Shown piece after piece: positions 1 to 45,723 of a DNA stretch of 45,723 nt. The DNA comes from Bacillus sp. AFS059628 (GTDB taxonomy: Bacteria; Bacillota; Bacilli; Bacillales; Bacillaceae_G). Positions within the stretch are counted from its first letter, which is position 1; each line of letters begins with the position of its first letter. The notes beneath the pieces are model-generated. The model was not told where the DNA came from and made no database searches. It worked only from the letters and a program-made list of their open reading frames with translations. Both the position numbers and the translations under genes were made by a program. The stretch spans positions 1 through 45,723 of the forward strand of contig NZ_NVEC01000110.1 of the NCBI RefSeq assembly GCF_002571225.1, given 5' to 3'.

Positions 1-30
1 TAAAGTTTCACTTTATATTATCGCTAAACT

Positions 31-58
31 AAAAAAGGAACCCCGATTAGGTCCCTTT
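31..58 (-). terminator. Intrinsic terminator of the AtpI-like gene
   Basis: Read on the minus strand this is a 9-bp stem (AAAGGGACC / GGTTCCTTT, one G-U pair) followed by a run of T. It lies directly after the stop codon of the AtpI-like gene, so that gene is last in its transcript and is not followed by an atp operon. Confidence 0.75.
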
Positions 59-60
59 CA

Positions 61-474
61 TCATAGCTCTATGTTTTTCGAAGCCTGTTCCCTTTGCTTC
101 TCTTCTTCTTTCACTACCTGCATATTTGCATAAGCTAAATTCGCAATCATTAAAAAGTGACCACCTAAAATGCCTGTACCGAATGCCCACATTTCCATTT
201 CATGCTCAATTTCATACATAATGATAGCTCCTAATATGGCTGCTGCAAATCGATTTAAAATTCCTAATCCAGGAGCTTTTTCTTTCATTACGATACTTTT
301 CCCGAGTTTCTCCACTCTGCGAGCTAATAACCAAAGGCAATATGCGCTTACAGCTAATCCGATACCAAATCCTGTTACTTGTTTTCCAAACGGAGTAATC
401 GTCCACATAAGTAGTAAACCACTAAAGATCACATACAATTGTAATCGATATACACGTAAGGCTGTTTGAATCAA
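61..474 (-). CDS. AtpI-like small membrane protein (ATP synthase subunit I family)
   Basis: A 137-residue protein with four hydrophobic segments (about 12-30, 33-50, 72-90, 95-113) separated by a basic loop with LARRVEKLGKSI. The layout, and a remembered resemblance to Bacillus AtpI (GxGIGLxxS, ARRV, a conserved N-R before helix 3), support the ATP-synt_I family. The start is TTG, chosen because TAGGAG lies 9 bases upstream. It is not next to atpB: a terminator follows it, so this is a stand-alone paralog. AtpI proteins have been linked to assembly of the c-ring and, in an alkaliphilic Bacillus, to Mg2+ uptake. The upstream co-oriented neighbour is a CNNM/CBS protein, a family tied to Mg2+ transport, but a strong hairpin separates the two. 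Function is inferred. Confidence 0.6.
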   Translation of the reverse strand: MIQTALRVYRLQLYVIFSGLLLMWTITPFGKQVTGFGIGLAVSAYCLWLLARRVEKLGKSIVMKEKAPGLGILNRFAAAILGAIIMYEIEHEMEMWAFGTGILGGHFLMIANLAYANMQVVKEEEKQREQASKNIEL

Positions 475-515
475 AATATCCGCTCCTAATTTTGCATTTT
501 TTATATTTAGAAGAA

Positions 516-543
516 AAGCAGCAACTTACACAGTTGCTGCTTT
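516..543 (-). terminator. Hairpin terminator overlapping the stop codon of the CBS-domain gene
   Basis: On the minus strand AAGCAGCAAC and GTTGCTGCTT form a strong stem with a 7-nt loop, followed by TTCTTCT. The stem contains the stop codon of the CNNM/CBS gene. It probably ends or attenuates transcription before the AtpI-like gene. Confidence 0.7.
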
Positions 544-1854
544 CTCTTCTTCTTGCTCTTGTTCCATCTTACGAATTTCAACGCGTTTAATTTGGTAAGC
601 GTCTTTTTCTAACACTTTAAATTCATAACCTTCCGCCTCAACGTGTTGTCCTTCTTCAATTTCATGATTTTGCATCATGATCCATCCACCGATTGTATCC
701 ACATCATCTTCTTCAATGTGTAATCCAAATAAATCTTTCACTTCTGAGATAAGCACTTTTCCATCAACAATGATATGTTGCTCGTTCACATGTTGAATTG
801 GTGGTGCTTCATCTTCATCATATTCATCACGAATTTCGCCGACGATTTCCTCCAAGATGTCCTCAAGCGTTACAATTCCAGCTGTTCCTCCGTACTCATC
901 ATATAAAACAGCCATCGGAATTCGCTTCTTCTGCATTTGAAGTAATAGATCGTGAATTGGAGTTGTTTCCATCACTTCAATAATCGGACGCATATACGAG
1001 CGAATAGATGATAAATCTTTTTGATCCTCGGTCATATATCGAATAAAGAAATCTTTTACATTGACCATACCGATAATATCATCTTTATCTTCTCCAAAAA
1101 TCGGATAACGTGTGTATCGCTCATTTTGGATTACTTTCATGTGTTCTTCTACTGAATCTTCCAGATAGAAACCAACGATTTCTGTTCGCGGTACCATAAT
1201 CTCTTTTGCAATACGATTATCAAATTCAAAAATGTTATTTACATACTTGTATTCAGCCTGATTAATTTCGCCACTTTCATAGCTATCTGAAAGGATAAGG
1301 CGTAATTCCTCTTCTGTATGAGCTACTTCATGTTCTGAAGCTGGTTTTAAACCGAATAAGCCAGTTACAACACGCGCTGAACTGTTCAATACCCAAATAA
1401 ATGGATACATCACTTTATAGAACATCATTAATGGACCTGCCAATAATAACGTTACCCTTTCAGCCTTTTGAATTGCCATCGTCTTCGGAGCTAATTCCCC
1501 AACTACAACGTGTAAATACGTCATAATCATAAAAGCAAGACCAAATGTTAATACTGATGAAATAGAAGGATTTAAGTTCCATTTCTCAAATAACGGGTGT
1601 AATAACTTTTCGATTGTCGGTTCACCTAACCAACCTAGTCCCATAGCTGTAACTGTAATACCTAATTGACAAGCAGATAAATATTCATCTAAATTTGTTG
1701 TTACTTTTTTTGCTGCTAAAGCACCGCGTTTTCCTTCCGCAACAAGCTGATCAATGCGACTTGAACGTATTTTTACAATCGCAAACTCTGCTGCTACGAA
1801 AAATCCAGTAAATGCGATTAAAATCGCAACCATGACTAAATTAAATATTTCCAA
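526..1854 (-). CDS. CNNM/CBS-domain membrane protein (hemolysin C / CorC family)
   Basis: This 442-residue protein has the standard CorC-family order. An N-terminal DUF21/CNNM membrane domain (about 1-190, motifs FFVAAEFAIVK and GELAPKTMAIQ) is followed by two CBS domains (about 210-330, with PRTEI and YDEYGGTAGIVTLEDILEE) and a C-terminal CorC_HlyC domain (about 350-430, DTIGGWIM). Relatives such as B. subtilis YhdP/MpfA are implicated in Mg2+ efflux and sensing. The start is TTG with AAGGGG about 6 bases upstream. The SD lies in the 3' arm of a 9-bp hairpin, which could limit initiation. A MerR gene lies upstream in the same direction, an arrangement I recall from yhdQ-yhdP. The acidic/glutamine-rich tail is ordinary for the family. 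Confidence 0.88.
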   Translation of the reverse strand: MEIFNLVMVAILIAFTGFFVAAEFAIVKIRSSRIDQLVAEGKRGALAAKKVTTNLDEYLSACQLGITVTAMGLGWLGEPTIEKLLHPLFEKWNLNPSISSVLTFGLAFMIMTYLHVVVGELAPKTMAIQKAERVTLLLAGPLMMFYKVMYPFIWVLNSSARVVTGLFGLKPASEHEVAHTEEELRLILSDSYESGEINQAEYKYVNNIFEFDNRIAKEIMVPRTEIVGFYLEDSVEEHMKVIQNERYTRYPIFGEDKDDIIGMVNVKDFFIRYMTEDQKDLSSIRSYMRPIIEVMETTPIHDLLLQMQKKRIPMAVLYDEYGGTAGIVTLEDILEEIVGEIRDEYDEDEAPPIQHVNEQHIIVDGKVLISEVKDLFGLHIEEDDVDTIGGWIMMQNHEIEEGQHVEAEGYEFKVLEKDAYQIKRVEIRKMEQEQEEEKAATV

Positions 1855-1861
1855 TGAATCC

Positions 1862-1882
1862 CCTTAGTTTAAAAAACTAAGG
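1862..1882 (-). promoter_or_regulatory. 9-bp hairpin sequestering the ribosome binding site
   Basis: Minus-strand CCTTAGTTT and AAACTAAGG form a perfect 9-bp stem with a TTT loop. The 3' arm contains the AAGG of the SD for the CNNM/CBS gene, and a second SD-like AGGAGGTG lies just upstream. A role in translational control is inferred. Confidence 0.4.
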
Positions 1883-1974
1883 TGTCCACCTCCTGTATAC
1901 TATAATGTTTTCTTATTTGTTTCTTAGAAAACATAGCCCGATACAAAAATTAAAGAGGTCGGATTTCACTTTTT

Positions 1975-2382
1975 CTATAATAATAGAGCAAGTGTCTGTA
2001 TTAAAGCTGTCGTTTGACCAGATAAAGATTTCGATATTTTTTCACGTTGTGAATCAGTCAATCCATCTAAAAGCGGCTTTAACTCCGTTAACTCTGCTTC
2101 TAATCGATGAATATGGTCTGTCACTTCATTCACTTGTTTCGAAACGTGTTCATTGATACCGAGCAGCTTCTTCTTCTCCTCGATTTTCTCTTTAATCTCA
2201 CAAAGCGGCATATGCATTTCTTTGCACTTCTCAATAAATTGTAATGTCTCAAATGCTGTTTCGTCGTAATAGCGATAATTAGATTGAGATCGCTCCGCTT
2301 TTAAGATACCTAGATTCGTATAATAATCAATCGTTCGTTTCGACACGTGAGCCATGAGAGCCAACTGTCCGATTCGATACAC
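1975..2382 (-). CDS. MerR-family transcriptional regulator
   Basis: A 135-residue protein. The N-terminal winged helix-turn-helix (1-70) carries typical MerR motifs (YRIGQLA, VSKRTIDYYTNLGIL, NYRYYDE), followed by a predicted coiled coil (about 75-110). The short C-terminus, about 25 residues ending LIQTLALLL, has no Cys-rich metal-binding loop. A thiol or metal sensor of the classical CueR type is therefore not indicated, although CKEMHMPLC in the second helix holds two cysteines. The likely start is GTG; the SD is weak (GGGAAG adjacent, GGGGAAG 12 bases upstream). It is transcribed towards the CNNM/CBS gene, about 120 bp away, and has its own promoter. The target is unknown; control of the neighbour is inferred from position only. 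Confidence 0.8.
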   Translation of the reverse strand: MYRIGQLALMAHVSKRTIDYYTNLGILKAERSQSNYRYYDETAFETLQFIEKCKEMHMPLCEIKEKIEEKKKLLGINEHVSKQVNEVTDHIHRLEAELTELKPLLDGLTDSQREKISKSLSGQTTALIQTLALLL

Positions 2383-2420
2383 CTTCCCAACGATCTTCCC
2401 CCCTTGTTTATATTACTAAC

Positions 2421-2449
2421 ATCATACAATACATAAACTGTACAGTCAA
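2421..2449 (-). promoter_or_regulatory. Sigma-A-type promoter of the MerR gene with a small dyad
   Basis: On the minus strand TTGACT (-35) and TATGAT (-10) are separated by 17 bp. A 10-bp palindrome ACTGTACAGT (2437-2446) straddles the -35/spacer boundary and could be an operator. The predicted start site is about 30 bp upstream of the gene. Confidence 0.6.
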
Positions 2450-2581
2450 ACGTGACGGTTTACTATTCATAATTTATACACAATTCCGCACACATCTAAG
2501 TATGTAGTATATTCACACTCTATAACTCTATCTATATAGTTAGATTGCTGTTTTTCGATATACCGATACTAAAATAGGAAA

Positions 2582-3451
2582 ATGGAATTCCCCGTTCCTT
2601 TCAACCTTTCTTACTGTAAAACATATGATAATAATAGTGAAATACAATCATTATTTATGCAATTGGAGGAGATTAAAATCACTAGGACAGTTATCTCTCA
2701 CTTTTATAACGAGGAGTATTTATTACCATGGTGGCTTATGCATCATACAAAAATATTTGATCACGGTATATTAATTAATAGAGGTTCTACCGATCGTTCC
2801 GTTGAAATTTGTAAATTATTTGCCCCCAACTGGGAAGTACGAAATTCAAGATTCCTTGATTTTGACCCCACTAATACTGATATTGAGGTGATGGAAATCG
2901 AAAGAGAAGTTTCAGGTTGGAAGATGGTATTAAATACTACAGAATTTCTTTGTTGTAATAATGTAGAAGAATTTTTCTCTTCACTTCATACGCTAGGTCA
3001 AAATATGTATGCGATAAGAATGATTGTCATGATTGATAAGCATGATTACAATTATTCCAAATTAAGATATTCTATTCCATTAGTAGAGCAACGATACCAT
3101 GGGCTTTTTCCTTATAAACCAGAAATCGGATGTGCCTGGAGATTTATACACAATCATCTTGATGGCGCATATTTACCTGGCAGACATTTTACTCGGCATC
3201 AACATATCGTTTATAACTCCCCTTCATTTATTGTTAAATTTTATTTTAGCCCTTGGAACGAACATGCAAAGGCAAGAAAATTACAAATAACACCTACCCT
3301 TTCAAAAAAGGGCATTCGAATGGGACTTCAAGCACATTATGGTCAATCCCCTGAGCAACTCGAAACTCGATTTTTAGAGCTTAGTAGCATAACACAAGAT
3401 CTTCGTAACCACCCTGAGTATCAACAATTATTCCCAAAATTCAAACCTTAA
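2582..3451 (+). CDS. Glycosyltransferase, GT2/GT92-like (copy A)
   Basis: A 289-residue protein of the Glyco_tranf_2_4 type. The N-terminal signature HFYNEEYLLPWWLMHH (about 40-55) is followed by DHGILINRGSTDRS, where a GT-A fold places its nucleotide-binding loop. Later it has GWKMVLNTTEFL, RFIHNH and GRHF. It has no membrane segment, so it is probably cytosolic. About half the residues match the copy at 7515-8366, with the first 60 aligned residues almost identical. It lies 115 bp upstream of the four-gene CDP-3-C-methyl sugar operon on the same strand but outside that operon's promoter. The obvious hypothesis is transfer of cereose or cillose to a spore glycoprotein. The start is uncertain: ATG at 2582 has only AGGA close upstream. 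Confidence 0.65.
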   Translation: MEFPVPFNLSYCKTYDNNSEIQSLFMQLEEIKITRTVISHFYNEEYLLPWWLMHHTKIFDHGILINRGSTDRSVEICKLFAPNWEVRNSRFLDFDPTNTDIEVMEIEREVSGWKMVLNTTEFLCCNNVEEFFSSLHTLGQNMYAIRMIVMIDKHDYNYSKLRYSIPLVEQRYHGLFPYKPEIGCAWRFIHNHLDGAYLPGRHFTRHQHIVYNSPSFIVKFYFSPWNEHAKARKLQITPTLSKKGIRMGLQAHYGQSPEQLETRFLELSSITQDLRNHPEYQQLFPKFKP

Positions 3452-3510
3452 TATTTCTCATCCTATCATGTTCCACACATTTTTACGCACTTAGCTAAAA
3501 ACTATACCAT

Positions 3511-3539
3511 TTGTATTTCATATGAATACTGTATATATT
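3511..3539 (+). promoter_or_regulatory. Sigma-A-like promoter of the CDP-cereose operon
   Basis: TTGTAT (3511-3516) and TATATT (3534-3539) are spaced by exactly 17 bp and lie 27 bp upstream of the ATG of the cytidylyltransferase. The operon is reported to be expressed during sporulation. I see a CATATGAAT stretch in the spacer but cannot assign a sigma-E or sigma-K box with confidence. Confidence 0.5.
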
Positions 3540-3565
3540 ATAAATTTTTATTTTAGGAGGAAAAA

Positions 3566-4333
3566 ATGAAAGCTGTTATTCTTGCAGGTGGATATGGAAC
3601 AAGGATTGGGGAAGAAACTCATTTAAAACCAAAACCTATGATTGAAATTGGGACAAAACCTATTCTATGGCACATTATGAGTTTGTATAGTTATTACGGC
3701 ATTACGGAGTTTATTATTTGCTTAGGCTATAAAGGATGTGCAATTAAAGAATTCTTTCTAAATTACAACTTACACATGTCCGATTTTACGATACATTTAA
3801 GTGACAATACAATTACGAACCACTCTCATCGCATTGAACCATGGAAAGTTACATTAATTGATACTGGTCTAAATACAGACACAGGTGGACGAGTTAAAAA
3901 AATACAGCATTACGTCGGGGATGAACCTTTCTGCCTCACTTATGGCGATGGATTAAGTAATGTAAATATAAAAGAACTCATTGCATTTCATAAAAAACAT
4001 GGAAAAATGGCAACTGTTACAGCCGTACAACCTCCTGGTAGATTCGGTTCTCTCGTATTAGATAAACAGTCTGTCACATCCTTTCAAGAGAAGCCACTCG
4101 GGGATGGCGGATGGGTTAACGGTGGATTTTTCGTTTTAAATCCTGATGTTTTCAATTACATTAGCGGAGATAAATCTGTTTTTGAAACAGAAACTTTAGT
4201 TCAGTTAGTAAACAAAAATGAACTAGCCGCATATCAACATTCTGGTTTTTGGCATCCGATGGATACATTGCGCGATAAAAATAAATTAGTCGAGCTATGG
4301 GAAAGTAATAACGCTCCGTGGAAGGTTTGGTAA
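3566..4333 (+). CDS. rfbF: Glucose-1-phosphate cytidylyltransferase
   Basis: A 255-residue nucleotidyltransferase, the normal length for RfbF. The N-terminal signature AGGYGTRIGEETHLKPKPM binds CTP. TYGDG (about 131-135) supplies the metal-binding aspartate, FQEKP follows at about 173, and WHPMDTLRDK near the C-terminus is typical of cytidylyltransferases. It converts CTP and glucose-1-phosphate to CDP-glucose, the first step of the pathway encoded by the next three genes. A strong SD (AGGAGG) lies 6 bases upstream of the ATG. The next gene starts two bases after the stop codon, so the two are translationally coupled. In B. cereus this four-gene operon has been shown biochemically to make CDP-cereose and CDP-cillose. 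Confidence 0.93.
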   Translation: MKAVILAGGYGTRIGEETHLKPKPMIEIGTKPILWHIMSLYSYYGITEFIICLGYKGCAIKEFFLNYNLHMSDFTIHLSDNTITNHSHRIEPWKVTLIDTGLNTDTGGRVKKIQHYVGDEPFCLTYGDGLSNVNIKELIAFHKKHGKMATVTAVQPPGRFGSLVLDKQSVTSFQEKPLGDGGWVNGGFFVLNPDVFNYISGDKSVFETETLVQLVNKNELAAYQHSGFWHPMDTLRDKNKLVELWESNNAPWKVW

Positions 4334-4334
4334 T

Positions 4335-5390
4335 ATGGCTTCATCATCTTTTTGGAATAAGAAAAAAGTATTTATTACAGGGCATACTGGCTTTAAAGGC
4401 TCCTGGCTCACTCTTTTTTTAACTTCTTTAGGCGCAGAAGTAGTTGGCTATTCTTCTCATCCACCATCCATTCCAAACCTTTTTGAGCAAGGTAACGTAG
4501 CAAAAGAGTGCATAACAATTAAAGGCGACATTACAGATTACGATTCTTTATTACACGCCCTAAAACATCATAACCCTGACATACTATTTCATTTAGCTGC
4601 CCAGCCAATCGTCACCACTTCATACAAAGATCCTATCGAAACATTTAAAACGAATGTTTTAGGTACTGTTCACGTATTAGAAGCGGCAAAACAGATAGAA
4701 AGTATACGCAGCATTATTAATGTTACAAGTGATAAGTGCTATGAAAATGATGGGAGCGGTAACCGTGCATTCGTGGAAAGTGACCGATTAGGAGGTTTCG
4801 ATCCTTATAGTGCGAGTAAAGCTTGTGCCGAACTAGTGGCAACTTCCTATCAAAACTCATTCTTCCGCACTAACACCCAGAATCTTGCCTCAGTAAGAGC
4901 AGGTAACGTTATCGGCGGCGGTGATTGGGCAAAAGACCGATTATTCCCAGATGTCATTCGTGCATATTTACAAGATGCTACGTTAAATATTAGAAACAAA
5001 CACGCTATTCGCCCGTGGCAACACGTATTAGATCCTTTACACGGCTATATCCTTTTAGCCGAAAAACTTTGGCAAGACGCCGCTTATGCAGAAGCGTGGA
5101 ATTTTGGCCCGATGAATGAATCTAACAGAACCGTTTATGAGGTCATTCAATCTATCATGAAATTATGGAATCAACCATTAACAGTCCTTTCTCCTCATAC
5201 AAATACCCCGTATGAATCACCAATTTTAACACTCGATAGTACAAAAGCAGTAAATAAACTCGGTTGGACTCCTAAGTTATCAACAGATTACTCTATTGCT
5301 TGGACTGTTGATTGGTACAAAAAATATGCATCTGGTGAAAATATGGAGTCTTTCACGCGACAACAAATCGATGCATTCAAAAATTTATAA
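4335..5390 (+). CDS. rfbG: CDP-glucose 4,6-dehydratase
   Basis: A 351-residue extended short-chain dehydrogenase/reductase. The NAD-binding glycine motif GHTGFKGSW sits at about 16-24, FHLAAQPIV at about 86, VTSDKCY at about 133 (Lys where the 4,6-dehydratases have it), and the catalytic YSASK at about 158-162. IRPWQHVLDPL (about 231) is characteristic of CDP-glucose dehydratases. It converts CDP-glucose to CDP-4-keto-6-deoxyglucose using tightly bound NAD. It is the second gene of the CDP-sugar operon, 1 bp after rfbF and 12 bp before the C-methyltransferase, with GGGGG as SD for the next gene. Confidence 0.93.
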   Translation: MASSSFWNKKKVFITGHTGFKGSWLTLFLTSLGAEVVGYSSHPPSIPNLFEQGNVAKECITIKGDITDYDSLLHALKHHNPDILFHLAAQPIVTTSYKDPIETFKTNVLGTVHVLEAAKQIESIRSIINVTSDKCYENDGSGNRAFVESDRLGGFDPYSASKACAELVATSYQNSFFRTNTQNLASVRAGNVIGGGDWAKDRLFPDVIRAYLQDATLNIRNKHAIRPWQHVLDPLHGYILLAEKLWQDAAYAEAWNFGPMNESNRTVYEVIQSIMKLWNQPLTVLSPHTNTPYESPILTLDSTKAVNKLGWTPKLSTDYSIAWTVDWYKKYASGENMESFTRQQIDAFKNL

Positions 5391-5402
5391 GGGGGCTATA
5401 AA

Positions 5403-6626
5403 ATGGAACAGAAAAAATGCCGTTTTTGCCACTCATTACTCGCAAATACTTTTTTAGATTTAGGCGTTTCCCCTCTCGCTAACTCATTTGTCGCTCCAGA
5501 ACACGCCTATAAAATGGAACCATTTTATCCGCTGCACACGTTTGTCTGTCCTTCTTGTTTACTCGTACAATTAGATGAATTTGAATCTCCTCACAATATT
5601 TTTCATGACTATTTATACTTCAGTTCTTACTCATCAAGCTGGCTACTACACGCTAAGCAATATGTAGAAATGGCAATTAAGCGTTTTAACTTAACAAACC
5701 ATTCAAAAGTAATTGAAATCGCAAGTAACGACGGGTACTTATTACAATACTTTCAAAAAGAACATATCGAAACGTTAGGAATTGAACCAGCAAAAAATGT
5801 AGCAGAAATCGCTATCCAAAAAGGAATTCCTACTGAAGTGAATTTTTTCAGCAATGACTTAGCAAAAAAATTACCGCAAGCTGATTTAATCATCGCAAAT
5901 AACGTATTGGCACACGTCCCGAACTTACATGATTTTATCGCTGGTTTAAAAACGTTATTAAAACAAGACGGAACAATAACAATTGAATTCCCTCACTTAT
6001 TAAATCTCATATCCTTTAAACAGTTTGATACGATATACCATGAGCACTTCTCCTATTTCTCACTTATAAGTCTTCAAAAAGTTTTAGCCCATCATCATTT
6101 ACAAATTGTCGATGTCGAAGAGCTTGCAACGCACGGTGGTTCCTTACGTATTTTTGTCAAACATCAAAGTGACAAATCCACTATCCATTCCAGTGTTACA
6201 AAATTAATCGAAAAAGAAGTAGATCACGGGCTAAATACATTAGATTGTTATCTCCTTTTTTCTAAACGCATCGAGCAATTGAAAATAAATATTTTAAAGT
6301 TTTTTATCGAAGCAAAAGCTTTAAACAAACAAATTATCGGTTACGGTGCGCCAGCTAAAGGAAACACCCTATTAAATTATTGCGGGATAGGAAAAGAATT
6401 TCTAGCTTATACAGTAGATAAAAACCCTCATAAACAAAATCTCCTTCTACCAGGAACCCGCATTCCAATAAAATCTCCAGAAGAAATTAAGCGTACAAAA
6501 CCTGATTACATTCTCATTCTTCCTTGGAATTTGAAAGATGAAATTATGAAAGAATGCTCTTTCATTCGTGAATGGGGCGGCAAATTTTTAGTAACCATTC
6601 CAGAAGTTGAGGTAATTGAGCCATGA
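5403..6626 (+). CDS. SAM-dependent NDP-sugar 3-C-methyltransferase
   Basis: A 407-residue three-domain protein. An N-terminal zinc-binding domain (about 1-60, CRFCH and CPSC pairs, with DLGVSPLANSF) is followed by a SAM-binding Rossmann domain (about 95-200, VIEIASNDGYLL as motif I) and a C-terminal C-methyltransferase domain (about 250-405, GYGAPAKGNTLLNY). This is the TylCIII-type organisation (Methyltransf_13/23/14). It is expected to add a methyl group to C3 of CDP-4-keto-6-deoxyglucose; the B. cereus enzyme was reported to do this in an NADH-dependent reaction. It is the third gene of the operon, and its stop codon overlaps the start of the reductase by four bases (ATGA). Confidence 0.9.
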   Translation: MEQKKCRFCHSLLANTFLDLGVSPLANSFVAPEHAYKMEPFYPLHTFVCPSCLLVQLDEFESPHNIFHDYLYFSSYSSSWLLHAKQYVEMAIKRFNLTNHSKVIEIASNDGYLLQYFQKEHIETLGIEPAKNVAEIAIQKGIPTEVNFFSNDLAKKLPQADLIIANNVLAHVPNLHDFIAGLKTLLKQDGTITIEFPHLLNLISFKQFDTIYHEHFSYFSLISLQKVLAHHHLQIVDVEELATHGGSLRIFVKHQSDKSTIHSSVTKLIEKEVDHGLNTLDCYLLFSKRIEQLKINILKFFIEAKALNKQIIGYGAPAKGNTLLNYCGIGKEFLAYTVDKNPHKQNLLLPGTRIPIKSPEEIKRTKPDYILILPWNLKDEIMKECSFIREWGGKFLVTIPEVEVIEP

Positions 6627-7546
6627 AAAAAATTCTTGTAACAGGCGGTAGTGGATGGATTGGTAAATATGTTGTAAATTCTCTTATACAAAAGGGCTAT
6701 GAGGTGCACGCCACTTACAATACAAAGAAGCCTTCTCACATCCCTTGCCACTGGCATAAAGTAAACTTACTTTGTGATGAAGAAGTAAAAAAACTCATTT
6801 ACGACATGAAGCCTAGTCATCTCATTCATTTAGCTTGGGAAGCAGTGCCGCCAGCTTGTTATGTATCTATCAATAATTACTATTGGCTTACGTCTAGTAT
6901 CTCATTGATTCAACACTTCACAACATGCGGCGGAAAGCGAGTCGTTGTTGCCGGTACCGGCGCAGAGTATGAATGGTTTAACGGTGTACTATTTGAAGAT
7001 TCACCGCTTCTTTCCTATAAAACACCGTATGCATTATGTAAAAACGCACTACACTCTTGGCTACAAACGTACGCTGAGCAAACAGGCCTCAACATGTGTT
7101 GGGGCCGCATTTTTCATATGTATGGTCCTCACGAACAAGGGAATCGGCTCGTTTCTAACATTATCACTTCCTTATTAAAAAACAAGGAAGCACTATGTAC
7201 ACATGGAAAACAATCAAGAGATTTCCTCCATGTGGGCGACGTCGCTGATGCTCTCGTAACAATATTAGAACACGACGTTACAGGCACAATCAATATCGCT
7301 TCTGGTCAATCTGTACAAATTAAAGAATTGGCATCTATCATTGCTAAAAAGATAGGAAAAGAACATTTAATTAAATTAGGTGCAATCCCCTTCTCTAAAG
7401 ATGAACCTTTATTCGTCGGCGTTCATGTAGAGCGTTTAAAAAATGAAGTAAACTGGAAACCAACATACGATCTAAATACAGGAATCGAAGAAACAATTTC
7501 ATGGTGGGAATCATTTATAAAAAAACATAACGATACGCATCACTAA
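6623..7546 (+). CDS. CDP-3-C-methyl-6-deoxyhexose 4-reductase (extended SDR)
   Basis: A 307-residue extended SDR. TGGSGWIGKYV (7-17) binds NADPH, HLAWEA is at about 69, and YALCK (about 137-141) is the catalytic Tyr-Lys pair. SRDFLHVGDVADA (about 193) is the usual NDP-sugar SDR signature. It closes the operon by reducing the 4-keto group. The B. cereus enzyme was reported to give mainly CDP-3-C-methyl-6-deoxygulose (cereose) and some of the allose epimer (cillose). It overlaps the upstream methyltransferase by ATGA. Its last 32 bp overlap the 3' end of the convergent glycosyltransferase gene, so there is no room for a terminator between the two coding regions. Confidence 0.9.
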   Translation: MKKILVTGGSGWIGKYVVNSLIQKGYEVHATYNTKKPSHIPCHWHKVNLLCDEEVKKLIYDMKPSHLIHLAWEAVPPACYVSINNYYWLTSSISLIQHFTTCGGKRVVVAGTGAEYEWFNGVLFEDSPLLSYKTPYALCKNALHSWLQTYAEQTGLNMCWGRIFHMYGPHEQGNRLVSNIITSLLKNKEALCTHGKQSRDFLHVGDVADALVTILEHDVTGTINIASGQSVQIKELASIIAKKIGKEHLIKLGAIPFSKDEPLFVGVHVERLKNEVNWKPTYDLNTGIEETISWWESFIKKHNDTHH

Positions 7547-8366
7547 AACGTAAATCCTTCGTCCCTCTTGCTAAATCTTTATACCATTCCTCTAATTTTT
7601 CAGGTGTAATAATATGATGCGTTCCCATTCCCCGATCCTTACTAGCTTCAGAAAGAGTCGGACCAATTTGTAATTTTCGTTTTCTCATTGCATCGGTCCA
7701 TGGACTAAATCCAAACCATAATATACAAGCAAGAGGCGGATAAATCATAGATTCACGCGCAGATAAATGTCTTCCAACCGTGTAACTTCCGTGTTCATGA
7801 TTATGAATAAATCTACCTCTTCTCCATAACGGCCAATCTTCTGGTAAATAACCGTGAAATCGCTGTTTCATTAAAGGCATCCCGAAGTTAAGGGCCGGAT
7901 AATTGTAGTTAGGATCATCAACCATAATAATGCCTTCCAGCCAATACATCCTCCCTCCCAATTCATTTAGTGATTTCCAAAACTGATTTTTATCTTGCAC
8001 ACAAAGAAACTCAGTCGTATTTAAAATCATTTTCCATCCCTTTACTTCTTGCTCCACCCTCATCACTTCATGATCTGTCGCTAACGCATCAAACTCTGGA
8101 TTTGTAGAATCTCGTACTTCCCAGTGCGGCGCGAACTTTTTACAAATTTCAACCGAACGATCTGTTGAACCTTTATTAATTAAAATACCATGATCAAAAA
8201 GTTTCGTATGATGCATAAGCCACCACGGTAATAAATACTCTTCGTTATAAAAATGAGAAATAACGGTTGTAGTTATAATAATCTCCTCTTTCTCTATTAA
8301 TCTATTTTTCACCCTCCAACCAATATACTCATAAACCAAAAATATGTTTCCTATATTAATAACCAA
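7515..8366 (-). CDS. Glycosyltransferase, GT2/GT92-like (copy B)
   Basis: Paralog of the 2582-3451 protein. It has the same HFYNEEYLLPWWLMHH and DHGILINKGSTDRS signatures, then GWKMILNTTEFLC, RFIHNH, GRHL and FGFSPW; roughly half of all residues agree. It lacks membrane segments. It faces the CDP-cereose operon tail to tail and overlaps the reductase by 32 bp. It lies directly downstream of the SH3-like gene on the same strand, so it may share that promoter. The start is not certain: the TTG at 8366 has no SD, whereas a TTG at 8339 has AGGAA about 8 bases upstream. The two copies around one nucleotide-sugar operon make natural candidates for the cereosyl and cillosyl transferases, but this is inference. 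Confidence 0.65.
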   Translation of the reverse strand: MVINIGNIFLVYEYIGWRVKNRLIEKEEIIITTTVISHFYNEEYLLPWWLMHHTKLFDHGILINKGSTDRSVEICKKFAPHWEVRDSTNPEFDALATDHEVMRVEQEVKGWKMILNTTEFLCVQDKNQFWKSLNELGGRMYWLEGIIMVDDPNYNYPALNFGMPLMKQRFHGYLPEDWPLWRRGRFIHNHEHGSYTVGRHLSARESMIYPPLACILWFGFSPWTDAMRKRKLQIGPTLSEASKDRGMGTHHIITPEKLEEWYKDLARGTKDLRFSDAYRYVFL

Positions 8367-8375
8367 ATAGTATTA

Positions 8376-8726
8376 CTAATATTTTTGTAAGTTTTCCTTC
8401 GGTATCCAGCCATCCTCACCACCTGTTTTTTCACACCAAATCCATCCATTCAATTCTTCTAATCCAATCAATTTTTCTCCAATACTTACATTTAATTCTT
8501 TGGCAGTATATTGTTTCGTAATGATTCCTACATCCGTTGTATTTTTCATTATAATTTGCTCCGGAACCCAACCTTTTCGGTTATACTTCTCTTCATGACA
8601 AAACATCCAGTTATCCCAGTTTTCAGGACCAGTGTAACTTTCTATCATTTTCACTACATCCCCCTCTTCTAAAAAAATTGGATTCGGATAATTGCTAACA
8701 TGTGATTTTATAACAATATATTTCAT
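8376..8726 (-). CDS. Two-repeat SH3-like domain protein
   Basis: A 116-residue protein without signal peptide or membrane segment. It consists of two SH3-like units, about 1-58 (ending NWMFCHEEKYNRKGWVPEQII) and about 62-116 (ending WIWCEKTGGEDGWIPKENL). Each finishes with the W-x-C ... GW-[VI]-P pattern of bacterial variant SH3 domains. The start at 8726 is chosen over an in-frame TTG 12 bases upstream because GGAGGG lies 5 bases before this ATG. The upstream region is shared with the divergent EamA leader and contains a 27-bp perfect palindrome. The glycosyltransferase copy B follows about 10-40 bp downstream. The biochemical role is unknown. Confidence 0.75.
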   Translation of the reverse strand: MKYIVIKSHVSNYPNPIFLEEGDVVKMIESYTGPENWDNWMFCHEEKYNRKGWVPEQIIMKNTTDVGIITKQYTAKELNVSIGEKLIGLEELNGWIWCEKTGGEDGWIPKENLQKY

Positions 8727-8749
8727 AACACCCTCCAATAAACTGAAAA

Positions 8750-8776
8750 TTAAGTTATAATGTCATTATAACTTAA
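8750..8776. promoter_or_regulatory. 27-bp perfect palindrome between divergent genes
   Basis: Two 13-bp arms (TTAAGTTATAATG and its complement) flank a single central base. Each arm contains TATAAT, so the site may hold two overlapping divergent -10 elements, an operator, or both. I see no good -35 on either side at 17 bp. Confidence 0.5.
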
Positions 8777-8793
8777 GAAGGAGGAATGGACTC

Positions 8794-8844
8794 ATGTACT
8801 ACAACACTCCATTCGAAAACGATCAACCTGTAGGCCGTCTTTAA
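8794..8844 (+). CDS. 16-codon leader peptide upstream of the EamA transporter
   Basis: A short ORF encoding MYYNTPFENDQPVGRL, with AAGGAGG (8778-8784) 9 bases before its ATG. Its length, strong SD and position 87 bp upstream of the transporter match leader peptides of antibiotic-inducible genes. The last codons and the stop lie inside segment 1 of a four-segment hairpin system (see 8834-8923), so a ribosome paused near the end of the leader would change the downstream fold. I do not recognise the peptide. It is real only if the leader is translated; the pairing with the downstream SD is the main support. Confidence 0.6.
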   Translation: MYYNTPFENDQPVGRL

Positions 8845-8923
8845 ACTAAGGCGGGCATTCATATAACACATAACACTATGCCTCGTCTTAGGGAACTCAT
8901 AAAACCCTAAAAATAGACGGAGG
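8834..8923 (+). promoter_or_regulatory. Predicted erm-type translational attenuator of the EamA gene
   Basis: Four complementary segments are visible. Segment 1 (8834-8841, GCCGTCTT) pairs with segment 2 (8848-8856, AAGGCGGGC): 8 bp, one bulge, 6-nt loop. Segment 3 (8881-8888, CCTCGTCT) pairs with segment 4 (8915-8923, AGACGGAGG), which holds the transporter SD; the stem continues as TTAGG(G) with CCCTAA (8889-8893 with 8905-8909). The alternative 2:3 stem (8846-8858 with 8878-8891) has 13 bp and one bulge, and would free the SD. This is the logic of erm and cat leaders. The pairings are seen; the mechanism is inferred. Confidence 0.6.
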
Positions 8924-8931
8924 TACTTTAC

Positions 8932-9816
8932 ATGAAACAAACAATTTTAGGAGCTATATGTTTATCACTAGCAGCTAGTATATGGGGCGGTATGTATGTT
9001 GTTAGTAAATATGTACTTGACTTTATCTCACCGCTGACACTCGTTTGGCTACGCTTTATCATTGCTTTTGTTGTTTTATATGCAATTTTGAAAATAGCTG
9101 AGAAAAAGCAAGAGAAAAAAGTAACCATTCTTAAAAAAGATTGGCTCCTCTTCGCCTGGATTGGATTTATCGGATACTTCATTTCGATTACTTGTCAATT
9201 TATCGGAACAAAATTATCCGACGCTCATACAGGCTCTTTAGTCACATCAGCTACACCTGCATTTATGGTTATATTTGCAGCGATCATTTTAAAAGAAAAG
9301 CTAACCGCTCGTAGACTTCTATCTACTATCATAGCGACAATCGGTGTCATTATCGTCATTGGATGGGATATTGAAATTGGCTCCTATTTTATCGGTACAA
9401 TCATATTAGTTGGGGCCGCTATTACGTGGGCTTTACTATCTATTTATGTGAAGATTGCTTCAGCTCGATTTTCATCTTTAGTGATTACAACATACGCCAT
9501 ATTCTTTTCACTCTTTTTCATTACACCTTTTATGCTATGGGAACTACAATCAACCTCTATCGAAACAGTAAATACGTACGTAATATTAGGCGTAGTATAT
9601 TTAGGAGTCGTCTCAACAGCAGGTGCCTTTTTCCTTTGGAATAAAGGATTAGAATTAATGGACGCAAGCATTGGTTCCTTATTTTTCTTCTTCCAACCTA
9701 TCGTCGGATCGTTGCTTGGTTGGTTACTATTAAACGAAACATTGAGCAGCAACTTTTTTATTGGTGGTATTCTTATTATATGTAGTGTTTTTATTACTAC
9801 TTTTGAAAAGAAATGA
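8932..9816 (+). CDS. EamA-family (DMT superfamily) exporter
   Basis: A 294-residue protein with ten hydrophobic segments arranged as two EamA repeats (about 8-140 and 150-290). SIWGGMYVVSKY at the start and GAAITWALLSIYVKI at the start of the second half are the usual signatures. DMT proteins of this type export amino acids, metabolites or drugs across the cytoplasmic membrane; the substrate cannot be told from sequence. The SD GGAGG lies 8 bases upstream of the ATG. It can be masked by the predicted leader structure, so expression is likely controlled after transcription begins. A strong hairpin terminator follows. The attenuator suggests induction by something that slows ribosomes. Confidence 0.88.
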   Translation: MKQTILGAICLSLAASIWGGMYVVSKYVLDFISPLTLVWLRFIIAFVVLYAILKIAEKKQEKKVTILKKDWLLFAWIGFIGYFISITCQFIGTKLSDAHTGSLVTSATPAFMVIFAAIILKEKLTARRLLSTIIATIGVIIVIGWDIEIGSYFIGTIILVGAAITWALLSIYVKIASARFSSLVITTYAIFFSLFFITPFMLWELQSTSIETVNTYVILGVVYLGVVSTAGAFFLWNKGLELMDASIGSLFFFFQPIVGSLLGWLLLNETLSSNFFIGGILIICSVFITTFEKK

Positions 9817-9818
9817 AA

Positions 9819-9849
9819 AACAGGCAGAGACTAAGAATCTCTGCCTGTT
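9819..9849. terminator. Bidirectional intrinsic terminator
   Basis: A perfect 12-bp stem AACAGGCAGAGA / TCTCTGCCTGTT with a 7-nt loop sits between the convergent EamA and pentapeptide-repeat genes. A-rich and T-rich flanks occur on the respective sides, so it can serve both. Confidence 0.85.
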
Positions 9850-9858
9850 CTACATTCT

Positions 9859-10680
9859 TTACGCACTCCAATGCGATGGACGGGATAACATTTTCGGTAA
9901 TTTCGTATGCTTATCCCCTTTCGCTGCGTTAATTTGAACTTGCGTCAGAAAAATACTATTTGTAAAATCAGCCCCGCGAATATCTGCATCTCGTAAATCT
10001 GCTCCGATAAGATCTGCCCCTCTTAAATTTGCTCCATTTAAGTTAGCCGCAATTAAGTAAGCACCCCTTAAATTCGCTCCTTGCAAATCTTTCTTCTTCA
10101 AATTTGCCCCCATAAGGTCTGCTCCGCGGTGGCTCATTCGCTTCTTACGCGCGACATTCATTTCCTTCCAAACTAGCTCACTCGTTTCTAAAAGTAACAC
10201 ATTTACTTCCGCACGGTGTAATGGAATATTTACTTTCATTAACTCGTCCGCATTTAAATTTGAAAGACGCTCCGTCTCTTCAATCGCTTTACTTAGCTCT
10301 TTATGAATTGGCCGCGTCGCCTGTAAAAGAATCGCCTCATTCAAATACCAAAGCATTTCATGCAGCTGATGCATAACTGGAAAAGCATCGTACATTTTTC
10401 TCGCATGCTTAGCATCTTTCCGCCAATCAATCCCGTTGAATGTAACTTGCGAAATCTTCTGTCCAGCGCCGAAACACTCAAATACTGTGCAACCTTTATA
10501 ACCTTTTCCTCTAAGATTTTTATGTATGCTACATTTATAATCTGATTGTAAGTTAGAACATGGTTTCCCGCCATCTTTATTCACTGCAAAATCTACCGAT
10601 GCTGCGAATGGTAACGCCACGCAACATAAACCGAAGCATTTTTCGCAGTTTGCTTTTAAATGATCGTTATGATTAGTCAA
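9859..10680 (-). CDS. Pentapeptide-repeat protein with a cysteine-rich N-terminal domain
   Basis: About 273 residues. The N-terminal part is Cys-rich (CEKCFGLCC, then single cysteines in CSNL, CSIH, GCTVFEC), like the Zn/Fe-chelating YkgJ-type domain. The middle is helical. The C-terminal third (about 185-250) contains roughly 14 pentapeptide repeats of the A(D/N)LxG type (GADLMGANL, GANLRGAYL, GADLIGADL), predicted to form a right-handed beta-helix. I choose TTG at 10680 because AGGGGG lies 8 bases upstream; an in-frame TTG at 10725 lacks a good SD. Some pentapeptide proteins mimic DNA and protect gyrase from quinolones, but that function is not implied here. It is monocistronic, ending at the shared terminator. 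Confidence 0.8.
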   Translation of the reverse strand: MTNHNDHLKANCEKCFGLCCVALPFAASVDFAVNKDGGKPCSNLQSDYKCSIHKNLRGKGYKGCTVFECFGAGQKISQVTFNGIDWRKDAKHARKMYDAFPVMHQLHEMLWYLNEAILLQATRPIHKELSKAIEETERLSNLNADELMKVNIPLHRAEVNVLLLETSELVWKEMNVARKKRMSHRGADLMGANLKKKDLQGANLRGAYLIAANLNGANLRGADLIGADLRDADIRGADFTNSIFLTQVQINAAKGDKHTKLPKMLSRPSHWSA

Positions 10681-10875
10681 AATATATACCCCCTGTTGTC
10701 TTTTGACTATTTCATAATATTCCAACCTTATTAAATAATCAATTTAAAAATAAACGAGCTTCTTTCATTTCAAATCATAACTCTATCATTCTATTTCCTT
10801 TCAATTGAAAAGGACAACTTCTGTCCGATGAATTATAATTAAATTACAAATATTCCAACTAAAAGGAGACTTACT

Positions 10876-11052
10876 ATGGCACTCGAAATGAAAACAAACT
10901 GTCAAATTTGCGATCAATCTCTCGAACCAAACTCTGAAGCTTACATTTGCGTGTATGAATGTACATTTTGTGCACCGTGTACAGAAGTAAGAGGAAACGT
11001 TTGCCCAAACTGCGGTGGCGAATTAGTACGTAGACCTAAGAAAAAACAGTAA
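10876..11052 (+). CDS. DUF1272 zinc-ribbon protein
   Basis: A 58-residue protein too short for most ORF lists. It has eight cysteines in CxxC-type pairs (CQIC, CVYEC, CTFCAPC, CPNC) and ends GGELVRRPKKKQ, which I recognise as the DUF1272 signature. It probably binds zinc; the role is unknown. AAAGGAG lies 7 bases upstream of the ATG. Upstream is a TATAAT (10834-10839) and an interrupted inverted repeat GGACA-N5-TGTCC (10812-10826) where a -35 would be. A perfect palindromic terminator follows. Confidence 0.85.
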   Translation: MALEMKTNCQICDQSLEPNSEAYICVYECTFCAPCTEVRGNVCPNCGGELVRRPKKKQ

Positions 11053-11078
11053 AAAGCAAAGCGATATCGCTTTGCTTT
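11053..11078 (+). terminator. Terminator of the DUF1272 gene
   Basis: A 26-bp perfect palindrome (AAAGCAAAGCGAT and its complement) is followed by TCTCTGTTTTT, immediately after the stop codon. Confidence 0.8.
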
Positions 11079-11097
11079 TCTCTGTTTTTGAGGATTT

Positions 11098-11215
11098 GAA
11101 ATTATATCAACGATTTTTCAAATATATCGAGCACAACTTCAATTATATCAACGATTATTTTAATATATCGACGTTTCGACAAGGAATATCGATTTACCGA
11201 CAAACATCGACACCG
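11098..11215. repeat. Short direct repeats around ATATC(A/G)ACG
   Basis: ATTATATCAACGATT occurs at about 11101 and 11141, each followed about 8-9 bases later by AATATATCGA. Further ATATCGA(C/T) copies follow to about 11210. The unit is about 40 bp, present twice, then degenerates. It resembles the small dispersed bcr-type repeats of the B. cereus group, but I cannot assign a family. Confidence 0.45.
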
Positions 11216-11241
11216 CTATATGCATTGAACTTCAACTCAAG

Positions 11242-12309
11242 TTAAACGTTCAAAAACTTCACACAAACAGGCTCTGGCACAACAACATCAGATTGTAACA
11301 GTGCTAACTTCCCTGTCGTTTCATTTCTTGCAAATAGCACAAGGTTATGTGACTTTTCATTTGTCGCAATAAGAAACTTTTCAGTCGGATCTAACACGAA
11401 GTCCCTCGGCCAATTTCCTTCTGTAGATGTGTGTGCAACAAATGTAAGCTCACCTGAGTTTTCATCCACACTGAAAACAGCGATACTATTATGACCGCGA
11501 TTACCTGCATATACAAAGCGGCCATCAGAAGAAATATGAATCGCACTTCCTTGACTGTTGTCATCAAATTCTTTTGGAATGGTAGAAATATACTGCAACT
11601 CTGTAAAAGATCCTGCTTCCGGATTATATGATAATGCAATAACTTCCGAGCTAAGTTCAGTCATGACATAAGCATGCTTTCCATTCGGGTGGAAAGCAAT
11701 ATGTCTCGGACCACTTCCTGGGTTTACAGACAAACTATTTACTTCTTTTAACTCACTATCTTTTATTTCATACGTAAGTATTTTATCAATCCCTAAATCA
11801 ATACCAACCACATATTTTTCATCTGGAGTATATCCCGCGTAATGTGCATGTGGTTTTTCTTGTCTTTCTTTATTCGGACCTGAACCTTCATGTGCCATAA
11901 TAGATGTGGCAGGATTTACAGTTCCATCTTCTTCATTAACTACAAAAGACTCAATCGTTCCTTTATGGTAATTCGCTGTAACCACCGTACGATTTCCACT
12001 ATCAACACTAATATGACAAGGAGAAGCCCCTTCTACTACTTGTCTATTTCGTTCCGTTAGCTCTCCAGTATGACTATGAATCGAATAAGCAGCTACACCA
12101 CCAGATTCGCCTTCTTTAACAACAGAATAGAGATATTCATTATTTTTGCTAATCGTTACATATGTAGGGTTATCCAGCTTAGCCGCACGCGTTACATTAC
12201 TAATTTTTTTTGCTTCTGTGTCTAAAGTAAACTTATATATTCCTTCACTATTTTCTTTCGTGTACGTTCCAACATATCCAATAAACTCTTTGTTATCCGT
12301 CATTTTCAT
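11242..12309 (-). CDS. pgl: 6-phosphogluconolactonase (YkgB-type beta-propeller lactonase)
   Basis: A 355-residue lactonase of the seven-bladed propeller family. Repeating blade motifs such as GYVGTYT, NPTYVTISKNNEYLYSV, SPCHISVD, GPRHIAFHPNGKHAYV, AIHISSDGRFVYAGNR and WPRDFVLDPTEKFLIATN cover the full length, and KPHAHYAGYTPDEK holds the conserved His-Ala-His. It hydrolyses 6-phosphogluconolactone, the product of Zwf. Its position as last gene after zwf, gnd, tal, gntP and gntK on the same strand supports this. Two ATG codons (12309, 12303) fit the AGAGAGG SD. Confidence 0.85.
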   Translation of the reverse strand: MKMTDNKEFIGYVGTYTKENSEGIYKFTLDTEAKKISNVTRAAKLDNPTYVTISKNNEYLYSVVKEGESGGVAAYSIHSHTGELTERNRQVVEGASPCHISVDSGNRTVVTANYHKGTIESFVVNEEDGTVNPATSIMAHEGSGPNKERQEKPHAHYAGYTPDEKYVVGIDLGIDKILTYEIKDSELKEVNSLSVNPGSGPRHIAFHPNGKHAYVMTELSSEVIALSYNPEAGSFTELQYISTIPKEFDDNSQGSAIHISSDGRFVYAGNRGHNSIAVFSVDENSGELTFVAHTSTEGNWPRDFVLDPTEKFLIATNEKSHNLVLFARNETTGKLALLQSDVVVPEPVCVKFLNV

Positions 12310-12429
12310 AAACCTCTCTCCCTATATTTTTCGTTCATCATACTTCTTAACATATTTTATGTTGAAAGAGTATCCTAAAAAATTGGAGTACTTCTTTATA
12401 CGTTACCATATTTCTCTGCTAAATAGCCT

Positions 12430-13971
12430 TTAAACCCACTTTTTTTGATACGCTGCTATACTTTCATATTCTTCTTCCAATTGACGGGACAGACGAATAT
12501 AGATTGGTGTTAAATCTTTATATTTTTCCACACTTTCCATGTTTGGTTCATGGTGGAAATTCGCACCTACCATTTCAGATACTACGCATAATGTATCTAT
12601 TTCACCTAGACTATATAAACCGAGGATTGCAGCTCCTAAGCAAGAGCTTTCGAAACTTTCCGGAACATATACGTCTTGATGAAAAATATCCGCCATCATC
12701 TGTCTCCAAAGTTCCGATCTTGCAAAACCGCCTGTCGCTTGAATTTTTTTCGGTTCGCCAATTAGTTCTTTTAAAGCGAGCAGAACGGTATATAAATTAT
12801 AAATTACCCCTTCTAAAACAGCACGGATAAGATGTTCTTTCTTATGATGCAATCCAAGCCCGAAGAAAGATCCTCGTGCATTTGCATTCCATAAAGGAGC
12901 TCTTTCTCCTGCTAAATACGGATGAAATAATAAACCGTCAGATCCCGGATTCACTTGTGCTGCTATTTCAGTAAGCACTTCATATGGATCTTTTCCTAAA
13001 CGCTTCGCAAGCTCAATCTCTGCAGTGCCTAATTGATCACGAGCCCACCTGAAAATCATACCACCGTTATTAACTGGTCCACCAATTACCCAATGGTCTT
13101 CAGTTAAGGCGTAACAAAAAATTCTACCTTTCGGATCTGTTACAGGACGATTTGTTACAGCACGTATCGCACCACTTGTACCAATTGTAACAGCCACAAC
13201 ACCAGGATCGATTGCATTTACACCTAAATTTGATAGGACTCCGTCACTCGCTCCAACTATAAAAGGAGTAGAAACAAGTACATTCATCTCATTTGCAAGT
13301 TCTTCATCTAATCCTATTAAGCTGTACGTCGTTGGAACAACTTTAGAAAGCTTTTCATCTGTAATTCCCGCTACATGTAAAGCCTCTTCATCCCATTTTA
13401 AAGATTTCAAATTAAACATGCCTGTTGCTGATGCTATAGAGTAATCAATTACATACTCCTTATATAACTTATAAAAAACATACTCTTTAATAGAAATAAA
13501 TTTATAACTTTTTGCGAACAATTCTGCCTGCTCATTCTGTAACCAAACTAATTTTGAAAGTGGTGACATCGGATGAATTGGTGTTCCAGTACGCAAATAA
13601 ATTTCATGACCATTCATATCACTCTTTATTTTCTCCGCCCAGCTTGCACTTCTATTATCTGCCCAAGTGATACATCTCGTTAACGGTTTTCCCTTCTCAT
13701 CTACAGCAATGATACTATGCATTGCCGAACTAAAAGAAACACAAAGAATATCATTCGGCTGTACACTACTTGATCGTACAGTTTCTTTAATCGTATTTAT
13801 TACTGCACGAAAAATTTCTTCTGGATCTTGTTCTGCTGTTTCAGGCGTAGGAGAATATAAAGGATATTCAATTCCATGACTTGCAATAACAGATCCATCA
13901 GTAGAAAATAGAACTGATTTTGTACTAGTTGTCCCAATGTCTACACCAATCATATATTTTGAGCTCACCAT
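12430..13971 (-). CDS. gntK: Gluconokinase (FGGY family)
   Basis: A 513-residue FGGY carbohydrate kinase. GVDIGTTSTKSVLF near the N-terminus is the phosphate-1 ATP motif. TWADNRSASW (about 82) and the adjacent TGTPIHPMSPLSKLVWL are typical of gluconokinases. GASDGVLSNLG and the C-terminal ATGGFARSELWRQMMAD and SCLGAAILG complete the FGGY signatures. It makes 6-phosphogluconate from gluconate and ATP, feeding gnd. It follows gntP by 54 bp with a good SD (AGGAGG) and is followed about 120 bp later by pgl. No gntR regulator is adjacent, unlike in B. subtilis. Confidence 0.92.
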   Translation of the reverse strand: MVSSKYMIGVDIGTTSTKSVLFSTDGSVIASHGIEYPLYSPTPETAEQDPEEIFRAVINTIKETVRSSSVQPNDILCVSFSSAMHSIIAVDEKGKPLTRCITWADNRSASWAEKIKSDMNGHEIYLRTGTPIHPMSPLSKLVWLQNEQAELFAKSYKFISIKEYVFYKLYKEYVIDYSIASATGMFNLKSLKWDEEALHVAGITDEKLSKVVPTTYSLIGLDEELANEMNVLVSTPFIVGASDGVLSNLGVNAIDPGVVAVTIGTSGAIRAVTNRPVTDPKGRIFCYALTEDHWVIGGPVNNGGMIFRWARDQLGTAEIELAKRLGKDPYEVLTEIAAQVNPGSDGLLFHPYLAGERAPLWNANARGSFFGLGLHHKKEHLIRAVLEGVIYNLYTVLLALKELIGEPKKIQATGGFARSELWRQMMADIFHQDVYVPESFESSCLGAAILGLYSLGEIDTLCVVSEMVGANFHHEPNMESVEKYKDLTPIYIRLSRQLEEEYESIAAYQKKWV

Positions 13972-14025
13972 TTCTTCCTCCTAACAAAAATCACTACAGT
14001 ATCCCACCATAAAAACATCCTTATT

Positions 14026-15351
14026 TTAAACAAACATATCAAGTAGTAAAACTCCTCCAAAAGCAATAAATGAAAGCAATGTTTCTAATACCGTCCATGT
14101 TTTAAATGTTTCTTTCACTGTTAACCCTAGGTATTCTTTTACCATCCAAAAACCAGCATCGTTTACGTGTGAAAACATGAGTGCTCCTGCACCTGTTGCA
14201 ATAACGAGCAACTCTAAATTTACACCTGTCGTATTTTCAACGATCGGAGAGACAATGCCCGCTGCTGTTGTTAAGGCGACTGTCGCTGACCCTGTCGCAA
14301 TTCGAATTAATCCCGCTACCATAAATGCTAATACAATTGGAGATAGAGCTAAATGCTCAGACATTTGAGCAATAGCATTGCCTACACCACTATCAATAAG
14401 AATTTGCTTAAATCCGCCACCAGCACCAATAATCGCAACAATTGAACCGATTGGTAATAAGCTATCTTCTGTTACCTTCTTAATAGCCTTTTTATCGATA
14501 CCTTGACGAAATCCAAGAAAATAGAACGCTGAAAAACATGCAATCAATAGCGCAATGATAGGACTACCGATTAATTTGACAATCTTCATCAAAGTAGTAG
14601 AAAGTGGAACATAAGGAGCTGCCGCTGCTAAAACCATTAACATAACAGGTAACAATATAACTAAAAATGAAACTCCTATTCCTGGTAATTTCGTTGATTT
14701 TGTATTTACACGAATCAATTCTGGCTCATTTTCAGGCATTACACGTTTGTGAATCCATTTAGCGAATATAGGACCAGCCATAATCGCTGCAAAAAATGTA
14801 ATAATGAGTGAATACATTAGTACCTTTCCAAGGTTCGCTTTATAAATACCAATTGCAACGATTGCTCCTGGATGCGGAGGAACAAGGCCGTGTACGACAG
14901 ATAGCCCAGCGATTGCTGGTAACGCTATCAATAAAATATTTTGTTTCGTAGTTTTATGAATTGAAATTACTAACGGCAACAATATTAAAATACCTACTTC
15001 AAAAAACACTGGAATTCCAATAATAAAACCTGCAATTAACATCGCCCATGGTAAATTTTTTATTCCAAAGGATTTAATAAAGAACTCTGCCACCTGCATT
15101 CCAGCACCTGACTCTGCCATCATTTTCCCTAAAATTGTACCTAATACTAAAATACCTACTAAATGCCCAAGAACACTTCCGACTCCCGTTTCATAAGCAC
15201 TCACTATTTTATCCATTGGCATTCCAGACATAATTGCTAAAAACAAACTTGCAATCGTTAAGCTAATAAATGCATGCCATCTCCACCACGATACCCCTAA
15301 AATAACAATTACAATTGATAATAGTGTAATCATTAAAAGGTACATATTCAT
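14026..15351 (-). CDS. gntP: Gluconate:H+ symporter
   Basis: About 441 residues and 12 or more hydrophobic segments with the GntP-family signatures LGKMMAESGAGMQVAEF, PFFFEVG-like GIPVFFEVGILILLPL, VHGLVPPHPGAI and HVNDAGFWMVKEYL. It imports gluconate, which GntK then phosphorylates. The start at 15351 is preferred over an in-frame ATG 18 bases upstream because AAGGGGGG lies 8 bases before it. A 7-bp inverted repeat with a 7-bp spacer (15398-15418) lies 47 bp upstream and may be the operator. A terminator-like hairpin separates it from tal, so gntP-gntK can be a separate transcript. Confidence 0.92.
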   Translation of the reverse strand: MNMYLLMITLLSIVIVILGVSWWRWHAFISLTIASLFLAIMSGMPMDKIVSAYETGVGSVLGHLVGILVLGTILGKMMAESGAGMQVAEFFIKSFGIKNLPWAMLIAGFIIGIPVFFEVGILILLPLVISIHKTTKQNILLIALPAIAGLSVVHGLVPPHPGAIVAIGIYKANLGKVLMYSLIITFFAAIMAGPIFAKWIHKRVMPENEPELIRVNTKSTKLPGIGVSFLVILLPVMLMVLAAAAPYVPLSTTLMKIVKLIGSPIIALLIACFSAFYFLGFRQGIDKKAIKKVTEDSLLPIGSIVAIIGAGGGFKQILIDSGVGNAIAQMSEHLALSPIVLAFMVAGLIRIATGSATVALTTAAGIVSPIVENTTGVNLELLVIATGAGALMFSHVNDAGFWMVKEYLGLTVKETFKTWTVLETLLSFIAFGGVLLLDMFV

Positions 15352-15397
15352 ACTCAATCCCCCCTTCATGTAAACCTTTTCAAAATTCTATATAATT

Positions 15398-15418
15398 AAA
15401 GAACCTATATAGTTCTTT
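15398..15418. promoter_or_regulatory. Inverted repeat upstream of gntP
   Basis: AAAGAAC-N7-GTTCTTT, 47 bp upstream of the gntP start. It is a candidate operator or leader hairpin; it has no T-tract, so it is unlikely to be a terminator. Confidence 0.35.
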
Positions 15419-15477
15419 CTTGAGTAAGAATATATATATCAATATACAAATCATCTTCACAAAATAATAATGTATAC

Positions 15478-15541
15478 AAAAAGAATCTCCCTTATCAGAG
15501 ATACATGTTAACTACTCTCTCTAATAAGGGGATTTCTTTTT
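15478..15541. terminator. Long hairpin between tal and gntP
   Basis: An 18-nt imperfect stem (15478-15495 with 15524-15541) has a nested AGAG/CTCT, with A-rich and T-rich ends. It probably terminates the zwf-gnd-tal transcript on the minus strand. Confidence 0.6.
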
Positions 15542-15556
15542 CATAATTATAATGTT

Positions 15557-15737
15557 ATTGTGATAAACGCTTCACGTGAGCAAATTTTCCTTCTTTAAAA
15601 GTGAATGATACTTTCTTCTCTTGCTGTTTTCACGTAGTAAGACTACAAATTCAGGATCCAGTTTAAGCGATGAAGTTACTTAGCATTTGTCCTCTCATGA
15701 AAAGCAACTTTTGGAAAGCCCCTTCACTTTCATGCAT
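15557..15737 (-). pseudogene. Decayed small gene after tal
   Basis: Coding-like minus-strand sequence is split over frames. One frame contains SSLKLDPEFVVLLREN; a shifted frame continues with EKKVSFTFKEGKFAHVKRL and a stop near 15557. Upstream, an ATG at 15737 overlaps the tal stop codon (TAATG) and opens 24 codons before a stop. It may be the broken remnant of a small protein once translated with tal. I do not recognise the family. Confidence 0.35.
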
Positions 15738-16405
15738 TATAATTTAGGCGCTTTCGCCCAATCCGCAGCAAACTTTTCAATACCTTGATCTGTTAGTGGA
15801 TGCATAGCAAGTTGTTCAATGACTTTATAAGGAATTGTAGCAATATGCGCACCTGCCATTGCTACACGAGTGACATGATCTGGATGTCTAACAGAAGCCG
15901 CAATAATTTGTGTATCTAATTGATGAACATCGAATAATTCAGCAATTTTAGCAACTAATAATACGCCATCTTCAGAAATATCATCTAAGCGACCTAAAAA
16001 TGGAGAAACATACGTTGCACCTGCTCGAGCAGCTAAAAGAGCTTGGTTCACAGTGAAAATAAGAGTAACGTTCGTTTTCACACCTTTTTCAGTAAGATAG
16101 CGACAAGCTTCTAATCCCGCTAGCGTCATCGGAAGTTTTATTGTAACTTTCTCATCGCCGCCGTTAATCTTCATCAACTCTTCTGCTTGAGCAATCATTT
16201 CTTCAGCCGTCACAGCATCTGGCGTTACTTCTGCCGAAACAGATTCAACTTTCGGCACTGCCTGACAAATTTCTGCAATACGGTCTTCAAACTTAATGCC
16301 CTCTTTTGCTACTAAAGAAGGATTCGTTGTAACACCAGCTAAAACTCCAAGTTTATATGCTTTTTTTATGTCCTCAAGATTTGCAGTATCAATAAAAAAC
16401 TTCAT
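15737..16405 (-). CDS. tal: Transaldolase (short TalC/MipB type)
   Basis: 222 residues, the length of subfamily 3B transaldolases. [16 protein letters not shown] at the N-terminus, GVTTNPSL (about 25) and VTIKLPMT (about 85-92, with the Schiff-base Lys) are diagnostic, as are [14 protein letters not shown] and [11 protein letters not shown]. It transfers dihydroxyacetone units in the non-oxidative pentose-phosphate pathway. It lies 51 bp after gnd with an SD (GGAGGG) and is followed by a terminator. Confidence 0.93.
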
Positions 16406-16456
16406 GATCTATTCCCTCCATTTTTTAAACGTCAATGAGTTAAATTTTTAAGATGT

Positions 16457-17350
16457 TTATTTCTTTTCTACTGCATGTCCGCCAAATTCATTACGCAGAG
16501 CTGCTACTACTTTTCCTGTAAATGTATCATTGTCTAATGAGCGGTAGCGCATTAATAGAGACATTGCGATAACAGGAGTTGCTGTTTGAAGGTCTAATGC
16601 TGTTTCTACTGTCCATTTCCCTTCACCAGAAGAATGCATAACACCCTTAATTTCATCTAATTTTGCATCTTTAGAAAATGCATTTTCTGTTAATTCCATT
16701 AACCAAGAGCGAATGACTGAACCGTTGTTCCATACTCTTGATACTTTTTCATAATCGTAGTCAAATTCACTTTTCTCTAGAATCTCAAATCCTTCACCGA
16801 TAGCAGCCATCATGCCGTATTCAATTCCGTTGTGAACCATTTTTAAGAAGTGACCACTACCAGCTTTTCCAGCATATAAGTATCCATTTTCTACAGCAGT
16901 ATCACGGAAGATAGGTTCAACGATATCCCAAGCTTCTTGATCTCCTCCGATCATGTAACAAGCACCATTACGAGCGCCTTCCATTCCGCCAGAAGTTCCT
17001 GCATCCATAAAGTGAATGCCATCTTCCTTTAGTTGCTCATATCGTTGAATAGACTCTTTATAATGTGAATTCCCCGCTTCAATTAAAATATCTCCTTTTG
17101 AAAGCAATGGTGTAACTTCATCAATAACAGAATCAACGACAGCATGCGGAACCATTACCCAAAGAATTCTTGGTGATTGTAATGATTGAACGAGTTCACT
17201 TAAACTAGATACGCCTGTAGCTCCGTACTCTTTCATTTCTTCCACTGCACTCGCATTTAAATCAAATGCAGCTACTTCATGTTTATGATCCATTAAATTC
17301 TTCCCTAAATTTAATCCCATTTTACCTAAACCAATTAATCCAACTCTCAT
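16457..17350 (-). CDS. gnd: 6-phosphogluconate dehydrogenase, short decarboxylating form
   Basis: 297 residues from the chosen start. RVGLIGLGKMGLNLGKNL is the Rossmann dinucleotide motif, GTSGGMEGARNGACYMIGG the substrate-binding signature (about 116-134) and KMVHNGIEYGMM carries the catalytic Lys. This is the short 6PGDH class (about 300 residues), distinct from the 470-residue GndA. The start at 17350 has AAGGAGG 9-10 bases upstream; an in-frame ATG 33 bases earlier lacks one. It oxidises and decarboxylates 6-phosphogluconate to ribulose-5-phosphate and lies between zwf and tal. Confidence 0.92.
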   Translation of the reverse strand: MRVGLIGLGKMGLNLGKNLMDHKHEVAAFDLNASAVEEMKEYGATGVSSLSELVQSLQSPRILWVMVPHAVVDSVIDEVTPLLSKGDILIEAGNSHYKESIQRYEQLKEDGIHFMDAGTSGGMEGARNGACYMIGGDQEAWDIVEPIFRDTAVENGYLYAGKAGSGHFLKMVHNGIEYGMMAAIGEGFEILEKSEFDYDYEKVSRVWNNGSVIRSWLMELTENAFSKDAKLDEIKGVMHSSGEGKWTVETALDLQTATPVIAMSLLMRYRSLDNDTFTGKVVAALRNEFGGHAVEKK

Positions 17351-17446
17351 AATATAATTCCTCCTTGAATTACCTTTCATCATACATACATGTTAATAAA
17401 ATGATGAATATCTTTTTGTCATATTGCTTTACTTATAAGAATGTAC

Positions 17447-18931
17447 TTATTTTTTCAACCCTTCATCTAGCCACCATTTAAATTCACTTTCTTGTAACAG
17501 AGCATGAGCAGCATCCGGACCATACGAGCCAGACTCATATTCATGAAGAGGTAACAAGTTCTCTTCGAACGCTTCAAGGATTGGTTGCACCCACTCCCAT
17601 GACAATTCAACTTCTCTCCAGTGTGCAAAGAATGTAGAATCTCCACATACAGCATCATAGATAAGTCTTTCGTAAGCTTCCGGTACTCCCACTCCTGTTT
17701 GCTCACAAGTAAAATGAATACGGATCGGTTCAAGCTCTCCATTGTTCAATGGATTTTTACTATTTAATTGGAGTGAAACATTTTCATTTGGGCTAATTTC
17801 AATAATTAACAAATTAGGCGCTGCATTTGGATTACTATCTTGATACTGCTGTTTTAATGTATTTTTAAACTCAATTACAATACGAGTAGACTTTTCTTTC
17901 ATTCTTTTTCCTGTTCGTATGTAAAAAGGAACATCCGTCCAAAATGGATTATCAATCCATAAGCGAGCCGCAACAAATGTATCTGTTTGAGAAGAAGGGT
18001 TTACTCCCGGCTCCTCTCTATACGCTACAACTTGTTGTCCTTTTATCTCCCCTGAAGCATATTGTCCGCGAATGATATGATTCTGAACGTCTTCTTTTTT
18101 CACTTTACGAAGAGTCTCCATGACCTTTCGTTTTTCCTCACGAATTTCACATGCATTAATCTTTTCCGGCAGATTCATAGCAGTCATCATTAATATTTGC
18201 AGCATATGATTTTGAACCATATCACGAATGGCTCCTGCATGATCATAATATCCTGCCCTTTCTTCTACACCAACCGTTTCACTAGCTGTAATTTGTACAT
18301 TCGCAATATGTTCTTTATTCCAAATTGATTGGAGAACAGGGTTTGCAAATTCAAGCGCCTCAATATTTTGAACCATCGGCTTACCTAAATAATGATCAAT
18401 ACGGTATATTTCGTCTTCTTCAAACGTTCGGCTAAGCTTATCATTCAGCTCTCGGGCAGATGTAAGATCATGACCAAACGGTTTCTCAATCATTAGGCGC
18501 TTCCATCCATCCGTTTTATCAAGTCCACTTTCCTTAATATTTAAAGCAATGGTCTCAAAGAAGTCTGGAGTAACTGAAAGGTAGAACATTCTATTCCCTT
18601 GTATATTTTGTTCTTCTTCCCTTTCACGAACTACTTGTAATAACTTTTTATAGTCTTCTGGCTTATTCACATCTAACGGACAATAACGAAAATACTCTAA
18701 AAAATCTTCTATTTTCGGAGTACCTTCATCTTTGCGACGAGAAAAAGTTTCTATTGATTCTTTTACTCTTTTTTGAAAATCTAAATGAGATACTTCACGT
18801 CTTCCAAGCCCAATAACGGACATTTGCTTTGGAAGCTTTTGATCTCTATATAAGTTATATAGCGCAGGGTAAATTTTCCTTTTAGCTAAATCCCCTGTTG
18901 CTCCAAATAAAACAAAGGTCATTGATTCCAA
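17447..18931 (-). CDS. zwf: Glucose-6-phosphate 1-dehydrogenase
   Basis: A 494-residue G6PDH of normal length. GATGDLAKRKIYPALYNL is the N-terminal coenzyme motif, EKPFGHDL follows at about 149, and RIDHYLGKP (about 176-184) contains the catalytic His. TGKRMKEKS is the usual late motif. It makes 6-phosphogluconolactone and reduced coenzyme. TTG is taken as start because AGGGGG lies 7 bases upstream; the in-frame ATG nine bases later is too far from the SD. It is the first gene of the minus-strand pentose-phosphate cluster. Confidence 0.95.
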   Translation of the reverse strand: MESMTFVLFGATGDLAKRKIYPALYNLYRDQKLPKQMSVIGLGRREVSHLDFQKRVKESIETFSRRKDEGTPKIEDFLEYFRYCPLDVNKPEDYKKLLQVVREREEEQNIQGNRMFYLSVTPDFFETIALNIKESGLDKTDGWKRLMIEKPFGHDLTSARELNDKLSRTFEEDEIYRIDHYLGKPMVQNIEALEFANPVLQSIWNKEHIANVQITASETVGVEERAGYYDHAGAIRDMVQNHMLQILMMTAMNLPEKINACEIREEKRKVMETLRKVKKEDVQNHIIRGQYASGEIKGQQVVAYREEPGVNPSSQTDTFVAARLWIDNPFWTDVPFYIRTGKRMKEKSTRIVIEFKNTLKQQYQDSNPNAAPNLLIIEISPNENVSLQLNSKNPLNNGELEPIRIHFTCEQTGVGVPEAYERLIYDAVCGDSTFFAHWREVELSWEWVQPILEAFEENLLPLHEYESGSYGPDAAHALLQESEFKWWLDEGLKK

Positions 18932-19285
18932 TTTCAGTCCCCCTCGTGATGTATAATCATTGTCACTATAGTAAAATGCATTGTACAGAAGCTACTATTA
19001 TTGTTGATTCACTCTTACTTCTTAACTTCTCATTTTTTATATTTGTCGCTTTCTCATTGTCCCCAATATTAATAGTGACAATTCAAAGCATTTTTAACAC
19101 ATCCTATTTATTTACTATAACTTATATAAAATAACTTAATTATTAAAAGTAATTAAGTTATTTTATGTCTATCATATTAACTACATGGATTATAATCGTC
19201 AAGAAAAGTGTCTCGAATTAAAGATTTTTCATTCGTAATATTTTTTGTGTGCTTGTCTATTTATTAGAAACAGGTTTATAACATG
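18932..19285. other. Intergenic region upstream of zwf with a 15-bp inverted repeat
   Basis: No gene is visible. At 19128-19164, AAAATAACTTAATTA and its exact complement are separated by 7 bases. The element lies about 200 bp upstream of zwf and has no T-tract; it may be an operator or a relic repeat. The rest is AT-rich and holds the zwf promoter, which I cannot place. Confidence 0.5.
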
Positions 19286-19341
19286 AATAATAAAAAGGCA
19301 AAACCGAACATATCCTTGTTCGATTTTGCCTTTTTATTATT
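19286..19341 (-). terminator. Terminator of the UPF0303 gene
   Basis: A stem of about 23 bp (AAAAAGGCAAAA-C-CGAAC against GTTCGATTTTGCCTTTTT, extended by AATAAT/ATTATT) includes the stop codon and ends in T-rich sequence on the minus strand. Confidence 0.8.
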
Positions 19342-19813
19342 GCTTCAAATGATTTTTAACGGCCCTTATCACCAATTCATGATCTTCTTCTGGTGGTAAT
19401 CCTGAAACTGTTATCATTCCAATGACCCCTACGTCTTTTATTTGGACAGGAAAACATCCACCAAACGCAGCATAATCCGACCTATCTAAAAGATACTTTT
19501 CATTATATGGAACGCCAGTGATTTCACTTTGTATTTGCATATAATACGAGCTATGATTATGCAGAGAAACAACTCTTTTTTTACGCTCAATCCATTGTGT
19601 ATTTTCCTCAGTTGTCCCTGTCATCTTAAAATGAAATAGTTGCACACCATTTTTCGCTATATCAACAGCAATTAATTTCCCTTCCTTTTTCGCTGTTTCA
19701 ACGATAAATAAACCTATTTGCAGTGCATCTTCATTTGTAAAAGAGGAAAATTGAAGTGTTTCCTCCTCTATTAAAATTTGTTTACTGATTTCATTCAAAT
19801 TTGAAGTACTCAT
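19337..19813 (-). CDS. UPF0303 / HbpS-like (DUF336) protein
   Basis: 158 residues from the chosen start. The fold family (heme-degrading domain, UPF0303) is recognised from [23 protein letters not shown]-like [62 protein letters not shown]. Members of this fold bind heme, cobalamin or small acids; the ligand here is unknown. The start at 19813 has AAGGGGG 9-10 bases upstream; an earlier in-frame codon at 19864 does not. It is monocistronic with its own terminator. Confidence 0.8.
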
Positions 19814-19999
19814 ATCTTTATCCCCCTTACTCACTTTATGCCGCATTGATATTTTTAAAATCAATATATCTCATACCGTAAAGCGTATTCTTTTCTTCCT
19901 GGTGCTATTATGAATTATATTTAACGCACTAAAAATGTATGTCCTCTAATGCTAAACATTTCGTATAGAAGTTTTCTTCCGAATACTACTCGCAAACAT

Positions 20000-20028
20000 A
20001 AAAAAACCAGTTGCTTAAGCAGCTGGTT
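20000..20028 (-). terminator. Terminator after the frameshifted small gene
   Basis: AACCAGTTGCT and AGCAGCTGGTT form an 11-bp stem with a two-base apex, followed on the minus strand by seven T. Confidence 0.8.
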
Positions 20029-20039
20029 CACTAACAGTT

Positions 20040-20416
20040 TCATATTGGATATTCACTCAACCAAAGGAATGCTTGTTCATAATCATCAAAAAATTTTACA
20101 GATTCTTTCGTATTGGACTGTTGTAAATAATTCAGTATTTCCCCTTCTTCAAGGAGAAAAGCAATTGCCTTACTATGATTCAAAATCGTTTCATTGAAAA
20201 ACTTATCTTTCCATGCTTTTTGAACAGAAAAATGATCTGGTATGTATCCTTTTCTATCGACCAGCAATTTATACTTCCGCCCCTCGGAAATAAATTGCTG
20301 ACAAACTTGCTCGAAACCATTAAACCATTCATACACATCATCTGTTTTAATTTTGCCGATAAGACGGTAACAATTATATCTCCCAAAACTGTTGTACTAA
20401 TATTCAGTTTACTCAA
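20040..20416 (-). pseudogene. Frameshifted small gene (about 125 codons)
   Basis: A TTG at 20416 with AAGGGAG about 10 bases upstream opens LSKLNISTTVLGDIIVTV. The conserved-looking continuation LIGKIKTDDVYEWFNGFEQV...FLWLSEYPI is in the next frame. The 377-bp span is one base short of 126 codons, so a single-base loss near 20362 (in GTCTTATCGG) explains it. The soluble product resembles STAS/SpoIIAA-like or phage-type small proteins only vaguely, and I do not assign a function. The second frame alone could start at GTG 20336 but has no SD. A terminator follows, so it was a complete transcription unit. A sequencing error is possible. Confidence 0.55.
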
Positions 20417-20491
20417 CCTAAAATCATCTCCCTTAGCTACAATTATGCGAAAATATCCCATAAAATCAATAAGATTAAATTGTAACGCATT

Positions 20492-20533
20492 AAAAAGGGA
20501 CAGACTCTCCAAACGGAGAAGCCTGTCCCAAAA
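20492..20533 (-). terminator. Terminator of the serine transporter gene
   Basis: GGGACAG/CTGTCCC with an inner CTCC/GGAG pairing, followed by TTTTTA on the minus strand, 36 bp after the stop codon. Confidence 0.8.
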
Positions 20534-20568
20534 TCGTTCTATTTTGTATTAGAACTAACAATCGTGAT

Positions 20569-21888
20569 TTAGAATAATGATTTAATACTTGCTAAAACAG
20601 TAAGTATACCTACAATAATAACAAATACGTTACTCATTTTCCCTTTGTATTTAGCTAGTACTGGTACTTTTTGAATCGCATACATCGGTAATAGACATAA
20701 GATAGCAGCAACTAATGGACCACTTAGAGAATCAATAAGTCCAAGAATACTTGGATTTGTATACGCAACAAACCAGCATGATAATACAACAAAAGTAAGG
20801 ACGATTGTCTTAATTGTTTTTTCTTCAATTACTTTTCCACGTGATTTACCGAACTTAATAATCATGTCACGCATTACTTCAAATGCTCCGATATAATGTC
20901 CAAGGAAAGATTTTGTAATAGCCACAAAAGCAATGATTGGAGCTGCAATCGTAATTACAGGTGAATTCAGTTCATTCGCAAGATATGAAAGAATTGATAA
21001 GTTTTGCTCTTTTGCCATTTTTAAATCCTCTGGAGTTAAGCTCAGTGCACTACTCCAAACGAAGAACATAACTACAACGAATGTCATAATATAACAAACT
21101 TTTTGTATTTGCGCACATTTAGCATCAGTAGCTTCTATTCCATACGTAGCTCTCTGTTTCACAACAAATGATGAAATCATAGGTGAATGATTAAAAGAGA
21201 ATACGATGATTGGTAGAATTAACAATATCGTTCCAAAATATCCTGTTCCTGTTGAAGCAGTAGAAACAGCTGAGAAGCTAAGCATTGACGTATTCCACTG
21301 TGGAATTAAAGATATTGCGATAAACAGTAGAGAAGCTATGAAAGGATACACTAGCATACTCATGATTTTCACAGTAATATCTTGACCAAAATTCAGTATA
21401 GCGATAAGACCAAGAACTAATACAAGTGATAAAATAGCTCTTGGAGGCTCTGGCATGTGCAATTGATGCACGATAAAACTACTTGCAGTGTTTGTAAGTG
21501 CAACCGAATACATTAGTACGATTGTATAAATTGAAACGAAATATACGATGTTAAAAATGATACTCGCTTTATTTCCGAAATACTCTCTAATTGTACCTGT
21601 GATCCCCTCATCAGCAGAATTAGAAGCGTATATCATTTTAGCAAGTGCCCTATGTGAGTAATACATAACTGGATATGCAAGCAATGTAATTAGTAGTAAT
21701 GATAATAAACCACCTGAACCTGCATTAATCGGTAAAAAGAGCACCCCTGCTCCAATTGCAGTTCCAAATAGGCTCAATGCCCATGTAGTATCCTGCTTAT
21801 GCCACTTTTTCGGATCTGCATATTGCTCATTTTTTCGTGCGGTATTTTCAGCTTGAACTTCTATTTTCTTTGCAGTATTCCCGTTCAT
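20569..21888 (-). CDS. SdaC-like serine (HAAAP family) transporter
   Basis: About 439 residues and 11 hydrophobic segments. WALSLFGTAIGAGVLFLPIN (about 35-54) is nearly the SdaC signature, and YSVALTNTASSF and FNHSPMISSFV also match the hydroxy/aromatic amino acid permease family. Serine uptake by proton symport is the likely role. The start at 21888 is preceded by AAAGGGGGAG 8 bases away; the frame is open 38 codons further upstream without an SD. The leader is unusually long, about 520 nt from the likely promoter at 22412-22424. That promoter block is almost identical to the one in front of the serine dehydratase operon at 34.9 kb, which supports serine as substrate. Confidence 0.82.
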   Translation of the reverse strand: MNGNTAKKIEVQAENTARKNEQYADPKKWHKQDTTWALSLFGTAIGAGVLFLPINAGSGGLLSLLLITLLAYPVMYYSHRALAKMIYASNSADEGITGTIREYFGNKASIIFNIVYFVSIYTIVLMYSVALTNTASSFIVHQLHMPEPPRAILSLVLVLGLIAILNFGQDITVKIMSMLVYPFIASLLFIAISLIPQWNTSMLSFSAVSTASTGTGYFGTILLILPIIVFSFNHSPMISSFVVKQRATYGIEATDAKCAQIQKVCYIMTFVVVMFFVWSSALSLTPEDLKMAKEQNLSILSYLANELNSPVITIAAPIIAFVAITKSFLGHYIGAFEVMRDMIIKFGKSRGKVIEEKTIKTIVLTFVVLSCWFVAYTNPSILGLIDSLSGPLVAAILCLLPMYAIQKVPVLAKYKGKMSNVFVIIVGILTVLASIKSLF

Positions 21889-22399
21889 ATAATAACTCCC
21901 CCTTTTATCTATTCCTGCGTCTCTCTTTATGGCTAGCGAATACTTTCTTTTTTGAAAAATGAATTCCTTACAAGTTGCCCCACATTGCAAGTCCTTCACC
22001 AAAATGAATCCAAATTAAAACATTCGCTAGATAGCGTCCTAATATAATTGTTAGCGTTAACAAAAAAGTTCACTCGTGCTATCCGCTCCTTATATAAAGA
22101 CCGCTTAAGAGAACAATATAGAATAGACTTCATAAATACATTGCAACATTTCTAATAACAGTGTATTACTTTAATGGTTTCTCTAAATTACTTGTAACAG
22201 TAATTTTAGTTAAACCGGCCTCTCTTCATTTATGAGGCATTTCTTTCTCAATTCTATACATCAACTTTCATAGCTTCGGCAGCATTTATGGTATTGATTA
22301 CACAAGCCACTGAAGCACTTTACATACATTTCGCCTCTAACCACACACCTTTCTTACTAGTAATCGCATTTTTATATTTTCTCCAGAGATCATAAAATT
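21889..22399 (-). other. Long 5' leader of the serine transporter
   Basis: About 510 bp without a convincing gene. On the minus strand I see a hairpin GCCTC/GAGGC (about 22222-22243) and a longer one GGTTT-N-TAAATTAC/GTAATTT-N-AAACC (about 22174-22213). A 9-bp inverted repeat CTAGCGAAT/ATTCGCTAG brackets the last part of the leader (about 22027 and 21935). The length suggests RNA-level control. No T-box (TGGNACCGCG) is present. Confidence 0.4.
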
Positions 22400-22434
22400 T
22401 CTCTCGACGCCCTCATTATAACGTGTATATTTAT
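22400..22434 (-). promoter_or_regulatory. Conserved promoter/leader element, copy 1 (serine transporter)
   Basis: Contains TATAAT followed by GAGGGCGTCGAGAGA. It matches 34872-34906 at 34 of 35 positions. Just downstream (to about 22373) GAGAGA can pair with TCTCT across a 10-nt loop, followed by GGAGAAA. The second copy keeps the same flanks with a shorter loop. Confidence 0.65.
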
Positions 22435-22797
22435 AAAATTAATATTTTTATATTTTCAGAAATATTAAATGGATATAATTTTACATGGATAATATTTTAC
22501 AGTTAGCATGCAACCCTTGTTCCTATCACTTTTAACGGCATTAATTAGCATAAAATACAGTAAAATATTGTTTGTTTAAGCTAGTTATTTTTAAAATACT
22601 TATATCCTCATTTACCGAAAAATTTTATTTTGATTTAAAAAAGATATTCTAGTAAATAATTAATGTGGTTAAAAAGAAATGTTTCTTCAAATGTACAAAC
22701 CAATTTCCAGGATATATATTACAGATATTGCATTCACATACATTTTCAACTTGATGGTAACGAGAGAACCGCTAACATTTTGCTCAACGTAAAAATA
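22435..22797. other. AT-rich intergenic region, no gene seen
   Basis: This lies between the serine transporter promoter and the end of the IDEAL-domain transcription unit. I see no ORF with an SD, no repeat and no RNA gene. Confidence 0.6.
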
Positions 22798-22827
22798 AAA
22801 TCAGCTGCCCATATGGACAGCTGATTT
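22798..22827 (-). terminator. Terminator of the IDEAL-domain transcription unit
   Basis: A 13-bp stem (AAATCAGCTGTCC / GGGCAGCTGATTT on the minus strand, one wobble) with an ATAT loop is followed by TATTTTTA. Confidence 0.75.
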
Positions 22828-22883
22828 ACATCATTATCATTATTAGGAGTAAGCAAACAAATCACTTAAATGCCATCTTAACT

Positions 22884-23051
22884 TTAGTTTTTTAACTCTT
22901 CCTCAGGGATATTTCTATGTTTGTAATGAATGGATTTTATTTCATTTCCTTTCATACGAAAAGTAATTGTGTCCTCTCCATAAGGTGGATTGTGTGCCCC
23001 TTCAAAAGTTTGAATTTGCACAGTTACATAGAAAATATAATAATGGAATCT
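22884..23051 (-). pseudogene. N-terminally truncated small coding remnant
   Basis: 55 codons, in the same frame as and directly after the stop codon of the IDEAL-domain gene. The sequence reads like real protein: VTVQIQTFEGAHNPPYG, then EDTITFRMKGNEIKSIHYKH and a stop at 22884. There is no ATG and no SD; the only candidate start is GTG at 23021. It resembles the C-terminal part of DUF3888-type Bacillus proteins, tentatively. It may be a remnant, or reached by readthrough of the TAA. Confidence 0.45.
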
Positions 23052-23387
23052 TTACAATCCCTCATTAACTAGCTCTTTTATCGAGTTTAATTTTGCAGAG
23101 AGCTCAATAAACCATTCTTCATCCCCTGTTAATAATGCAAGGTCTATAAGATAATGGATTTGCTCCTTATTTATTACCTTTGATTCAGGAAGTTTGTTAA
23201 CATGTTTACTAAAGAGTAAAATCACTTCGTTTTTTGTGTACTTATCGTCACGTTTCACAATGCTAACTGTAACTACATCTTCTACTTCATCAAGTGATAC
23301 AATGTAACCAACTATGAATTCACCCTCATTTGATATTCCACGAACCCAATCTCCCACTTTTAAAACATGATTATTATTTGACATCAT
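23052..23387 (-). CDS. IDEAL-domain protein with a KOW/Tudor-like N-terminus
   Basis: 111 residues. The N-terminal half (about 8-65: VLKVGDWVRGISNEGEFIVGY and VTVSIVKRDD) looks like a small beta-barrel. The C-terminal 40 residues (INKEQIHYLIDLALLTGDEE then WFIELSAKLNSI) match the IDEAL domain found in Bacillus cytosolic regulators such as ComK- or FtsH-related small proteins. AAGGTG lies 8 bases before the first of two ATG codons. A perfect ACTGTAA-N9-TTACAGT dyad lies 63 bp upstream, identical in form to those near saiR and spxA2, so it is a plausible SaiR target. Molecular function unknown. Confidence 0.7.
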   Translation of the reverse strand: MMSNNNHVLKVGDWVRGISNEGEFIVGYIVSLDEVEDVVTVSIVKRDDKYTKNEVILLFSKHVNKLPESKVINKEQIHYLIDLALLTGDEEWFIELSAKLNSIKELVNEGL

Positions 23388-23449
23388 ACTTTTTCACCTT
23401 CTTATACATATTTTTTGTAATAATAAAAAAGATATAAAAACTAACTTTA

Positions 23450-23472
23450 ACTGTAATATTTTTATTTACAGT
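23450..23472. promoter_or_regulatory. SaiR-type dyad upstream of the IDEAL-domain gene
   Basis: ACTGTAA-TATTTTTAT-TTACAGT: perfect 7-bp arms and a 9-bp spacer, the same layout as the sites at 23972 and 24844. Confidence 0.65.
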
Positions 23473-23512
23473 TATTTTTTAAGAACTCACGGCTACATAA
23501 TAATTAAGCCGC

Positions 23513-23926
23513 TTAACGTTCTTGATTAATAAGGTCAACAACTTCTTTCATTGTATAATTCTTTAAATATTCACCTAGATGTTCTTCTGCACCTAAGAAA
23601 ATAGCAAAAAGAACTTTCCGCATGTTCGAACCTACAATACACTGATCGTTTGATTCTGGACACTTCGGCTGCAGTGCCCCTTCAGAAGTTATTTGATACA
23701 TATTCCAAAGATTAATTTCACTTAAATCACGGGCAAAAATAAAACCTCCACCCGTTCCCTCTTTTGATTGTATAAACTTATGTTTTTTTAACAAACTTAG
23801 TACTTTGCGAATGCGTACCGGATGAACACCTGCACTTTCAGAAATAGCATTACTTGTTGACATCCGATCTGGCTGTAAAGCTAAATAAGTTAAACTGTGA
23901 ATGGCCAAGGTAAAGTCGCTGTTCAT
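23513..23926 (-). CDS. saiR: Rrf2-family repressor SaiR
   Basis: 137 residues. The N-terminal winged helix (SDFTLAIHSLTYLALQPD, HPVRIRKVLSLLKKHKFI, then EGTGGGFIFARDLSEI) is typical of Rrf2 proteins of the YwnA branch. It has only two cysteines (CPESNDQC, about 97-105) and not the three-Cys Fe-S set of IscR/NsrR. In B. anthracis an Rrf2 protein named SaiR represses spxA2 and is inactivated by thiol stress; gene neighbourhood and family match that report. The start at 23926 has TAGGAGG 6-7 bases upstream, whereas an upstream in-frame codon at 23971 does not. A dyad of the same type lies 46 bp upstream, suggesting autoregulation. Confidence 0.78.
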   Translation of the reverse strand: MNSDFTLAIHSLTYLALQPDRMSTSNAISESAGVHPVRIRKVLSLLKKHKFIQSKEGTGGGFIFARDLSEINLWNMYQITSEGALQPKCPESNDQCIVGSNMRKVLFAIFLGAEEHLGEYLKNYTMKEVVDLINQER

Positions 23927-23971
23927 TGTTGTCCTCCTACGATAAAAAAATGATTCCTCTCTTCGTAACAT

Positions 23972-23994
23972 ACTGTAGCCATTAATATTACAGA
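23972..23994. promoter_or_regulatory. SaiR-type dyad upstream of saiR
   Basis: ACTGTAG-N9-TTACAGA, two mismatches from the perfect form at 24844, 46 bp upstream of the saiR start. Confidence 0.55.
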
Positions 23995-24119
23995 TAGGTT
24001 AGTCAAACGTTAAAATATATAAGAAGCATGCTTGGCATGAAAAAATAAATCCCTTTATATTCTATCAGAACTCCCCTATATCTCCTAACTTCATGTAGCT
24101 TTTTAAGTTGCAAATCAAT

Positions 24120-24254
24120 TTAAACAGTCCACTGTTTCTTAACTTGTTCTTCTGCCAATTGTTTAATTTGTGTCCAAATCGTATCTTTACTCACAATAAC
24201 ATTTGTGTGATAGTTTCTATCTTTATAATTAACTGTAACACATACTTCAATCAC
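24120..24254 (-). CDS. 44-residue hypothetical protein downstream of spxA2
   Basis: The GTG start is preceded by GGAGGAG 6 bases away. The product begins MIEVCVTVNYKDRNYHTNV and ends QLAEEQVKKQWTV, with a beta-strand-rich start and a helical end. It has one cysteine and no membrane segment. It lies 30 bp after spxA2 with no terminator between, so it is probably cotranscribed. Family not recognised. Confidence 0.65.
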   Translation of the reverse strand: MIEVCVTVNYKDRNYHTNVIVSKDTIWTQIKQLAEEQVKKQWTV

Positions 24255-24284
24255 TTCTGTCTCCTCCTTTCAAAATATTATTTA

Positions 24285-24680
24285 TTAATTAGCCATTTTT
24301 TGCAATTCAATATTCAAAAATGTTCGAACGCTACGCGGTAAAAATTTGCGAATTTCTTCCTCATTAAAACCAACCTGCAATCTTTTTTCGTCCAGCATAA
24401 TTGGACGACGTAACATTTGAGGATACTCAATTATTAATTGATAAAACTCATTAAGCGAAAGCGCCTCAATATTTATATTTAATTCCTGAAAAGTTTTAGA
24501 TCTCGTTGAAATAATTTCAGTAGCACCATCTTCAGTTAAACGAAGAATGGATTTAAGCTCATCGACTGTTAGCGAATTTGATACGATATTTTTTTCGGTA
24601 TAATCAATTTGATGTTCTTCAAGCCACGCTTTTGCTTTTCGGCATGAACTACAGCTTGCTGTCGTATATAAAATCACCAT
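24285..24680 (-). CDS. spxA2: Spx-family regulator SpxA2
   Basis: 131 residues, the usual length for Spx. The N-terminal redox switch CSSC (residues 10-13) lies in a thioredoxin-like fold shared with Ars[32 protein letters not shown] and [10 protein letters not shown] are the standard Spx motifs for RNA polymerase alpha-CTD interaction. Spx proteins reprogram transcription during disulfide stress. In B. anthracis, spxA2 is controlled by SaiR, whose gene lies 0.36 kb downstream here. A perfect SaiR-type dyad lies 164 bp upstream and a degenerate one about 49 bp upstream. The SD AAAGGAG is 12 bases from the ATG, slightly far. Confidence 0.85.
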
Positions 24681-25010
24681 ATTTTACACACACTCCTTTA
24701 CTTTTAAAATTATTATATAGATTATTGAAATGTATAAAAAAAAATTACAGTTTAGAATAAAATACACGTTATATTATTTATTGGAGAATATTTAATTTAT
24801 CTGTTTTTTTTACAAACAATAGAAACTCACTTCTAAAAACTATACTGTAATTTTAAACTTTACAGTTCTATTAATCAACTGTTAAGTCTTGGGTGCATTC
24901 CATTAGCGCAGCAAATTATATTCCACTTTATTCATTTCTCCCCTATATGTTTAGCATAATAAAAGCTACTGCAATGAACACAGCAACATTGTAGGAGGAA
25001 ATACACGAGC
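24681..25010. other. spxA2 upstream region
   Basis: No gene of normal size. It contains a degenerate SaiR-type site (24729-24751, ATTACAGT arm intact) and the perfect dyad at 24844-24866. A six-codon ORF with no SD of its own (24974-24994) precedes a GGAGG, and I do not call it. Confidence 0.5.
24844..24866. promoter_or_regulatory. SaiR-type dyad upstream of spxA2
   Basis: ACTGTAA-TTTTAAACT-TTACAGT, perfect arms. SaiR is reported to bind a dyad upstream of spxA2; this is the obvious candidate. Confidence 0.65.
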
Positions 25011-25039
25011 AAAAAAAGCAAAGCGCGCACACTTTGCTT
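25011..25039 (-). terminator. Terminator of the SGNH hydrolase gene
   Basis: AAGCAAAG/CTTTGCTT stem with an 8-nt GC-rich loop, followed on the minus strand by seven T. Confidence 0.8.
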
Positions 25040-25040
25040 C

Positions 25041-25607
25041 TTACAAAATCCCTTTTAACTTTTTACCAATTAACTCCGCTACATACTCATAACCTTGTCG
25101 GCCAAAATGTAAACCGTCTTTTTCATCATTTTCTACTAATCTTTTATAATGAGGCTCTTGAATCATTTCAGCATATAAATTTAGAAAATAACTTCCTGTT
25201 TCCTTCGCCACTTCCTCTACTACGTCTGCATACTGACCAAGTACTTTATTGGTTCTATTATGTTGACGTTCTTCATCAACTGGCGCAGGACTAATAAGTA
25301 ATATTTTTTCTGGTGAAATCATACTTACAATCTTCTCTAAATTGTCTTTGTATACTTGTAATGGTACTGGATCAAATAATACCGAATCATTCGTACCAAG
25401 AAAAACTGTTACAAAGTCTGGTTTATGTGATAGTACATCCTCTTCAATCCTATGTAACGCATCGAACGTATTATCACCCGGAACCCCTGCATTTACCACC
25501 TTCCAATTTGGAAACATCTCTTTTAGACGTGGTGTTAACCTCGGTGTTCCATCAAAAAACGTTTCATCAGCTGTAATACTATCACCAAAGCATACTAATG
25601 TTTTCAT
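25041..25607 (-). CDS. SGNH/GDSL-family hydrolase
   Basis: 188 residues, a typical small cytosolic GDSL esterase. The four blocks are all visible: VCFGDSITAD (catalytic Ser10), NAGVPGDNT (Gly block), FLGTNDS (Asn), and DGLHF (Asp and His of the triad, about 164-167). Likely an esterase or acyl hydrolase with unknown substrate. The SD region GGAGAA lies 9 bases upstream. It follows the MBL-fold gene by 16 bp, so both are probably in one transcript. Confidence 0.88.
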   Translation of the reverse strand: MKTLVCFGDSITADETFFDGTPRLTPRLKEMFPNWKVVNAGVPGDNTFDALHRIEEDVLSHKPDFVTVFLGTNDSVLFDPVPLQVYKDNLEKIVSMISPEKILLISPAPVDEERQHNRTNKVLGQYADVVEEVAKETGSYFLNLYAEMIQEPHYKRLVENDEKDGLHFGRQGYEYVAELIGKKLKGIL

Positions 25608-25623
25608 AGAGCTAATTCTCCTT

Positions 25624-26451
25624 TTACGTATGAAATAACTTTCCTTCTACTGCCTTAATATATCTTTCAGCAGAACGTTCCACTGCCTCATTTGCATTCT
25701 CTTTCACTACTCGGTGAAAAGCATTATATAAACGATTAAATTGTAACGGCTTCACTCGATTCGCCATTTCCTCCACTTTTCTTGCGGGTAATGGAATTAA
25801 ATTTGGATAGCTGTACATGAAACTCACCCACTGCTGATCCGCTACAACTTGAATAATATCACCTGTTAATAAAATACCTTTTCCATCATTTCCTTCTTCC
25901 CAATGTAATACAGAACCGCCGCTAAAATGTCCTCCGAGGCGATGAATAGTAATTCCATCCGCTAATTGTAATGACTCACCAGACCAATAAATAATACGGC
26001 TACTCGGGCGTACTACCCACTCTTTATCGTCTTCATGTATATAAATTGGTACATCAAACGTTTCTGCCCATTCTACTTGCGTTGAATAGTAATGAGGATG
26101 AGATAGTGCTATCGCATCTAACCCGCCCACCTCCTTTATCTTCTCAATTGTCGTTTCATCTAAATAAGTAATACAATCCCATAGTAAACGATACGCTTCC
26201 GTTTTTACTACATATCCCGTTTGACCAATCGCAAATGCCGGTTTTGTCGTAATACTATAAAGCCCATTTTCTTCTTCTATCATTTCATTTTTATATGTAC
26301 TACTCGATTGCAAGGTTTCTAAAGTCGTCCAAGACTGCCCTTTCGGATTCACATATTGTCTCTCCTCATCACAAATAACACAACTTACCGGTTCTTCCAC
26401 ACTCGCTGCATACTGTACGCCACACGTTGTACAAACGAAATTTTTCATCAT
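25624..26451 (-). CDS. MBL-fold hydrolase with N-terminal zinc ribbon
   Basis: 275 residues. A rubredoxin-like zinc ribbon (CTTCG ... CVIC, residues 7-28) precedes a metallo-beta-lactamase fold (about 65-240). The metal motif reads LSHPHYYS, where canonical members have HxHxDH, so the second half of the site is altered. GGHFSGGSVLHW and LLTGDIIQ supply the later His and Asp. This form is common in Bacillus relatives and may still bind one metal. Substrate unknown. Two adjacent ATG codons fit the AGGGGG SD. It is encoded just after a membrane protein gene on the same strand. Confidence 0.8.
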   Translation of the reverse strand: MMKNFVCTTCGVQYAASVEEPVSCVICDEERQYVNPKGQSWTTLETLQSSSTYKNEMIEEENGLYSITTKPAFAIGQTGYVVKTEAYRLLWDCITYLDETTIEKIKEVGGLDAIALSHPHYYSTQVEWAETFDVPIYIHEDDKEWVVRPSSRIIYWSGESLQLADGITIHRLGGHFSGGSVLHWEEGNDGKGILLTGDIIQVVADQQWVSFMYSYPNLIPLPARKVEEMANRVKPLQFNRLYNAFHRVVKENANEAVERSAERYIKAVEGKLFHT

Positions 26452-26488
26452 AATTCCCCCTACCCCTATATTTTTATGAAACTGATGT

Positions 26489-27034
26489 TTATTGATACTG
26501 ATCTACTTTTTTATTTTCAATTAATAAACCAATTAAAGTGAGTAAGTAGACAACAGTAACTGACAATGGAATGACAGTAAATCCATTGTCTGCAAAAAGA
26601 ATCCCGCAAACTGATGTTACGAATACAGTCCCTACTGCCAATAAACCATAACTTGTACTTTCATAAATCCATACGTACGGTATAAAATGAACGCCTATTA
26701 ACATTGCTACTACAAAAGGTAACCATTCTGGAAATTGAAAATAGGCAAGTAATACAAACGGAATATTTAATACATTTATCCCGCCAATTAATCCAGCTAA
26801 AGTCCCTAGCGGATTACCTTTCGCAAACATATCAATTTTTAATATAGAAGCTATCATTAGGCCACAAGGAAAGACACAACCCATACCAATTAAATACACC
26901 CACACAACCTGTTTTTCTGAAAGAAGGACACCAGTTACACTCGCTACAATCCAAAATAAAATACCAGCTATTATAACTGGAAATCCTCTTTTCGTTCTTT
27001 GTGCTAAATCTTGTTTTGCTTCTGCTATGTTCAT
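26489..27034 (-). CDS. Six-helix membrane protein (DUF7010-like)
   Basis: 181 residues from the chosen start. After a charged cytoplasmic N-terminus (AEAKQDLAQRTKRGF) there are about six hydrophobic segments with small polar loops, including GVHFIPYVWIYES. I recognise it only as one of the conserved Bacillus membrane proteins of the DUF7010 type; no function is known. The start at 27034 has GGGGGGAG 8 bases upstream. It lies 28 bp after the kinase-like gene and 37 bp before the MBL-fold gene, probably one operon. Confidence 0.65.
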   Translation of the reverse strand: MNIAEAKQDLAQRTKRGFPVIIAGILFWIVASVTGVLLSEKQVVWVYLIGMGCVFPCGLMIASILKIDMFAKGNPLGTLAGLIGGINVLNIPFVLLAYFQFPEWLPFVVAMLIGVHFIPYVWIYESTSYGLLAVGTVFVTSVCGILFADNGFTVIPLSVTVVYLLTLIGLLIENKKVDQYQ

Positions 27035-27062
27035 TTCACTATCTCCCCCCAAACTATTTATA

Positions 27063-27902
27063 CTATAAAGCCGGCTTAATTTCGCCCATCCAATAACGCC
27101 AAGCTATTAAATAATCTTCTAAATCTTTCGGGTGGTGTCTTAAACATGTGTCTATACGCAAATATAATCCTATGACTATTTCCTCGTATAAATCTCGATC
27201 TTTTTTAAGAAATACACATTCTTTCATCGCATAATCAATCGTTTCTTTCGTTAAATCTTCCGTAGTTGAACAGAACGCGTAAATTAAGTCATATAAAGGA
27301 TCTCCGAGGACTGGTAACGGATCAATTACTCCATGTAACCTATTTTCTCGAAATATAAAATTATGAAATCCGAAATCACCATGTAATAAAAATGGCTGAT
27401 TTACTCCGGCATCCCTATTTGCTAGTTTAAGAACAATTCTATACTCTTCCTCACTTATGTAACGTTTTACATTTTCATAAGCTTCCATCACATTTCCTGT
27501 TAAAAATTCATTCCAAGATTGAACCGGACTTTCTTTCCATCCCCAGCCATCTGCCTCTGGAACAATTTTATACTGATTAATAACTTCTTTTACAAGTGTA
27601 CGAAGCGTGCTTCGTTTATATCCTTGTTCGCACGAAGTATTACCTTCAAGGAAAGAATATACGAAATATGTATGGAAAGGTTCCTTATACAAAAGCTTTG
27701 AAATTAAAGTATTCCCCTCATAAAACGAAAGGAAATTAGCTTCTTCACGTATTACTTCCGCTTCATTCAGCTTTACCACATATTTTTCATCCAACAAATA
27801 AACAGTACTTGTCGTTCCTCCGTTCAACACTTTTATGCTATTTGGATCATGTGAAATCACTTTCTCCTTAACGAGTTGCGCAGCAATTATTGAAATGCCC
27901 AT
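27063..27902 (-). CDS. APH/ChoK-family phosphotransferase
   Basis: About 279 residues with a protein-kinase-like fold. HGDFGFHNFIF (about 181-191) is the catalytic Brenner motif HxDxxxxN and GVIDPLP the metal-binding DFG equivalent. LLDEKYVVKL near the N-terminus carries the ATP-binding Lys. Related enzymes phosphorylate aminoglycosides, choline, fructosamines or macrolides; the substrate here is unknown and resistance should not be assumed. The start at 27902 is preferred because AAAGGTGAG lies just upstream; the frame extends 15 codons further without an SD. Confidence 0.8.
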   Translation of the reverse strand: MGISIIAAQLVKEKVISHDPNSIKVLNGGTTSTVYLLDEKYVVKLNEAEVIREEANFLSFYEGNTLISKLLYKEPFHTYFVYSFLEGNTSCEQGYKRSTLRTLVKEVINQYKIVPEADGWGWKESPVQSWNEFLTGNVMEAYENVKRYISEEEYRIVLKLANRDAGVNQPFLLHGDFGFHNFIFRENRLHGVIDPLPVLGDPLYDLIYAFCSTTEDLTKETIDYAMKECVFLKKDRDLYEEIVIGLYLRIDTCLRHHPKDLEDYLIAWRYWMGEIKPAL

Positions 27903-28077
27903 TCCCTCACCTTTCAATTCCGAAGATTCCCTCATTTTAAAAGACAACTTTACTATTATTTGACAAACAAACAGGAAACCCCTTCCAAAATCTTAATATA
28001 ACAAAAATTCATTTACTTTTACATTTCAAAAATAAGGAAATAATAACAACAACGCTACATACATATAGGAGGTCACT

Positions 28078-28287
28078 ATGAAACCTGAATTTTTAAAAGC
28101 GGTACATGATGCTATTGGAAATGTCGAACACATTCATATAGAAGAAAGTGGTGCGGACAGCTTACTTATCCATCATGATGATGCACAGCAGTTACAACAA
28201 GTCGCTAAAACGTTAGAAAATAATAATTTCCGATCTGCTTTACGAACAACTGGAGATGCTTCGTATATTGAAGTGTTGAACAGATAA
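28078..28287 (+). CDS. 69-residue hypothetical protein
   Basis: A soluble alpha/beta protein with a strong SD (AGGAGG, 6 bases before ATG). It begins MKPEFLKAVHDAIGNVEHI, contains ESGADSLLIHHDDAQQL and ends TTGDASYIEVLNR. The alternating strand-helix-strand pattern suggests a small ACT- or ferredoxin-like fold, a weak inference. It is a single-gene unit ended by a hairpin terminator, convergent with the PhzF-like gene. Confidence 0.7.
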   Translation: MKPEFLKAVHDAIGNVEHIHIEESGADSLLIHHDDAQQLQQVAKTLENNNFRSALRTTGDASYIEVLNR

Positions 28288-28316
28288 TGAAAGTCCGGAT
28301 GTATTCCGGGCTTTCA
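28288..28316. terminator. Bidirectional hairpin terminator
   Basis: TGAAAGTCCGGA / TTCCGGGCTTTCA with a TGTA loop lies between the convergent 69-residue gene and the PhzF-like gene. Confidence 0.75.
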
Positions 28317-28320
28317 TTTC

Positions 28321-29220
28321 TTATATCGAAATTTCAAACTCTTTTACATACACCGCTGTTCCCGCAATATCTATTTGTAACTTTTCATTCTCTACATCTT
28401 TCGTTACATATACCGTTACACGACCATCTTTATTCATTTCCTGTCCTTGTTCAACAATTAACTCCATTTCATGATCAAAATCTTTTTCCAAATACATCGC
28501 ATAGTACGCTCCCATTACACCTGAAGCTGTTCCTGTCACTGGATCTTCTATTGTTCCAGAATAAGGTGATGAAAAATGACGACCGTGCATTTTTGCTTCT
28601 GCATTATATGTTTCGATGCAAAGCGGATGAATAGAGGCCTTTGGTATTTCTTTTAACACAAATGGAAATTCATTATTATTAGGTTTCATTTTCTCACATA
28701 CTTCTAGATTTTTAACAGGTACAATTACAGTCCAAATACCAGTACTTCCATATACAATTGGTAATTTTTCATCTAGATCATTTACTTCAAGACCAATACT
28801 GTGTGCTAATGCCTCTTGAGAACCTGTAAAATCTTGAAACTGGGGTGTTGCTTGTCTCATTTTAATAAAAGTTTCTCCACTTTCATTCGCACCTATATGT
28901 ATCGGCAAAATCCCTGCCTTCGTTTCAATTGTTAAATTATGATTCCCTTCTAATAATCCCCTTTCATGAAGTGCATATATAGTCCCTACTGTCGCATGAC
29001 CACATAAATCCATTTCATGACCGGGAGTAAAATAGCGAATCTTTATATTTGCTTCTTTTGAAGAAAGAACAAAGGATGTTTCATTGAACCCAACTTTTTC
29101 AGCAATACGCTGCATTTCTCCTTCCGTTAATCTATCCGCCTCTAATACAACACCTGCTGGATTCCCCATATTCGGTTTATTCGTAAATGCGTCATAATGA
29201 AATACGTTTATAGTCTTCAT
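28321..29220 (-). CDS. PhzF-family isomerase
   Basis: 299 residues, the standard PhzF length with two similar halves. FTNKPNMGNPAGVVLE at the N-terminus, VGFNETSFVL with the catalytic Glu (about 46), MDLCGHATVGT (about 71-81) and DPVTGTASGVMGAYY (about 213-227) are the diagnostic motifs. The family isomerises small acids; most members, including non-phenazine producers, have unknown substrates. It is the last gene of a four-gene run (acetyltransferase, SDR, acetyltransferase, PhzF), 11 bp after the previous gene, with GGAGAA as SD. Confidence 0.88.
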   Translation of the reverse strand: MKTINVFHYDAFTNKPNMGNPAGVVLEADRLTEGEMQRIAEKVGFNETSFVLSSKEANIKIRYFTPGHEMDLCGHATVGTIYALHERGLLEGNHNLTIETKAGILPIHIGANESGETFIKMRQATPQFQDFTGSQEALAHSIGLEVNDLDEKLPIVYGSTGIWTVIVPVKNLEVCEKMKPNNNEFPFVLKEIPKASIHPLCIETYNAEAKMHGRHFSSPYSGTIEDPVTGTASGVMGAYYAMYLEKDFDHEMELIVEQGQEMNKDGRVTVYVTKDVENEKLQIDIAGTAVYVKEFEISI

Positions 29221-29231
29221 TTTCTTTTCTC

Positions 29232-30008
29232 CTAACTTTCTTTAAAAATTTTATAATAAAGCTCTATCTCCGTTTTCACCGAACAATGATTTCTCCCAAA
29301 TACCTTCTGCATCTTTTCATTTGAAGTATGTGTGCTTCCGATATAATAAGTAGCGCCCATTTCTTTTAATATATGTAAAGATTGAAGATGCAGTTGAGAA
29401 GAGATTCCTTTCCCTCGATAATGAGGCATTACCCCAAAGTAAAATAATCGTCCTTCACTTTCTGTTCCATGCTCTATATGCGGTATGGACAAACCAATTG
29501 GCTCATTTTTATCATAAAAAACAATGCATGACTTCTCCCAGCCTTTACCTAACTCTGTTTGCACTGAATAAAAATGCTCATCAATAGTTAAATTGGAAGT
29601 TTGATTTCCTGAATTCAACATACACTGCTCCCAAATGCATTTAAAATCTTTTGCCGATAACGTTTCTCCTATTGAACGGTATTTAAATTGTTTTTCAAGC
29701 GCCTCTACATCGTCTAACTCTCTACACACTTCTATCTTTGCTGCATGTAAAGAAAAACCAGTATTAAGCAACACCCTCGCACTTGAGTTATAACTACTAA
29801 ACCTTTTATTTAGTACAATACTCGCTCTTTTCAACTCCCAGTTAAAACAAATTTCTTCAAATCTACTTATCTTTTCTTTATAAGTTTGTACGTTATAAAA
29901 GGCATCTTCTTCTATCTCTTCAATCGTTACTGCATTTGGTAAACCATGTAATACTTTATTCGAAGGACCAAATAAACTTTGAACAACTGTAAGATCGTAC
30001 TTCACCAC
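29232..30008 (-). CDS. GNAT-family acetyltransferase
   Basis: 258 residues. The C-terminal GNAT domain (about 140-255) is recognised by FYFGVMPHYRGKGISSQLHL, where RGKGIS is the acetyl-CoA pyrophosphate loop, followed by LKEMGATYYIGSTHTSNEKM. The N-terminal 120 residues are less conserved. Substrate unknown. It overlaps the upstream SDR gene by seven bases and has tandem GTG codons as possible starts (30008, 30005) with TAGGAGAA upstream. Confidence 0.8.
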   Translation of the reverse strand: MVKYDLTVVQSLFGPSNKVLHGLPNAVTIEEIEEDAFYNVQTYKEKISRFEEICFNWELKRASIVLNKRFSSYNSSARVLLNTGFSLHAAKIEVCRELDDVEALEKQFKYRSIGETLSAKDFKCIWEQCMLNSGNQTSNLTIDEHFYSVQTELGKGWEKSCIVFYDKNEPIGLSIPHIEHGTESEGRLFYFGVMPHYRGKGISSQLHLQSLHILKEMGATYYIGSTHTSNEKMQKVFGRNHCSVKTEIELYYKIFKES

Positions 30009-30706
30009 TTTAATTCTCCTATCCCAGGCTCAATAAACTTCCCTGATACATCCTCATTTGAATCGATTAACCAATCATATATATTTTTAGCTCCTTCAGC
30101 CGGAGTCATATTCGCATCAAAAGCACCAATGTCAGTCTTTAATTTTCCAGGGTGAATGGCAGTTACACGAATTCCTTTATCTTCAAACTCTTGTTGCAGA
30201 CAAAGCGTTAACATATTTTGTGCAGCTTTAGCAATTCGATAGGAATATGAGAACTGACCTTGCGGAAATTCTTTGTTCGCCATTTTATGTAATGACCCTA
30301 AGCGAGAGGACACATTTATTATTCTCGGATGATTCGATTTCGCTAAAGCCACATATGTACCTTTTACAGCTCGAATTACACCTAAGCAATGAATGTTAAA
30401 TAAGTCCGTTAACTCTTCTGAATTCGTCTGTAAAACCTCAGTCTCTTTCCCAGTAATCCCAGCGTTATTTATAACTAGGTCCATATACTCTGTATACTCT
30501 GCAAGCTGATTCTTAATTTGCTCCGTACTCTCATCAATTGATAAGTCTGCCAATATAGGAAAACATCTACAACTAAACATTTTCTTCAATTGCGTTACCG
30601 CAGCCTCCGTTCTAACTAACGGATAAACGACATGCCCATGTTCCTGAAATACTTTGACTAACTGTAACCCTAATCCACGATTTCCACCTGTAATAAACAC
30701 TCTCAT
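30002..30706 (-). CDS. Short-chain dehydrogenase/reductase
   Basis: 234 residues. TGGNRGLGLQ (6-15) binds the dinucleotide, NNAGITG is at about 87, Ser in INVSSRLGS at about 135, and YSYRIAK (about 149-155) gives the catalytic Tyr and Lys. PGKLKTDIG follows. All catalytic residues are present, so it should be active, substrate unknown. It overlaps the upstream acetyltransferase by four bases (ATGA) and the downstream one by seven, indicating a tight operon. Confidence 0.88.
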   Translation of the reverse strand: MRVFITGGNRGLGLQLVKVFQEHGHVVYPLVRTEAAVTQLKKMFSCRCFPILADLSIDESTEQIKNQLAEYTEYMDLVINNAGITGKETEVLQTNSEELTDLFNIHCLGVIRAVKGTYVALAKSNHPRIINVSSRLGSLHKMANKEFPQGQFSYSYRIAKAAQNMLTLCLQQEFEDKGIRVTAIHPGKLKTDIGAFDANMTPAEGAKNIYDWLIDSNEDVSGKFIEPGIGELKW

Positions 30707-31266
30707 ATATCCATCTCCTTATTTTTATAATAAATAAGAAAATCCATCCACTTACCATTCTCTAAAGAAAACGCCTCTCTCTTGCATTCAAAAGAAAAAC
30801 CTGCTCGTTCCGCAAGACGAACGGATGGTTCATTATCAACACGTATATGTAATTCAATTCTATGAAAATAAAGACGATTAAAAAATAACGGTAACGCAGC
30901 TTTCACACTTTCCATGCCATATCCATTTTTCCAGTATTGATTATGTATGGAATACCCCATCATCGCCCACTGATAGTCCATACGTAAAATTTTTATAAGC
31001 TCTAGCTTTCCAATATTAGCTCCGTCTTCTTTACGAAAAATACCTAATACATACATCTCATCTCGATGTGCTGCTTCATCAAACCCTCTTATCCATTCCG
31101 TGAACCATTCTTTCGTTGATGAGGCCATATCTTGATAACCGTCGTCATATTTATACTGCGATGGTAACCTCTTATGAAAGCCATCGAACCAACTTTCATA
31201 ATCATCATTTTGGAACGGACGGATCATAAGTCTCTCTGTCTCTATTTGCAATAGCGGCAGCTTCAT
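30703..31266 (-). CDS. RimJ/RimL-type GNAT acetyltransferase
   Basis: 187 residues. LLQIETERLMIRPFQNDDYE at the N-terminus and GYSIHNQYWKNGYGMESVKA (about 108-127, acetyl-CoA loop) with HRIELHIRVDNEPSVRLAERAGF are the standard RimL-like signatures. Members acetylate protein N-termini, amino acids or drugs; the substrate is unknown. It is the first gene of a four-gene operon, with AAGGAAGAG upstream of the ATG. Confidence 0.87.
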   Translation of the reverse strand: MKLPLLQIETERLMIRPFQNDDYESWFDGFHKRLPSQYKYDDGYQDMASSTKEWFTEWIRGFDEAAHRDEMYVLGIFRKEDGANIGKLELIKILRMDYQWAMMGYSIHNQYWKNGYGMESVKAALPLFFNRLYFHRIELHIRVDNEPSVRLAERAGFSFECKREAFSLENGKWMDFLIYYKNKEMDI

Positions 31267-31350
31267 TTATATCTCTTCCTTTAATTAATGATTGAATATT
31301 CTTTATTATCTTACACAAAATACAAAATCTAGTAAATTATTATGTTCTAA

Positions 31351-31387
31351 ACAAAAATCCAGTCATGCTCACTGCATAACTGGATTC
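31351..31387 (-). terminator. Terminator after the acyl-CoA synthetase gene
   Basis: AATCCAGT/ACTGGATT stem (31356-31363 with 31379-31386) with T-rich sequence following on the minus strand. Confidence 0.6.
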
Positions 31388-31406
31388 CTTATCATCTAAT
31401 CGTTTT

Positions 31407-32906
31407 TTATTTTACAAATACACCTGCTCTTAATTCCCTCTTCAACACTTTTCCTAAAGCATTTTTCGGTAATTCTTCCATAAATACAACTTCTGGTATT
31501 TTATAACTTGCTAGTTTTTCTTTACAATGTTGTATAATTTCTTCTTCTGTTAAGGACGTTTGCATATCTTTTACAATATACGCTGTCGGAACCTCACCCC
31601 AAAAGTCATCCGGAACCCCAACTACTGCAACTTCTAAAACACCATGTATTTCATGAATGACATCTTCTACTTGATCTGGATATACGTTGTCACCACCGCG
31701 TATGATAACGTCTTTATATCTTCCCATAATATGCAGGAATCCGTCATCATCTATCATGCCAGCATCACCCATGTTAAACCAACTATCTTTTACTACCTTC
31801 TTCGTCGCCTTTTCATTATTCCAATATCCTTTAAACATGTATGGACTTTTTACATGGATCTCGCCAACTTCATTTGTTGTTAGTTCATCACCTGTTTCTG
31901 GATGAACAATTTTCAGCTCTACATGTTTCAAAGTTTTTCCTACAGAAGACATCTTTTCTTTTCCCATCATTGGATGCCATGAAGTGACAACCCAGCCTTC
32001 TGTACTCCCATAGCCTTGCACCATACATATTCCTTTTTCCATATATTTTTGAATAAGTGTTTCTGGCACTTTTGTACCACCGCTTTGTGCCACTTTAAAA
32101 GTTGAAATGTTTCGTTCCTTTTTATTTAGCTCATCAAGCATGTAGCTATAAACAGCTGGGAACGCAAGCATCGTCGTAATTTTCTCTTCTTCAATCTTAT
32201 CCCAAATGAGAGTAGGATTCGAATCAGCTAAGAAAATCATCGTAACGCCATGATAAATGCAATTTAAAATAGAAAGCACGCCACTCATATGGAACAATGG
32301 ATGCACGGATAAAAAGCGTTCACCTGCTGGAATTTCTCTTTGTCCTGCAATCTCAGCAAAATAATGATGTAAGTTTTTATGTCCAATGACACATGCCTTC
32401 GCCTGCCCAGTCGTTCCTGAAGTAAATAAGTAAATCGCATCATCCTCTTCATGAACTTCTACATTGGGCTCTGTACTTGGCTGTTCTTGTAATGTTAATT
32501 CAAATGAACCAAAGCCTTCTTTTATCGTTTGAATTACATAAGGAATTTCTTTAACAGCATCAATCTTTAAAGCTTCATGGAACTCTTCATCAATAACTAA
32601 CACTTTTAATTTTGCTTCTTTTACAATCGTTTCTAGTTCATAAACAGTAAGCTGATGATTTAGCGGAATACATACCGCTCCAATTTTTAAACTTGCCATC
32701 ATAACGCTTGGAAACGGGTGATTATTTTTGCATAGTATTCCTATACGATCTCCTCTTTGCACACCATTATGTAACAAATAATGTGCAAGCTGATTTACTC
32801 GTTCATTATACTGCTGAAACGAATACCTTTTCTCTCCGCCTACAAGCGCTTCTAAATTTGGTGATTGCATTGCTCTTTTTTGTAATAATTTTTGCATCGT
32901 TCTCAA
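31407..32906 (-). CDS. Acyl-CoA synthetase / long-chain fatty acid-CoA ligase family
   Basis: 499 residues of the ANL adenylating superfamily. LFTSGTTGQAKACVIGHKNL (about 165-184) is the P-loop, YGSTEG at about 298 is motif A5, and GYWNNEKATKKV with WFNMGDAGMIDDDGFLHIMG (A7) and GRYKDVIIRGGDNVYP (A8) complete it. The conserved catalytic Lys is in ALGKVLKREL near the C-terminus. It activates a carboxylic acid, probably a fatty acid, to its CoA thioester. TTG at 32906 is taken as start, with AAGGGGAG 6 bases upstream; an ATG three codons later has no SD at a usable distance. Monocistronic. Confidence 0.87.
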   Translation of the reverse strand: MRTMQKLLQKRAMQSPNLEALVGGEKRYSFQQYNERVNQLAHYLLHNGVQRGDRIGILCKNNHPFPSVMMASLKIGAVCIPLNHQLTVYELETIVKEAKLKVLVIDEEFHEALKIDAVKEIPYVIQTIKEGFGSFELTLQEQPSTEPNVEVHEEDDAIYLFTSGTTGQAKACVIGHKNLHHYFAEIAGQREIPAGERFLSVHPLFHMSGVLSILNCIYHGVTMIFLADSNPTLIWDKIEEEKITTMLAFPAVYSYMLDELNKKERNISTFKVAQSGGTKVPETLIQKYMEKGICMVQGYGSTEGWVVTSWHPMMGKEKMSSVGKTLKHVELKIVHPETGDELTTNEVGEIHVKSPYMFKGYWNNEKATKKVVKDSWFNMGDAGMIDDDGFLHIMGRYKDVIIRGGDNVYPDQVEDVIHEIHGVLEVAVVGVPDDFWGEVPTAYIVKDMQTSLTEEEIIQHCKEKLASYKIPEVVFMEELPKNALGKVLKRELRAGVFVK

Positions 32907-33000
32907 GTAAAACTCCCCTTTATATATGTTAGATTTTTTATTTTACCAGATTAACTATTAATTTACTAAAGATTACACTTAGTGAATATAAATTTAATAA

Positions 33001-33035
33001 AAATAGCCATCTACTTAACAAGTAAATGGCTATTT
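33001..33035 (-). terminator. Terminator of the NAD(P)H oxidoreductase gene
   Basis: A 16-bp stem AAATAGCCAT(C/T)TACTT with one mismatch and a 3-nt apex, just after the stop codon. Confidence 0.7.
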
Positions 33036-33039
33036 CCTC

Positions 33040-33576
33040 TTATATATTAGAATACTCCTTATTCATCACATATCGTACATACTCAGGTGCACTTTTATCA
33101 ATCTCTTCATCACTTAATTTATATTCGGCACCGTATAAATAAAACGAAGGTATAAATTTCATATCTGTATATAAGCATGTAGCTTGAAATGGTTTTATTA
33201 ACTCATCCATCGTGATTCCACTATTTTCATAGTCTTTTTCTAATCCACCTATAGAAATAGCTACCCCAAACTCTTTCCCCTTCACTTTATCCCCTTTTGA
33301 TCCGTAAGCAAATCCATATGTTAATACATCGTCAAACCATTTTTTCAATAATGGTGGTGAGCTGTACCAGTAGAGTGGAAATTGAAATATATATCGGTCG
33401 TGTTCTACTAATAGCTTTTGTTCCTCTTCCACATTAAACTCCCAATTCGGTGCCACTTTATACAATTCATGCACCGTTATTTCATCCGAATGTTTTTCAA
33501 GTTCTTCAATCCATCTTTTATTAATTTTTGATTTTTCAATATCAGGGTGTGCTACAATTACAAGTGTTCTCATCAT
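33040..33576 (-). CDS. Flavodoxin-like NAD(P)H oxidoreductase (YwrO/KefF type)
   Basis: 178 residues. TLVIVAHPDIEKSKINKRW (FMN-binding start of the flavodoxin-like fold), DRYIFQFPLYWYSSPPLLKK then WFDDVLTYGFAYG are the family signatures. These enzymes reduce quinones, nitro compounds or electrophiles. The gene is divergent from an HxlR-type regulator, the usual pairing in which the regulator senses quinones or aldehydes and controls the reductase. Tandem ATG codons lie 7 and 10 bases after AAGGGG. Confidence 0.88.
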   Translation of the reverse strand: MMRTLVIVAHPDIEKSKINKRWIEELEKHSDEITVHELYKVAPNWEFNVEEEQKLLVEHDRYIFQFPLYWYSSPPLLKKWFDDVLTYGFAYGSKGDKVKGKEFGVAISIGGLEKDYENSGITMDELIKPFQATCLYTDMKFIPSFYLYGAEYKLSDEEIDKSAPEYVRYVMNKEYSNI

Positions 33577-33642
33577 CTTCCATCCCCTTTTTTAATTATT
33601 CAATCCTTTACGTATTAGTATGAGTGAGTCACATATAATTGA

Positions 33643-33680
33643 AAAGTACGTACTTTAAAGTGCTATAGGAACCTTAAAGT
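33643..33680. promoter_or_regulatory. Palindromic operators between the reductase and hxlR-type genes
   Basis: AAAGTACGTACTTT (33643-33656) overlaps ACTTTAAAGT (33652-33661), and a further TTAAAGTAC follows (33674-33682). They lie between TTGAAA (33639-33644) and a GCTATA 17 bp further on. A binding site for the HxlR-type regulator is likely. Confidence 0.5.
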
Positions 33681-33697
33681 ACCTGTGGAGGTGTTAT

Positions 33698-34021
33698 ATG
33701 AATCAAAATGATGACTGCCCAATTGCAACGACACTCGATGTAATCGGCGGAAAATGGAAAGTTCATATTTTATGTGTGTTGATGGATGGAAAAATGCGAA
33801 CAAATGAAATCCGACGAGAAATCCCAAACATTACGCAAAAAGTTCTGACTCAACAACTTCGGCAACTTGAAGCTGATGGGATTATCCATCGTACTGTATA
33901 TCAAGAAGTACCACCAAAGGTTGAATACACAATAAGCGAATATGGGAAATCTTTAATGCAAATTATGGATGAACTATGTGAATGGGGAAAAGATCATCAA
34001 ATGAAAAGATTACATGACTAA
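33698..34021 (+). CDS. HxlR-family transcriptional regulator
   Basis: 107 residues. CPIATTLDVIGGKWKVHIL (7-25) is the HxlR signature, with the N-terminal cysteine (Cys7) that in YodB/HypR acts as redox sensor. MRTNEIRREIPNITQKVLTQ then QLRQLEADGII is the winged helix. It is divergent from the flavodoxin-like oxidoreductase, so autorepression and control of that gene are likely. The SD GGAGGTG lies 6 bases upstream of the ATG. Confidence 0.88.
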   Translation: MNQNDDCPIATTLDVIGGKWKVHILCVLMDGKMRTNEIRREIPNITQKVLTQQLRQLEADGIIHRTVYQEVPPKVEYTISEYGKSLMQIMDELCEWGKDHQMKRLHD

Positions 34022-34871
34022 AAGAACATTACCGTCTTTATTAAATCTTCTACATTCATATTAGTAGTTTAATATTTCTACTGAAATTTTATAATAGAGA
34101 TACTCATATCATCATTAAGATAACAAAAAATACCTCTAAAATGAAAAACTCTAATTTCTTATAGTAATTAACTGTAGTGAAATAAATTTTTCATTTTAGG
34201 GTATATTAAACTTTTAACTTAATAGCAATATAGTAGAATTCAAACAATAAAATAGTTTGGACAAATTAGATTCCTAGATTTTTTGCTAAATAAGTAAATC
34301 TATCCTCTTACAAATCACATCGTTTTTTCTTTTTGAATCTGCTTCCACTGGTACTTTTAGTTTATTCTAATTCCCTTAATCCGTTACGATTGTTATATTT
34401 TCAGTCTTTCCTGTATCTTTCTTCTTTACTTTCACTTCCCCCTACACTGTTAACCTTTTCTACTGCCACCTTAAAGTAATTCCCTTTCATTTTACCCTCC
34501 TACTAAGAATATAAGATTTACTAAAAAGAAGTTCTTCTTTTCTAAAAAATGAATATTAAATCCAAAATATAAATATACAAATAAAATTTATATCCCCTTA
34601 ATTTATCCCTGTACATATATATTAATTATTTATTGCAACACCTTTCCTATATAGAATGAACTACTTTAATAAAGAAAAATATAAGTGTCTTTATAAAGAT
34701 TTCTCAATATAATCAAGGTGTTAACCGAAGTAATTCTGTATTACTTCTTTCTATTTGATAATTAATACAGCTTCAAAAATTGGACACAACCGCTACATAC
34801 CAAGCTTAATTTTTCAGCTATTCAATATTCTTTTTATTCATTTTTTCTAAAAACAAAAAAAAATTAAACTC
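34022..34871. other. Long AT-rich intergenic region
   Basis: No intact gene is seen. It contains a 13-bp inverted repeat CTAAAATGAAAAA (34137-34149) with its complement near 34186-34198 and a 37-nt centre. A broken small ORF lies at 34376-34491. A hairpin GAAGTAAT-TCTGT-ATTACTTC lies at 34727-34747, followed by TTTCTATTT, terminator-like on the plus strand but with no gene before it. Confidence 0.5.
34376..34491 (-). pseudogene. Frameshifted small ORF
   Basis: An ATG at 34491 with GGAGGG just upstream opens MKGNYFKVAVEKVNSVGG. The coding-like continuation VKVKKKDTGKTENITIVTD and a stop at 34376 are in another frame. The 116-bp span is one base short of 39 codons. Family unknown. Confidence 0.3.
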
Positions 34872-34906
34872 ATAAATATACAAGTTATAATGAGGGCGTC
34901 GAGAGA
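34872..34906 (+). promoter_or_regulatory. Conserved promoter/leader element, copy 2 (serine dehydratase operon)
   Basis: TATAAT (34886-34891) followed by GAGGGCGTCGAGAGA, 34/35 identical to 22434-22400. Downstream GAG-AGA pairs with TCT-A-CTC over a TAG loop, then GGAGAAAT (34917-34924), matching the flanks of copy 1. Confidence 0.65.
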
Positions 34907-34981
34907 TAGTCTACTCCGGAGAAATATCAATCCTCCCGATAGTTTTATTTAACAATACGCAACAAAGGAGAACGAATAAAG

Positions 34982-36016
34982 ATGGAAATGTTAAAAGGTA
35001 CTTTACTTTTACTTGCTGTTCTTTCATGCATGTCATTATTTTGCTTTAAAGCTCCCAATGGAATGAAAGCAATGGGAGGTCTTTCAGGGGCCGCTTGTGC
35101 AACCTTTTTAGTAGAAGCCTTTCATAGTTATGTAACTGGTGATTTAATTGGAATTCCATTTTTAAAAGATCTTGGGCAAATGGCTGGAGGGCTTGGTGGA
35201 ATTGCTGCTGGTACACTCGTTTGTTTAAAAATGGGTGTAAACCCTGTCTATTCAATGATGGTTGGTGTAGCAGTAGCTGATTTCAAATTACTCCCAGCAT
35301 TTATCGCTGGTTATTTAGTATCTTTCCTAATTAAACAAATTGAAAAACGTATTCCAGAAGGTATCGATTTAATTGTTGCTGTTTTAGTTGCTCCAGTTAT
35401 AGCGCGGTTACTAGCAACAGCAATAGCACCAGTAGTAGTCAGAATATTGCAAAATATAGGAGACGTTTTAGTATCCGCTGGTACAGGAAATCCAATTTTA
35501 CTTGGAGTCGTTTTAGGTGGAATTATTCCAATTGTGGGCATGAGTCCATTAAGTTCTATGGCTCTTACGAGTCTAATCGGTTTAACCGGCATGCCAATGG
35601 CTATCGGTGCCCTATCGGTTACAGGTTCTTCTTTTGTTAACTATATGCTGTTTAAACGTATGAAATTTGGTAATAAAGCCACTACAACAGCAGTTGCTAT
35701 TGAACCATTAACTCAAATTGATATTATTGCTTCAAATCCAATTCCTATATATTTAACCAATGTCATGGGAGGCATGATTGCTGGTGTAGTTGTTGCCTCA
35801 TTTGGACTCATCAATAACGCAGTCGGCACAGCAACACCAATTGCTGGATTAATGGTTATGTTTGGATTCAATGATCCTATGAAAGTATTACTGTGTGCTG
35901 CAACTATTATGACTACTGGGCTGTTATCTGGATATATTGGTTCGCTAGTATTCAAAAACTTCAAAATTAGGAAAGTGGAAGATATTAGAGAAAACCCTCA
36001 AGAAATTGCTGCTTAA
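34982..36016 (+). CDS. PTS_EIIC_2-type membrane transporter associated with serine dehydratase
   Basis: 344 residues and about 9-10 hydrophobic segments rich in Gly and Ala. Motifs include FKAPNGMKAMGGLSGAACA, GLGGIAAGTLVCLKMGVNP, GGIIPIVGMSPLSSMALTSL and SGYIGSLVFKN. This matches the PTS_EIIC_2 family, which lacks PTS IIA/IIB domains and has no phosphorylation site here. No PTS partner gene is adjacent. It is followed by both L-serine dehydratase subunits, so serine import is the likely role, not sugar uptake. AAAGGAG lies 9 bases upstream of the ATG. A promoter/leader block shared with the SdaC-like gene lies 75 bp upstream. Confidence 0.75.
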   Translation: MEMLKGTLLLLAVLSCMSLFCFKAPNGMKAMGGLSGAACATFLVEAFHSYVTGDLIGIPFLKDLGQMAGGLGGIAAGTLVCLKMGVNPVYSMMVGVAVADFKLLPAFIAGYLVSFLIKQIEKRIPEGIDLIVAVLVAPVIARLLATAIAPVVVRILQNIGDVLVSAGTGNPILLGVVLGGIIPIVGMSPLSSMALTSLIGLTGMPMAIGALSVTGSSFVNYMLFKRMKFGNKATTTAVAIEPLTQIDIIASNPIPIYLTNVMGGMIAGVVVASFGLINNAVGTATPIAGLMVMFGFNDPMKVLLCAATIMTTGLLSGYIGSLVFKNFKIRKVEDIRENPQEIAA

Positions 36017-36046
36017 ACTATAAAACTAGACTTGGAGGAATAAAAC

Positions 36047-36472
36047 ATGAAATACAAATCAATGTTTGATATTATCGGTCCAATTATGGTAGGTCCATCT
36101 AGTTCACATACTGCCGGTGCCGCACGAATAGGTGTTGAGGCAAGAATATTATTTGGTGAACAACCAGATGAAGTCGATATCTCTTTCTATGGTTCTTTCG
36201 CTAAAACATATAAAGGGCATGGAACGGATGTAGCAATTGTCGGCGGATTAATGGGATTTCCAACAGATGACTCGCGTATCCCAAAAGCACTGAAACTTGC
36301 AAAAGCAATAGGAATGAACGTTAATTTTCAAAAATGCGAAGAAGAAAGTGAACATCCAAATACGGCTCGTTTAAGATTAATAAAAGGCTCGCGTCAAATG
36401 GAATTAGTCGGTATTTCTATCGGAGGCGGAATGATGGAAATTACAGAAATTGATGGTAAACGTGTAAGTTAA
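36047..36472 (+). CDS. sdaAB: L-serine dehydratase beta subunit lacking the ACT domain
   Basis: 141 residues. MFDIIGPIMVGPSSSHTAGA (6-25) and SFYGSFAKTYKGHGTDVAIV (47-66) are the diagnostic motifs, and the domain ends GGGMMEITEIDGKRVS. Typical Bacillus SdaAB proteins are about 220 residues with a C-terminal ACT regulatory domain; here translation stops where that domain would begin. Only 53 bp follow before sdaAA, too little to hide a frameshifted ACT domain. The catalytic beta domain looks intact, so the enzyme may be active but not regulated through ACT. SD GGAGG upstream. Confidence 0.88.
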   Translation: MKYKSMFDIIGPIMVGPSSSHTAGAARIGVEARILFGEQPDEVDISFYGSFAKTYKGHGTDVAIVGGLMGFPTDDSRIPKALKLAKAIGMNVNFQKCEEESEHPNTARLRLIKGSRQMELVGISIGGGMMEITEIDGKRVS

Positions 36473-36525
36473 TTTTTATAAAAATATCTTTTTCCTATAA
36501 AATTCCTAGCAAAGGATTGATTATA

Positions 36526-37398
36526 ATGATGTTCAAAACAGTTTCCGATCTTTTAAAATTAACAAAATTAGAAAATATATCTATAGCTGAAATTATGATT
36601 CAACAGGAAATTATCGCTACAGAATCTTCACGTGAAGAAGTAATAAATCGTATGAAAAAGAAACTTATCATCATGGAAAATGCCATTTCTCAAGGATTAG
36701 TAGGTGTTAAATCAATCACTGGTTTAACTGGGGGCGACGGTTTATTAATGAAACAGTATATTGAAAATAAAAAAGGACTCTCGGGAGATGTTATCCTTAA
36801 TGCAGTTGCAAAAGCTGTTGCAACCAATGAAGTAAACGCAGCTATGGGGATTATTTGTGCGAATCCAACTGCAGGCTCGGCTGGCACGGTTCCTGGTGTA
36901 TTATTCGCGGTAAAGGAAAAATTACAAGCAACTGAAGAGCAAATGTTAGAGTTTTTATTTACTGCAGCGGCTTTTGGTATTGTCACCGCAAATAATGCAT
37001 CCATTTCTGGAGCGGCTGGTGGTTGCCAAGCTGAAGTGGGAACAGCTAGTGGTATGGCAGCGGCTGGTGCTGTCGCTATGGCTGGTGGTACACCTGAACA
37101 ATGCGCAACAGCTTTCAGCATTGCATTAAAAAATTTATTAGGACTTGTGTGTGATCCTGTTGCAGGGCTTGTAGAAGTACCATGTGTAAAACGAAATGCT
37201 GGTGGTGCATCCAATGTACTCATCGCCGCAGATATGTCATTAGCTGGTATAATTTCCGTTATTCCATGTGATGAAGTTATCGACGCGATGTACCGTGTTG
37301 GACAAATGATGCCTTCTGCTCTACGTGAAACAGCAGAAGGTGGTTTAGCAGCTACTCCAACAGCTCGTAAATTAGAAGCACAAATCTTTCAGAAGTAA
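36526..37398 (+). CDS. sdaAA: L-serine dehydratase alpha subunit (iron-sulfur)
   Basis: About 290 residues, full length. GLTGGDGLLMKQYIE (about 67-81), IICANPTAGSAGTVPGVLF, SGAAGGCQAEVGTASGMAAA and LVCDPVAGLVEVPCVKRNA contain the cysteines expected for the 4Fe-4S cluster. With SdaAB it deaminates L-serine to pyruvate and ammonia. The ATG at 36526 is chosen, with AAAGGA 9 bases upstream; the frame extends three codons to a TTG. It is the last gene of the operon, followed by a weak hairpin. Confidence 0.93.
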   Translation: MMFKTVSDLLKLTKLENISIAEIMIQQEIIATESSREEVINRMKKKLIIMENAISQGLVGVKSITGLTGGDGLLMKQYIENKKGLSGDVILNAVAKAVATNEVNAAMGIICANPTAGSAGTVPGVLFAVKEKLQATEEQMLEFLFTAAAFGIVTANNASISGAAGGCQAEVGTASGMAAAGAVAMAGGTPEQCATAFSIALKNLLGLVCDPVAGLVEVPCVKRNAGGASNVLIAADMSLAGIISVIPCDEVIDAMYRVGQMMPSALRETAEGGLAATPTARKLEAQIFQK

Positions 37399-37435
37399 AA
37401 ATCAATAACATTCATCTATAAATACTCCTTATAAC

Positions 37436-37455
37436 AAAAGTATCCTATACTTTTT
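37436..37455 (+). terminator. Weak terminator after sdaAA
   Basis: AAAGTAT-CCT-ATACTTT followed by TT; a short AT-rich stem, so efficiency is doubtful. Confidence 0.45.
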
Positions 37456-37885
37456 ACCTTATATTTAACTCGGACACTTTTTTTAATTGAACCGCATCCT
37501 AGTTGTTAGACCTATAGTCAACAATTTGAGATGTGGTTTTATTAGTCGGATAACAGCTCTCATCAACTTTAAAAATCATGACTGCAGACAAAATACTTTG
37601 CAAAGAGTTCCTATACAAGGTGATTTTTCACATAGACTTACCAAATAGCATTTTTATAAAAAACTTCTCACATTTAAATTGGACAAGCATATTTTATTAT
37701 ATGGGGACCCCCTACTCATAGAAAACTACCTTTCTATTCTAAGAGCACGCATATTTGTGTGCTCTTAAATTATTTACAATAAAATAAAGAGTTTATTGAT
37801 TTTCTTAATTCACTACCGGAAAGTACCCATAATAATAACTTTATATTTATCTATTGTTTTTTGATTTTTATAAAACAATATTATT
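37456..37885. other. Intergenic region, possible insertion-element debris
   Basis: No intact gene is seen. At about 37470-37560, minus-strand reading frames suggest the tail of an IS3-type transposase (IVDYRSNN, then TRMRFN in another frame, next to GTGTCCGAG), but the match is weak. A hairpin AAGAGCAC(G)CA/TG(T)GTGCTCTT occurs at 37740-37768. Confidence 0.3.
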
Positions 37886-38222
37886 TTGGAGTTGGTTAAT
37901 ACGTTACAAAAAACTGACCGTGTAATCATTATGGTCCCTCCATTTTCACAAGTGTTTGTTACATTTTACTCGTCATCAGGAGAACTTCTTTCATCACAAG
38001 TCTTATCTAATACCTCTCCACACCCTGTATCGATGTATGCACTTACTGAAATTGAAAGTGAATTATTTGAAGTCGAGTTAAAACCACTACTACTTCATTA
38101 AAACTACGAATAGCGGAAAGACCTTTACAACTCCCACATGGAACTACAGCAGTAGCATTTTTAGCAAAAATAGCACAAGCAGAAGAAGTTGCAGCCTTTA
38201 ATGCAAACGCCATTACATATTA
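37886..38222 (+). pseudogene. Decayed coding region in two frames
   Basis: A first frame (37886-38101, 71 codons, TTG start near GGAG) contains DRVIIMVPPFSQVFVTFYSS and ends in LKPLLLH. A second frame starts within its tail and reads SLKLRIAERPLQLPHGTTAV then AFLAKIAQAEEVAAFNANAI, stopping at 38222. Both look protein-like; neither has a normal start plus SD. It could be one frameshifted gene or two remnants. Family not recognised. Confidence 0.4.
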
Positions 38223-38299
38223 ATGCTACCCAATGGCTACTGCCGCAGACACGCTATATAGCTTTAACTACACACTTACTATGCAGACTTTTCCTAGGA

Positions 38300-38335
38300 A
38301 CTTCATTTTAGTTTCCAAGGAAACTAAAATGAAGT
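38300..38335. promoter_or_regulatory. 36-bp palindrome overlapping the monooxygenase promoter
   Basis: Two 17-bp perfect arms (ACTTCATTTTAGTTTCC and its complement) flank AA. TATAAT (38335-38340) begins at its right edge, so the palindrome covers the -35/spacer region. It is a strong candidate operator for a dimeric repressor whose gene is not in the window. Confidence 0.6.
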
Positions 38336-38427
38336 ATAATTATATATGTACAATAGATAGCATTTATAAATCTATTCACAATTTTTAACATTAGCTCTTA
38401 AACACTTAAATAAATGGAGGGCATGAT

Positions 38428-39879
38428 ATGGACAATTATTATGATGTAGCGGTAGTTGGTGGTGGTCCAGTTGGACTTATGGCAGCATGTGAATTAGCTA
38501 TTCAAGGCGTAAAAGTTGTTGTTTTAGAGAGAAGATTAGACCGGGTACGAAATTCTAGAGCACTCACACTACACCCCCGATCCTTAGAATTGATGGCTAT
38601 GAGAGGTATTGCAGATCGATTTTTAGCTAGAGGAAAGAAATTAAATACAAGTCATTTTGCTGCCTTAGATACAAGATTAAACTTTAAAAATTTAAATACT
38701 GATTTTCCATATACACTTTTTATTCCCCAATCTATTACAGAAGAAATATTAGAAGAACGTGCATTAGAATTAGGTGTAGTCATTAAACGCGGGCATACTC
38801 TGAAAGACTTAAAACAATATGAAACATTCGTACAACTAGAAATAGAACAAAGAGAAACAATATATAAAATAGAAGTTCCATATGTAATAGGAGCTGATGG
38901 AGCAAGAAGTATAGTTCGTGAATTATCGAATATACCGTTTAATGGAACAAACACAACAACTACTGCTATATTAGGTGATGTTATTTTAGAAGATATACCA
39001 AATACTCCATTTTTATCTACTTCTAATATAAATGGGATATTAATGATGGTACCTATTGCACCTGATGTATTTCGTTTTGCAATTGTTGATCCTAAGAATC
39101 AGACAATACCCGTTCATGTTGCTGTTACAGAAAAAGAGTTTATAGACAGTATTTATAGTATTACAGGTGAACATCTTCAAATTAAGAACGCAATATGGCT
39201 TTCTCGCTTTGGCAATGCAACCAAACTAGCAAATACTTATCAACATAAGCGTGTATTCTTAGCAGGGGATGCAGCACATATTCATTTCCCTGCTGGAGGA
39301 CAAGGTTTGAATGTAGGTCTCCAAGATGCTTTTAATATAGGCTGGAAATTAGGACTCGCAATAAAACAAAAAAAATATGAAAGTCTATTAGAAAGTTATC
39401 ATATTGAAAGACATGCTGTGGGAAAACAATTTTTCAAGGAAGTACAAGCGCAAGAACAATTAATGATAAACTTTTCAAACGCAGGAATGGAATTAAGAGA
39501 GTTATTTTCGCACCTACTTACATACCCCGAGATAAATCACGATTTATCTGAAAGAGTAAGTGGTTTAGGGGTTATGTATTCGTCGATGCACGATACAGAA
39601 AAGAATTCATTGATAGGAAAAAGATGTGCAAATCTCACTATTTCTTCTCTAAATAAGAAAAGTTATAAACTCTTTGAATTAATGAAAGATGGTAACTTTA
39701 TTTTATTAATACACCCTTCTTATATAGATAAGATAAATAAAATGAATATTGATTCGCACATAAAGGTAGTTGTAGGAGAAATACAAGATTCCGAGTTAAA
39801 AAATATAGATACCATTTTGATTCGACCAGATGGTCACATAGCCGACATTGAGTATACCAAGATAGATAACTGCGAATAG
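38428..39879 (+). CDS. Class A FAD-dependent monooxygenase (PHBH/Rox-like)
   Basis: 483 residues. VAVVGGGPVGLMAACEL (8-24) is the FAD Rossmann motif, YVIGADGARSIVR (about 152) the DG motif and FLAGDAAHIHFPAGGQGLN (about 279-297) the GD motif. The C-terminal 90 residues form a thioredoxin-like tail typical of aromatic hydroxylases. The pattern RNSRALTLHPRSLELMAMRG resembles rifampicin monooxygenase (Rox) and related polyketide or phenol hydroxylases, but the substrate cannot be assigned. The SD TGGAGGG lies 8 bases upstream. It has its own palindrome-associated promoter and terminator. Several stretches nearby are gene debris, so this may be an accessory island. Confidence 0.85.
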   Translation: MDNYYDVAVVGGGPVGLMAACELAIQGVKVVVLERRLDRVRNSRALTLHPRSLELMAMRGIADRFLARGKKLNTSHFAALDTRLNFKNLNTDFPYTLFIPQSITEEILEERALELGVVIKRGHTLKDLKQYETFVQLEIEQRETIYKIEVPYVIGADGARSIVRELSNIPFNGTNTTTTAILGDVILEDIPNTPFLSTSNINGILMMVPIAPDVFRFAIVDPKNQTIPVHVAVTEKEFIDSIYSITGEHLQIKNAIWLSRFGNATKLANTYQHKRVFLAGDAAHIHFPAGGQGLNVGLQDAFNIGWKLGLAIKQKKYESLLESYHIERHAVGKQFFKEVQAQEQLMINFSNAGMELRELFSHLLTYPEINHDLSERVSGLGVMYSSMHDTEKNSLIGKRCANLTISSLNKKSYKLFELMKDGNFILLIHPSYIDKINKMNIDSHIKVVVGEIQDSELKNIDTILIRPDGHIADIEYTKIDNCE

Positions 39880-40298
39880 TCCAGAAAAATGATTATCAAT
39901 CGTATTAGTGATACAAGATAAATTCACTTTTATAAAACGAAAAGAATCCTATTTATTTAGGATTCTTTTCGTTTTGCCCATCTCACTATTTATAAAAACA
40001 TGTCCACAAGGGAAAAATATTAAACTTACAGTTAACTATAAAATTCCGCTCTGATGTACTACAAAAAACTCCGACCTACATACTCTCATAATCAAAAATA
40101 TTTGTTTCTATGTTCCAAAATTTTAAAAAGAGGATTTTTGATTATTTAAATTACATAGAAGCTACATTAATTACAGACATAATCAAATGAAGTTAACCTT
40201 TCTAACTAATTATAAGGGTTTTATAAAAAATTTGATTATTTCCTTTCTCTGCCACTCAACAATTGCACCCTTTAGCTAAAGAAGAACCCAACAGTTTA
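39880..40298. other. Intergenic region after the monooxygenase
   Basis: It holds the terminator at 39934-39975; otherwise AT-rich with no ORF, repeat or RNA that I can support. Confidence 0.6.
39934..39975 (+). terminator. Strong terminator of the monooxygenase gene
   Basis: A perfect 18-bp stem (AAAACGAAAAGAATCCTA and its complement) with a 6-nt loop and T-rich 3' end. Confidence 0.88.
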
Positions 40299-40979
40299 TC
40301 ACTGATTTTTCTTCTCTAATTTTAATTTATTTACAATATAAGATACTAATGTATTCAATGGATTAATAATAGTCTTAGCTGTTTTATACTCAACTTGCTT
40401 AGTTGCATCAACCATAGATAATTGAGCAACAGAGATAACTTTCTTTTCATCTTTAATGATTTGATTTAAGAACTTTGTAATTTCTTGGTTGTATTCTTCT
40501 TTTTGTCCTTTCATTATCAATTCAAAAACACTATTTATGACGATAACCTCTAAATCTAAAGATTTTTGACGGCTATTAGCATGATGTTTAAGGCGTTCTA
40601 CTGTACCTTCAACAGTTGCAGGATTTGTAAAAACAATTGTCTGAGGTTGCTGTATATTGCATATGTAATCAAAGAACGGTACATCAATTTTAATAATTGG
40701 CACTGATATTGAAAGTTGGTCTTCATGTAAAATTGCAATATAATTTGTACAAGTAATAAGGATAGCATCAACATTACATTGAGCAATCCATTCTATTTGC
40801 TCTTTAACTTTATATTGAGCATCTGATTCTTGGAATTTTTCATTTGATGTAACCTGATACATTAATGCTGGGTCAACAAAATGGATTAATTCAATGTTAA
40901 ATGAGGTAAGTGCATTTTCTATATATTCTATATTTGAATAATGGGCGTGTAAGCATCCTAACCTTTTTCTCAATTCCAT
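40299..40979 (-). CDS. Asp/Glu racemase-superfamily protein
   Basis: 226 residues, with a two-domain Asp/Glu racemase-like layout. LGCLHAHYSN at the start and DAILITCTNYIA (about 71-82) hold the first active-site cysteine. At the position of the second cysteine the sequence reads ISVAQLSMVDAT (about 182-193) with no Cys. A classical two-base racemase mechanism is therefore unlikely; a decarboxylase, isomerase or non-catalytic role is possible. The ATG has only a weak AGGTGG upstream. It stands alone, flanked by long AT-rich spacers. Confidence 0.7.
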   Translation of the reverse strand: MELRKRLGCLHAHYSNIEYIENALTSFNIELIHFVDPALMYQVTSNEKFQESDAQYKVKEQIEWIAQCNVDAILITCTNYIAILHEDQLSISVPIIKIDVPFFDYICNIQQPQTIVFTNPATVEGTVERLKHHANSRQKSLDLEVIVINSVFELIMKGQKEEYNQEITKFLNQIIKDEKKVISVAQLSMVDATKQVEYKTAKTIINPLNTLVSYIVNKLKLEKKNQ

Positions 40980-41514
40980 TCCACCTTTATTATATTTCTG
41001 CTTATTCTATCAGTATGCGAATCCAGGTGTCTATTAAAATTCAGAATTTTCCTTACATTCAACAAAATGCACCTTTAACTGAACAATTTATTATCACTCA
41101 ATAGGTCCTTAATTGTTTTTTAATAAATGAGGTAACAAGTAATTTTACAAAAGCCGAGGGTGCAGGGGATTTTAGCTATTATTATTTTTATAGTGAGCAT
41201 GTTAATTTTTCCACTTAGGAATTAAGCTTGGATGGACTTACTTTTACTCCAAACCTATTATTATTTTCTCAAACGTTTAAGGTAATTAATAATTATAAAG
41301 ATAGCGTATAGATTGAAATCAAAACATTCTTCCTTCTATTACATATATAAGGAATATGGTATAAAAATTCTATTTTATACCATATATTCAAACAACTATT
41401 TTATTTATTAAGGGACTTTGCTTCAGATCTTCACTTGTGTAAAAACCTTAAAAATTCTCTCCATAGAATTGCTTTCGTATCCTCTTCTTAATTTTGAAGT
41501 CTAGACAGACAGCG
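40980..41514. other. Intergenic region containing a gene relic
   Basis: Besides the relic at 41015-41311, the sequence up to the ArsR gene is AT-rich with no other supported feature. Confidence 0.5.
41015..41311 (+). pseudogene. Coding remnant with two in-frame stops
   Basis: One frame of 99 codons is interrupted only by TAG at 41102 and TAG at 41216. Segments: MRIQVSIKIQNFPYIQQNA, then FLINEVTSNFTKAEGAGDF followed by SYYYFYSEHVNFST, then ELSLDGLTFTPNLLLFSQTF. The last part recalls phage tail or surface proteins (LxGLTFTPNL), a weak inference. No SD precedes the ATG. Probably a decayed fragment of a larger gene. Confidence 0.4.
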
Positions 41515-41781
41515 TTACAACAAACTTGATAAAATTGCCTTTGTACGATGGTCCGTTACCTCATAATAAATTTCTAACCCTTTCCGAGTACCTGTAACGA
41601 CTTTCGTAGCTTTTAGTTTAGATAAATGTTGACTAATTGTACTTTGAGGCATTTGTAACGTTTCATACATTGTCGTTACGTTAATAGGACCTTTTGCAAG
41701 CATTATTTTTACTAATGATAAACGGACAGGATGTGCTAATACCTTCAATATTTCAGTGATTTCTTCATACATTTCTTTCAT
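41515..41781 (-). CDS. ArsR-family regulator (PagR-like)
   Basis: 88 residues, a compact winged-helix protein. LKVLAHPVRLSLVKIMLAKG, TMYETLQMPQSTISQHLSKL and GTRKGLEIYYEV are the ArsR-family signatures. The ELCVCDL metal motif of ArsR/SmtB is absent, so metal sensing is unlikely. The sequence reminds me most of B. anthracis PagR and other non-metal ArsR regulators of the group. The SD AAGGGG lies 8-9 bases upstream. The upstream 60 bp is rich in short TATATA palindromes. No obvious target gene is adjacent; the divergent side is the terminus of the polysaccharide fusion gene. Confidence 0.8.
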   Translation of the reverse strand: MKEMYEEITEILKVLAHPVRLSLVKIMLAKGPINVTTMYETLQMPQSTISQHLSKLKATKVVTGTRKGLEIYYEVTDHRTKAILSSLL

Positions 41782-42021
41782 GTTTTTTCTCCCCTTATAT
41801 ATATATTTATGTTATCCATATATATAATTCGAAGGTATATATGATTTTATGTCCGTCATTTAAAAAAAAGATAAAAAAACTTTTTCCCGAAAATAAAGGA
41901 GTATCTTAACATAATGTCTCACTATCAGTAATGATTAGGAATTTCGTTATGGAAGCGAAGGCTTTATATTACATATTACTTACTAAAACCAATGAAAAAA
42001 GAGAGCAGATAACCCGCTCTC

Positions 42022-45000
42022 TTAAGATGCTTCCTTATGTTCCGTGGAATGCTCAACACTCCCCATTCTCTTTAATTTATTCCATCCTACCGCTACGCCT
42101 CGAATAGATGAGAATATAGATTTAATAACAACATAAGTCATAAATTGACGATAAATAAAGCGTTGTAAAATTAACCATACTAATGGTTTCGGATTCTCTT
42201 CCTCTAATTTAAATGCAAACAGAGATGCGAGAAGATCCATTAAAAAGAATACAAAATAAAATCCTAAAACTTTTAGCGGATCACTACTAAATAGTCCCAC
42301 AATCATTAATATATCTGCAAAAGGAGCAATGAATTGTAGCACATATTGGAATAACCACATGTTAGGCAATGCAATAAATCCTAACGTTTTATGTTTTGTA
42401 TGAAACACTGCTTTTCGATGTTTCCAAAGACATTGGAGTGTACCATATGACCAACGATATCGCTGTTTAATGAGACTTTTCACATCTTCAGGTGATTCCG
42501 TAAAAGCATAGGCCTTTTCTTCATATATAATTATATATCCTTGACGTAAAAATGTAATAGTAAGATCCGTATCTTCTGCTAAAGTATCCTCACTTAAATA
42601 TTCAGATTCAACTACATTCTTTTTACGCCATGCCCCAATAGCTCCTGGAACTACTGTAATACAATTTAACTCATCAAAAGCTCTACGTTCTAAATTAAAC
42701 CCTGTAATATACTCAACATGTTGCCAAGTAGTTAACAAGTTTCGTCTATTCCCCACTTTGACATTACCTGAAACTGCCGCTACATTATGATCTTCAAAGT
42801 GTCTAATCATGAGAGAAATAGCGTCTTGCGCAATAATAGTATCCGCATCTAAAGTGACAATGATCTCTCCTCGAGATTGTTGAAACCCTAGGTTCATTGC
42901 CGATGATTTCCCGCCGTTTTCTTTCTGAATGAAACGAACTTTAGGGTGTTTATAAAATGTTTCTTGCATTACTTTTGACGTACCATCTGTCGATCCGTCA
43001 TCCACAACAATAACTTCAAACTCACTATACTGACTATCCAAAATTGAGCGAATCGTCTTGGCTATGACCTTTTCTTCATTATATGCTGCTATGACAACAC
43101 TAACAAAAGGTTGATAGGACGTATTAATATAGCGAGATAGCGTTTTTCTTTTCTGCCTCCATGCAAAATAAATTAAGAATAAGAATCGAAAAATACCTAA
43201 TCCAATTGCAATATAAAAAATAGTTGTTAATATATGTTTAAAATATCCTGCTCCTGAAAAGACAGCTTTATTGTAAAGTAAATATTGTTTCCCCTCAGAA
43301 GAAACAGGAGGCATAATTTCATCTCGTTCTTTATTCATTAAATCTGAAATTGTTACAAAACTATATCCGTTTTTTTTAAGTTCTTTAATAATAATGGGAA
43401 GCGCTTCTACCGTATGGGTACGATTCCCTCCTGCATCATGTAGAAGAATAACATGTCCCTCTCCCTTATAAATGGGAGTAAGAGTACGCTTTACTAATTC
43501 ATTTGTTGATGGTGTTGCCCAGTCTTCAGGATCAACTTCTTCCCCCACCATTGTATAGTTCATATTTTGTGCACGCAAAATAGGTAATATTTCATTTGAT
43601 GAATCTGGGTTAGCATCGGCTTCATATGGTGGTCTAAATAAAACAGTAGAATGTCCAGTTATTTCTTGAATTAAACGTTGGGTCGTATTAAGCTCTACTT
43701 TTGTTCGTAGTAAAGACGTATCAGCGACGTTAGGATGCTTGAAAGTATGATTGCCAATTTCATGCCCTTCATTGTATATCCTTTTCACAATATTAGGATT
43801 TAGTTGCGCATTTTCACCAAGTACAAAAAAAGCAGCTTTTATTTTATTCTCTTTCAATATATCTAAAATTTCCGGTGTATATTTCGGATCTGGCCCATCA
43901 TCAAATGTTAATACTACTTGTTTTCCATTCGGTTTGCCATGTCGTTGCACTTCGTATGCAGATGGTAAGGATTCATATACTTCATCTGTAAGATACCCAT
44001 CTTTTTCTACTTTAAAATCTCTCAACCCATTTTTTCTTTCATTCTCAATCTGTAAAATTTCACCTTGTCCAGCATAATTCACTTCATCTAAACTAGTAAT
44101 TTTATGTAATGCATTAGGATTTTTTTGGGCCTCAATCGGATTTTTTAAAACTTTCCATATTGTAGGGTCTTCTGCTCCTAATCTCCATAACGCAAACCCC
44201 TTTGCATTGTTGTCCATTGCGATTTTCACTTGATTATAGAGAGTAACACTATCTAAGAACCAAGCAGTATGCTCTTTCTCTCCCGTTTTATATCTAAAAT
44301 AAGGATTTCCACTCATGTTATCCCATTGAATTTTCATATTGGAATCATGAGCCATTGTCATAACTTCTGAAAAAGTTAAAGACTTCGCAGGTTTTTTACT
44401 ATTTACTTCCCAATCATATCCATAGTTACCGAAAGCAACTACAAGTTTATTAGACGGAATATTCAGTTCTTTTAATGTATGTTGGAACCATTTATTTGAA
44501 GCAATTGGTCCTGGTTCCCCGGCTCCATAGTGCTCATCGTACATCATTACAATCATTCGATCTATTATTTTTGCTAACGCACCATAATCAAAAGCCTTAT
44601 CATTAGCTGGAACATCTTGTGTAACGAGCAAATCATGTTTATGAAAGGCCATAGTAAGTTCTTTCGTAAAATTTGTTAAGTTTTCTCTATCACTTTCAGG
44701 TACGGCCTCAAAGTCAATATTAATACCTGAAAACTGACTCTTTTTAACTTCGCTTACTAAATCATTAATAAGTTTCGTCTTCACATCATTCGACGAATTC
44801 AGTAACTTATGGATAAGATCACTATCAGGGCCAGAAGCTTTTTCTGTATAGTTAGTAAGTAACGGCATAATTTTTACATGATTTTTTTGGGCTAGTTTTA
44901 CAATCTCTGGTTTTATCTCACTTCTAATCGTTAAATCTTCTTTTAAATGATACCATTCTGGTACTAACGTGGTTAATGAATCGATATTTTCTTTTAAAGA

Positions 45001-45381
45001 CGCTGTGCTATTTTCATCCCAATTCACATAAAAACCATACACTTCTTTACGTTGCTTACTATTGTTCGTCGAATTCACCAACTTTTTATTATCTTTTATT
45101 TCGGTATTTGGCTTGAATTCTTCCTTCTTTAACTGCTCCTCACTAAGTTTTTGATTAATTGGTACAAGTTTCGTATCTTGTTTTACAGTAGGATTCATAT
45201 TCGGAATTTCTGGTGTTGAAAAAATACTTTGAAAGAAAAAATAAAATACAATACTTACGCTAACTATAGAGATACATAGAAACGAGATAAAAGCTATGTT
45301 TCTCCTTCCTTTCGGATCATAAAAAACAGGTTTGGATTTATGTTTCTCTTGTTGAATGTTTTTCTCCATTATACTTTTCAC
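42022..45381 (-). CDS. GH18 - polysaccharide deacetylase - GT2 synthase fusion
   Basis: 1119 residues with three enzyme domains. A cytoplasmic N-terminus and one membrane segment (29-51) are followed by a GH18-like domain (about 112-415, GINIDFEAV with Asp223 and Glu225, MMYDEHYG). A CE4 deacetylase follows (about 485-685; TFDDGPD with Asp494/495, HTFKH His545/549, RPPYE, LLHDAGG). After a membrane segment (about 718-738) comes a GT2 processive synthase (about 755-1110; VVDDGSTD, DAD at 845-847, AEDTD, QRYRW at 973-977) with C-terminal membrane helices. By topology GH18 and CE4 lie outside and GT2 inside. It could make, deacetylate and trim a poly-N-acetylglucosamine-like polymer in one protein. 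The start is GTG with AAGGAG 3 bases upstream; ATG 12 bases later is possible. Confidence 0.88.
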   Translation of the reverse strand: MKSIMEKNIQQEKHKSKPVFYDPKGRRNIAFISFLCISIVSVSIVFYFFFQSIFSTPEIPNMNPTVKQDTKLVPINQKLSEEQLKKEEFKPNTEIKDNKKLVNSTNNSKQRKEVYGFYVNWDENSTASLKENIDSLTTLVPEWYHLKEDLTIRSEIKPEIVKLAQKNHVKIMPLLTNYTEKASGPDSDLIHKLLNSSNDVKTKLINDLVSEVKKSQFSGINIDFEAVPESDRENLTNFTKELTMAFHKHDLLVTQDVPANDKAFDYGALAKIIDRMIVMMYDEHYGAGEPGPIASNKWFQHTLKELNIPSNKLVVAFGNYGYDWEVNSKKPAKSLTFSEVMTMAHDSNMKIQWDNMSGNPYFRYKTGEKEHTAWFLDSVTLYNQVKIAMDNNAKGFALWRLGAEDPTIWKVLKNPIEAQKNPNALHKITSLDEVNYAGQGEILQIENERKNGLRDFKVEKDGYLTDEVYESLPSAYEVQRHGKPNGKQVVLTFDDGPDPKYTPEILDILKENKIKAAFFVLGENAQLNPNIVKRIYNEGHEIGNHTFKHPNVADTSLLRTKVELNTTQRLIQEITGHSTVLFRPPYEADANPDSSNEILPILRAQNMNYTMVGEEVDPEDWATPSTNELVKRTLTPIYKGEGHVILLHDAGGNRTHTVEALPIIIKELKKNGYSFVTISDLMNKERDEIMPPVSSEGKQYLLYNKAVFSGAGYFKHILTTIFYIAIGLGIFRFLFLIYFAWRQKRKTLSRYINTSYQPFVSVVIAAYNEEKVIAKTIRSILDSQYSEFEVIVVDDGSTDGTSKVMQETFYKHPKVRFIQKENGGKSSAMNLGFQQSRGEIIVTLDADTIIAQDAISLMIRHFEDHNVAAVSGNVKVGNRRNLLTTWQHVEYITGFNLERRAFDELNCITVVPGAIGAWRKKNVVESEYLSEDTLAEDTDLTITFLRQGYIIIYEEKAYAFTESPEDVKSLIKQRYRWSYGTLQCLWKHRKAVFHTKHKTLGFIALPNMWLFQYVLQFIAPFADILMIVGLFSSDPLKVLGFYFVFFLMDLLASLFAFKLEEENPKPLVWLILQRFIYRQFMTYVVIKSIFSSIRGVAVGWNKLKRMGSVEHSTEHKEAS

Positions 45382-45597
45382 ATACTCCTTCTTAATAAAA
45401 CTATAGAATAATAAAGTGAAACTTTAATCAGCCTCATCAATCGAACATTTATAAGCATCCAAACTCCCATCTAACTTCTTTGCCTCAGCCAAATTTTGAG
45501 ATGGGAGTTTTTACTGCCCACAATAGCGAGATAACTCCTTTTAGCTTTGGATTGAATCTCTCACTTCCATATTCTATTGACTCTTCTTTTCATTTCC
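45382..45597. other. Region upstream of the polysaccharide fusion gene
   Basis: It contains a hairpin (AAACTCCCATCT 45461-45472 with AGATGGGAGTTT 45499-45510, 26-nt loop). The hairpin has T on the plus side and a weaker TTT on the minus side, and probably terminates the repeat-protein gene. No ORF is seen. Confidence 0.5.
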
Positions 45598-45723
45598 TTA
45601 TTGGTGGCCCCTATTCTCTTGCTGAGATCCTCTTCCATTGTTACCTTGCTCGTTCCCATTATTTTCTTTCTGGGACCCTCTTCCGTTGTTCCCTTGCTCA
45701 TTTCCATTATTCCCTTGTTGAGG
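45598..45723 (-). CDS. C-terminal end of a Gly/Asn/Gln-rich repeat protein (partial)
   Basis: The last 41 codons of a gene that continues beyond the right edge. It shows two copies of a 16-residue unit (NGNEQGNNGRGSQKEN and NGNEQGNNGRGSQQEN, 48-bp period) and then RGHQ and a stop. This low-complexity, hydrophilic composition suggests a spore-coat, exosporium or wall-associated protein tail; the rest of the gene is needed to tell. Confidence 0.6.
   Translation of the reverse strand, partial: PQQGNNGNEQGNNGRGSQKENNGNEQGNNGRGSQQENRGHQ
45621..45716. repeat. Two 48-bp tandem coding repeats
   Basis: The 48-bp period encodes the 16-residue units of the partial gene, with a few base differences between copies. 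Further copies may lie outside the window. Confidence 0.6.

What the first reader, a model, noticed from the sequence alone, without database searches (positions are those of the whole stretch)
8794..8931. Complete erm-type translational attenuator in front of an EamA exporter
A 16-codon leader ORF with a strong SD is followed by four segments. 1:2 (8834-8841 with 8848-8856) and 3:4 (8881-8888 with 8915-8923) can form together, and 3:4 hides the transporter SD GGAGG. The alternative 2:3 stem (8846-8858 with 8878-8891, 13 bp, one bulge) would expose it. The leader stop codon sits in the 1:2 loop, so a ribosome stalled in the leader would favour 2:3. This logic is known for erm and cat genes (established); I know of no such leader for a DMT/EamA exporter. 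Induction by a ribosome-targeting drug or a scarce amino acid would follow.
Basis: partly seen in the sequence, partly recalled or inferred. Interest (0 to 1): 0.78.

Follow-up and report, generated by a model that had tools for sequence, protein, structure and literature searches.

The report
Conserved stalling-peptide switch before an exporter
A tiny peptide gene and a set of alternative RNA hairpins, kept together in many Gram-positive bacteria and on some of their plasmids, appear to switch on a small-molecule exporter when a ribosome stalls at a conserved spot in the peptide.

Summary
The leader ORF encodes MYYNTPFENDQPVGRL. Its core, L-F-E-N-D-(Q/V)-P, was found before 42 of 80 homologous EamA exporters from many Bacillota. 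In searches led by the leader, all 45 leaders read (34 at places not already in hand) were followed by an EamA gene. Segments 2 and 4 are both complementary to segment 3 and change with it between species. Predicted access to the exporter's ribosome-binding site rises from 0.17 to 0.47 when a ribosome sits with the conserved proline in its A site; shuffled spacers stay flat. Of leaderless homologues scored, 2 of 31 keep both helices, against 53 of 61 with a leader. Four of five plasmid-borne exporters examined carry the unit. No Rfam match and no printed mention was found in the searches made. This is an erm-like translational attenuator with an apparently undescribed arrest peptide. The inducing signal is unknown, stalling was not shown, and no B. 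cereus-group relative was available.

The parts
8778..8784 (+). Shine-Dalgarno of the leader ORF (AAGGAGG)
   Evidence: read directly
8794..8844 (+). leader ORF, 16 codons plus TAA: MYYNTPFENDQPVGRL
   Evidence: peptide core conserved in homologous loci
8812..8829 (+). codons of the conserved core F-E-N-D-Q-P; the Pro codon 8827-8829 is the predicted stall site (A or P site)
   Evidence: conservation; occlusion scan peaks here
8834..8841 (+). segment 1 (last leader codons), pairs with segment 2
8846..8858 (+). segment 2 (8848-8856 in 1:2; 8846-8858 in 2:3)
8878..8891 (+). segment 3, complementary both to segment 2 and to segment 4
8915..8923 (+). segment 4, holding the exporter Shine-Dalgarno GGAGG (8919-8923)
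   Evidence: covariation
8932..9816 (+). EamA/DMT exporter, 294 aa
   Evidence: Pfam PF00892 E 9.5e-47; six NCBIfam matches, all below their curated cut-offs
8750..8776 (.). perfect AT-rich palindrome (13-nt arms, 1 nt between) with TATAAT on both strands, just upstream of the leader SD; promoter/operator role inferred

Best explanation
It is a translational attenuator that keeps an EamA exporter off until a ribosome stalls in the leader. At rest, hairpins 1:2 and 3:4 form and 3:4 buries the exporter's Shine-Dalgarno (predicted, supported by comparison). When a small molecule, perhaps the exporter's own substrate or a ribosome-binding drug, halts the ribosome with the nascent chain ...L-F-E-N-D-(Q/V)-P at the conserved proline (inferred), the ribosome covers segment 1 and frees segment 2; the stronger 2:3 helix replaces 3:4 and exporter translation starts. 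The near-constant 3-6 codons between the proline and the stop codon fit the downstream reach of a stalled ribosome. Shown by computation: architecture, conservation, covariation, geometry. Inferred: arrest itself, its dependence on the peptide, and the inducer.
For: Peptide core in 42 of 80 exporter loci plus the window. In 63 separate leaders P 63, E 62, D 62, F 58, N 55, Q 34 or V 24 (the search pattern required E/D, D/Y and P, so only L, F, N and Q/V are free of that choice), while synonymous codons vary, e.g. AAT 30 / AAC 28 and all four Pro codons in the 66 rows. P to stop: 4 codons in 38 of 63, 3-6 in all. In 61 scored loci the helices average -15.5 (1:2), -19.7 (2:3), -14.8 (3:4) kcal/mol against -9.5, -8.9, -9.4 in the shuffles; 1:2+3:4 beats 2:3 in 61 of 61, 2:3 beats 3:4 alone in 58 of 61, and 2:3 passes the 5th percentile of shuffles in 53 of 61. 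SD access: full strand 0.17; 0.40, 0.47, 0.40 with D, Q/V or P in the P site; shuffled spacers 0.30-0.36 throughout; mean gain 0.267 against -0.037 to 0.050 in 15 shuffle rounds. Covariation of 3:4 in the FENDVP set: 15 cells changed on both sides, 0 of 500 shuffles as high (the structure was the consensus of those same 22 rows). Joint loss: both helices strong in 53 of 61 leader-bearing and 2 of 31 leaderless loci. All 45 leaders read in leader-first searches precede an EamA gene. Desulfosporosinus (L069, L076) has a one-hairpin form in which the last leader codons pair directly beside the SD.
Against: No stalling, induction or expression was measured. 17 of 40 loci show no clear opening (gain over 0.2) in the occlusion model, and SD access also rises somewhat (0.24, 0.31) when the ribosome is placed 8-9 codons past the proline, where it covers later segments. 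Taken alone, 1:2 and 3:4 pass the 5th percentile of shuffles in only 24 of 61 loci each. Covariation of 3:4 in the FENDQP set is modest: 5 cells, 5 of 500 shuffles as high, and the number of pairs with a change on both sides no more than in shuffles (220 of 500). 38 of 80 homologues do without the leader; at looser cut-offs 5 of 31 leaderless loci keep both helices (56 of 61 with leader; cut-offs chosen by hand). Neighbouring genes suggest no inducer.
Confidence: 0.8

Rival explanations
1. The leader only senses the speed of translation (hungry codons, for example too little charged tRNA-Pro, or general slow-down); the peptide sequence itself does not act.
For: The best modelled stall position has the conserved Pro codon in the A site.
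Against: L, F and N are kept upstream of the proline, though the search did not require them, while codons drift synonymously; there is no run of one codon; scarcity is an odd signal for an exporter.
Confidence: 0.15
2. Transcription attenuation (terminator/antiterminator) as for vmlR, cplR or bmrCD.
For: Similar alternative hairpins after a short uORF (cplR: PMC10201436, passages seen).
Against: In the window 3:4 is followed by no T-run and the scan found no + strand terminator-like site in 8600-9900; in the homologous loci 3:4 holds the SD itself, though terminators were not scanned for there.
Confidence: 0.05
3. The short ORF makes a functional small peptide and the hairpins are incidental.
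For: Conserved peptide core.
Against: The last codons vary in amino acid but keep pairing with segment 2; leader and hairpins are mostly lost together; every leader read in leader-first searches lies before an EamA gene.
Confidence: 0.04
4. Chance fold in an AT-rich spacer.
For: The window's switch appears in 6 of 300 shuffles.
Against: The three helices recur in 61 scored loci, 2:3 far beyond shuffles, with co-varying segments.
Confidence: 0.01

Closest known systems
ermC/ermCL-type translational attenuator (macrolide resistance methyltransferase)
   Same: Leader ORF; stalled ribosome remodels the mRNA and exposes the SD of the next gene (figure-legend passages of PMC13410324 and PMC10219788). 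The four-segment naming is recalled.
   Different: Different leader peptide (FEND(Q/V)P core), different gene product (EamA/DMT exporter), inducer unknown, wide spread in Bacillota.
Exporter genes under leader control: bmrCD (ABC), mef/mel efflux, cmlA and tet(L)
   Same: An exporter is controlled through a translated leader (bmrCD: passage of PMC5417439, and listing of PMC4191407; mef/mel: listing of PMC4335068; cmlA and tet(L): recalled, no call).
   Different: Other transporter families; bmrCD and mef/mel act through transcription (titles in those listings); no shared peptide motif known to me.
Arrest peptides with a metabolite as ligand (TnaC/tryptophan, SpeFL/ornithine)
   Same: Short conserved nascent chain that stops the ribosome in response to a small molecule (recalled, no call).
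   Different: No sequence relation tested; ligand here unknown.
Context-specific drug stalling at proline (erythromycin XP/XPX; orthosomycin-sensing regulatory ORF, Mangano et al. 2022)
   Same: Proline-centred stalling fits the predicted stall site (XP and XPX: passages of PMC13410324).
   Different: Mangano et al. 2022 is not held; its content is recalled and whether its regulatory ORF resembles this leader is unchecked.

Membership tests
erm/cat-type translational attenuator | short leader ORF with its own SD before the regulated gene | tested here: met
   window 8778-8844; 62 of 70 leaders 15-18 codons, range 11-28, start codon picked by script
erm/cat-type translational attenuator | regulated gene's SD sequestered in a hairpin in the uninduced fold | tested here: met
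   in silico only; full-strand SD unpaired 0.17 on average over 40 loci
erm/cat-type translational attenuator | alternative 2:3 pairing that frees the SD when the ribosome covers segment 1 | tested here: met
   in silico only; 23 of 40 loci gain over 0.2 against 5.2 on average in shuffles
erm/cat-type translational attenuator | ribosome stalls in the leader in response to a drug | not testable with these tools
   needs toeprinting or profiling
erm/cat-type translational attenuator | regulated gene is a resistance determinant | tested here: inconclusive
   EamA family only; substrate unknown
transcription attenuator (vmlR, cplR, bmrCD type) | intrinsic terminator with U-run before the gene | tested here: not met
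   no + strand terminator-like site in window 8600-9900
amino-acid starvation attenuator (trp/ilv type) | repeated codons of the regulating amino acid in the leader | tested here: not met
   no repeated residue in the conserved core
EamA/DMT transporter | two EamA domains | tested here: met
   PF00892, two stretches, E 9.5e-47
any described Rfam cis-regulatory RNA | match at gathering score | tested here: not met
   none in the window; in 7 homologous loci only a SAM riboswitch elsewhere in L002

The most novel reading that the evidence does not exclude
FEND(Q/V)P is an undescribed class of nascent-chain sensor: the ribosome together with this short peptide responds to a small molecule, possibly the exporter's own substrate, and this feedback between a ribosome-toxic or surplus compound and an EamA exporter is old in Bacillota and also travels on plasmids.
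Probability: 0.55. Interest if true: 0.85.

Novelty: new variant of a known kind. Interest (0 to 1): 0.74.

Why it matters
Few arrest peptides are known, and each has shown something that the ribosome can sense. Here a compact, conserved motif predicts the stall codon in many harmless species, so it can be tested at once. It also ties a mostly uncharacterised exporter family to a translational signal, so that finding the inducer would point to the exporter's natural substrate. Plasmid carriage suggests a selectable benefit.

Tried and rejected
Other genes behind the leader. (a) Pattern in 18 genomes: 28 places, of which 14 were fetched; 3 were leaders before EamA (L103, L104, L108) and 11 were not leaders, among them L099, a 13-residue stretch between stops with no start codon in frame. 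(b) Pattern in 245 Clostridia genomes: 34 places in 32 genomes, 30 with loci, 1 real leader (L117); three other short frames with the motif (L123, L130, L139) show no EamA downstream. (c) Covariance models: 348 Bacilli (40 places in 39 genomes at E <= 0.01, 30 with loci, 21 of these leader plus EamA, 9 neither, 10 weak places not fetched); 116 Clostridiaceae (14 places, 7 real); two samples of 119 from the phyla of Pelosinus and Desulfotomaculum that share most listed handles (3 distinct places, 2 real); 198 of the Paenibacillus order (16 places, all before EamA, leader read in 15). The model searches used strict filters, so genomes without a match are not proven to lack it. L165, one of the nine, has YENDQP in a short frame, but this lies inside a 440-residue open frame and was not counted as a leader.

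Neighbours: ORFs of 90 aa or more within 3 kb of 80 loci, clustered by BLAST (14 largest clusters seen); mostly synteny within Exiguobacterium or Anoxybacillus, one mixed cluster of what look like ABC ATPases, and an AzlC/AzlD-like pair (labels recalled). No substrate clue.

Viral contigs gave no relative and phages none at E 1e-20. Structure prediction was not run, since the family is clear and a model would not name the substrate. Transcription attenuation, starvation and chance were weighed and set lower.

Literature: all ten searches. None of FENDQP, FENDVP, LFENDQ, LFENDV, FENDxP is in the held full texts; no held paper has both 'arrest peptide' and 'EamA'. Only open-licence papers are held.

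Corrections made on checking: list_loci showed that three rows of the 66-row set (L147, L152, L173) repeat L007, L006 and L024; one search recounts without them, and its numbers are used. L019 and L022 are near-identical strains. L174 was dropped because the script found no start codon. L001, L018, L026 and L080 were set as leaderless by hand there; one search found no valid match in them. L044 was skipped.

Full report
What is there. The reported anatomy is exact. A leader with SD AAGGAGG (8778-8784) and ORF 8794-8844 encodes MYYNTPFENDQPVGRL; segments 1-4 lie at 8834-8841, 8846-8858, 8878-8891 and 8915-8923; the exporter starts at 8932. The full fold has 1:2 plus 3:4 (z -3.2); without the leader the RNA refolds to 2:3 (z -3.0). 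The exporter is an EamA/DMT protein. No curated model names its substrate: all six NCBIfam matches are below their cut-offs, and the only sequence match to a solved structure at E 0.01 is weak (5i20, E 0.0025).

Conservation of the leader. The 80 best homologous exporter loci (record titles name no B. cereus-group strain) were scanned for short ORFs ending in this core plus 3-6 residues. One search gave 42 of 81 rows including the window, one of them (L001) spurious; the variants EKYRP (L004) and DNDVP (L078) bring the total to 42 of 80 homologues plus the window. Hosts include Brevibacillus, Anoxybacillus, Heyndrickxia, Sporolactobacillus, Clostridium, a Peptococcaceae MAG, Desulfotomaculum, Pelosinus, Sporomusa, Alicyclobacillus, Paenibacillus and Lysinibacillus. 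With leaders from the genome searches added, 63 separate leaders have P in 63, E and D in 62 each, F in 58, N in 55, and Q in 34 or V in 24, with free synonymous change (66 rows). E/D, D/Y and P were part of the search pattern; L, F, N and Q/V were not.

Conservation of the RNA. Two of the 63 (L069, L076) have a shorter design and were not scored. In the other 61 the helices average -15.5 (1:2), -19.7 (2:3) and -14.8 (3:4) kcal/mol against about -9 in shuffles. 1:2 plus 3:4 beats 2:3 in 61 of 61, and 2:3 beats 3:4 alone in 58 of 61: the energy order that a switch needs. Against the 5th percentile of shuffles, 2:3 passes in 53 of 61, but 1:2 and 3:4 taken singly in only 24 each. Bases of segments 2 and 4 that face the same segment 3 base change together (G-C-G, A-T-A, C-G-C triples, which still held the three repeated rows). 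The formal count for 3:4 is strong in the FENDVP set (structure taken from the same rows) and modest in the FENDQP set (structure named by me). In the window no terminator-like site on the + strand accompanies 3:4, so control is most likely translational.

Geometry. For 40 loci (2 of 42 dropped because the script found no SD at the annotated start) I removed the RNA under a ribosome placed at each leader codon, taking its front edge 11 bases past the A-site codon. Mean SD access is 0.17 for the full strand, rises to 0.40, 0.47 and 0.40 with D, Q/V or P in the P site, and falls to 0.13-0.27 on either side, before rising again to 0.31 nine codons downstream, where later segments are covered. With the spacer shuffled it stays at 0.30-0.36. 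23 of 40 loci gain more than 0.2 (5.2 on average in shuffles); 17 do not. The window goes from 0.20 to 0.67 (6 of 300 shuffles match). The predicted stall site thus coincides with the conserved peptide core, of which the energy model knows nothing.

A unit. Of 38 leaderless homologues 31 could be scored: 2 keep both helices against 53 of 61 with a leader; at looser cut-offs 5 against 56 (one search gave the same picture before the repeats were removed). In Clostridium ljungdahlii (L016, one of the unscored) leader and hairpins survive 1.7 kb upstream, with an IS605 OrfB-type gene between them and the exporter. A tree of 98 exporters (96 different) has leaders on both sides of its midpoint root and needs 18 label changes, against a mean of 39 for shuffled labels; near-copies add to this clustering and several joins involve long branches. 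It fits an old unit with repeated loss. Genome searches led by the leader gave 45 readable leaders, all followed by an EamA gene: 21 in 348 Bacilli, 7 in 116 Clostridiaceae, 2 in 119 genomes of the Pelosinus phylum, 15 in 198 genomes of the Paenibacillus order. Ten of these repeat loci and one was found twice, so 34 are new places. Four of five plasmid-borne exporters examined, of 11 records found, carry the FENDVP form: two Priestia, one Bacillus badius, one Niallia; Selenomonas does not. The Priestia unit, from the motif to the end of the gene, is on 8 plasmid records at 91.8-100% identity.

How it works. I conclude that it is an erm-like translational attenuator whose trigger is a ribosome stalled by the nascent FEND(Q/V)P peptide at its proline. 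Desulfosporosinus has a one-hairpin version in which the last leader codons pair right beside the SD, which would open only with a ribosome on the leader end. The inducer is open. Proline-centred stalling is known for erythromycin (XP, XPX; passages of PMC13410324). A regulatory ORF that senses orthosomycins is recalled from Mangano 2022, which is cited by title in PMC13410324 and PMC10219788; that paper is not held.

What is known. Rfam 15 has no match over the element. Ten full-text searches showed no paper with the motif and, in the listings seen, none on a leader of an EamA gene; only open-licence papers are held, so this is no proof of novelty. The survey of B. cereus-group efflux pumps (PMC5417439, outline and passages) has sections on MFS, ABC, RND, SMR and MATE pumps, does not contain 'DMT', and mentions a leader peptide once, for bmrCD.

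Limits. Class names beyond the record titles are recalled. No experiment supports stalling or induction.

Noticed in passing
window 8750-8776: Perfect 27-base palindrome TTAAGTTATAATG-T-CATTATAACTTAA between the divergent SH3-domain gene and the leader, with TATAAT on both strands; the longest arms before the leader in the other 65 rows are 7 nt, so it is probably a local operator or shared promoter.
   Followed up: partly
L016 1167-3001: In Clostridium ljungdahlii an IS605 OrfB-type gene (1720-2835) lies between the attenuator and its exporter, while C. ragsdalei (L014) has them together: a natural case of an exporter cut off from its leader.
   Followed up: yes
L069 2935-3003 and L076 2936-3003: Desulfosporosinus leaders end 26-27 nt before the exporter and use a single hairpin instead of four segments.
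   Followed up: partly
L187, L188, L189, L191 (about 3880-4003): Leader-exporter units on plasmids of Priestia, Bacillus badius and Niallia.
   Followed up: yes
leaders: The residue after the conserved proline is V, A, S or T in 57 of 63 leaders, which may be an A-site preference or a pairing constraint.
   Followed up: no
window 9817-9851: Terminator-like hairpin (16 pairs, scored on the - strand) between the exporter and the convergent pentapeptide-repeat gene.
   Followed up: no
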